Source: Treponema sp. (GTDB taxonomy: Bacteria > Spirochaetota > Spirochaetia > Treponematales > Breznakiellaceae). Taken from it: a DNA stretch of 33,834 nucleotides. The notes under the pieces were generated by a model. The model was given only the letters and a program-made list of their open reading frames with translations, was not told the DNA's origin and ran no database searches. Both the position numbers and the translations under genes were made by a program. The DNA is taken from the NCBI GenBank assembly GCA_031276295.1, contig JAISNI010000127.1, positions 1-33,834 of the forward strand, written 5' to 3'. Shown here piece by piece: positions 1 through 33,834 of the stretch (the first letter of the stretch is position 1; each line of letters starts with the position of its first letter).

Positions 1-8
1 TATAAATC

Positions 9-140
9 ATGCAAATAACTATAGAAATCAAATGCCCCCATTGCCACAGTTCCAACATAACCCGAAAGGGGAAAAAGAACAACGGCACACAAAATTATCT
101 TTGTAAAGACTGCGGACGCTATAATGAACCCAAGAATTAA
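9..140 (+). pseudogene. IS1-type transposase InsA N-terminal zinc-finger fragment
   Basis: A 43-codon reading frame begins at the ATG at 9 and stops with TAA at 138-140. It carries two CxxC pairs, CPHC near residue 9 and CKDC near residue 32, joined by a basic stretch, with 'NYLCKDCGR' following. This is the layout of the zinc-binding N-terminus of IS1-family InsA proteins. A whole InsA is about 90 residues and continues after CGR into a helix-turn-helix. Here the frame leaves the family after 'CGR' and ends six residues later, just before IS3-derived DNA, so I read it as a remnant. It could instead be a free-standing small zinc-ribbon protein, which is less likely beside other IS debris. Confidence 0.55.
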
Positions 141-160
141 GACAAAAAAAATGATAAAAT

Positions 161-202
161 AGGTGGACCGGCAGCCCCGAAGGGGCAAAGGAAGGACCAC
201 CT
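161..202 (+). repeat. IS3 element left-end region with nested hairpin upstream of orfA
   Basis: AGGTGG at 161-166 pairs with CCACCT at 197-202, enclosing a perfect GCCCC-GAA-GGGGC hairpin at 174-186. The orfA start codon follows directly at 203 and AAGGA at 192-196 can act as its ribosome binding site. The position fits the terminal region of an IS3-family element. The exact inverted-repeat boundary cannot be fixed because the right end of the element is missing. Confidence 0.4.
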
Positions 203-770
203 ATGAGAAAGACTTATGACAAGGCGTTTAAGGCAAACATTGCCCTGGAAGCCCTCCGCGGCGAGAAAACGCTCCAGAAAATCGTAATCGCCTACGCCGT
301 TCATCCGAATATGGTCAGGCAGTGGAAAACACTGCTCCTGGACAACGCCGTATCGATCTTTGAAAAGTCAGGGAAGGAAACTTCGGCGGAAGTCGAAGCC
401 GAGCACATAAACGACGAGCTCTACCTCCAGGTCGGAAAACTCCAGGTTGAATCGGAAACATCGTTTCCGCCGATTTCTTAAAAAAAAGTATCGGCAACTA
501 TTCGGGAGCGAGCCGATGCGGTAGAGCCGGAACACCGGGAACTGACCATAGCCGAACAATGCAGCATCAAGTATGGGCGACGGACATCACCTATATTACG
601 GTCAATGGCAGCCAGGTATATCTGGCCTGTATACTCGATTGGTATAGCCGGAAAGTGCTTACTTGGCGGGTGTCGAATACGCTGGACGCGGCGTTTTGTG
701 TATCGGTGCTTGAAGAAGCCTTGAGTGTATGGGGGGTCCCTGCAATCTTCAACAATTTTTTGTCAAATAT
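203..770 (+). pseudogene. IS3-family transposase (orfA plus truncated orfB), degenerate
   Basis: The frame at 203-481 is an IS3-family OrfA (helix-turn-helix 'Transposase_8' type), starting 'MRKTYDKAFKANIALEAL' and reaching 'ELYLQVGKLQVE'. After codon GAA near 450 about 17 extra bases containing the palindrome GGAAAC-ATC-GTTTCC break the frame. The expected continuation 'DFLKKKYRQLFGSEPMR' is then found in another frame and stops at 522-524. OrfB begins around 521 ('ELTIAEQCSI') but jumps after about 565 into the catalytic core in a third frame ('VWATDITYI' ... 'LDWYSRKVLTWRVSNT'), so roughly a hundred N-terminal residues are missing. Homology ends near 'PAIFN' at about 756, before the second and third catalytic acidic residues. 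No active transposase can be made. Confidence 0.85.
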
Positions 771-823
771 CTTAACAATATTTATTTAGAAAAATCGCCC
801 TAATTAACCCTCAAGATTTCCGT

Positions 824-1636
824 TTACAGTACCACGCCCGCATCTACCGGAATGACGGCCCCATTGATACGTTCATTTTCCAGTACGGCAAAAGCCATCC
901 GGGCGCTGTCTGCCGGATCAAGCGCCTTGCCGCCGGGACTCAGGCGACGGTTGTAGGCTTTTGTCCCTTCGTCCGTGTATTCGGTATCGGTGAGCCCCGG
1001 ACAGATTACATTACAGGTAACGCCGTGCGGCCCCGCCGTCCTCGCGACGGATTTTGCCAGAACCCCCAGCCCTGTTTTAGCCGCCGAATATGCCGCCGTT
1101 GTACTAAATCCCCTTATAGTATCGGTATTAGTGCCTCCAAAAAGAAGAATTCTTCCCCATTTTTTATCTATCATACCATTAATTACGAGAGAAATAAGGA
1201 TTCCCGGAAAAATAAGGTTGTTTTTTATCAGATAATGCCAGTCCCCGCCGTTCATCTCCCCGATAGGTTTACGGAAGAAGGGCCCCCAGGCGCAAACCAG
1301 TATATCAGGAAGCATATCGGAACGGTAGTTTTTTTCCGCATAGCCGGCCCGGGACGGGGCGGATTCCGGCGTTCCTCCGTGCTTCCCAAACAGAACCGCC
1401 GCCAGATTCAGTATGGCTTCGGCAGCTCCGTCCCCGTCAGCCGGGTAGAGAAAGCCCTCCGCCCGCCCTCCCGCCTCCTGTATGGCCGCAAGCGCCGATT
1501 CAAGCCCTTGCTGCGAGGAACCCCCGTGCAGTACGGTTAGAGCGCCCTGTTTTGCAAGCCCCACGGCAAGCTCGCGGCCTATACCGCCGGTTCCTCCGAT
1601 GATCAGGGCTTTTTTACCGGCAAATTTCTCTATCAT
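824..1636 (-). CDS. SDR-family (short-chain dehydrogenase/reductase) oxidoreductase
   Basis: A 270-residue protein with the classical SDR fold signs: a glycine-rich cofactor motif GGTGGIG at residues 14-20 and the catalytic YxxxK (Y183, K187) followed by 'VTCNVICPGLTDTEY', typical of NAD(P)H-dependent 3-oxoacyl-ACP-reductase-like enzymes. Oddities: the usual NNAG motif after strand 4 is 'CAWGPF'; an insertion of about 25 residues (roughly 86-110) precedes strand 4; and the position 13 residues before Tyr183, normally the catalytic Ser, is Asn170, with Thr169 and Thr171 beside it. The fold is clear, but substrate and full activity are not. The start codon is only 26 bp from the start of the divergent methyltransferase gene. 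Confidence 0.85.
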   Translation of the reverse strand: MIEKFAGKKALIIGGTGGIGRELAVGLAKQGALTVLHGGSSQQGLESALAAIQEAGGRAEGFLYPADGDGAAEAILNLAAVLFGKHGGTPESAPSRAGYAEKNYRSDMLPDILVCAWGPFFRKPIGEMNGGDWHYLIKNNLIFPGILISLVINGMIDKKWGRILLFGGTNTDTIRGFSTTAAYSAAKTGLGVLAKSVARTAGPHGVTCNVICPGLTDTEYTDEGTKAYNRRLSPGGKALDPADSARMAFAVLENERINGAVIPVDAGVVL

Positions 1637-1662
1637 ACTTTAATTGTATACATTTTTAGGGT

Positions 1663-2406
1663 ATGTTGTATAGAAATATGCGTTTGGAAGATATTGTTAT
1701 TATCCTTGCCGGGCCGGGGGAGGCAGGGAATATAGGGGCGGTCTGCCGGGCTATGAAGAATATGGGGCTTAGCCGACTGCAGCTGGTCAGCCCCCAGGAC
1801 GGGGCGCTCAACCAGGAAGTGATCCGTGCACGGGCCGTACACGCGGCGGATCTGTGGGACCATGCGAAAACCTGTGAAACCATAGCGGAGGCCGCCGCCG
1901 GATGTTCCCTGGTTGTCGGGATAACCCGCCGTCGGGGACGCCGGCGCAAGGCCCATACCCTGCCGCCCGATGAATTGGCGCGCTTCCTCAAAGACCAAAA
2001 CGGCCGGGCCGCCTTGGTCTTCGGCAACGAGCGTACCGGCCTTGAAGACGGCGAACTTGCCTGCTGCAATCTGGCTTCGCATATCCCCGCGGACAGCGCC
2101 TTCCCTTCCCTCAATCTTTCCCATGCCGTGCAGATATACTGTTACGAATTATACCGCAGCCTTGCCCCGGCGGAAGCGGTGGAAGGTCAATGGATACCCC
2201 TGGATCAGGCCGGTATTCAGGATTTAACGCTACAGGTAACGGATTCCCTCGAATCTTTGGGTTTTTACAGGCAACGGGGCAGGCAGGATCAGGAGATTTT
2301 TTTCCGTGATATTTTTTCCCGGGCCGGTATTACCGAGGGGGAAGCCCGTTATATGCGGGATATTTTTGCCAAAGCAGCCCGGCTTGCACTAAAAGGGCCT
2401 TTATAA
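1663..2406 (+). CDS. trmJ: TrmJ-type tRNA/rRNA 2'-O-methyltransferase (SPOUT/TrmH family)
   Basis: This 247-residue protein has the three SPOUT methyltransferase motifs in order: 'GNIGAVCRAMKNMGL' near the N-terminus (RNA contact and catalytic Arg), 'ALVFGNERTGL' in the middle, and 'FPSLNLSHAVQIYCYEL', which forms the S-adenosylmethionine-binding knot. The domain order and C-terminal helical extension match TrmJ, which methylates the 2'-OH of position 32 in tRNA, more than TrmL (shorter) or RlmB (extra N-terminal domain). The start could instead be the ATG at 1678, giving 'MRLEDIVIILAGPGEAGN', which lines up better with the N-terminus of the E. coli protein. Neither start has a convincing ribosome binding site. 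It acts in the cytoplasm on RNA. The exact target is inferred. Confidence 0.85.
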   Translation: MLYRNMRLEDIVIILAGPGEAGNIGAVCRAMKNMGLSRLQLVSPQDGALNQEVIRARAVHAADLWDHAKTCETIAEAAAGCSLVVGITRRRGRRRKAHTLPPDELARFLKDQNGRAALVFGNERTGLEDGELACCNLASHIPADSAFPSLNLSHAVQIYCYELYRSLAPAEAVEGQWIPLDQAGIQDLTLQVTDSLESLGFYRQRGRQDQEIFFRDIFSRAGITEGEARYMRDIFAKAARLALKGPL

Positions 2407-2426
2407 AGGCGCTAGGCACACTCTGA

Positions 2427-2666
2427 TTAGGCTTCCGCCGTTTCCGCAAGAGCCATTTCCCGGCGGATCATGTCGTTAATCAGTTCCGCCGGTGTTTTAT
2501 TCGTAGCCATCATCTTTACTTTAAGGTATTCAGCGGAAAATGTGCCAAGAATAATCGTTCGTTCACGGTTTTTGATAAACGGCCCTTGAACATTGGCGTC
2601 CGCTTCTTCATCAGTTATAATCTTTGCCTGCACCGGTGCCAGGCACCTCTGGTAGCAGCCCGACAT
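2427..2666 (-). CDS. Small hypothetical protein, possibly ribbon-helix-helix-like, N-terminus disrupted
   Basis: A 79-codon frame whose C-terminal half, 'ERTIILGTFSAEYLKVKM' followed by an acidic/basic helix ending 'INDMIRREMALAETAEA', has the strand-helix-helix pattern and size of a CopG/RHH antitoxin-like protein. The resemblance is weak. Its first residues are encoded across the GTGCCAGGCAC palindrome at 2635-2647 and the tail of the RAYT remnant, so the original N-terminus has probably been replaced. An in-frame GTG lies inside the palindrome. No ribosome binding site is visible and no toxin partner lies next to it. It may be a gene fragment. Confidence 0.35.
   Translation of the reverse strand: MSGCYQRCLAPVQAKIITDEEADANVQGPFIKNRERTIILGTFSAEYLKVKMMATNKTPAELINDMIRREMALAETAEA
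2635..2647. repeat. REP-like palindrome GGTGCC-A-GGCACC (downstream side of RAYT)
   Basis: A perfect 6+6 inverted repeat around one central base. The same GTGCC-N-GGCAC core occurs at 2982-2994, 3011-3023 and 4746-4758. Palindromes on both sides of a RAYT-type gene are the arrangement known for REP sequences mobilised by their associated Y1 transposase. Confidence 0.6.
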
Positions 2667-2933
2667 ACGACAGGCGGGTCATATCGGTATAATCAACCAG
2701 ACCGGAAAGATTATGCCTGATGTAATACGCGCCCGAGGCTTTCCGAGCAGGTGTATGTGGGTCGGCATAATACAAAAATTGGCAAGCCGAAAGCTGAATT
2801 TTTCCTTGGCGTCCTTGAGGACAAGCAACATGGTTTTTCTCCCCACATTGCACTCAAAGACCCGCTTTTTGTCATTGGTACGGGACGTAACGTGATACGC
2901 CGCCCCTTCAATGAATTCCCGTTTTTTCCGCAT
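2650..2933 (-). pseudogene. REP-associated tyrosine transposase (RAYT, Y1/HUH family) remnant
   Basis: Starting at the ATG at 2931-2933, preceded by GGAGGT six bases upstream, the frame reads 'MRKKREFIEGAAYHVTSR' and reaches 'FCIMPTHIHLL'. These are the N-terminal strand and the HUH metal-binding motif (H59, H61) of IS200/IS605-like Y1 transposases of the RAYT subgroup. After HIHLL the homology is lost across shifting frames ('GKPRARITSG', 'SLGRVLHQA'), and the frame stops near 2679 without the helix carrying the nicking tyrosine. RAYTs are usually 150-250 residues, so more than half is gone. It is flanked by REP-like palindromes. It should be inactive as a nuclease. Confidence 0.8.
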
Positions 2934-2939
2934 AAAAAT

Positions 2940-2968
2940 ACCTCCGTACTTATATATGGTACGGAGGT
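2940..2968 (-). promoter_or_regulatory. Hairpin sequestering the RAYT ribosome binding site
   Basis: ACCTCCGTAC at 2940-2949 and GTACGGAGGT at 2959-2968 form a perfect 10-bp stem with a 9-base AT-rich loop. On the minus-strand transcript the second arm contains GGAGGT, the only good Shine-Dalgarno sequence for the RAYT start at 2933, six bases from the ATG. Folding would hide it. IS200-type transposase mRNAs are known to be held down by just such leader hairpins. The role here is inferred from position. Confidence 0.6.
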
Positions 2969-2981
2969 GTCGTTTTGCTTT

Positions 2982-3023
2982 AGTGCCGGGCACTTTTTTT
3001 TAAAAAAATTGGTGCCAGGCACC
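2982..3023. repeat. REPIN-like pair of palindromes; probable bidirectional terminator
   Basis: Two palindromes, AGTGCC-G-GGCACT (2982-2994) and GGTGCC-A-GGCACC (3011-3023), are separated by a T8/A7 tract. The halves are themselves complementary, so the whole can fold as one long hairpin, the REPIN layout. Read on the minus strand, GGTGCC-T-GGCACC followed by AATTTTTTT lies just past the stop codon of the lipoprotein gene and looks like its intrinsic terminator. Read on the plus strand, the first palindrome followed by eight T residues does the same. Confidence 0.6.
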
Positions 3024-3032
3024 CCTGCGCCC

Positions 3033-4457
3033 TTACTCCGCCGCTTGGGCAACCGTAGCCGGAGTCCCCACAGGAAGCGGGGCCACCACATCGGTATCAG
3101 GCACATAATTCAAGCCACCAGCTATCCTTTCTGTCACCGCCACATCATCCTTAAATGCCCGCAACTCCTCACAGTCACCCATCTGGGTAATCAACGCATC
3201 AACAAAGGCCTTGAGGCTCTCCGTTTGCAACACCCCTAAGGGAGTATCCGGATTGGAAACGGACAGACCCAATACCTCAAGCACAAGGGGCCGGATGCCG
3301 TCACGATAAGCACCAGCCTGTGCCGATGGATTTACGCCTATCTCAGAGATAGTTGTACCACGAAGATTATTATAAGTGCCAGTACGCCCCCCATCGCCTA
3401 TCCCGCTGGCAGTACGAGCACTTATATACCCCGTTCTTGCTGTTTCAAGTTCACCATCAGCCGCCATCTTCCAGTCACGGGTAATCAAATAATTCAATTT
3501 CTGATGTGCATTAAAATATTTATCAAAACTCGTCGCTGACTCGCCGTCCATCTTACCACGAAGCAAACCACGAATACCTTCACCCACAGTATCCATATTG
3601 GCAAGGAAATTATTCAGCGTTATATTAGAGTCAGCCGCGGCTTTGCCCTGGCGTATCTGGTCCTCGTAAGCCTGTAATTGGTTAAGTATAATGGACGCAT
3701 CCTCACCCTGGTTCCGTATGCTCATAATGTACTGCTCAATATCCGCCGCCTGCTGTGACAGTGCCGTCAGAATTTGCCTTATACTGCTGGGCGCACCTTC
3801 ATACAATTCAGTAACAGAGTGATCAGAAGAGACAATTTTGCTAACCACACCAACATCAGTCCTATTTTTGAATGCCTCAAGAGTTCCGCCCGGAAGGTAG
3901 TAATGTGTAGGCACGCTCAATGAGGGTGGGGTGGTGATTTCATCTGTGGGAATTTCCTCCACAGGCTGACCGGGCTCTGGGAAAATCGGAGCGGGTTTTT
4001 CTGCATCCCTATCTATTTCTCTGCCTGTCGGCGTATAGCGGGTTATACGACCTCCACCCGGAAGGAGGTCATCCGTCAGAGAAATAGTCTCATCAGTCTC
4101 CACAACAAATTCCCTAATAACCCTCTTCTCTTGCATCATCTCTTGCAATATTGAAGGATTATCCTCCTTCTCGAACCATTGAACTCTGGAATCAGTATTC
4201 GGATTATCATCATAGAAGACCCAGATAGTCTCTTTTTGTATCGTCCTGGTCTCCGGCTTTGTAGGGTCCTGGTTGTTGGGGTTGTTTGGGTCATTTGGGT
4301 TGCTGGGATTATTGGGCGAACCCTGGTCCGGGTCTGTCCCCACCAAGTTACCGCACCCTACCAACGATGCGGTTGCCATCACACCCGCAAGTGCTAAGGT
4401 TGGCAAAACCATCCACCTTTTTTTCCCGCTCTTTTCCTGCTGTTTTTTCTGTTCCAT
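3033..4457 (-). CDS. Putative outer-membrane or periplasmic lipoprotein, function unknown
   Basis: A 474-residue protein with a lysine-rich N-terminus, a hydrophobic stretch and the lipobox 'SLVGC' with acceptor Cys35, so it should be lipidated and anchored by signal peptidase II processing. A low-complexity Asn/Pro linker (residues about 42-66, 'NNPSNPNDPNNPNN' style) then separates the anchor from a mostly hydrophilic body with helical stretches such as 'QILTALSQQAADIEQYI' and 'INDQIRQGKAAADS'-like segments. I recognise no catalytic domain. The start is supported by AAGGAGA just upstream on the minus strand. Base composition is lower in G+C than MurA or the liv genes, so acquisition by transfer is possible. 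Transcription probably ends at the palindrome at 3011-3023. Confidence 0.75.
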   Translation of the reverse strand: MEQKKQQEKSGKKRWMVLPTLALAGVMATASLVGCGNLVGTDPDQGSPNNPSNPNDPNNPNNQDPTKPETRTIQKETIWVFYDDNPNTDSRVQWFEKEDNPSILQEMMQEKRVIREFVVETDETISLTDDLLPGGGRITRYTPTGREIDRDAEKPAPIFPEPGQPVEEIPTDEITTPPSLSVPTHYYLPGGTLEAFKNRTDVGVVSKIVSSDHSVTELYEGAPSSIRQILTALSQQAADIEQYIMSIRNQGEDASIILNQLQAYEDQIRQGKAAADSNITLNNFLANMDTVGEGIRGLLRGKMDGESATSFDKYFNAHQKLNYLITRDWKMAADGELETARTGYISARTASGIGDGGRTGTYNNLRGTTISEIGVNPSAQAGAYRDGIRPLVLEVLGLSVSNPDTPLGVLQTESLKAFVDALITQMGDCEELRAFKDDVAVTERIAGGLNYVPDTDVVAPLPVGTPATVAQAAE

Positions 4458-4603
4458 CTGCTTTCTCCTTGTTTAAAATATTATTAAATGGTACTAAACC
4501 GCCGTATAGGCTGGAATCCGCCTGCGGAGGACAAAAAGACGCGGAATAGCCCGGAGGACAAATTTATCCCCCAGATTAAAGAAAAGATGAAAGTGAGTCT
4601 TAT

Positions 4604-4626
4604 GAGAGAGAGAGAGAGAGAGAGAG
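4604..4626. repeat. (GA)n dinucleotide tract, 11.5 units
   Basis: An uninterrupted run of alternating G and A lies in the gap between two divergent genes, about 147 bp from the lipoprotein start and 133 bp from the start of the Cys-repeat protein. Tracts of this length slip readily during replication and are a classical cause of phase variation when they sit in a promoter. No other dinucleotide run of comparable length was noticed in the window. Confidence 0.9.
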
Positions 4627-4745
4627 CAAGAATCGTGCCAAGCGACCTAAGTTTCTTTCAGGAAAAAAATCGTGCAAATTTTTTCTAAAATTCCAAATAT
4701 TCATCTTGATATAATTTATAATCCAGCCTAAATTCTTTGTCAAGG

Positions 4746-4758
4746 GGTGCCTGGCACT
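4746..4758. repeat. REP-like palindrome abutting a start codon
   Basis: GGTGCC-T-GGCACT lies directly against the ATG at 4759 and takes up the translation initiation region. Its GTG at 4747 is in frame and would add 'MPGT'. The palindrome shares its core with those around the RAYT remnant about 1.7 kb away and suggests insertion of a single REP unit between ribosome binding site and start. Confidence 0.6.
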
Positions 4759-5091
4759 ATGATAAGAAAATATTTTTTACACATCGCGCTTCCTCTGTTT
4801 GTGCTGTGTCTGGCAGCGGGCCTCTACGCGGCCGGTGCAAGCCGGTGCAGGTTCTGCGGGTCCCAATCTTACGGCAGCGGCTGCCCCTACAACGTAAACG
4901 GAAGGTATCATGTGCATATAGGCGATGAACAATCCTGCGTCTACTGCGGTTCCTCTTCCTATGGCAGCGGTTGTCCCTATTCCCCGTCCCGAAAGCATAT
5001 ACACGGCCACGGCGCAAAGTGCATCTACTGCGGTTCAACCTCCTACGGCAGCGGCTGCCCCTATTCCCCGCACCGCTACCATGAAAGATAA
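4759..5091 (+). CDS. Small secreted protein with three Cys-rich CxxCGS-SYGSGCPY repeats
   Basis: A 110-residue protein. Residues 1-23 form a signal peptide ('MIRKYFLHIALPLFVLCLAA'). The mature part is almost entirely three repeats beginning at C30, C60 and C88, each of the form C-x2-C-G-S-x-S-Y-G-S-G-C-P-Y followed about seven residues later by one or more His. Three Cys plus His per unit suggests metal binding, a zinc-ribbon-like knuckle, or disulphide bonds after export. I do not recognise a named family. I chose ATG 4759 over the in-frame GTG at 4747 because 4747 lies inside a REP palindrome; AAGGGG at 4742-4747 could be the ribosome binding site. MurA follows 48 bp downstream on the same strand. 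Confidence 0.75.
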   Translation: MIRKYFLHIALPLFVLCLAAGLYAAGASRCRFCGSQSYGSGCPYNVNGRYHVHIGDEQSCVYCGSSSYGSGCPYSPSRKHIHGHGAKCIYCGSTSYGSGCPYSPHRYHER

Positions 5092-5139
5092 GCGCCGCAA
5101 ACGGCTAGACGCCCATGCCCCCCGGCGGTACAGTGAACT

Positions 5140-6417
5140 ATGAACCAGTACCATATTGAAGGCGGCTTCCCGATTAGCGGCGTTATCAGGGCAAGCGGAA
5201 ACAAAAACGCGGCCCTGCCCTGCATAGCCGCGGCGCTCTTAACGGACGAACCTGTTGTGCTCCGTAACATACCGGACATAGAAGACGTACAGGTTATGCT
5301 GGATATATACCAATCCCTCGGCGGTCAGGTTGAAAAACTGGGGGCCGGCGCTTACCGTATGATCCTCCGCGATATTAAAAGTTCCGAGGTTCCGCCGGAA
5401 CAGGCGCGCAAGATGCGGGCCTCTATCCTCTTTGCCGGCCCGCTTTTGGCGCGTACCGGCAAGGTAGTGCTGCCCCCGCCGGGCGGCGATGTTATAGGCC
5501 GCAGGCGCCTCGACACGCACTTCCTCGCGCTGACGGAACTGGGGGCCCAGGTAACAACGGACGACACCTTTGTATTCGGCGCGGCCTGCCTTAAAGGGGC
5601 CGATATTTTCCTGGACGAAGCCTCGGTAACCGCCACGGAAAACGCGGTGATGGCGGCGGTTACCGCGGAAGGCGAAACTATCCTGACCAATGCCGCAAGC
5701 GAGCCCCATGTGCAGGATCTGTGCCGTATGCTCAGGGCTATGGGCGCGCGGATAGAGGGGATAGGTTCCAATATTCTGCGGATAAAGGCCGTGCGCAAGC
5801 TCTCCGGTTGCGATTTTAAGATAGGCGCCGATTTCATGGAGGTAGGTTCCTTTATCGGCCTGGCCGCCGCTACCCACGGCGAACTTACCATAGAGGGCCC
5901 GGAGGTACGGGACCTCCGGCCCGCAAAGATAGCCTTCGGCAAACTGGGCATAGTCTGGCAGCATGAGGGGACGGCGCTCCATGTTCCCGCGAAACAGGAA
6001 ATGGCGGTAAACTGCGATCTCGGCGGAATGATCCCCAAGATTGACGACGCTCCCTGGCCGGGCTTTCCGCCCGATCTTACGAGCATCATAACGGTTGTGG
6101 CTACCCAGGTTTCCGGTACGGTACTGATCCACGAGAAGATGTTTGAATCGCGTATGTTCTTTGTGGACAAGCTCATCGCTATGGGCGCCCGTATCGTACT
6201 CTGCGATCCGCACCGCGCCGTTGTTTCAGGCCCGTCCAGGCTTGCCGGTTCCGAACTCCATAGCCCCGATGTAAGGGCCGGTATGGCAATGGTTATCGCC
6301 GCCATGTGCGCCGAAGGAAAAAGCGTTATACGCAACGTGTATCAGATAGAACGCGGCTACGAAAATCTTGTCAAACGGCTTTCTTCCCTGGGCGCAAGGA
6401 TACGGGGGGAAGAATGA
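5140..6417 (+). CDS. murA: UDP-N-acetylglucosamine 1-carboxyvinyltransferase (MurA), Asp-type active site
   Basis: MurA makes the first committed step of peptidoglycan synthesis in the cytoplasm, transferring enolpyruvate from phosphoenolpyruvate to UDP-GlcNAc. The 425-residue length is normal. K22-N23 ('SGNKNAALP') are the conserved substrate-binding pair, and the later motifs 'VGSFIGLAA', 'DLRPAKIAF' and '[15 protein letters not shown]' match the inside-out alpha/beta barrel of the family. In the mobile loop '[11 protein letters not shown]' the normal Cys (Cys115 in E. coli) is Asp117. The same change in Borrelia, Chlamydia and Mycobacterium MurA gives intrinsic fosfomycin resistance while keeping activity. 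AroA was considered and rejected because the loop and N-terminus are MurA-type. The ribosome binding site is weak, so translation may depend on the upstream gene. Confidence 0.95.
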
Positions 6418-6530
6418 AAAAGGCCGGGAATGTGCGGGACTTCATTGTTGTCTACAATAATAAATAAAATAAAGACTACAGGATAGAAACTACTATAAAA
6501 ATTACAGAGAAACTACAAGGAGATACAGAA

Positions 6531-7367
6531 ATGCTGTGTTATACCAGGGGTGTTCCCCTTGATTACGAAAAAGCCGGATTGCCCAAGCCCGAGAAAGAGG
6601 CGGAGATAAAGGTCTACCTTCCGGACCTTATCCCCGGCGCCATACAAGAACCGCGGCGGCCCCTCGTCGTACTCTGTCCGGGGGGCGGTTACCACTTTGT
6701 GTCGCCGCGGGAAGCGGAGCCGGTTGCCCTGCAATTCCTTGCGGCAAATATTGCGGTTGTTAAATTGACCTATTCGGTAAAACCCGCGCTCTTTCCGGTA
6801 AGCCTCTTTGAACTGGCTTCTACGGTACGCTGGGCGCGGGAAAACGCCGCAGGTTTAGAATCAAACCCATCCCGGATCATTGTGTGCGGCTTCTCCGCCG
6901 GCGGCCATCTGAGCGCAAGCCTCTGCGTGTACTGGAACAGCGAATTCCTTTGCGGGGGCTTAGGCGGCAATGCCCAAGCCTTTAAGCCTGACGGCGCCGT
7001 ACTCTGCTATCCGGTTATCAGCGGGGAAAAAGCCGTAAGGCATCAGGGCTCCCTGGAGAACCTGTACGGCCGGGATTTCAGCGCCGAAGACGAATATGCC
7101 TTTTCCCTGGAAAAACACGCGGGGCCCCACTGCCCGCCGGCCTTCATCTGGCATACCGCAACGGACGATGCGGTACCGGTAGAAAACTCCCTTGCCTTTG
7201 CCGCGGCATTGAGCAGGCACAAAACGCCCTTTGAACTGCACGTTTTCCCCCAGGGCGCCCACGGCCTATCCTTGGCTACCCATTCCGTAGGCATAGAGGA
7301 AAGTCCCGAAACGGCGGGGCTCCGGCGCTGGCCTCAACTGGCTATTGACTGGATCAAGAGAATTTGA
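6531..7367 (+). CDS. Alpha/beta-hydrolase, acetyl-esterase / xylan-esterase type
   Basis: A 278-residue alpha/beta-hydrolase without a signal peptide, so cytoplasmic. 'LCPGGGYHFVSPRE' (residues 48-61) is the oxyanion-hole loop of the BD-FAE/AXE-like esterases. 'GFSAGGH' (120-126) is the nucleophile elbow with Ser122. 'ATDDAVPVENS' supplies the acid (Asp212 or Asp213) and 'QGAHGLSL' the His244. Family members remove acetyl or other acyl groups from small carbohydrates, which would suit a plant-polymer-fed gut habitat; the substrate here is inferred. AAGGAG lies about 8 bp before the ATG. It stands alone between murA and the liv operon with about 110 bp of A+T-rich leader. Confidence 0.85.
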   Translation: MLCYTRGVPLDYEKAGLPKPEKEAEIKVYLPDLIPGAIQEPRRPLVVLCPGGGYHFVSPREAEPVALQFLAANIAVVKLTYSVKPALFPVSLFELASTVRWARENAAGLESNPSRIIVCGFSAGGHLSASLCVYWNSEFLCGGLGGNAQAFKPDGAVLCYPVISGEKAVRHQGSLENLYGRDFSAEDEYAFSLEKHAGPHCPPAFIWHTATDDAVPVENSLAFAAALSRHKTPFELHVFPQGAHGLSLATHSVGIEESPETAGLRRWPQLAIDWIKRI

Positions 7368-7408
7368 GGTATTATTATGCATTTTTTTTGTATTTTTTGA
7401 AAAACTAC

Positions 7409-7438
7409 TGGACATTCTGAATAAATATACGATATTAT
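7409..7438 (+). promoter_or_regulatory. Candidate sigma-70 promoter of the liv operon
   Basis: TGGACA (7409-7414) and TATTAT (7433-7438) are separated by 18 bp, about 54 bp before the livJ start. A TTCCGC/GCGGAA mini-hairpin (7452-7469) lies in the leader and a strong AAGGAGG ribosome binding site at 7480-7486. Other pairings such as TTGAAA with TAAATA are possible, so the exact boxes are uncertain. Confidence 0.4.
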
Positions 7439-7491
7439 ACTTTTCAGTACATTCCGCCGGTATGCGGAAATGAAATCTTAAGGAGGTAAAC

Positions 7492-8643
7492 ATGAAAAAG
7501 TTTGTATCCATTTTGGCGGTTCTTGTCTGTACCGCTTCCCTGGCTTTTGCCGGAGGCGGGCAGGCGGCGGGAGCATCTTCCGACACCGTAGCCATCGGCG
7601 CGGTTTTCCCGCTTTCAGGGAGTGTCGCGTTTTACGGCACTCAGTCCAGGGACGGCGCGCTCCTGGCCATCGACGAAATCAACGCGGCGGGGGGTCTTCT
7701 TGGTAAGAAACTTACCCTGATCGCCGAGGATGACGAGGGCAACGCGGAAAAATCGGTAAACGCTTTCACAAAGCTCGCTACCAGGGACAAGGTTTCCTTT
7801 GTCCTCGGTTCCAGCACATCGGGGGCCACCATGGCCATGACTTCTCTGGCCCAGCAGAGCAAGGTAATCCTGATCTCGCCCTCAGCCACCAACACCGAGG
7901 TTACCAAGGCGGGGGATTATATTTTCCGCGCCTGTTTTATCGATCCCTTCCAGGGTGTTGTGGGCGCTGATTTTGCCTACGATAACCTTGGTTCCCGCCG
8001 GGCCGCCATTCTCTATGACGCCGGCGCCGACTACAACACCGGTTTGGCCGAAGCCTTCGAGAAGCAGTTCATAGCCATAGGCGGTCAGATCGTAGCCGAC
8101 GAAGCCTACCAGAGCGGCGATGTCGATTTTAACGCGCAGGTTACCCGTATCAGGGCTGCTAACCCCGACATTGTCTATCTTCCCAACTACTACAACGATG
8201 TAGCCCTTCAGGCAAAACAGCTCAGGGCCCAGGGCGTCAACTGCGCTCTCTTGGGCGGCGACGGTTGGGACGGTCTTATCGACAATGCGGGCGACGAAAT
8301 CCTTAACGGCTTCTGGTCCGCCGGTTTTGCCGCCGATACCACGGATCCCCGGGGGCAGACTTTTGTCAAAGCCTTTGAAGCTAAGTTCAATTCGCAGGCT
8401 TCCCAGTTCGCGGCCCTGGGTTACGATACCATGATGCTGGTGATCGACGGAATTAAAGCCGCCGGTTCTTTCGACACTGCCGCGGTGAAAGCTGCCATGG
8501 CCAAGATCAACGGTCCCTATGTTACCGGCAACATCCGCTTTGACGCCAACCGCGATCCGATTAAGGGCGCCGCGATTCTCGAAATCGTCAGAAAGGACGG
8601 CAAGCTCGCCAACGCGTACAAGACGACTGTTAATCCCAAATAA
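7492..8643 (+). CDS. livJ: Branched-chain amino acid ABC transporter, periplasmic binding protein
   Basis: A 383-residue periplasmic binding protein of the Leu/Ile/Val-binding (Peripla_BP_6) type. The signal peptide covers residues 1-20 ('MKKFVSILAVLVC ... AFA'), followed by 'GGGQAAGASS'. The mature protein begins 'VAIGAVFPLSGSVAFYGTQS' and has the typical 'GAxLAIDEINAAGGLLGKKL' helix, the 'GSSTSGATMAM' ligand loop and 'LISPSATN'. It captures amino acids in the periplasm and delivers them to the LivH/LivM channel. It is the first gene of a five-gene operon, and the hairpin after its stop may raise its mRNA level over the permease genes. Ligand specificity (branched-chain amino acids, amides or others) cannot be read from sequence alone. 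Confidence 0.9.
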   Translation: MKKFVSILAVLVCTASLAFAGGGQAAGASSDTVAIGAVFPLSGSVAFYGTQSRDGALLAIDEINAAGGLLGKKLTLIAEDDEGNAEKSVNAFTKLATRDKVSFVLGSSTSGATMAMTSLAQQSKVILISPSATNTEVTKAGDYIFRACFIDPFQGVVGADFAYDNLGSRRAAILYDAGADYNTGLAEAFEKQFIAIGGQIVADEAYQSGDVDFNAQVTRIRAANPDIVYLPNYYNDVALQAKQLRAQGVNCALLGGDGWDGLIDNAGDEILNGFWSAGFAADTTDPRGQTFVKAFEAKFNSQASQFAALGYDTMMLVIDGIKAAGSFDTAAVKAAMAKINGPYVTGNIRFDANRDPIKGAAILEIVRKDGKLANAYKTTVNPK

Positions 8644-8655
8644 GGTGAAGGAGAG

Positions 8656-8674
8656 GGGGAGTTTCACACTCCCC
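8656..8674 (+). terminator. Hairpin between binding-protein and permease genes (attenuator or mRNA stabiliser)
   Basis: GGGGAGT (8656-8662) and ACTCCCC (8668-8674) form a perfect 7-bp stem with loop TTCAC, 13 bp past the livJ stop. No T-run follows (TTCCG), so it is unlikely to be a full terminator. Hairpins at this place in ABC operons commonly protect the binding-protein mRNA. Confidence 0.5.
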
Positions 8675-8714
8675 TTCCGCCGTTATCCGGTACTGTTCTT
8701 ATAAGTGATATAAA

Positions 8715-9605
8715 ATGATAGTATTACAGCAGTTAATAAATGGGGTTTCTCTGGGATCGATTTATGCGCTGATTGCTTTGGGTTATACCATGGTCTACGG
8801 CATAGTCCTTCTTATCAATTTTGCCCACGGGGATATTCTGATGGTGGGAGCTTACGCCGCTTTCTTCGTACTTGGCGCCATCGGTTCAGGCCCGGTGGGA
8901 ATGTTGTGTGCCTTTGTGGTCTCCATGATCATCTGCGCCTGTTTCGGCATTTCCATCGAACGTCTGGCGTACCGGCCTCTGCGCTCGGCACCGCGCCTCA
9001 ATTCCCTGATTACCGCTATCGCCGTAAGTTTGATTCTGGAAAACGGCGCACGGGTTCTGCCCTTTATCGGCCCTAATCCCCGTCAATTCCCCCGGCCCCA
9101 GGTAGTCAATATACAGATAGGAGACGCTCTTTCAATTTCCAATATTCAGATAATTGTGGTTATCCTTTCGGCCCTCCTGATGCTGGCGTTGAATTATATA
9201 ATCAATTATACAAAACGGGGAAAGGCCATGCGAGCCGTTTCCTACGATATGGCCGCGGCAAGCCTTATGGGGATTTCGGTAAATGGGATTATTTCCTTTA
9301 CGTTTGCCCTGGGTTCGGTGCTGGCCGCTGCCGGCGGCGTGCTCTACGCTTCGGCATATCCCCAGGTAACCCCCCTCATGGGTATGATGCCCGGCCTCAA
9401 GGCTTTTGTCGCCGCGGTTCTGGGGGGTATAGGTTCAATTCCCGGCGCCATGCTGGGGGGCTTTATCCTCGGCATAGCGGAAACATTTACCAAGGGTTTT
9501 ATTTCCAGCCAGTTCAGCGACGCCATTTCATTCTCCATACTCATCATTGTTTTGCTGATCAAGCCTACCGGAATACTTGGCAGGAAACTAAGGGTAAAGG
9601 TATAG
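8715..9605 (+). CDS. livH: Branched-chain amino acid ABC transporter permease LivH
   Basis: A 296-residue inner-membrane protein with about eight hydrophobic helices. It begins 'MIVLQQLINGVSLGSIYALI' and contains 'ALGYTMVYGIVLLINFAHGD', hallmark segments of LivH, and later 'AVLGGIGSIPGAMLGGFILG', the cytoplasmic coupling loop that contacts the ATPases. With LivM it forms the transmembrane channel. It lies 71 bp after livJ, beyond the hairpin, and 3 bp before livM. The length is normal for the family. Confidence 0.93.
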   Translation: MIVLQQLINGVSLGSIYALIALGYTMVYGIVLLINFAHGDILMVGAYAAFFVLGAIGSGPVGMLCAFVVSMIICACFGISIERLAYRPLRSAPRLNSLITAIAVSLILENGARVLPFIGPNPRQFPRPQVVNIQIGDALSISNIQIIVVILSALLMLALNYIINYTKRGKAMRAVSYDMAAASLMGISVNGIISFTFALGSVLAAAGGVLYASAYPQVTPLMGMMPGLKAFVAAVLGGIGSIPGAMLGGFILGIAETFTKGFISSQFSDAISFSILIIVLLIKPTGILGRKLRVKV

Positions 9606-9608
9606 AAT

Positions 9609-10607
9609 ATGGCGGCCAGGTTTTCTTTCCGATCCACCATCATTTTAACGCTCGTAGGTATTTTGGCGGTCATTATTCCCTTTTTCCTGATAAAAGCCGG
9701 CATCCTCGACCCGTATACCGCTCATATCATCACTATGGGCGGCGTGAACGCTATTATGGCCGTGTCGGTGAATATGATCGTGGGGATTACCGGCCAGCTT
9801 TCCCTGGGCCAGGCCGGTTTCCTGGCCATAGGCGCGTATTCGTGCATTTTTTTCAATCTTGATATGGGTATGCCGTTGCCCCTCGCCGCGGCCTGCGCTA
9901 CGGCGCTTACCACGTTTGCCGGTTTCCTCATCGGGTTTCCGGTGCTCAAACTTACCGGTGATTATCTTGCCATAGTTACCTTGGGCTTCGGCGAAATAAT
10001 CAGGGTTGTTTTTATCAATTTGAAGACGCTTACCGGCGGCCCCAACGGAAGGCAGTTTACCACCGCCATCGTGCTGAACGGCGAACTGGCCCTGGCGGTG
10101 GTTACCGCCGTACTGGTACTGATGCTGGCCCTTTTGCAGAATTTCCTTCGTTCCACCTACGGACGGGCCATCATGGCGGTACGGGAAGATGAAATTGCCG
10201 CCAATTCCGCCGGCATTGACATCTTCCGCTACAAGATGGCGGGCTTCGTGCTGGCGGCTTTTATCGCCGGTATAGGCGGTTCCCTCTATGCAATGGTAGT
10301 CGGATTCGTCAAGCCCGATATTGCCCAATTCCTCAAGTCCATCGACTTTCTTATCTATGTGGTTCTGGGGGGTATGGGGTCTATGACCGGTTCCATCCTG
10401 GCCGCGTATGTTCTAACGTATTTGCAGGAATTCCTCCGCTTTCTCCAGGATTACCGCCTCCTCATCTATCCCTTGATCCTTATATTTGTCATGCTTTTCC
10501 GTCCCCAGGGACTCTTGGGTACGAAGGAATTTTCCTTTGTGAATTTCGTAAACCGTCTGGTATCGTTGAACCGCCGTAAAACCGGCAAGGAGAAAGCCGA
10601 TGCCTGA
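9609..10607 (+). CDS. livM: Branched-chain amino acid ABC transporter permease LivM
   Basis: A 332-residue membrane protein with around nine hydrophobic segments. The motifs 'GITGQLSLGQAGFLAIGAYS' and 'YVVLGGMGSMTGSILAAYV' are those of the LivM half of the channel, and 'AVREDEIAANSAGIDIFRYK' is the conserved cytoplasmic loop. Its last 8 bp overlap the start of livG, which points to translational coupling within the operon. Confidence 0.93.
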   Translation: MAARFSFRSTIILTLVGILAVIIPFFLIKAGILDPYTAHIITMGGVNAIMAVSVNMIVGITGQLSLGQAGFLAIGAYSCIFFNLDMGMPLPLAAACATALTTFAGFLIGFPVLKLTGDYLAIVTLGFGEIIRVVFINLKTLTGGPNGRQFTTAIVLNGELALAVVTAVLVLMLALLQNFLRSTYGRAIMAVREDEIAANSAGIDIFRYKMAGFVLAAFIAGIGGSLYAMVVGFVKPDIAQFLKSIDFLIYVVLGGMGSMTGSILAAYVLTYLQEFLRFLQDYRLLIYPLILIFVMLFRPQGLLGTKEFSFVNFVNRLVSLNRRKTGKEKADA

Positions 10608-11403
10608 CGCGAAAGAACTTATCCTCAAAGTCAGCGATCTTTCCATTGTTTTCGGCGGGTTACGGGCGGTAAGCGAATTTTCCTGCGAACTCTACCGCGG
10701 GGAACTTATGGGGCTTATCGGGCCCAACGGTGCGGGGAAGACCACGGTCTTTAACATGATTTCCGGCGTCTATACCCCCACCCAGGGGGAGATCGCCTTT
10801 TGGGACAAGCGGGGCAAAATTCACCAGATTGGAAACATGAGCCCTTCGTCCCTCAACGGGGTGGGTATAGCCCGGACTTTCCAGAACATACGGCTTTTCG
10901 GCAGCCTTACCGTGGAAGACAACGTGCGGATAGCTCTTCATTCCCGGCGCACGGTAAACCCGGTGGACGTACTTTTCCGCCTGAACCGTTTCTGGGAGGA
11001 CGAAGAGGTCATGATCCAGCGCGCGGGGGAACTGCTTTCCCTCTTCAAAATTGAACACAAGAAGCATGAACTGGCCCGCAACCTCCCCTACGGCGAACAG
11101 CGGAAACTGGAAATTGCCCGTGCTTTGGCGGCTAATCCCAGCCTCCTCCTCCTGGACGAACCTGCCGCGGGGATGAACCCCCAGGAAACAGAGGAACTCA
11201 TGAAACTTATTTCTTTTATCCGCAGGGAATTCCACCTTACCATACTTCTTATAGAACACGACATGCACCTTGTTATGGGGATCTGCGAACGCCTCATAGT
11301 TCTTGATTACGGACGGACGATTGCGGCGGGGGGGCCCGATGAGATACGGAGGGATCCTTCGGTAATCAAGGCCTATCTGGGGGAGGAGGCTCTGCATGCT
11401 TAA
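10600..11403 (+). CDS. livG: Branched-chain amino acid ABC transporter ATP-binding protein LivG
   Basis: A 267-residue ABC ATPase that powers transport from the cytoplasmic face. Walker A is 'GPNGAGKTT' (residues 41-49). The signature is the LivG-type 'LPYGEQRKLEIARALA' rather than LSGGQ. Walker B is 'LLLLDEPAAGMN' and the switch His is in 'LLIEHDMHLVM'. The C-terminal 'AYLGEEA' is typical of the family. The gene overlaps livM by 8 bp and livF by 8 bp. Confidence 0.94.
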   Translation: MPDAKELILKVSDLSIVFGGLRAVSEFSCELYRGELMGLIGPNGAGKTTVFNMISGVYTPTQGEIAFWDKRGKIHQIGNMSPSSLNGVGIARTFQNIRLFGSLTVEDNVRIALHSRRTVNPVDVLFRLNRFWEDEEVMIQRAGELLSLFKIEHKKHELARNLPYGEQRKLEIARALAANPSLLLLDEPAAGMNPQETEELMKLISFIRREFHLTILLIEHDMHLVMGICERLIVLDYGRTIAAGGPDEIRRDPSVIKAYLGEEALHA

Positions 11404-12103
11404 AGTGAAGAATCTAACGGTTCATTACGGGGCAATCAGGGCTTTGCGGGGTATCTCTTTTGAGGTGGCCCAGGGGGAGATCATAACCCTTATCGGTTCC
11501 AACGGCGCGGGAAAATCCACAACGTTGAACGGGATATCCAATGTTATAAGGAAGGCCGGCGGTTCGGTGGTTTTTGACGGCACAGATATTTCGGCTCTTC
11601 CGCCGGATAGGGTTGTAGCCGCCGGTTTGGTTCAGGTTCCCGAGGGCCGGCGTATTTTCGCCAACCTTACGGTACGGGAGAACCTGGAAATGGGCGCCTA
11701 TACCCGCCGGGACTATTCGGGAATAAGGGCGGACATGGAAGTAGTTTTCGGGATTTTTCCCCGCCTCAAGGAACGTTCCCGCCAGGTAGCGGGAACCCTT
11801 TCCGGCGGGGAACAGCAGATGCTGGCTATGAGCAGGGGGCTGATGGCTAAACCCCGGCTTCTCCTTTTGGACGAACCTTCTATGGGGCTTGCCCCTATCC
11901 TGGTGGATGAGATTTTTGCCGTTATACGGCGTATCAATGCCGCGGGAACCACCATCCTTTTGGTGGAACAGAATGCCTTTAAAGCACTGGGAATTGCGGC
12001 CAGGGGCTATATCCTTGAGACCGGAGAGATTGTAAAGAGCGGCTCTGCGGCGGAACTTATGACGGATGATGCGGTTAAAACCGCGTATTTAGGCGGGAAC
12101 TAA
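11396..12103 (+). CDS. livF: Branched-chain amino acid ABC transporter ATP-binding protein LivF
   Basis: A 235-residue ABC ATPase, partner of LivG. Walker A 'GSNGAGKST' (34-42), the conserved 'VPEGRRIFANLTVRENL', signature 'LSGGEQQMLAMSRGL', Walker B 'LLLLDEPSMGLAP' and H-loop region 'TILLVEQN' (Gln replaces the switch His, as is usual in LivF) are all present. The protein ends 'AYLGGN'. Its TAA stop forms part of the left end of the inverted-repeat element at 12100-12199, so the element sits exactly against the operon's last coding codon. Confidence 0.94.
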   Translation: MLKVKNLTVHYGAIRALRGISFEVAQGEIITLIGSNGAGKSTTLNGISNVIRKAGGSVVFDGTDISALPPDRVVAAGLVQVPEGRRIFANLTVRENLEMGAYTRRDYSGIRADMEVVFGIFPRLKERSRQVAGTLSGGEQQMLAMSRGLMAKPRLLLLDEPSMGLAPILVDEIFAVIRRINAAGTTILLVEQNAFKALGIAARGYILETGEIVKSGSAAELMTDDAVKTAYLGGN

Positions 12104-12199
12104 CAGCCTGTTGCACTTGTGAATTTTTGCATCGGACCTTCGGTCCGATGGCAGGTTGCATGGAAAAATATGTTGCGCTGAAGCGCGACAAACTGCTAG
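12100..12199. repeat. Short inverted-repeat element, copy A
   Basis: The ends CTAACAGCCTGTTGCACTT (12100-12118) and AAGCGCGACAAACTGCTAG (12181-12199) are imperfect inverted repeats (14 of 19; every mismatch is a transition). Inside are GTGAATTTTTGCAT, shared with copies B and C, and a private perfect hairpin CATCGGACC-TTC-GGTCCGATG at 12130-12150. The livF stop codon lies within the left end. Size and ends resemble a MITE or an RNA-structured intergenic repeat. No coding capacity is seen. Confidence 0.65.
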
Positions 12200-12211
12200 G
12201 GAGAAGGGAAA

Positions 12212-12868
12212 ATGATAATAAGCCGTGTTATGACTAAGAATCCTGTTTTCGTGCATCCCGACTTATCGGTGAATGAGGCCCGGGCGCTTATGGACAAGGA
12301 AAAAATAAGCCGTCTGCCGGTGCTGGATAAAAATAACAAACTTGTCGGGATTGTTACCAAAAAGGACCTGCTTAAAGCCGGGCCTTCCGCGGCAACCAGC
12401 CTTGATATGTACGAGATAAGCTACCTTCTTTCAAAACTCAAAGTTAAGGAGATAATGGAAAAGAAGGTTATCACCGTGGATGAAAACGAACTGGTGGAAG
12501 AGGCCGCGCGGATCATGGTGGATAAAAATATCAGTTGTCTTCCGGTGGTGCGGACCTCCGGCGATATTTCCCTCTTGGTGGGGATTATCACCGGTACGGA
12601 TTTGCTCCATGTATTTATGAACGCATTCGGCGCCCGCCACATCGGAGTGCGGATCACCGTCAATGTAGGGGAACGTCCGGGGCAGATAGCAAAACTTGCC
12701 GGAGCCATCGCCGAAAAAGGCGGGAACATCGTGGCTTTTGTCTCCTCCGAAGGGGACGATCTTTCCCGCCGTCGGTGTACCTTAAAAATTACCGGTATCA
12801 GTCGCGCCGATGTTGAGGCCGCTCTTAGGACCGATACCGATGCGGAACTGGAAGACATTCGCGAATAG
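12212..12868 (+). CDS. CBS-pair and ACT domain protein (AcuB-like regulator)
   Basis: A 218-residue cytoplasmic protein. Residues 1-60 ('VMTKNPVFVHPDLSVNEA' ... 'LVGIVTKKDLL') and about 75-135 ('VKEIMEKKVITVDENELV' ... 'LVGIITGTDLL') are two CBS motifs, which usually bind adenine nucleotides. Residues about 142-212 ('GVRITVNVGERPGQIAKLAG') form an ACT domain, a common amino-acid sensor. The architecture matches AcuB-type proteins. Following the amino-acid transporter, it may sense intracellular amino acid and energy state; this is inference from position. GGGAGAAGGGAA precedes the ATG. A CCCTTCA/TGAAGGG hairpin near 12909-12928 may end its transcript. Confidence 0.8.
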   Translation: MIISRVMTKNPVFVHPDLSVNEARALMDKEKISRLPVLDKNNKLVGIVTKKDLLKAGPSAATSLDMYEISYLLSKLKVKEIMEKKVITVDENELVEEAARIMVDKNISCLPVVRTSGDISLLVGIITGTDLLHVFMNAFGARHIGVRITVNVGERPGQIAKLAGAIAEKGGNIVAFVSSEGDDLSRRRCTLKITGISRADVEAALRTDTDAELEDIRE

Positions 12869-12999
12869 GCGCGCGGTTCATCGACTGTAGAGAACACCCC
12901 CAAAAGACCCCTTCAAGTTGCATGAAGGGACAAAAATTTACCGCACCCGTATGTATTCGAAACTCTGGTTTAATACGCCTGCGTTCTGCTCCGCGGAGG

Positions 13000-13578
13000 T
13001 CATTCCGCAAAAACGGCGCTGAGATCAATCAGACAGCCCGGCAGGACGGTAACGGGAACCGTATCGTCCGGGTTGTAATTGGAAATTTTATAGTAACCCT
13101 GTTCCAGGGTGTAAACGTGGAGTATCTTGTCCTGGGGATCGATAATCCAGTATTCCTGAACCCCGGCCTGTATGTATTTGTTGAGCTTGTAGAGGAGATC
13201 GTAGCGGGCGGTTGAGGGGGAGAGGATTTCTATCACCATATCGGGCGCGCCGTTACATCCCTGGTCGTCCAATTTGGAATGGTCGCAGACGACGGTAATG
13301 TCGGGTTCAAAGAAAGTGTTATCGCTGTTGTCTTTCTTGGGGAAAAGCCGGACGCCGAAGGGTGCGGGGTAGACCTTGCAGGGCTTCCCTTTCAAAAAAT
13401 TATGCAGTTGGGTAAACAATTCACCCAGAATTTCCTGATGCATTCTGCTCGGCGGAGCCATCATAAAGGCTTCCCCGTCTAAAAGTTCATAGCGGCCGCT
13501 TTCATCCTCTTTAAGGATGTCGGCGTAGGTATACCCCGTTTGCCGGGGTTCCGGTGTTTCTCTTTCTGCTGCGGGCAT
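13000..13578 (-). CDS. Uma2-family (DUF820) PD-(D/E)xK nuclease-fold protein
   Basis: A 192-residue protein with the Uma2/DUF820 signature: 'YELLDGEAFMMAPPS' near residue 30, 'EPDITVV' (Asp93), 'DMVIEILSPSTARYD' (Glu117), Lys131/Lys134 in 'LLYKLNKYIQAGV' and 'QEYWIIDPQDK'. The fold belongs to the PD-(D/E)xK nuclease superfamily and all putative active-site residues are present. Members occur in many copies in cyanobacteria and some other bacteria, and their cellular role is not established. It stands alone on the minus strand, with AAGGAG just upstream of the start. Confidence 0.85.
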   Translation of the reverse strand: MPAAERETPEPRQTGYTYADILKEDESGRYELLDGEAFMMAPPSRMHQEILGELFTQLHNFLKGKPCKVYPAPFGVRLFPKKDNSDNTFFEPDITVVCDHSKLDDQGCNGAPDMVIEILSPSTARYDLLYKLNKYIQAGVQEYWIIDPQDKILHVYTLEQGYYKISNYNPDDTVPVTVLPGCLIDLSAVFAE

Positions 13579-13927
13579 AGTAAACTCCTTTCATCTATAA
13601 ATAATACGCAGTAATAGACGGGCTTTTCCAGAACGTTAGTTTGGGGGAAGCCGCCCTTCGTATACCTATTATAGCGGATATGCGGATTTCTGTCCAATGA
13701 ATTACCTCTCAAGCCACGGCTGAGCAGCGTTCCACGGCATTTTTTACCAAGCGCCGGTTTAATGCCGTGGTTTGCGGAACCGGACACGCGGTAAAAAATT
13801 GTAATTGCATGTTTTTGCCAAAGAGGGTTATAATCGACTGATGTTGGACGAGGCTTACATAAGAGCGCCCGCGTAACATGGGTAATTCCGGCTATTATCA
13901 AGGAAAATATAAGGAAAAGGAGATGCC
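13579..13927. other. Intergenic region with overlapping inverted repeats
   Basis: This 349-bp gap between the divergent Uma2 and caspase/FGE genes has no credible gene; a minus-strand frame at 13479-13901 has no family resemblance. It holds three interlocking inverted repeats: CCACGGCATT (13732-13741) with AATGCCGTGG (13761-13770), ATTTTTTACC (13739-13748) with GGTAAAAAAT (13790-13799), and CCGGTT (13754-13759) with AACCGG (13778-13783). The first two cross in pseudoknot order and share bases, so they are alternatives or part of a compact structure. The promoter of the downstream gene follows immediately. Confidence 0.5.
13805..13834 (+). promoter_or_regulatory. Sigma-70 promoter for the caspase/FGE gene
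   Basis: TTGCAT (13805-13810) and TATAAT (13829-13834) with an 18-bp spacer, about 94 bp before the start codon. The same -35 hexamer occurs in the promoter at 16176. It directly follows the interlocking inverted repeats, so a structure or a bound protein there could control it. Confidence 0.55.
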
Positions 13928-16069
13928 ATGAAAACTAAACATACGGTACTGTTGTATACCCTGAGTTTTTTGTTTGTGCTGCCGGCGCCGGTTTGCGCGC
14001 AGGAGAGTGTTTCTGCCCCGCAGAAATTCGCGCTCGTGATAGGGAACGCGGCGTATACGCAGGTTAGCCCGCTACGGAACACGCTGAACGATGCGGCGGA
14101 TGTGATGGCGGCGCTTGAGGGTCTGGGTTTCGAGGCGGAGCTTCTGACCGACGGGACCCTGCGACAGATGGCGGCGGCGGTTGACCGCTTTGCCCGGCGG
14201 CTGGGCGCGGCGGCGGATTCCTACGGCTTTTTCTACTATTCGGGCCACGGGGTACAGTCGCAGGGGGAGAACTTCCTGATACCGGTGGACGCGGACATCC
14301 GGCGGGAAGCGGATCTGGCCTACGAAGCGCTGCACGTTCAGCGGGCGCTGGACTACCTGCAAGAAGCGGGGAACCGGCTGAACGTGGTGGTGCTGGATGC
14401 GTGCCGGGACAATCCGTTTAGCTGGGCGCGGAGCGGAGGCCGGGGGCTTACGGTTACAAGCCGCCAGCCGCCGGGGAGCATAGTCGTGTACGCGACGAGC
14501 GCGGGATCAACGGCCTCGGACATATCGGAGGGCGGGACCGGGCGGAACGGTCTTTTTACGGCGGAACTGCTGAAGCACCTCAAGACGCCGGGGCTGGAGG
14601 TAAAAGAAGTCTTCAACCGGACGGGCGCGGATGTGAGCAGGGCGAGCGGCAGCCGGCAGATACCGGCGGTATATTCGCAGTTCTTCGGCACAGCCTACCT
14701 GGGGAAGGCGCCGCAGGCGGTATCTGAGCCGCAGGCCGCGCCCTATACGCCGCCCGCGCCGCAGTTTGGGCCGATAGCGGCCGCCGTAGGGAACCTTGAG
14801 GTAGCGGCGGCAACGGCCGGTACGCTGAACATACGGGGCGGCGGCCTTGACCGCGACGTTCCCTTTACCGTTGGGGGGACGCTGCCGATTAGCGGCCTGC
14901 AAACAGGGACGTACCGTCTTACAATGAACTACAGGGACGGGAAGACCGAGGAAAAGACGGTGGACGTGGAGGCAGGGCAAACGGCGAAGGCAAGTTTTAA
15001 CTACCGTATACCGCCCGCGACCGCGCCTGCCGTTGCGTCCGCTCTCTACCCGCCCGGGAACATAAAGGCGGGAACACCCGGATACGATTCTATCCCCCTG
15101 TCCTGGGACAGCGCAGGAAGCGGGATAAAGTACCGTGTGTATTATGGAACGGTAAACGATCCCAGCAAGGCAAAACTATACGATATTATACTGGACAGGA
15201 CCAATGCCGTAATACCGAGGCTTGAAGGCAATCAAACCTATTATTTTTGGATAAGCTCCCTGGACGGCGTTGAAAGCGTCAAGAGCGGCGCGGTAAGCGC
15301 TCGGACACGCCCCGTGCCGGACGAGTTTGTGCGGATACCGAGCGGTTCCTTCCTCATGGGGAGCCCTGCCTCGGAAGCCGGGCGTTGGGACGGCGAAGGG
15401 CCGCAGCATAGCGTAACGGTGGGCGGCTTTTTCATAAGTAAGTACGAAGTAACGCAAAAGGAATGGAAGGCGGTGATGAGGAGCAATCCCAGCTATTTTA
15501 AGGGGGATGACCTGCCGGTAGAAAACGTAAGCTGGTACGATGCGATAGAGTACTGCAATAAGCGGAGTGTAAAGGAAGGTTTGACTCCGGCGTATACGCG
15601 GAATGGGGACAGTGTAATGTGGAACCGGAACGCGAACGGGTACCGGCTGCCGACTGAGGCGGAGTGGGAGTATGCGTGCCGGGCGGGGACAGCCGGGCCG
15701 TTCAGTACGGGGAACAATATCACGACGGGTCAGGCGAACTATAACGGGAACTATCCGTACAACGAGAATGTGCAGGGAGAGTACCGGGAGAAAACGTGGA
15801 ATGTGGGGAGCGGAGCGGCAAATGCGTGGGGACTGTACGATATGCACGGGAACGTGTGGGAATGGTGCTGGGACCGGTACGGGAGCTATGATGGTAAGGC
15901 GCAGACCGATCCGGCAGGCCCTTCGGACCCTGCGTCCTCGGATGCGGACCGTGTTGAACGCGGCGGAGGCTGGAGCGCCTACGCGCAATACTTGCGTTCC
16001 GCCAATCGGAACTACTACACTCCGTCCGGCCGGGTCGGCAACCTTGGCTTCCGGCTCGTGCGCCCTTAG
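13928..16069 (+). CDS. Secreted caspase-like peptidase (C14) fused to a SUMF1/FGE-fold domain; probable DGR target
   Basis: A 713-residue exported protein. Residues 1-24 are a signal peptide ending 'PVCA'. Residues 32-260 are a caspase-fold peptidase with the dyad His107 ('YYSGHGVQ') and Cys159 ('VVLDACRDNP'). A Pro/Ala linker leads to a PEGA-like beta domain (about 288-360), a fibronectin-III-like domain (about 372-462) and a SUMF1/FGE (C-type-lectin-like) domain from 'EFVRIPSGSFLMG' (468) to the end, with 'YRLPTEAEWEYACR' and 'MHGNVWEW'. The C-terminal stretch lacks the cysteines of catalytic formylglycine-generating enzymes, so this domain probably binds ligand. Its last codons have the pattern of a DGR variable region (annotated separately). 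AAAGGAG precedes the ATG. Inferred role: an export-targeted protease switched on by a variable recognition domain. Confidence 0.88.
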   Translation: MKTKHTVLLYTLSFLFVLPAPVCAQESVSAPQKFALVIGNAAYTQVSPLRNTLNDAADVMAALEGLGFEAELLTDGTLRQMAAAVDRFARRLGAAADSYGFFYYSGHGVQSQGENFLIPVDADIRREADLAYEALHVQRALDYLQEAGNRLNVVVLDACRDNPFSWARSGGRGLTVTSRQPPGSIVVYATSAGSTASDISEGGTGRNGLFTAELLKHLKTPGLEVKEVFNRTGADVSRASGSRQIPAVYSQFFGTAYLGKAPQAVSEPQAAPYTPPAPQFGPIAAAVGNLEVAAATAGTLNIRGGGLDRDVPFTVGGTLPISGLQTGTYRLTMNYRDGKTEEKTVDVEAGQTAKASFNYRIPPATAPAVASALYPPGNIKAGTPGYDSIPLSWDSAGSGIKYRVYYGTVNDPSKAKLYDIILDRTNAVIPRLEGNQTYYFWISSLDGVESVKSGAVSARTRPVPDEFVRIPSGSFLMGSPASEAGRWDGEGPQHSVTVGGFFISKYEVTQKEWKAVMRSNPSYFKGDDLPVENVSWYDAIEYCNKRSVKEGLTPAYTRNGDSVMWNRNANGYRLPTEAEWEYACRAGTAGPFSTGNNITTGQANYNGNYPYNENVQGEYREKTWNVGSGAANAWGLYDMHGNVWEWCWDRYGSYDGKAQTDPAGPSDPASSDADRVERGGGWSAYAQYLRSANRNYYTPSGRVGNLGFRLVRP
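15962..16069 (+). repeat. Probable DGR variable region (VR) at the 3' end of the FGE domain
   Basis: The last 35 codons encode 'RGGGW' followed by a stretch ending 'GFRLVRP', aligned with the variable region of DGR target proteins such as Treponema TvpA. Where the family template has Asn (AAC) codons, this sequence shows AGC, GCC, TAC, TAC, AAC, TAC, TAC, TCC, GGC, GTC, GGC and AAC. All keep the third-position C and differ at the first two positions, as expected if only template adenines are randomised. The invariant scaffold (LRSANR, TP, LGFR) between them is kept. No template repeat, reverse transcriptase or Avd gene is in the window, so diversification would have to act in trans. Confidence 0.65.
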
Positions 16070-16092
16070 GGGTTCGCCCTTCGGCAAGCTCA

Positions 16093-16120
16093 ACCGCCGG
16101 CCGGTGAACCTGCCGGCGGT
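16093..16120 (+). repeat. GC-rich hairpin downstream of the variable region
   Basis: ACCGCCGGC (16093-16101) and GCCGGCGGT (16112-16120) form a perfect 9-bp stem. The enclosed CGGTGAACCT can extend it by GGT/ACC with a GA tip. It begins 24 bp after the stop and has no T-run, so it is not a normal terminator. DGR variable regions are followed by a hairpin/cruciform needed for efficient retrohoming (shown in Bordetella phage BPP-1), and this could be its counterpart. Confidence 0.5.
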
Positions 16121-16175
16121 GATAACTTATACCGGGAAGCAACGTATTTTAACTATTTCCTTAAAAAAATAATTC

Positions 16176-16203
16176 TTGCATTATCCTTATTATCTGATAT
16201 AAT
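16176..16203 (+). promoter_or_regulatory. Sigma-70 promoter of the sugar operon
   Basis: TTGCAT (16176-16181) and a consensus TATAAT (16198-16203), spacer 16 bp, in an A+T-rich stretch 30 bp before the dehydrogenase start codon. A GGGGGTGT ribosome binding site lies between. No adjacent regulator gene or obvious operator was seen. Confidence 0.6.
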
Positions 16204-16232
16204 AATATAAAAATTAACGCTGGGGGTGTCTT

Positions 16233-17405
16233 ATGATTGAGAGTAGCGCCGATATTAAGGCGGCGGTAAAACTCCGGTACGGAATGGTAGGCGGAGGGCG
16301 AGGGGCCTTTATCGGAGACGTGCACCGGAAGGCCATAGCGCTGGACGGCCTTGCGGAGATTGTTGCGGGTTGTTTTTCAAAATCGGCGGAAAATACGCTG
16401 GCTACGGGCGCGGCGCTGGGGCTTTCCCGCGAACGGCTCTATGCAACCATTGAGGAAATGGCGGAACAGGAAGCAAAACGTCCCGACAAGATAGATTTTG
16501 TTGTTATTTCCGCTCCAAATGTAGCCCATTATCCTGCGGCCAAGGCTTTTCTCAGCAGGGGAATCCCGGTGGTCTGCGATAAACCCCTGTGTATAGAGCT
16601 TTCCGATGCCGAGGAACTTGCGGCGCTGGCAAAGAAGAACAATCTTCTCTTCGCGGTAACCTATACCTACACGGGCTATCCAACGGTCAAACACGCGCGG
16701 GAACTGATACGCCGGGGAGAAATCGGTAAAATTCACTATGTAACCGGTGAATATCCCCAGGAATGGCTCCTGGCGCCGGCGGAAAAACAGGGGAGCAAAC
16801 AGGCCGAATGGCGGACCGACCCCAAGATAGCCGGCAAGTCCAATAGCCTGGGGGATCTGGGCACCCATATTGAAAACATGGTTTCCTACATGACAGGCCT
16901 GCGGATCAAGGCGGTCTGCGCAAGGCTGGACAAAATAGGGCCGGACCGTGTGCTGGACGACAATGCGACGGTGATGTTGGAATTTGAAGGCGGTGCGCGG
17001 GGTGTGTACTGGTCAAGCCAGGTGGCGGCGGGTTACGACAACGCCCTCAAGGTGCGTATATTCGGGGACAAGGGCGCCGTAGTATGGGATCAGGAAGCCA
17101 TGAACTATATTGAGGTTCGGCGTTTCGGACAGCCTAATGCGCTTCTCTCCCGCGGCAAGGATCCCTTCTATCCGCACGCCCAGTCCTATTCGCGCATCCC
17201 TTCGGGCCACCCGGAAGGTTACTTCGAGGGCCTCGCAAACATCTACAAGACCTTTATCGGCGCCCTGGTTAAACAGAGGGCGGGGGAGAATCTTACGGAG
17301 GACGATCTCGATTTTCCCGATGTGAATATGGGTGTCGATGGGGTTAAATTTATCGGCAAATGTGTGGAAAGCTCTGATAAGGGCTCTATCTGGATCAATT
17401 TTTAA
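16233..17405 (+). CDS. Gfo/Idh/MocA-family NAD(P)-dependent sugar dehydrogenase
   Basis: A 390-residue cytoplasmic oxidoreductase. The N-terminal Rossmann domain starts 'YGMVGGGRGAFIGDVHRKA' (residues 16-34). 'VVCDKPLC' around Lys117 is the family's E/D-K-P catalytic motif, and 'SLGDLGTHIENMV' near residue 210 supplies the Asp/His pair of the second half. Members oxidise or epimerise sugars, inositols or sugar derivatives using NAD(P). It is the first gene of the sugar operon and lies 9 bp before the isomerase gene. The pairing with an epimerase-like barrel and a sugar ABC transporter suggests it acts on the imported substrate. The substrate is unknown. Confidence 0.9.
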   Translation: MIESSADIKAAVKLRYGMVGGGRGAFIGDVHRKAIALDGLAEIVAGCFSKSAENTLATGAALGLSRERLYATIEEMAEQEAKRPDKIDFVVISAPNVAHYPAAKAFLSRGIPVVCDKPLCIELSDAEELAALAKKNNLLFAVTYTYTGYPTVKHARELIRRGEIGKIHYVTGEYPQEWLLAPAEKQGSKQAEWRTDPKIAGKSNSLGDLGTHIENMVSYMTGLRIKAVCARLDKIGPDRVLDDNATVMLEFEGGARGVYWSSQVAAGYDNALKVRIFGDKGAVVWDQEAMNYIEVRRFGQPNALLSRGKDPFYPHAQSYSRIPSGHPEGYFEGLANIYKTFIGALVKQRAGENLTEDDLDFPDVNMGVDGVKFIGKCVESSDKGSIWINF

Positions 17406-17414
17406 GGAGGCATT

Positions 17415-18407
17415 ATGGCACGTCCGGTTACAATATTTACAGGACAGTGGGCGGATCTGCCCTTCGATGTTATGTGCGGCAAGATCAAATCCTTCGGTTA
17501 TGACGGAGTTGAGATAGCCTGTTGGGGGGATCATCTTGATCTTAAAAAGGCGGCTTGCGATCCCGCCTATGTGCAGGACCGCAAGGAGACCCTTGCCAAA
17601 CACGGCCTTAAAACCTGGGCCATAGGCACACACCTGGTCGGTCAGTGCGTCGGCGACCTGTGGGACCCGCGCCTGGACGGTTTTGCCCCCAGCCAGTACG
17701 CGGGGCAGCCGGAGAAGATACGGGAATGGGCCATACAGGACATGAAATACGCGGCCCAGGCCGCAAAGAATCTGGGCGTCGGGGTAGTTACCGGTTTTAT
17801 GGGCAGCCCTATCTGGAAGTACTGGTACTCTTTCCCCCAAACAAGCGAGAAGATGGTAGACGACGGTTTTAAGGAGATCGTAAAACTGTGGACGCCTATT
17901 TTCGATGAGTTTGATAAAAACGGCGTTAAGTTTGCCCTGGAAGTGCACCCGACGGAGATAGCCTTTGACTATTACACTGCCGAACGGCTCCTCAAGGAAT
18001 TCGATTACCGGCCTACCCTGGGTTTCAACTTCGACCCCTCCCACCTTATCTGGCAGGGGGTTACCCCGCATATCTTTCTGCGGGACTTTGCCAAGTACAT
18101 CTACCACGTCCACATGAAGGACGCGGCGGTAACATTGGACGGCAAGGCCGGCATACTTGGCTCGCACATCACCTTCGGGGATACACGGCGCGGCTGGAAC
18201 TTCCGCTCCCTGGGCCACGGGGATGTCAACTTTGAGGACATCATCAGGGAACTCAATGCCATGAACTACCAGGGGCCGCTCTCGGTCGAATGGGAAGATT
18301 CCGGCATGGAGAGGGAGTACGGCGCAAGGGAAGCCTGCGAGTTTGTGCGTAAGGTTGACTTTTCCCCGTCAAATGTAGCCTTTGACGACGCCCTCAAGAC
18401 GGATTAA
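17415..18407 (+). CDS. Sugar phosphate isomerase/epimerase (xylose-isomerase-like TIM barrel)
   Basis: A 330-residue TIM-barrel protein of the AP_endonuc_2 superfamily. The expected metal ligands are all visible: Glu176 ('FALEVHPTE'), Asp207 with His210 ('NFDPSHL'), His233 ('YHVHMKD') and Glu292 ('SVEWED'). Such enzymes isomerise or epimerise sugars or act on inositol intermediates. AAGGAGG lies 5 bp before the ATG, and the gap to the dehydrogenase is 9 bp, so the two are co-translated. A GTTTGC/GCAAAC hairpin near 18424-18440 separates it from the transporter genes and may set their relative expression. The substrate is not determinable. Confidence 0.88.
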   Translation: MARPVTIFTGQWADLPFDVMCGKIKSFGYDGVEIACWGDHLDLKKAACDPAYVQDRKETLAKHGLKTWAIGTHLVGQCVGDLWDPRLDGFAPSQYAGQPEKIREWAIQDMKYAAQAAKNLGVGVVTGFMGSPIWKYWYSFPQTSEKMVDDGFKEIVKLWTPIFDEFDKNGVKFALEVHPTEIAFDYYTAERLLKEFDYRPTLGFNFDPSHLIWQGVTPHIFLRDFAKYIYHVHMKDAAVTLDGKAGILGSHITFGDTRRGWNFRSLGHGDVNFEDIIRELNAMNYQGPLSVEWEDSGMEREYGAREACEFVRKVDFSPSNVAFDDALKTD

Positions 18408-18507
18408 GGAAATTTATTTTCGGGGTTTGCTAAACGCAAACTCCGCCGCATCGGGCGTTTTTATGGAGCGGGGGGAGCAGCGTAACTAAGGCCGGCGTGG
18501 TAGACAA

Positions 18508-20091
18508 ATGTCAGACCGCGCGGCTGCGCTCCCCTCAAAAGGATACGATGATAGCACTATGACGGCAGCACAGAACAGCGCGGTTGACGGTATTCTCAAC
18601 ATTGAAGGGATAACCAAGGAGTTTAACGGTGTAAAGGTCCTGGATAAGGTCTCGTTCAGCATAAGGCGGGGCGAGATTATGGGCCTTATCGGCGAAAACG
18701 GCGCGGGAAAATCGACCTTGATCAAGATTATCACCGGCATCTATCCGCCGAGCGCCGGATCGCTTTTCCTTAACGGAAAACAGGTCCATATTCCCGACTA
18801 TATTACGGCCAAGGGCCTAGGGATCAGCATGGTTCCCCAGGAGTTTAACCTTATCAATACGCTTGCGGTATACGAAAATATCTTCCTGGGGAATGAGATA
18901 CGGAAGAAATCGGGATTGCTGGATAAGCCCGCAATGCGGGAGCTTGCCGCGAAACAGCTTGAGGCGCTCAGGATGCCTGTGGCGGTGAATGAGCTTGTCA
19001 GCCGCCTCTCGGTGGCGGAAAAGCAGATGGTGGAGATATCCAAGGCCCTGATGCTGCATTCGAAGTTGCTTATTATGGATGAACCGACCACGACCCTCAC
19101 AGGCCGCGAGGTGGATACGCTGTTCGCCCTTATGCGGGACCTCAAGGCGCAGGGCGTTACGATGATCTTTGTTTCCCACAAGCTGGGGGAGATCAAGGCG
19201 GTCTGCGACCGCGTAACGGTACTGCGGGACGGGAAGCTCATCAGTGTGGACGAGATACGCGAGGTGAACGAGGAGGATATAGCCCGCAAGATGATAGGCC
19301 GTATGGACTTTCATCAGATATTTCCGCCTAAAACGCCCCGCGCAAGCGATACCGTCGTTCTTGACGTGCGGGATCTTTCCATAAAAGGCATCCTTAAGAA
19401 CGTTAGTTTTTCCCTGCGAAAGGGCGAAATTTTGGGGTTTGCCGGCCTTGTAGGATCGGGCCGCACGGAGACGGCGGAGGCGGTGATGGGACTGCGCACG
19501 GCGGACGGAGGGACGGTAGCTATAGCAGGTTCGGGCGGGGTGCAGATACGGCGGCCCGCCGATGCGGTAAGCCGGGGACTGGCCTACCTTTCCGAAGATA
19601 GGCAGGGTAAGGGGATAGTGCAGGGTTTCAACGTGCCCCAGAACATCACCCTTATATCCCTTAAAAGGTACTGCCGGAATATGTTTATCGATAAACAGGC
19701 GGAAGGGGAAAAGGCGGCGGAGTATATACGCGCCTTCCGTATTGCCGCGGCCTCGCAGAAGATGTCGCTACGCTATCTTTCCGGCGGGAATCAGCAGAAG
19801 GTCTACCTTTCCCGCTGGCTGGATACCAAGCCTTCAATCCTGATCCTGGACGAGCCGACCAGGGGTATAGATGTAAACGCAAAACAGGAGATATACGAAT
19901 TTGTCCATCAACTGGCGGAGCAGGGCATCTCCTGTATCGTTATCTCCTCAGAAATGGAAGAGATCATCGGGCTCTGTTCCAGGGTGTATGTGATGAGGGA
20001 AGGGGCCGTTGCGGGCTGTCTTGAGGGCGGCCATATTAACGAAGAGGAGATCATGTTTTATGCTACGGGCATTAAGGGGAGTCATATCTGA
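18508..20091 (+). CDS. Sugar ABC transporter ATP-binding protein (RbsA/MglA/XylG type, two ABC domains)
   Basis: A 527-residue protein with two ABC modules in tandem. The first has Walker A 'GENGAGKST' (62-70), signature 'LSVAEKQMVEISKAL', Walker B 'LLIMDEPTTTLT'. The second has the degenerate Walker A 'GLVGSGRTE' usual for this subfamily, signature 'LSGGNQQKVYLSRWL', Walker B 'ILILDEPTRGID'. This is the carbohydrate-uptake CUT2 class. An alternative start is the ATG at 18559 ('MTAAQNSAVDG'), which removes a poorly conserved leader; neither has a clear ribosome binding site. The stop TGA overlaps the permease ATG by one base. Confidence 0.93.
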   Translation: MSDRAAALPSKGYDDSTMTAAQNSAVDGILNIEGITKEFNGVKVLDKVSFSIRRGEIMGLIGENGAGKSTLIKIITGIYPPSAGSLFLNGKQVHIPDYITAKGLGISMVPQEFNLINTLAVYENIFLGNEIRKKSGLLDKPAMRELAAKQLEALRMPVAVNELVSRLSVAEKQMVEISKALMLHSKLLIMDEPTTTLTGREVDTLFALMRDLKAQGVTMIFVSHKLGEIKAVCDRVTVLRDGKLISVDEIREVNEEDIARKMIGRMDFHQIFPPKTPRASDTVVLDVRDLSIKGILKNVSFSLRKGEILGFAGLVGSGRTETAEAVMGLRTADGGTVAIAGSGGVQIRRPADAVSRGLAYLSEDRQGKGIVQGFNVPQNITLISLKRYCRNMFIDKQAEGEKAAEYIRAFRIAAASQKMSLRYLSGGNQQKVYLSRWLDTKPSILILDEPTRGIDVNAKQEIYEFVHQLAEQGISCIVISSEMEEIIGLCSRVYVMREGAVAGCLEGGHINEEEIMFYATGIKGSHI

Positions 20092-21188
20092 TGAGTGATG
20101 CTGCAACGAACAGGGCGGGGAAAAAGGGACCGTTCTCAGGCGGTCCTCTTGCCGGCTTTAAAAATTACTTTGAAACTTTTAAATGGAATGAACATTCCAC
20201 CGGGCTGGGCTTCCTCCTGCTCTTTATCCTGGCTACCATTGTAGGCTGGCCGCGCTTTCTCTATCCGCCGGCCAATTTGATGAATATTATCAGGATGCAG
20301 TCCTATACCGGCATTATTGCCCTGGGGATGACCTTTATCATCATTTCGGGCGGGATCGATCTTTCGGTCGGTTCAATGATGGCCTTTGCCGGGGGGATTA
20401 CGATCTTCTTTCTTAATCGTTTTTTGGGTAATTCGGTATGGGCGGTTGCCTTGGCTATTGTCTTTTGCCTTATCTTGGGTGTTGTCTGCGGCTTTTTAAA
20501 CGGTTTTTTGATAACCAAGGGCCGTATCGCTCCTTTTATCACGACGCTTGGTACTATGGCGATCTTCCGTTCCCTTATATTGCATTTTTCCAAAGCGGCA
20601 AATATTGAATCGGCCAACCCGTACTATCAGAATTTTGGCCCGGGGCATTTTCTGTCATTTCCCTACCCTGCCCTGCAAACGGCGGCGGATACGGGAGGGT
20701 CGCGCTTTGTCTGGTTATTCCAGCCTATCTTTATACCTATATGGATATTTCTTATTTTGGCGCTTGTGTTCCACCTGCTGCTTAACAACACGCGTTTCGG
20801 GCGTTATGTCTGTGCGGTAGGCGCCAATGAACAGGTTGCCCGCTATTCGGCCATCAATGTCCAGATAATTAAATTGATACCGTACTGCCTTACCGGTTTT
20901 ACCGTAGCGGTATCCTCTCTGCTCTGGTCTTCGCGGATAAATGGCATACAGCCAAGCCAGGTCGGTTCGGGATACGAATTGGATGCCATTGCCGCGGTGG
21001 TTATCGGAGGAACCTCTATGTCGGGGGGGAAGGGCAGCATAGTCGGAACGGTTATGGGGGCCATTATGCTGGGGATAATAAACAATATGCTCGTTTTGGC
21101 GGGCGTATCCAGTTTTCTCCAGCAGGCTGCCCGCGGATTAGTGATCATTGCGGCTGTATTGCTGCAATACAATAGCAACAAGAAGTAA
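20091..21188 (+). CDS. Sugar ABC transporter permease (RbsC/XylH type)
   Basis: A 365-residue inner-membrane protein with about ten hydrophobic segments after a hydrophilic N-terminus of about 40 residues. 'GMTFIIISGGIDLSVGSMMA' is the hallmark of CUT2 permeases, with 'GFLNGFLITKGRIAPFITTLG' and 'IAAVVIGGTSMSGGKGSIVG', the ATPase-contacting loop. One permease gene is present, as usual for the class, where it forms a homodimer. It is coupled to the ATPase gene by a one-base overlap and lies 14 bp before the binding-protein gene. Confidence 0.93.
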   Translation: MSDAATNRAGKKGPFSGGPLAGFKNYFETFKWNEHSTGLGFLLLFILATIVGWPRFLYPPANLMNIIRMQSYTGIIALGMTFIIISGGIDLSVGSMMAFAGGITIFFLNRFLGNSVWAVALAIVFCLILGVVCGFLNGFLITKGRIAPFITTLGTMAIFRSLILHFSKAANIESANPYYQNFGPGHFLSFPYPALQTAADTGGSRFVWLFQPIFIPIWIFLILALVFHLLLNNTRFGRYVCAVGANEQVARYSAINVQIIKLIPYCLTGFTVAVSSLLWSSRINGIQPSQVGSGYELDAIAAVVIGGTSMSGGKGSIVGTVMGAIMLGIINNMLVLAGVSSFLQQAARGLVIIAAVLLQYNSNKK

Positions 21189-21202
21189 TTTGGAGGAAGA
21201 AG

Positions 21203-22195
21203 ATGAAGAAACTTGCAGTAGTTCTTCTGTGCGTGCTCATGGCGGGTTTTGCCTTTGCCAGAGGCGGTCAGGCTGCCCAGGGCGTCAAGATTGGTATAGC
21301 GGTTCCTACCGCGGACCACGGTTGGACCGGCGGTATAGGCTGGTGGGCCGATTTTGCGGTTGAGGAGATCAAGAAGACTAACCCCGCGATTGAATTCAGG
21401 GTTGTCCATTCCGCCAACGCGAACCAGCAGGTAAGCGATGTGGAGAATCTGATGACCTGGGGTATGAATTACCTCGTGATCCTGCCCCACGAATCCGCTC
21501 CCCTTACCGCGCCGGTTAAGCAGATCCACGATGCGGGCGTGCGGTGTATCGTGGTTGACCGCGGTCTTACCGATACCAGTTTCGGCTATGTCAACCTTGC
21601 GGGCGATAATCCCGGTCTCGGGCGGGTAAGCGGCGAATGGATGGCCAAAACCATGAAGGCCGAAGGGCTTACCAACTATGTGGCAATGGGCGGGATGCCG
21701 GTTGTCATCGACGGCGAAAGGATGAATGCCTTCTTTGCGGAGATGAACAAGGAGCCTTCCCTGGTGAACCTTCTGGGCGGCGACAGATACGAATTTGCCA
21801 ACTGGTCAACCCAGGACGGACTGCGGATCATGGAAACCTTCCTGCAGCAGTACCCCAAGATCGATGCGGTATTCTGCCAGGACGACGACGTTCTTACCGG
21901 CGTACTCCAGGCTATCCGTGAATCGGGCCGCAAGGATATCAAGATCGCAATGGGCGGCGCAGGATCAAAGGCTGTCTATCAGATGATCATAAATAACGAT
22001 CCCCTGGTACGCTCCACAAGCCTCTACCACCCCTCGATGATCCGCGACGGCATACAGTACGCGGTTGATGTGGCTACGGGCAAGAAGGACGGTTCCTTCC
22101 ACACGGCTGGCGCCCCCATCAACGTCGTTATCCCTTCAGCGCTGATCGACAAGTCCAACGTACAGCAGTACTATAACCCGGATTCGTCCTTCTAA
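21203..22195 (+). CDS. Sugar ABC transporter periplasmic binding protein (Peripla_BP_4)
   Basis: A 330-residue ribose/galactose-binding-type protein. The signal peptide covers residues 1-19 ('MKKLAVVLLCVLMAGFAFA'), followed by 'RGGQAAQG'. The mature chain opens 'KIGIAVPTADHGWTGGIGWW', with aromatic residues suited to stacking on a sugar, and has the conserved 'VRCIVVDRG', 'DAVFCQDDDVLTGVLQAI' and 'VRSTSLYHPSMI' segments. It delivers substrate to the RbsC-type permease. GGAGGAAGAAG precedes the ATG. The TAA stop lies inside the end of inverted-repeat element copy C, repeating the arrangement seen at livF. The ligand is unknown. Confidence 0.92.
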   Translation: MKKLAVVLLCVLMAGFAFARGGQAAQGVKIGIAVPTADHGWTGGIGWWADFAVEEIKKTNPAIEFRVVHSANANQQVSDVENLMTWGMNYLVILPHESAPLTAPVKQIHDAGVRCIVVDRGLTDTSFGYVNLAGDNPGLGRVSGEWMAKTMKAEGLTNYVAMGGMPVVIDGERMNAFFAEMNKEPSLVNLLGGDRYEFANWSTQDGLRIMETFLQQYPKIDAVFCQDDDVLTGVLQAIRESGRKDIKIAMGGAGSKAVYQMIINNDPLVRSTSLYHPSMIRDGIQYAVDVATGKKDGSFHTAGAPINVVIPSALIDKSNVQQYYNPDSSF

Positions 22196-22219
22196 CAGTT
22201 TGTTGCGCTTCAACGTAAG

Positions 22220-22255
22220 ATCGTATAAAATTCATGAAAATGAATTTTATACGAT
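22220..22255. repeat. Perfect 16-bp hairpin with GAAA loop
   Basis: ATCGTATAAAATTCAT (22220-22235) and ATGAATTTTATACGAT (22240-22255) pair without mismatch around a GAAA tetraloop. It lies 24 bp after the sugar operon's stop codon. Not followed by a T-run, so it may be a 3'-end stabiliser, a protein-binding site, or part of the repeat element. Confidence 0.85.
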
Positions 22256-22270
22256 GTAAATACTTGCGAG

Positions 22271-22311
22271 CCGTGAATCTTTGTATTTTTATACAAAGAT
22301 TCACGGTTTTT
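22271..22311 (+). terminator. Rho-independent terminator of the sugar operon
   Basis: CCGTGAATCTTTGTAT (22271-22286) and ATACAAAGATTCACGG (22291-22306) make a perfect 16-bp stem with a TTTT loop, followed by TTTTT. This is the strongest terminator in the window and closes the transcript of the dehydrogenase-to-binding-protein operon. Confidence 0.85.
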
Positions 22312-22636
22312 CTATGAATTCATACAGAAAATTGCCTGAAAATTCAGACTTATTCGGGTGGTTTTGCATGAATATGCAAAAAATCCACCAGGTGGAACAG
22401 TACACCGGGTTGCCGGCATACGTTGCGTATCATATCCAACGTGCTCAGGTTGTTTTGTTCATAGTTCTGCAATTCCTGGTAGAAAGGAGCTACGATTTTA
22501 TATATTATCGGCCTTAAATATATTGACGATATATGATTTATAGAATAAATTAATAATAAGCTGTAATTATTCAGCTTTGAAAAGGGAAGTTCCAAGGTCA
22601 AAATTTTTAAAGCCTATAAGAGATAAGGAGAAGATT

Positions 22637-24802
22637 GTGAAATTACGGCAGAGATTAACTTTGATTATGGCTATTATGTCTATTTTTATGATAGGGATTA
22701 TATCCAGTGTTCTGATTTATCGTGCAAGCTCAATTCAGAAGAAATCTGCAATGGAGAATTTGAAAAACATAGCCGGCATTACCGCCAAAGATATACAGAG
22801 AAACTTTGAAAAGTATATGGATGTTATTCGTACCCTATCCCAGATTATGAACAGTTTTCAGGATGTTGAGGCCGACAAGAGACGTGATAATTACAATGAA
22901 ACTATGTACGGCGTGCTTGAATCCAACCCTGAATTTGTGAGAATTTATACCGTATGGAAACCTAATGCTATAGACGGAAATGACAGTGAGTATGCCGATA
23001 GCCCTGGTACCGATGAGAGCGGCCAGTATATAACCATGTATACAAGGGAAACAGGCAGTATAGCTATGCTGCCTTACCCTCATTACAAAGAGGCCCTTGC
23101 CACCCTTAGTCAATATGAAACCATATCGAATCCGGTCAGTATGGTGGTAGAGGGAGAAAATGCTTTTACCGTTGATATGCGAATTCCCATAATGCGAGGG
23201 GGGGATATATACGGACTTATAGGGATGACCATTATTGTCAGACCTGTGGAGGTTATGATTCAAAAGTTAAAACCCTATGGTACAGGTAATGCGGCAATTT
23301 ATTCTAACGACGGTACGGTCGTGGCTCATTACGACCCCCAACGGCGCGGCGCCAAGTTTCAAACCTTTACCGGGCAGATTCTTGGGCAGGATGGAGTTGA
23401 TCGTGTTCTTGAATCAATAAAGACAGGCGCCCCCGACACAATAGAGAAGGCGAATTTGCTGTTTGCTATGTATCCTTTCTGTACGGGTGAGACAATTACC
23501 TCATGGATAGTGATTATTTCCGTGCCGCGTGAAACAGTTATGCAGGAAGTAGATGCGTTAATATTTTTTACTATTATTTTTTCGCTTATCGCTATTATTG
23601 TTACTGTAGGTATTATATTTCTTGTTTCCGGAAGCATAGTAAAGCCGATACGAGGCATCGTTGCTATGCTTAAAGATATATCCGAAGGGGAAGGAGACCT
23701 TACGAAGCGTCTTGACGTAAAGTCTAAAGATGAAATCGGCGAGACGGCGCATTATTTCAATCTTACCATAGATAAGATTAAGGTGCTTGTCGTTATTATA
23801 AAACAACAATCCGCGGCTCTTTTAGGTATAGGAAATGAGCTTGCATCCAATATGACGGAAACAGCGGCCGCCGTAGAGCAAATTGCATCCAACATTCAGA
23901 GCATCAAAGGGCGGACCGTTAACCAATCGGCAAGCGTTACGGAAACCAACGCAACTATGGGGAGGATAACCGATAATATAGAGCAATTAAACCAGTATAT
24001 TGAAAAGCAGTCTGAAAATGTTGCGCGGTCCTCATCCGCAATAGAGGAACTGCTTGCCAATATAACCTCGGTAACGCAAACACTCGTAAGAAACGGGGAA
24101 AATGTTAAGAAACTTGCGGATGCGTCTGAAATCGGGCGCAGTGGCTTGCAGGAAGTTGCATTAGATATTCAGGGGATCGCAAAAGAATCCGAGGGGCTTT
24201 TAGAGATTACGGCGGTTATGGAGAATATTGCGAGTCAAACCAATCTTCTGTCTATGAATGCGGCTATAGAAGCCGCCCATGCAGGAGAGTCGGGCAAAGG
24301 CTTTGCCGTTGTTGCCGATGAAATCAGAAAATTAGCCGAATCTTCGGGGGAACAATCCAAAACAATTGCGGGAGTGCTTAAAAAGATCAAAGAATCTATT
24401 GATAAAATAATGAAGTCAACGGATTCAGTTTTGAACAGATTTGAAGCTATTGATAAGGGGGTTAAAACGGTTGCGGATCAGGAAGAAGAAATACGGCATT
24501 CAATGGAAGAACAAAATTCCGGAAGCCAGCAAATACTTGAATCAATTGGGCAGCTCAACGACATTACCAAATTGGTAGAAAGCAGTTCGGAAGAAATGCG
24601 GACAGGAAGCAAGGAAGTAATATCGGAGAGTAAAAATCTTGCCGGAATTACATTGGAGATTACCAACGGGATGAATGAAATGGCGGCCGGTGCAGATCAG
24701 ATTAATATAGCTGTAAATCGTGTGAGCGAGATAAGCGTCGAGAACAAGAAGCATATAGACACCTTGGTCACTGAAATTTCAAAGTTTAAAGTGGATAATT
24801 AA
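22637..24802 (+). CDS. Methyl-accepting chemotaxis protein with extracytoplasmic Cache domain
   Basis: A 721-residue transmembrane chemoreceptor. TM1 is about residues 8-28 ('[20 protein letters not shown]'). An extracytoplasmic Cache-type sensor spans about 30-315 ('[16 protein letters not shown]' ... '[19 protein letters not shown]'). TM2 lies about 315-340, then a HAMP segment with '[19 protein letters not shown]', then the signalling coiled coil with the conserved tip '[18 protein letters not shown]'. It relays ligand binding to CheA/CheW. I chose the GTG at 22637 because AAGGAG lies 6 bp upstream; the longer frame from a TTG at 22577 adds 20 residues without a ribosome binding site. The ligand is unknown. 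The gene is A+T richer than the transport operons. Confidence 0.9.
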
Positions 24803-24839
24803 CGTGAGATTGTCCAAAATGTCAAATTTTGAATCAAGT

Positions 24840-24868
24840 AAAACCCGGCGACTTGCCGCGGGGTTTTT
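24840..24868 (+). terminator. Rho-independent terminator after the chemoreceptor gene
   Basis: AAAACCC (24840-24846) pairs with GGGTTTT beginning at 24861, with an imperfect GC-rich upper stem, then TTTTT at 24864-24868. It lies 37 bp past the stop. The next 90 bp are almost pure A and T (ATATTATA repeats at about 24883-24950) and probably contain the promoter of the following gene. Confidence 0.65.
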
Positions 24869-24963
24869 ATTAAAATATTTATATTCAATAATATAAATAT
24901 ATATTATATTATATATTATATATATCTCTAAAGATATATAAATTTTTTTTAAAGGGGTCTTTT

Positions 24964-25431
24964 ATGAAAAAGACATTTTTGGGTGTAGTGGTATTACTGT
25001 TTATAGTATCTGCATTTGCAGTAGCTCAACAGAAACCGCCTGCGGGTGGGACGGTGTCGGTTACAGATGCGGCCAATAAAGTATCGGCCGGCTGGGTATT
25101 GCTAAAAGGCGCGGCTAATGTTTTTGTTATCAACGATGGAGCAACAGAAGTAACAGTTACCTACAGTGTGGCCGATACAAACGAAGCGCCCGTTAAAGTA
25201 GCGGCAGGGAAAACAGTTAATGTTCCTTACAAAGGAAAGGGCTACGCGAACGGCAAAGGTGTTATTAAGGTTGTGAAAGTTGAATCCGCAGCGGCGGCGG
25301 CGGATGCCAAGAAAACAACAACACCGGCAGCGGCGGATACCAAGAAAGCAACACCGGCAGCGGATGCCAAGAAAGCAACACCGGCAGCAGATACCAAGAA
25401 AACACCGGCGGCGACTACCAAAAAAAAGTAA
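24964..25431 (+). CDS. Small secreted protein with Lys/Ala/Thr/Pro repeat tail
   Basis: A 155-residue protein. Residues 1-21 are a signal peptide ('MKKTFLGVVVLLFIVSAFAV', then A|QQ). Residues about 25-105 form a small beta-rich domain ('VSVTDAANKVSAGWVLLKGA', 'VTYSVADTNEAPVKVAAGKT') that I do not recognise. From residue about 112 the protein is low-complexity copies of '(A)AD-x-KK-x-TPA', highly basic, reminiscent of eukaryotic H1-like or cell-wall-binding tails. The basic tail could bind peptidoglycan or acidic polymers after export; this is a guess. It has its own A+T-rich upstream region and a strong terminator, so it is probably monocistronic. Confidence 0.7.
   Translation: MKKTFLGVVVLLFIVSAFAVAQQKPPAGGTVSVTDAANKVSAGWVLLKGAANVFVINDGATEVTVTYSVADTNEAPVKVAAGKTVNVPYKGKGYANGKGVIKVVKVESAAAAADAKKTTTPAAADTKKATPAADAKKATPAADTKKTPAATTKKK
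25300..25409 (+). repeat. In-frame tandem repeat (units of 24-30 bp, about four copies)
   Basis: Units built on GCGGATGCCAAGAAAGCAAC plus ACCGGCA occur four times with lengths 30, 30, 27 and 24 bp, all multiples of three. They encode ADAKKTTTPA, AADTKKATPA, ADAKKATPA and ADTKKTPA. Length changes by slippage would keep the frame and lengthen or shorten the basic tail. Confidence 0.85.
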
Positions 25432-25442
25432 TGAAATGAGTA

Positions 25443-25481
25443 AGAGGAGTTACGGCAATTGTTCCGCAACTCCTCTCTTTT
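25443..25481 (+). terminator. Rho-independent terminator
   Basis: AGAGGAGTT (25443-25451) pairs with AACTCCTCT (25468-25476), with an inner CGG/CCG pairing, followed by CTTTT, 12 bp past the stop of the small secreted protein. The remaining 234 bp to the FtsK stop hold no recognisable feature. Confidence 0.75.
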
Positions 25482-25715
25482 GGGAAAATACCTTTCTCAT
25501 TATTAAGCTGGAAATTTATTTTAAGTCTTAACTCCGCTGTTTTTTTTGCTAATTCTATATATGATAAGGAATTACGTCATAGACTACCTGATTTTCAGCT
25601 TTTTGAATGTAGTAATTTTGCCGGTTACCCTTCAAGGTCAAGAGCCGTTTATTCTCCCTCCTAAACCATCAAACCTGTTGCATCGTATCATCGGCTATTC
25701 CATGTCATCCGCGTA

Positions 25716-28553
25716 TTAGACGCCCCGCAGAAGCTCCCGCGGTTTGGAACCTTGGGCGGGGCCGACTACGCCGCGTTGTTCCATCTCTTCCACAAGCCGT
25801 GCGGCACGGTTATAACCTATCTTGAGGCGGCGCTGAATGTAGCTGGCACTGGCCTTACCCTGCTGGGTAACGATTTCCAGGGCCTTATCGTAGAGCGGAT
25901 CGCCGTCTTCGGAATAGAGGCTGGGACCGGCCTCGTCTTCATCATCGTCGTAGAATATCTCCTCGTCAATATAGTCCGGCGCTCCAAGGGTTTTAACGTA
26001 CTCGACGACATTTTCAACTTCTTCCTCGGAAACATAAGCCCCCTGCATACGGATAGGGAATGGGTCAACCGCGCCCGCATAGAGCAGGTCGCCTTTGCCG
26101 AGAAGTTTTTCCGCGCCGACCATGTCTATAATGATACGGCTGTCCATCTTGCTGGCTACCATAAATGCAATACGGCTTGGAATATTCGCCTTGATAAGGC
26201 CGGTTATTACGTCTATGGAGGGGCGCTGCGTTGCCAGCACCAGGTGAATACCGACTGCCCGCGACATGGCGGCAAGGCGGGCTACGGTGGATTCCAGTTC
26301 TTTGCCGGTAGTGGCCATAAGATCGGCAAATTCGTCTATCACGACCACAATATAGGGTATGTGTTCGGCGGCGATGTTCCGCTCGCGGATACGGCGGTTA
26401 TAGCTTTTAATGTCCCTGACCCCCAGAGAGTCAAGGCAGGCGTAGCGCCTTTCCATCTCAAATATAAGGTACTGCAAAGCCTGGAACGCCTTTTTAGGCT
26501 CGGTGATAACCGGCGTTAAAAGGTGGGGGATGTCGTTGTACAGTTTAAGCTCTACGATTTTCGGGTCTATGAGGATAAGCCTGCATTCGGACGGGGAACG
26601 CTGGTAGAGGATAGAGAGGATCATGGAATTGACGCAGACCGATTTTCCTGAGCCGGTGGAGCCCGCGATAAGAAGGTGGGGCATCTGGACAAGGTCTATG
26701 GTTTGGGCCTCGCCGGTGATATCCTTGCCCAGGGCTACGGGGATTTCCGGCTTCCGGCCTTCCCGCTGAAGCTCCCCTTCGATGATCTCCCTAAAAGATA
26801 CGATGTTCCGTTTTGCGTTGGGCACTTCTATACCTACCGCATGCTTTCCCGGAATAGGCGCGACGATCCGTACCGACGAGGCCGCAAGGCGCAGGGCTAT
26901 GTTGTCCTGGAGGTTCACAATACGGGAGAGCTTTACCCCCGGAGCGGGCAGTATTTCGAACATAGTGATAACCGGGCCCTTCCGTATGCCGGTAACTTCG
27001 GCCTGTATCTTGAATTCGCGGAGGGTTTCTTTGAGGACCAGAGCCGCATCGCGGGTAGCCTGATCGATGATCCAGTACTGACCGTCCGGGTATTGGGTAA
27101 GGATGCCTTCAACCGGTACGGCGTAAGGGTGCGCTTTGGGTGGTGGGGGAGGCCTGAGACCCGCCGCCGGAGCGGGGGCTTGGTCCCGGCTTTTCGCATT
27201 ATGAAGCGTATCCTGCCGGGGAACGGCGGAAGCACCAGGACTTCCGGCAGCTTCCGCGGCAATAGCCGAGGAACGGTTTAAGAGTCCCCTGCCTGACGAG
27301 CGTGCATAGGGATCGTTGTAACCGGAGAATTCCCCCGCGGGAAGATTCCCTTCACCGGCCCCGGCTTCTATCCCTTCAACAGGGCCCTTCACGGCGCCCG
27401 TGCCGGTTCCGTATTCCGGGGAAACGGCCGCCGCTTGTGTATCCTCTCCCTGTTCCGCCGCGCCGTATCCTCCTTCATCAAGCCGAGCTTCCCCCGGCCC
27501 GCGATAGTACCGTGATGCGCCACTGCCGAAACCTTCCCTGCCGGAACTTGCTCCGCCGGAACAAGTTCCGCCGGAGTAAACTCCGCTGCCTGCGGACGGG
27601 GAGATTACCCTTCTCCGGTTATTTTCAGGCGGGGAATCCTGAACAAAGTAGGAAACCGAACCGTCTTCCGCCGGTATGTACGGCATTTCCGGCTGCTGAA
27701 CGTAGTCCGTCATACGGGGGGCGGGATTAGACGGAACGCCGTAGCCTGAAGTATCGCGGCAGGCCGGTGCGGAAAAAGCGCCCTCCCAAACCACGGGCGG
27801 GCGGACACTTTGGACAACGAGGGTGTTTTCCGTTTGCCCCTGTTCAATGTCCGGTTCGCGCCGCATTATCCGGTCAAATTCCTCAAAGGCCAGGGAACTT
27901 GCGAGGGGTTTCAGTTTAGGGAACTGGAAGCAGGACTTCTGCCGTTTTGCGCTTTCGGGGCCCTTTTTAGCGGCGGCTTCCATATATACGTCCCTGATTT
28001 TGAGGCTGGAAATAACGTGTATACCGAAACCCTTCTTCCTGCCGGAAGCGCCGGTTACCGTGTCCGAGGGTCTGTAGGGGAAAAACAGGAACGTCAACAG
28101 GGCAATACCAAGAACCTCAATGGTGGTTATAAGAAGCATGATGAGGCTCAGGCCGGTTCTTCCTGCAAGGTTGATAAAGACGGATTTTTCCGCATAGGTA
28201 TCGAAGCCGCGGAGCAGGGAAAAGCCCAGGGCAAGGGTCAGGAAAGGGACTATACTACAGGCAAGGATAAAGATACGGTCGGGGCGGTAATCGTTTTCCA
28301 CCAGTATAAAGGCCGCATAGAAGAGGAATGCGGGTACGGCAAAGGCCAATATACCATAGGAATTGATAAAGAAAAGTCCCGGCCCGATGATGATCCAGGA
28401 TGTATGAAAAAAAGCGCCTATTATTGAAAAACTTAACAAAACAGAGACAATGCCCAAGAGGGCGGCCCCGCCTATAGCCGCCATGCGGAATTCGGGCCCA
28501 TCTTCATTCAGTAAACTGGTGAAATAATGCTGGCTCAAAAATACACTCCCCAT
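25716..28553 (-). CDS. ftsK: DNA translocase FtsK/SpoIIIE
   Basis: A 945-residue DNA pump that works at the division septum to move chromosome ends into daughter cells and aid dimer resolution. Residues about 22-165 contain four or more membrane helices ('MAAIGGAALLGIVSVLLSFS' onward). A long Pro/Gly/Ser-rich linker of about 280 residues follows. The motor domain has Walker A 'GSTGSGKS' and Walker B 'IVVVIDEFADLM', with 'LVLATQRPSIDVITGLIKAN'. The C-terminal winged-helix gamma domain, 'YIQRRLKIGYNRAARLVEEM' to 'LLRGV', reads polar DNA motifs. It is the last gene of a minus-strand operon, 32 bp after the lytic transglycosylase. Length is within the SpoIIIE/FtsK range. Confidence 0.95.
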   Translation of the reverse strand: MGSVFLSQHYFTSLLNEDGPEFRMAAIGGAALLGIVSVLLSFSIIGAFFHTSWIIIGPGLFFINSYGILAFAVPAFLFYAAFILVENDYRPDRIFILACSIVPFLTLALGFSLLRGFDTYAEKSVFINLAGRTGLSLIMLLITTIEVLGIALLTFLFFPYRPSDTVTGASGRKKGFGIHVISSLKIRDVYMEAAAKKGPESAKRQKSCFQFPKLKPLASSLAFEEFDRIMRREPDIEQGQTENTLVVQSVRPPVVWEGAFSAPACRDTSGYGVPSNPAPRMTDYVQQPEMPYIPAEDGSVSYFVQDSPPENNRRRVISPSAGSGVYSGGTCSGGASSGREGFGSGASRYYRGPGEARLDEGGYGAAEQGEDTQAAAVSPEYGTGTGAVKGPVEGIEAGAGEGNLPAGEFSGYNDPYARSSGRGLLNRSSAIAAEAAGSPGASAVPRQDTLHNAKSRDQAPAPAAGLRPPPPPKAHPYAVPVEGILTQYPDGQYWIIDQATRDAALVLKETLREFKIQAEVTGIRKGPVITMFEILPAPGVKLSRIVNLQDNIALRLAASSVRIVAPIPGKHAVGIEVPNAKRNIVSFREIIEGELQREGRKPEIPVALGKDITGEAQTIDLVQMPHLLIAGSTGSGKSVCVNSMILSILYQRSPSECRLILIDPKIVELKLYNDIPHLLTPVITEPKKAFQALQYLIFEMERRYACLDSLGVRDIKSYNRRIRERNIAAEHIPYIVVVIDEFADLMATTGKELESTVARLAAMSRAVGIHLVLATQRPSIDVITGLIKANIPSRIAFMVASKMDSRIIIDMVGAEKLLGKGDLLYAGAVDPFPIRMQGAYVSEEEVENVVEYVKTLGAPDYIDEEIFYDDDEDEAGPSLYSEDGDPLYDKALEIVTQQGKASASYIQRRLKIGYNRAARLVEEMEQRGVVGPAQGSKPRELLRGV

Positions 28554-28585
28554 TTATATGAAAGCCGGTACCGCGGCCCGAACCT

Positions 28586-31177
28586 CTAAATATCTTTATT
28601 CCGTATATTATATATATCGGCTATTACAGCCTCCATACTCATACCGTAATAGAGATAACCGTAGATTGCCGCGGATCCCAGGATACGCTTACCGTACATC
28701 CGTGTTTCGCGGAATTCTATGGTTTCGATGAAAAGGTCCTCGCTCAGGGCGCTCCGGGCTTCGCGCCAGCGCTTGACCCTGCCCATGCCGCCGTTGTAGG
28801 CCGCCAGGGCCAACAGAGGGCTTTTGAGGTTATTGATAAGGTAATTGAGGTAGAAAGCGCCTATATGGATATTGACAGCGGGGTCCTTCATATTGACCGC
28901 GCCGTTTTCCATATAGTCGGCCACCCCTGCCTTTGCCATACGGCCTGCCATATCTACGGCGGTTGCCGGCATAAGCTGGGTCATGCCTACGGCTCCGGCC
29001 CTGGACACCACTTCTGACTGGAATAAACTTTCCGTGCGTATAAGGCCGTAGAGCAGGGGCGCAGGCATGCCCATTTCCAGGGCCCGGCCTTCTATCATTC
29101 CGGACAGCGGGTGGGGGTAGTTGATAAGCATATCCTCAAGCGTAAGGGTATAGTCCTCCCTGTTTTCGTAGTAGGAGATGACCCGGTTGGCGTCGTACCA
29201 GAGTTCCGCCGCGGCATAGGCGGAGGCCAGGGTGCGGAGTTCGTCTATGCTCAGTTCATCCTTCATGGTGAGGATATAGGGGGCAAGCAATGAAGACGCC
29301 CCGTATTCAAAGAAGTTGAGGAAAAAGCCTACATCGTCCGCATGGGGAAATTTCCTGACATCGGGCTTCTTCTTTGCCGGCTTTTCATTCGGAACAACGG
29401 GGGTAAGGTTTCCCCCCAGATATGAGGAGCTTAAAACACGGTAGTAAAATACCGCCCGGGGGCTCTCCCCTGCTATGCTAAAAAAATAACGGGCCGCCCT
29501 TTCCCTTTCCGCCGTGTCTTCCCCAGCCCCCCCCTTACCGGCGTTCGGTCCCGATCCGGTTTCCGTACCGTTTTCCGCGCTATTGGCCGTATCCGGTTGG
29601 GCCGCCGTATTCACCGTATTCCGTGTTTCCCCTTCCGTACCGGCCTCCATACCTGCCGTTTTCAGTTCATCCGGTGTTAAAAACCCTTCCTGTAAAGCTC
29701 TGCCTATGAGAAACGCATACTGGGCGGTGATAGACGCCTCGGCTCCTCTCCTTATCGCATAGAACACCTGTAACAGGGCCTTCCACTGCCCCTGGGCGCA
29801 GAGGTACGACGACAGGTCATCCAGGAAGTCCTCGTAGTAGGAGATATCCTGCCAGCGCGGTATGTATTCAAGGGTGATACTGGGAGTATTTTCCGGCTGG
29901 TAGGCAAGATTCTCGCTTAGAAAATACCATATACAGGCATCTGTCTCATTGGGGCCCGGCGCAAAGGAAAGGGCGCGGAGGAATAAAGCGGCGGCCTCCT
30001 TGTGCCTGGAACGCTGCCGCTCTATTCTTCCCGCATAGAGGAGCAGGCGGTACCGGATAAGGGGCAGGGCGGGATCATCCCACGTCTGTTCAGGTATGCT
30101 GAAACCCTGTTCTGCGTTTGCGCTCTTGGTATCTTTCGTTTCAGGCTTATCCGCGCCGCCGGAATTGCCGCCGGGAGGTCCGGCTTCAAGCAGGCCGTCC
30201 CAATCCAGGAGCAGTCCGGTTTCCCGTTCCCTCGCGCCGGAATACTGAAAAGCCCTGCCCAGATCGATTAGAAGATCAGGATAACGGAAGAATAGTTCGG
30301 GCCGGCTTTCAAGCGCCGATCTGAAATTTTTTAAGCCTTCGCCATAGTTGGAACGGGCAATTGCCGCCTTGCCGTCTATGGCCGCGCATTCCCCGGCAGA
30401 GAGGAGGGCAGGCTTTTTTTTCAACAGGATGTCAAGCTGGTCCCGCGCCCAGCGGTAGGCATCGTCAACGGGGTTTAAAAGGAAAAAGTCCATAACCGCG
30501 GCCGTATCACGGCCTTCCGCGACATTTTCGGCATCCGGCACTCCTTCCGCAATGGTTTCCGGCGCGGCAAGGGAGGCTATAAGGGAGAGGGCCTTGTCCC
30601 ATGAACAGAGCGGCATTTCTTCTTCGTAGACCCGCACCGCTTCGGCAAAGCGGCCCAGGGAGAAAAATACCGCCGCCCGGAGGCTCTGTTCGGATACATC
30701 TTCCGTACCGGCGGCTATGCCGGCGGTACCCGGAACGGTTCTACTGCCCAAGAGGGGAGGGGCGTCTTTCTGGTCAAGGCGCTCAAGGATACGGCCGGCC
30801 AGCTCTTTATCGTTTAACAAGGGGCTGATAAGTTCCCGCGCCGCTTCCCCGCGCGTCCTTGGGGAACGGCTGTTAAGAGCGGCTTCAAAGAGGAGCCCTT
30901 CCCGGAAATCTGCTTCCGTATTAGAACCGTATCCGCCGGATGCCTTAACGAGCAGGCCGATAAAGAAGGCCGCTTCGGGATTAGTCTTGCCAAATTGCAT
31001 GAGGGCGGCAGGTTTTGCCTCCAGCACGAATGTAATATCTCCCTCTTTAAGCCTCTTTAACGCCTCATTCCGGGGAATATCCAGAAGGGGCTTGCCGTGG
31101 CAGGAGCAGAGCATACAGAGAAATAAGCTGCCAAAACAGAGGAACCGCCGGTACCTCTTTCTATCTGGGCGGTACAC
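28586..31177 (-). CDS. Lytic transglycosylase (SLT domain) with TPR-like N-terminal region, likely lipoprotein
   Basis: An 863-residue envelope enzyme that cleaves the MurNAc-GlcNAc bond of peptidoglycan to give 1,6-anhydro ends. The N-terminus has a hydrophobic segment and 'MLCSC', an acceptable lipobox with Cys26. The middle is largely helical and Soluble-Lyt-like ('ALFLRALSFAPGPNETDACI', 'SALESRPELFFRYPDLLIDL'), as in Slt70-type superhelices. The C-terminal SLT domain has catalytic Glu in 'LIRTESLF' (about residue 715), 'AVGMTQLMPATA' and 'LALAAYNGGMGRVKRW', all canonical. A Gly/Thr/Asn-rich low-complexity insert lies near residue 540. Its start overlaps the end of the LysM gene by 17 bp and ftsK follows, so the three are one transcription unit. 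Confidence 0.9.
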   Translation of the reverse strand: MYRPDRKRYRRFLCFGSLFLCMLCSCHGKPLLDIPRNEALKRLKEGDITFVLEAKPAALMQFGKTNPEAAFFIGLLVKASGGYGSNTEADFREGLLFEAALNSRSPRTRGEAARELISPLLNDKELAGRILERLDQKDAPPLLGSRTVPGTAGIAAGTEDVSEQSLRAAVFFSLGRFAEAVRVYEEEMPLCSWDKALSLIASLAAPETIAEGVPDAENVAEGRDTAAVMDFFLLNPVDDAYRWARDQLDILLKKKPALLSAGECAAIDGKAAIARSNYGEGLKNFRSALESRPELFFRYPDLLIDLGRAFQYSGARERETGLLLDWDGLLEAGPPGGNSGGADKPETKDTKSANAEQGFSIPEQTWDDPALPLIRYRLLLYAGRIERQRSRHKEAAALFLRALSFAPGPNETDACIWYFLSENLAYQPENTPSITLEYIPRWQDISYYEDFLDDLSSYLCAQGQWKALLQVFYAIRRGAEASITAQYAFLIGRALQEGFLTPDELKTAGMEAGTEGETRNTVNTAAQPDTANSAENGTETGSGPNAGKGGAGEDTAERERAARYFFSIAGESPRAVFYYRVLSSSYLGGNLTPVVPNEKPAKKKPDVRKFPHADDVGFFLNFFEYGASSLLAPYILTMKDELSIDELRTLASAYAAAELWYDANRVISYYENREDYTLTLEDMLINYPHPLSGMIEGRALEMGMPAPLLYGLIRTESLFQSEVVSRAGAVGMTQLMPATAVDMAGRMAKAGVADYMENGAVNMKDPAVNIHIGAFYLNYLINNLKSPLLALAAYNGGMGRVKRWREARSALSEDLFIETIEFRETRMYGKRILGSAAIYGYLYYGMSMEAVIADIYNIRNKDI

Positions 31178-32216
31178 GGATACTGGTTCCCGAAATAATA
31201 AGATCAGGGTTGCGGATATTATTATACCGGGCTATACGAGGGTAAAGCCACGGGTTACGGTAGAAGGCTTCCGCTATATCCCAGAGGGTATCGCCCCAGC
31301 GTATCCTGTATACGACGCCGTTTTTAGGAATAACCGCCGGTACTTTATAGGACGAGACCGGCGGTACGGGCCTGGCCCTGCGCACAGTCGGCCGCCCGGC
31401 CGGAGGGGAATCCGGCGCGGTGATTACCGGCGGCGCCCCGCCTGGGGCAGGCTCCACGGGCGGATCGGGACGGGGCGCGGCGGGGCCCGCTTGAACCTGC
31501 GCCTTCCCCTCCCCTCCGGGTGTCCCGAACTCCGGTGAAACCTGGGCGGACGTCCGGCTGGGCTGGGCCCGGTCTGAAGCGGACGGCGTCTGACCCGCGG
31601 GCGGAACAGGCGGCGGCGTAACCGTCTGCGAGGTTTCTTCTCCTGAAACTCCGGCCCTCCCGTTAGAGGGCGTATCCTGCTTTCCGCGGAAAAAGAAGAA
31701 CCAGAGGAGCAGACAGAGCAGGATAAGGATGAGCCCGACAATCAACACGATTATCAGGGGGGTTCTTTTCTTGTCCTTATCCTCTTTGGAAGAGGGCTTT
31801 TCGTAGAGACCCTGCGGCGGGGGGACAGCTTCCGATTCCTCCAGTTCAAAATCGGGAATATCTACCGTTGTTTCATCATCAAAGGATTTTAGGGATACGT
31901 TGAGATACTGGTGTTCCTTTGAGGCGGTATCCAGATCGTAGGCATCGGCGGTAATTTCTCCATCCTCATGGGAGCTGATGATCAGCTCTATAGAAGGCTC
32001 GCCCTTGGTTTTAGGGCTGATATTTTCAATAACGAGACTGCCTATATACAGGGCGTCCGCCATAGTTTTTGTATAACTCCTGTAAAGATCGATCTGGGCG
32101 CTTTTCTGATGATCATGGACGGTGGTAAGAACGAGCCGTTTTTTAACCCGTGAATTCTCTTCCAGTATGGAATAAAAATCCCCATTGGCAATTTTTATAC
32201 CAATAGTTGATGCCAT
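31161..32216 (-). CDS. Membrane protein joining an Hsp70 substrate-binding-like domain to LysM
   Basis: A 351-residue bitopic protein. Residues about 27-112 ('TTVHDHQKSAQIDLYRSYTK', 'LYIGSLVIENISPKTKGEPS', 'DGEITADAYDLDTASKEHQY') resemble the beta-sandwich substrate-binding domain of DnaK/Hsp70 (compare the family pattern D-N-Q-x-S-V-x-I, 'P..kG.p.Ie', 'dG.l.v.A.D'). The preceding 'IGIKIANGDFYSILEEN' recalls the first strand of the Hsp70 ATPase, which is otherwise absent. A membrane helix (153-176), a long Pro/Gly-rich periplasmic linker and a C-terminal LysM (about 300-350, 'YRIRWGDTLWDIAEAFYRNP') follow. LysM binds peptidoglycan. AAGGAG at 8 bp supports the start. It is first in the operon with the lytic transglycosylase and ftsK. 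Confidence 0.85.
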   Translation of the reverse strand: MASTIGIKIANGDFYSILEENSRVKKRLVLTTVHDHQKSAQIDLYRSYTKTMADALYIGSLVIENISPKTKGEPSIELIISSHEDGEITADAYDLDTASKEHQYLNVSLKSFDDETTVDIPDFELEESEAVPPPQGLYEKPSSKEDKDKKRTPLIIVLIVGLILILLCLLLWFFFFRGKQDTPSNGRAGVSGEETSQTVTPPPVPPAGQTPSASDRAQPSRTSAQVSPEFGTPGGEGKAQVQAGPAAPRPDPPVEPAPGGAPPVITAPDSPPAGRPTVRRARPVPPVSSYKVPAVIPKNGVVYRIRWGDTLWDIAEAFYRNPWLYPRIARYNNIRNPDLIISGTSIRVPPR

Positions 32217-32299
32217 TGGCCTGACTCCTTAAAAAATTTTTGTCTTCTTACAGTAATATTTAAAAATTTCGGACAAATTTATACATTTCTATAATATAT

Positions 32300-32327
32300 A
32301 TTATATTGAAAAAAATTGATTTGGCAA
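32300..32327 (-). promoter_or_regulatory. Sigma-70 promoter of the LysM-transglycosylase-ftsK operon
   Basis: On the minus strand TTGCCA (32327-32322) and TATAAT (32305-32300) are spaced by 16 bp. The leader to the start at 32216 is about 80 bp. This is the best match in the 398-bp gap between the operon and the gene at 32615; the rest of that gap holds repeat copy B, a CATTTTAAAATG palindrome at 32494-32505 and no gene. Confidence 0.6.
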
Positions 32328-32359
32328 GCGATGAACTACTACCTCGCACTAAAAGGGCG

Positions 32360-32422
32360 AGGAGCCTGCTGCACTTCGTGGATTTTTTGCATATTCATGC
32401 GCGAAGCGCAACAAACTGTTGG
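32360..32422. repeat. Short inverted-repeat element, copy B (compact form)
   Basis: The left end AGCCTGCTGCACTT (32363-32376) and the right end AAGCGCAACAAACTGTTGG (32404-32422) are imperfect inverted repeats matching the ends of copy A. The inner block GTGGATTTTTTGCATATTCA to 32400 recurs, reverse complemented, in copy C. GCAT-ATTC-ATGC forms a small inner hairpin. At about 60 bp it looks like the basic unit from which A and C differ by inserted hairpin sequence. Confidence 0.65.
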
Positions 32423-32614
32423 ACGGCCGCGTTACGGTTTGCCGGTTCGGGGCGCGGTTAAAACCCTCCGGTGTGATGCGGCCCCCGTGGCGCCTCATTT
32501 TAAAATGTAACTTTAGGCCCGGATGCCGCCTAAGCGGGAGGGGGACATTTCTATTGGTCGTTGACATGAGGCAACGCGCTTGCCAAAGCCCACAAACAAG
32601 GATATATTTGACTT

Positions 32615-32830
32615 ATGACTGATTTTTTGTTCGCTAGGCCCTCTATACTTGAGGGAATAGGCCGCAATATGGACTTTTTTGACTCCCTGAATGCCTATAA
32701 TTACTCCAACGAGGGAGAAGAAGCTGATATAATAGGCCTTAATTCTGATTTATTGGCTATTTATAAGGATTTCCATAAGGCCTATGGTGATACCCTATGT
32801 CAACTCGAAACAAAAAACCCCGTCGTTTAG
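32615..32830 (+). CDS. Small hypothetical protein, 'FLFARPS' family, upstream partner of DUF2335
   Basis: A 71-residue soluble, acidic protein starting 'MTDFLFARPSILEGIGRNMD' and continuing 'FFDSLNAYNYSNEGEEADI'. I recognise the 'FLFA-PS...G.GR..D' start as that of small hypothetical proteins scattered through bacterial accessory DNA, but know of no function. Its last 34 bp overlap the start of the next gene in another frame, so the two are translationally coupled. AAGGAT is the only upstream ribosome-binding-site candidate. The tight pairing of two small genes suggests a toxin-antitoxin-like or partner system; this is inference. Confidence 0.65.
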   Translation: MTDFLFARPSILEGIGRNMDFFDSLNAYNYSNEGEEADIIGLNSDLLAIYKDFHKAYGDTLCQLETKNPVV

Positions 32831-33174
32831 GATACCAGGCGGCAGAACCTCCTGTCAAAGAATTCAATATGTTAGCAGCCTTCAGAAAAGGCCCTCTACC
32901 GCCTCCCGCTGAATTGGAAAAATATGAAAGTTTATACCCCGGCGCCACAAAATTACTCTTTGATAACTTTATTAATCAGACCAATCATCGCATGGAATTG
33001 GAAAATATGGTAATTCGGGAAGATAATAAACGGGCAAAGATATTAGCGGCTATCTTATTTATTATGGGAAAAGATGGAGTTGCCATAGCCGCAGTATTCA
33101 CCGCAATAGCTCCTATTATTATCGCCTTTATAGCCAACTCAATCTCACGCCAAAACTCCGCCACATTTTTGTAG
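32797..33174 (+). CDS. DUF2335-like small membrane protein
   Basis: A 125-residue protein. The N-terminal half holds the DUF2335 pattern: 'GPLPPPAELEKYESLYPGAT' followed by 'INQTNHRMELENMVIREDNK', where family members read PP.EL..YE...PG then an E-x-Q-x-x-HR-x-x-E helix. Two hydrophobic segments follow ('ILAAILFIMG' and 'IAAVFTAIAPIIIAFIANSI') with a short loop, consistent with an inner-membrane hairpin. Function is unknown for the family. It overlaps the upstream small gene and is closed by a terminator at 33335-33363. A lower G+C content than the envelope operon hints at acquisition. Confidence 0.75.
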   Translation: MSTRNKKPRRLGYQAAEPPVKEFNMLAAFRKGPLPPPAELEKYESLYPGATKLLFDNFINQTNHRMELENMVIREDNKRAKILAAILFIMGKDGVAIAAVFTAIAPIIIAFIANSISRQNSATFL

Positions 33175-33280
33175 CCATGGTCTTGCTACGCAAGCCCTTA
33201 TTCGGGTTACAAAAACATCGTAAACAGCCGGAACGTTATGTGCCAAGCGGCTGCGCCGTTAGTTGGAGGGTACAGCCTCC

Positions 33281-33321
33281 AAAAAAATGGGGTGATAGGC
33301 GGTTTTACCGCCCATCGCCCC
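33281..33321 (-). terminator. Rho-independent terminator of the minus-strand secreted-protein gene
   Basis: On the minus strand a 15-bp stem (33321-33307 with 33303-33289, two non-Watson-Crick pairs, 3-base loop) is followed by a CAT and then seven T residues (33287-33281). It lies 45 bp beyond the stop of the gene at 33366-33674. A second GGAGG/CCTCC hairpin lies just past it at 33266-33280. Confidence 0.75.
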
Positions 33322-33334
33322 TGCATTTACACCG

Positions 33335-33363
33335 TCCGTAGCGGCGGCTTCTACGGATTTTTT
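33335..33363 (+). terminator. Rho-independent terminator for the DUF2335 gene pair
   Basis: TCCGTAG (33335-33341) and CTACGGA (33351-33357) form a 7-bp stem, 9-base loop, followed by TTTTTT (33358-33363). It faces the converging minus-strand gene and stops right at that gene's stop codon. Confidence 0.7.
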
Positions 33364-33365
33364 AG

Positions 33366-33674
33366 TTACTCTTGAGGTGCTGAACACATAATAGAACTGG
33401 CCCCGACAACGGTATTTCCGGCAGGAGCGGGCTGTGTCTTACTGCCTTGAGGTGGAATATTATCGAAATACCAGTTTGCATCCGATATGCGTCCGGATCT
33501 GTCCTTCAGGGTAACACAAACGGTAACATTAATTCTGCCCCTCCGGTTTGTGTTGCGGACGGTTACAGATGAAGGCGTATAATTGACACTTTCGCCTTCC
33601 GCAAAGATAACGCCAACCACGGCACAAAGCATTACAAATGCCAGCGCTATGAACAAAATTTTTTTTGGTTTCAT
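33366..33674 (-). CDS. Small secreted hypothetical protein
   Basis: A 102-residue protein with a clear signal peptide (residues 1-25, 'MKPKKILFIALAFVMLCAVV' ending VIFA|EGES). The mature part, 'VNYTPSSVTVRNTNRRGRIN' and onward, is beta-prone with two cysteines (in 'VTVCVTLKD' and 'IMCSAPQE') that could form a disulphide. I do not recognise a family. AAGGAAG lies upstream of the ATG on the minus strand. The remaining 160 bp to the window edge hold no gene I can support. Confidence 0.7.
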   Translation of the reverse strand: MKPKKILFIALAFVMLCAVVGVIFAEGESVNYTPSSVTVRNTNRRGRINVTVCVTLKDRSGRISDANWYFDNIPPQGSKTQPAPAGNTVVGASSIMCSAPQE

Positions 33675-33834
33675 ACAAATCTTCCTTTTGTAAGTTTACC
33701 CTCATTACAAGGAGCAAAAATCACGATCCATACGGACCGCTTTTTAAACGGAACAGGCCGTCAAAACACCGTATTGTGCCGCCGTAACGCCGTTTTAACT
33801 TTTTAAGTCCGCCTATACATCCCCTTTCCGGCAA

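Follow-up and report, generated by a model that had tools for sequence, protein, structure and literature searches.

An export-type caspase-family protein of Treponema with a TvpA-like domain and a retroelement-type variable C-terminus

The gene described here lies on the plus strand of a 33,834-nucleotide stretch of Treponema DNA (the window, meaning the whole stretch that was analysed). The open reading frame runs from 13928 to 16069, with coordinates and stop codon verified, and its product has 713 residues. A caspase-type domain is joined through a spacer to a domain of the FGE (formylglycine-generating enzyme) fold, which ends in what looks like the variable region (VR) of a target of a diversity-generating retroelement (DGR). 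The features are as follows.

13928..16069, plus strand: whole gene (P0001, 713 aa), exported-type caspase / spacer / FGE-fold protein with a DGR-type variable C-terminus
13928..13999, plus strand: signal-peptide-like N-terminus MKTKHTVLLYTLSFLFVLPAPVCAQ (sequence by eye, N-terminal helix in the predicted model, N-termini of relatives)
14024..14680, plus strand: caspase domain, Peptidase_C14, residues 33-251 (Pfam E 1.4e-35)
14246-14248 and 14402-14404, plus strand: catalytic His107 and Cys159, the caspase dyad
14786..15313, plus strand: spacer of two beta modules, PEGA-like at residues ~287-357 and FN3-like at ~371-462 (strands of the predicted model, FN3 and PEGA matches in paralogues)
15320..16063, plus strand: FGE-sulfatase / C-type-lectin-fold domain, residues 465-712, TvpA-like (Pfam E 9.7e-55)
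15932..16065, plus strand: DGR-type VR, homologous to the template repeats (TRs) of relatives, with changed NNC codons at template AAC (TR/VR comparison)
16043..16065, plus strand: invariant VR 3' end CTTGGCTTCCGGCTCGTGCGCCC, by analogy a candidate initiation-of-mutagenic-homing segment
16093..16120, no strand assigned: perfect 9-bp G+C-rich inverted repeat with a 10-nt loop, 27 bp past the VR, a putative counterpart of known DGR target hairpins

The Peptidase_C14 and FGE-sulfatase matches are both far above the Pfam cut-offs. An initial annotation of this DNA had claimed an intact caspase dyad, and this is borne out. His107 and Cys159 align with an invariant histidine and cysteine in 20 relatives (21 sequences aligned), so that alignment and Pfam together give the caspase fold and His-Cys dyad that define Peptidase C14. 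Among solved structures of caspase fold, the MALT1 paracaspase comes closest to residues 30-220, although identity is low and MALT1, unlike the window protein, is a eukaryotic cytosolic signalling protease. The signal peptide that had been proposed is recognizable by eye, and a signal-like N-terminus is a conserved feature of the family, judged in the same way in nearly all relatives; two of them, L106 and L145, have lipoprotein-like starts. Judging from sequence, the window protein is probably exported and probably proteolytic. The PEGA- and FN3-like spacers fared less evenly. Two beta modules are present in the predicted model and have matches in paralogues, but in the window protein itself the Pfam match to FN3 (residues 375-448, E 0.0028) falls below threshold and PEGA is not matched, so the names of the two modules are borrowed from the paralogues and are provisional. 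The AlphaFold model (mean pLDDT 70, pTM 0.40) is good for the caspase domain and for the bulk of the FGE core, but the spacer is modelled poorly.

The SUMF1/FGE-fold domain of the annotation is equally clear. By sequence, the top solved relative of the protein is TvpA (PDB 2y3c, E 5e-33), with MALT1 as the match on the caspase side. By fold, the top PDB match of the model is again TvpA (E 6e-17), followed by MALT1. The Pfam FGE match reaches residue 712 of 713, which places the VR at the C-terminus of a C-type-lectin fold, as in DGR targets.

Is this domain an enzyme? In formylglycine-generating enzymes the catalytic cysteine pair is located near the C-terminus. The window protein has no such pair, its last cysteine being residue 647, with none in the last 66 residues and hence none in the VR. 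Because the VR lacks cysteine, the domain is better read as a binding domain than as a formylglycine-forming one. Kinship at the level of Pfam and NCBIfam models to FGE, PvdO, EgtB and others could still favour an enzymatic domain, formylglycine-generating or of another kind within the FGE superfamily, by which a partner of the protease is modified, and partner modification has been speculated for bacterial metacaspase-FGE fusions (PMC3501461). However, the region where FGE carries its catalytic pair is here not only free of cysteine but hypervariable, and the best match is TvpA. An enzymatic role is therefore very improbable. The same survey, of 2012, counted the combination of Peptidase_C14 with FGE-sulfatase in 33 of 671 sequences, so the architecture as such has precedent; what differs is that the FGE domain is taken as an enzyme there, and that the survey drew no link to a DGR.

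The ten neighbouring ORFs that were examined encode transporters, an oxidoreductase, chemotaxis, metabolic and similar functions. They therefore offer no local argument for a defence island, and the PADLOC match of the window gene is to a generic caspase model only. This bears on the likeness to DGR-based conflict systems, in which hypervariable CLec/FGS sensors are combined with protease effectors (trypsin, caspase, CHAT; PMC10907252; PMC7159879). Those systems are cytosolic and NTPase-based (STAND, MoxR-vWA) with adapter domains, whereas here neither NTPase nor adapter components were found in the protein (by Pfam) or among the ten neighbours.

The VR had been placed in the last 35 codons, with twelve scattered NNC codons. 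The codons are there (GAC, AGC, GCC, TAC, TAC, AAC, TAC, TAC, GGC, GTC, GGC, AAC), and at these positions the TRs of relatives carry mostly AAC. However, the VR is longer than supposed, with TR homology extending from about 15932 to 16065, or the last ~45 codons. In a DGR, an error-prone reverse transcriptase (RT) would copy TR RNA and randomize its adenines, and the mutated cDNA would then replace the VR, leaving varied residues at template AAC codons in a fixed scaffold. Hairpins similar to the downstream inverted repeat lie 3' of many, though not all, VRs of relatives. They are not decisive as evidence of a target site, since some TRs have one too.

Six genes of the same genome share one C-terminal scaffold, namely the window gene and genes on contigs C240, C155, C162, C232 and C12. 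The N-terminal parts of these paralogues differ: CsgG/TolB-like plus FN3, FGE alone, PEGA-FN3, or Zn-ribbon plus coiled coil. The C162 gene is truncated by the contig end and has a spacer very like that of the window protein, which suggests that it may be a second caspase gene. Identity between the window protein and the five others is 72-80% in the FGE domain upstream of the VR and 59-68% in the VR. The annotation had predicted an excess of variation at NNC codons among paralogues, and this is what is seen. When columns are classed by 13 independently found TRs of relatives, 12-15 of the 22 TR-adenine columns (A in at least 70% of the TRs) differ between the window gene and each paralogue, as against 5-8 of the 66 columns that are never A in the TRs. 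The excess is above chance in all five comparisons (Fisher p 1e-4 to 5e-8).

Could plain FGE paralogues have come to differ through selection and gene conversion, without any retroelement? Such proteins are abundant, and GFRLVRP at the VR end looks like the conserved terminus of FGE domains at large. Yet the variation falls at columns that are adenine in TRs found independently, and when homologous caspase-FGE genes are compared with a TR lying beside an RT, 12-19 adenines are changed but no other letter. These TR/VR comparisons and the paralogue column counts largely refute such an origin, which is left scarcely credible.

The comparisons come from relatives. Within the genus there is one further genome, G001. 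It holds an FGE-type VR, TR, HRDC accessory and RT in one stretch (G001:C68), and between its TR and VR 19 of 30 adenines are changed and none of the 104 other letters. Across the bacterial family, the predicted TR has matches in 30 of 200 genomes at the threshold applied, many of which have HRDC and RT genes adjoining. The cassette of TR, HRDC accessory and RT, which is the TvpA type of spirochaete DGR, is present in G001, G164, G115, G133, G027, G003, G187 and others. The most complete case is G164:C43 (L121), where one cassette comprises a caspase-FGE-VR gene (1812-3443), HRDC (3553-4011), RT (to 5009) and TR (4993-5126), with 19 of 33 adenines changed and 0 of 101 non-adenines. G133 has two caspase-FGE genes on contigs other than that of the TR (12/34 and 16/34 adenines, 0/100 non-adenines for both), and G027 has one such remote gene (13/32 and 0/102). 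A second caspase VR of G027 mismatches that genome's TR at 29 of 102 non-adenines, and the caspase-FGE gene of G003 differs from its TR at 22 of 33 adenines and 6 of 101 non-adenines. The design also occurs outside spirochaetes. A betaproteobacterial MAG (L158, CANKAJ010000072.1) has a cassette of caspase-FGE-VR, Avd, RT and TR with 15 of 31 adenines and 1 of 93 other letters changed, and its Avd scores above the NCBIfam DivGenRetAVD cut-off. Changes are thus confined, or nearly so, to adenines in G164, G133, G027 and L158, and caspase-FGE genes with predicted export-type N-termini are genuine DGR targets, both in at least one proteobacterium and in spirochaetes of several genera.

The window gene's own genome is a different matter. 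Its assembly (G000) comprises 3.38 Mb in 247 contigs and is 83% complete. The annotation had looked to this genome for a TR and DGR RT. In the 83%-complete assembly no FGE-type TR was found by DNA similarity (E up to 10), by a consensus TR or by a degenerate pattern; the last gives 0 hits here and at least one in each of six relatives used as positive controls. No FGE-type RT and no HRDC accessory were found in the assembly either, the sole HRDC being a domain within a larger protein. Thus, in the assembled 83%, no cognate TR with DGR-type RT accompanies the window gene. The RTs that are present, on C177 (L020), C187 (L002) and as a fragment on C50 (L071), are of phage type. Those on C177 and C50 lie among tail/baseplate-like genes, the target on C177 is unlike the window gene, and C187 agrees in RT type and layout. 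Their phage-type surroundings and the unlike target and TR rule them out as the cognate source. Matches on C6 and C135 were also dismissed as TRs, being VR 3' ends behind 21-bp repeats.

ORFs in the Avd position accompany the phage-type DGR RTs of C177, C187 and C50; for the one on C177, neither Pfam nor NCBIfam gave a match. On G108:C27 (L094/L136) another member of this caspase family has a C-terminal domain resembling the phage-type DGR target of C177 (WWWEASPDSGSAQYFCGV...APAFCVR). No TR/VR relation emerged, since the second copy differs by indels and at many bases. Phage records gave matches at the level of FGE, with no caspase fusion among the matches listed.

The annotation had the retroelement acting from elsewhere. 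In G133 and G027 caspase targets do lie on other contigs than the TR; the RTs of the window gene's own genome are of phage type, with unlike targets. The window VR also has peculiarities. Its scaffold (CGCAAnACTTGCGTTCC...) departs from that of the five paralogues at non-adenine letters (CAA/CAG, TTG/GTG or GCG, TCC/TCT, ACT/ACC), the 3' flank common to the five is missing, and at least 17 of ~100 non-adenine sites differ from the TRs of relatives. The scaffold differences and the missing flank suggest that the VR was written from another TR, or long ago. The gene may be a remote target with its TR in the unassembled ~17% of the genome, or else an orphan left after loss of the DGR.

Because TR, HRDC and FGE-type RT are all missing from the assembly and the VR scaffold is its own, perhaps the window gene is indeed an orphan: diversified by an ancestral DGR whose TR and RT have since been lost, and now evolving in the ordinary way. 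The second caspase VR of G027 mismatches its genome's TR likewise, and T. denticola strains with targets and without RT or TR have been reported (PMC4891356). Against this, the assembly is 83% complete in 247 contigs, and such repeats tend to break assemblies; the same-genus relative holds a complete DGR; and in the window VR the scaffold is intact, the frame open and the NNC codons kept. Present-day orphanhood is quite possible, if short of probable. It is a sub-case of what the preferred explanation leaves open, and the confidence placed in the two overlaps.

That explanation, which we regard as likely, is an export-type caspase protease with a TvpA-like FGE domain whose tip has been written by a DGR, the domain targeting or activating the protease outside the cytoplasm. 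The protein would consist of a caspase-type cysteine protease, beta spacers and a C-type-lectin (FGE-fold) domain with a ligand-binding tip, as suggested by analogy with TvpA-type proteins. The FGE-fold domain would serve as the recognition module, its binding directing the protease or releasing it.

Another way to look at the protein is as a TvpA-like surface adhesin in which the caspase is incidental and merely self-processes or anchors it. Other FGE-VR proteins of the genome do without a caspase (CsgG/TolB-like, Zn-ribbon plus coiled coil, FGE alone). However, many genera have caspase and FGE joined, all 21 aligned sequences keep the dyad unchanged, and the same caspase family bears other binding-type C-termini, which makes an incidental caspase unlikely.

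How widespread is this caspase? At E up to 1e-30 it occurs in 72 of the 200 genomes of the bacterial family. Source records name Treponema MAGs; from the isolate names, we take these to be largely from termite gut. FGE is carried by 35 of 65 distinct caspase ORFs, a similarity-ranked sample in which the proportion is no census, and the rest have TPR, LRR, WD40 or other C-termini. On a caspase tree from a quick search, 18 changes of the FGE label are required, of which well-supported branches force at least 9. Since the label changes so often, the C-terminal modules appear to have been swapped repeatedly, and a single caspase design is paired with what look like many recognition modules. A wider idea can be put forward tentatively. 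In an exported caspase family, swappable modules (DGR lectin tips, TPR, LRR, WD40 and others) might direct or trigger extracytoplasmic proteolysis. This would in effect be a recognition-guided protease, anticipatory and template-diversified, that evolved in gut-type treponemes and was reused at least once in a betaproteobacterium with an Avd-type DGR. Deltaproteobacterial export-type caspases (L162, L166, L178, L182, L192) have a variable-looking end domain finishing ALPVRS(G/A), which may be another lectin-like recognition tip; no RT was found in the retrieved flanks of these genes.

The closest known system is the T. denticola TvpA DGR (PMC4891356; PDB 2y3c). Shared with it are the C-terminal FGE-fold VR, the AAC-rich TR, the HRDC accessory between TR/VR and RT (in relatives) and several dispersed or remote FGE-sulfatase targets per genome, of exported type. 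However, descriptions of the T. denticola targets give FGE (lipo)proteins with no protease part, whereas here a caspase sits on the target, and CsgG/TolB-like or Zn-ribbon/coiled-coil parts occur on others. The initial annotation had thought the combination unusual, and it is less so than supposed. Cyanobacterial DGR variable proteins whose N-terminal part is orthocaspase-like likewise join a caspase-type peptidase to a DGR-diversified C-type-lectin domain; they are mostly predicted to be cytosolic, with some secretion noted, and are discussed as signalling proteins (PMC7517822). The present proteins differ in phylum, in having signal-peptide-like N-termini throughout and in their spirochaete HRDC-type DGR. 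Caspase-CLec targets in cyanobacteria and dispersed FGE targets in T. denticola are thus already known; what is new is the exported-type spirochaete caspase family with its swappable C-terminal modules. No exported spirochaete caspase was found described as a DGR target in the literature on diversity-generating retroelements and caspases, as represented mostly by its open-access part.

Cellular DGR targets of known function are very few. In this one, where a diversified domain is attached to a protease with both an intact dyad and an N-terminus of export type, enzyme activity could serve as a readout of ligand binding. The caspase-FGE system could therefore provide a direct test of what a cellular DGR recognizes and of whether an effector is switched by the binding. 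The design recurs in many genera, and the complete cassettes of G164 and the betaproteobacterial L158 offer clean systems for such study.

Some minor observations concern the paralogues. In the C232 gene (L024:7338-7445) a 1-base insertion near the VR end shifts the frame, and the product ends HAWLPARAPLV, not GFRLVRP. On C155 (L022:6522-9454), about 0.2 kb past the end of the FGE-VR gene, lies a gene for a caspase that shares 80% identity with the window's and has an LpoB-like C-terminus in place of FGE. On C6 (L026:1-471) and at the minus-strand end of C135 (L027), VR-type 3' ends (RDNHLGFRLVRP and RDYGLGFRLVRP) stand in frame behind 21-bp tandem repeats encoding VETLGRE/VRTLGRG, as if the repeats had replaced or invaded a VR. 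Finally, a conserved stretch 3' of the VR genes on C240 (L021) and C162 (L023) contains short ORFs starting MEDAIAP, and on C6 and C135 the 21-bp repeats come after a similar stretch (MEDAIA).
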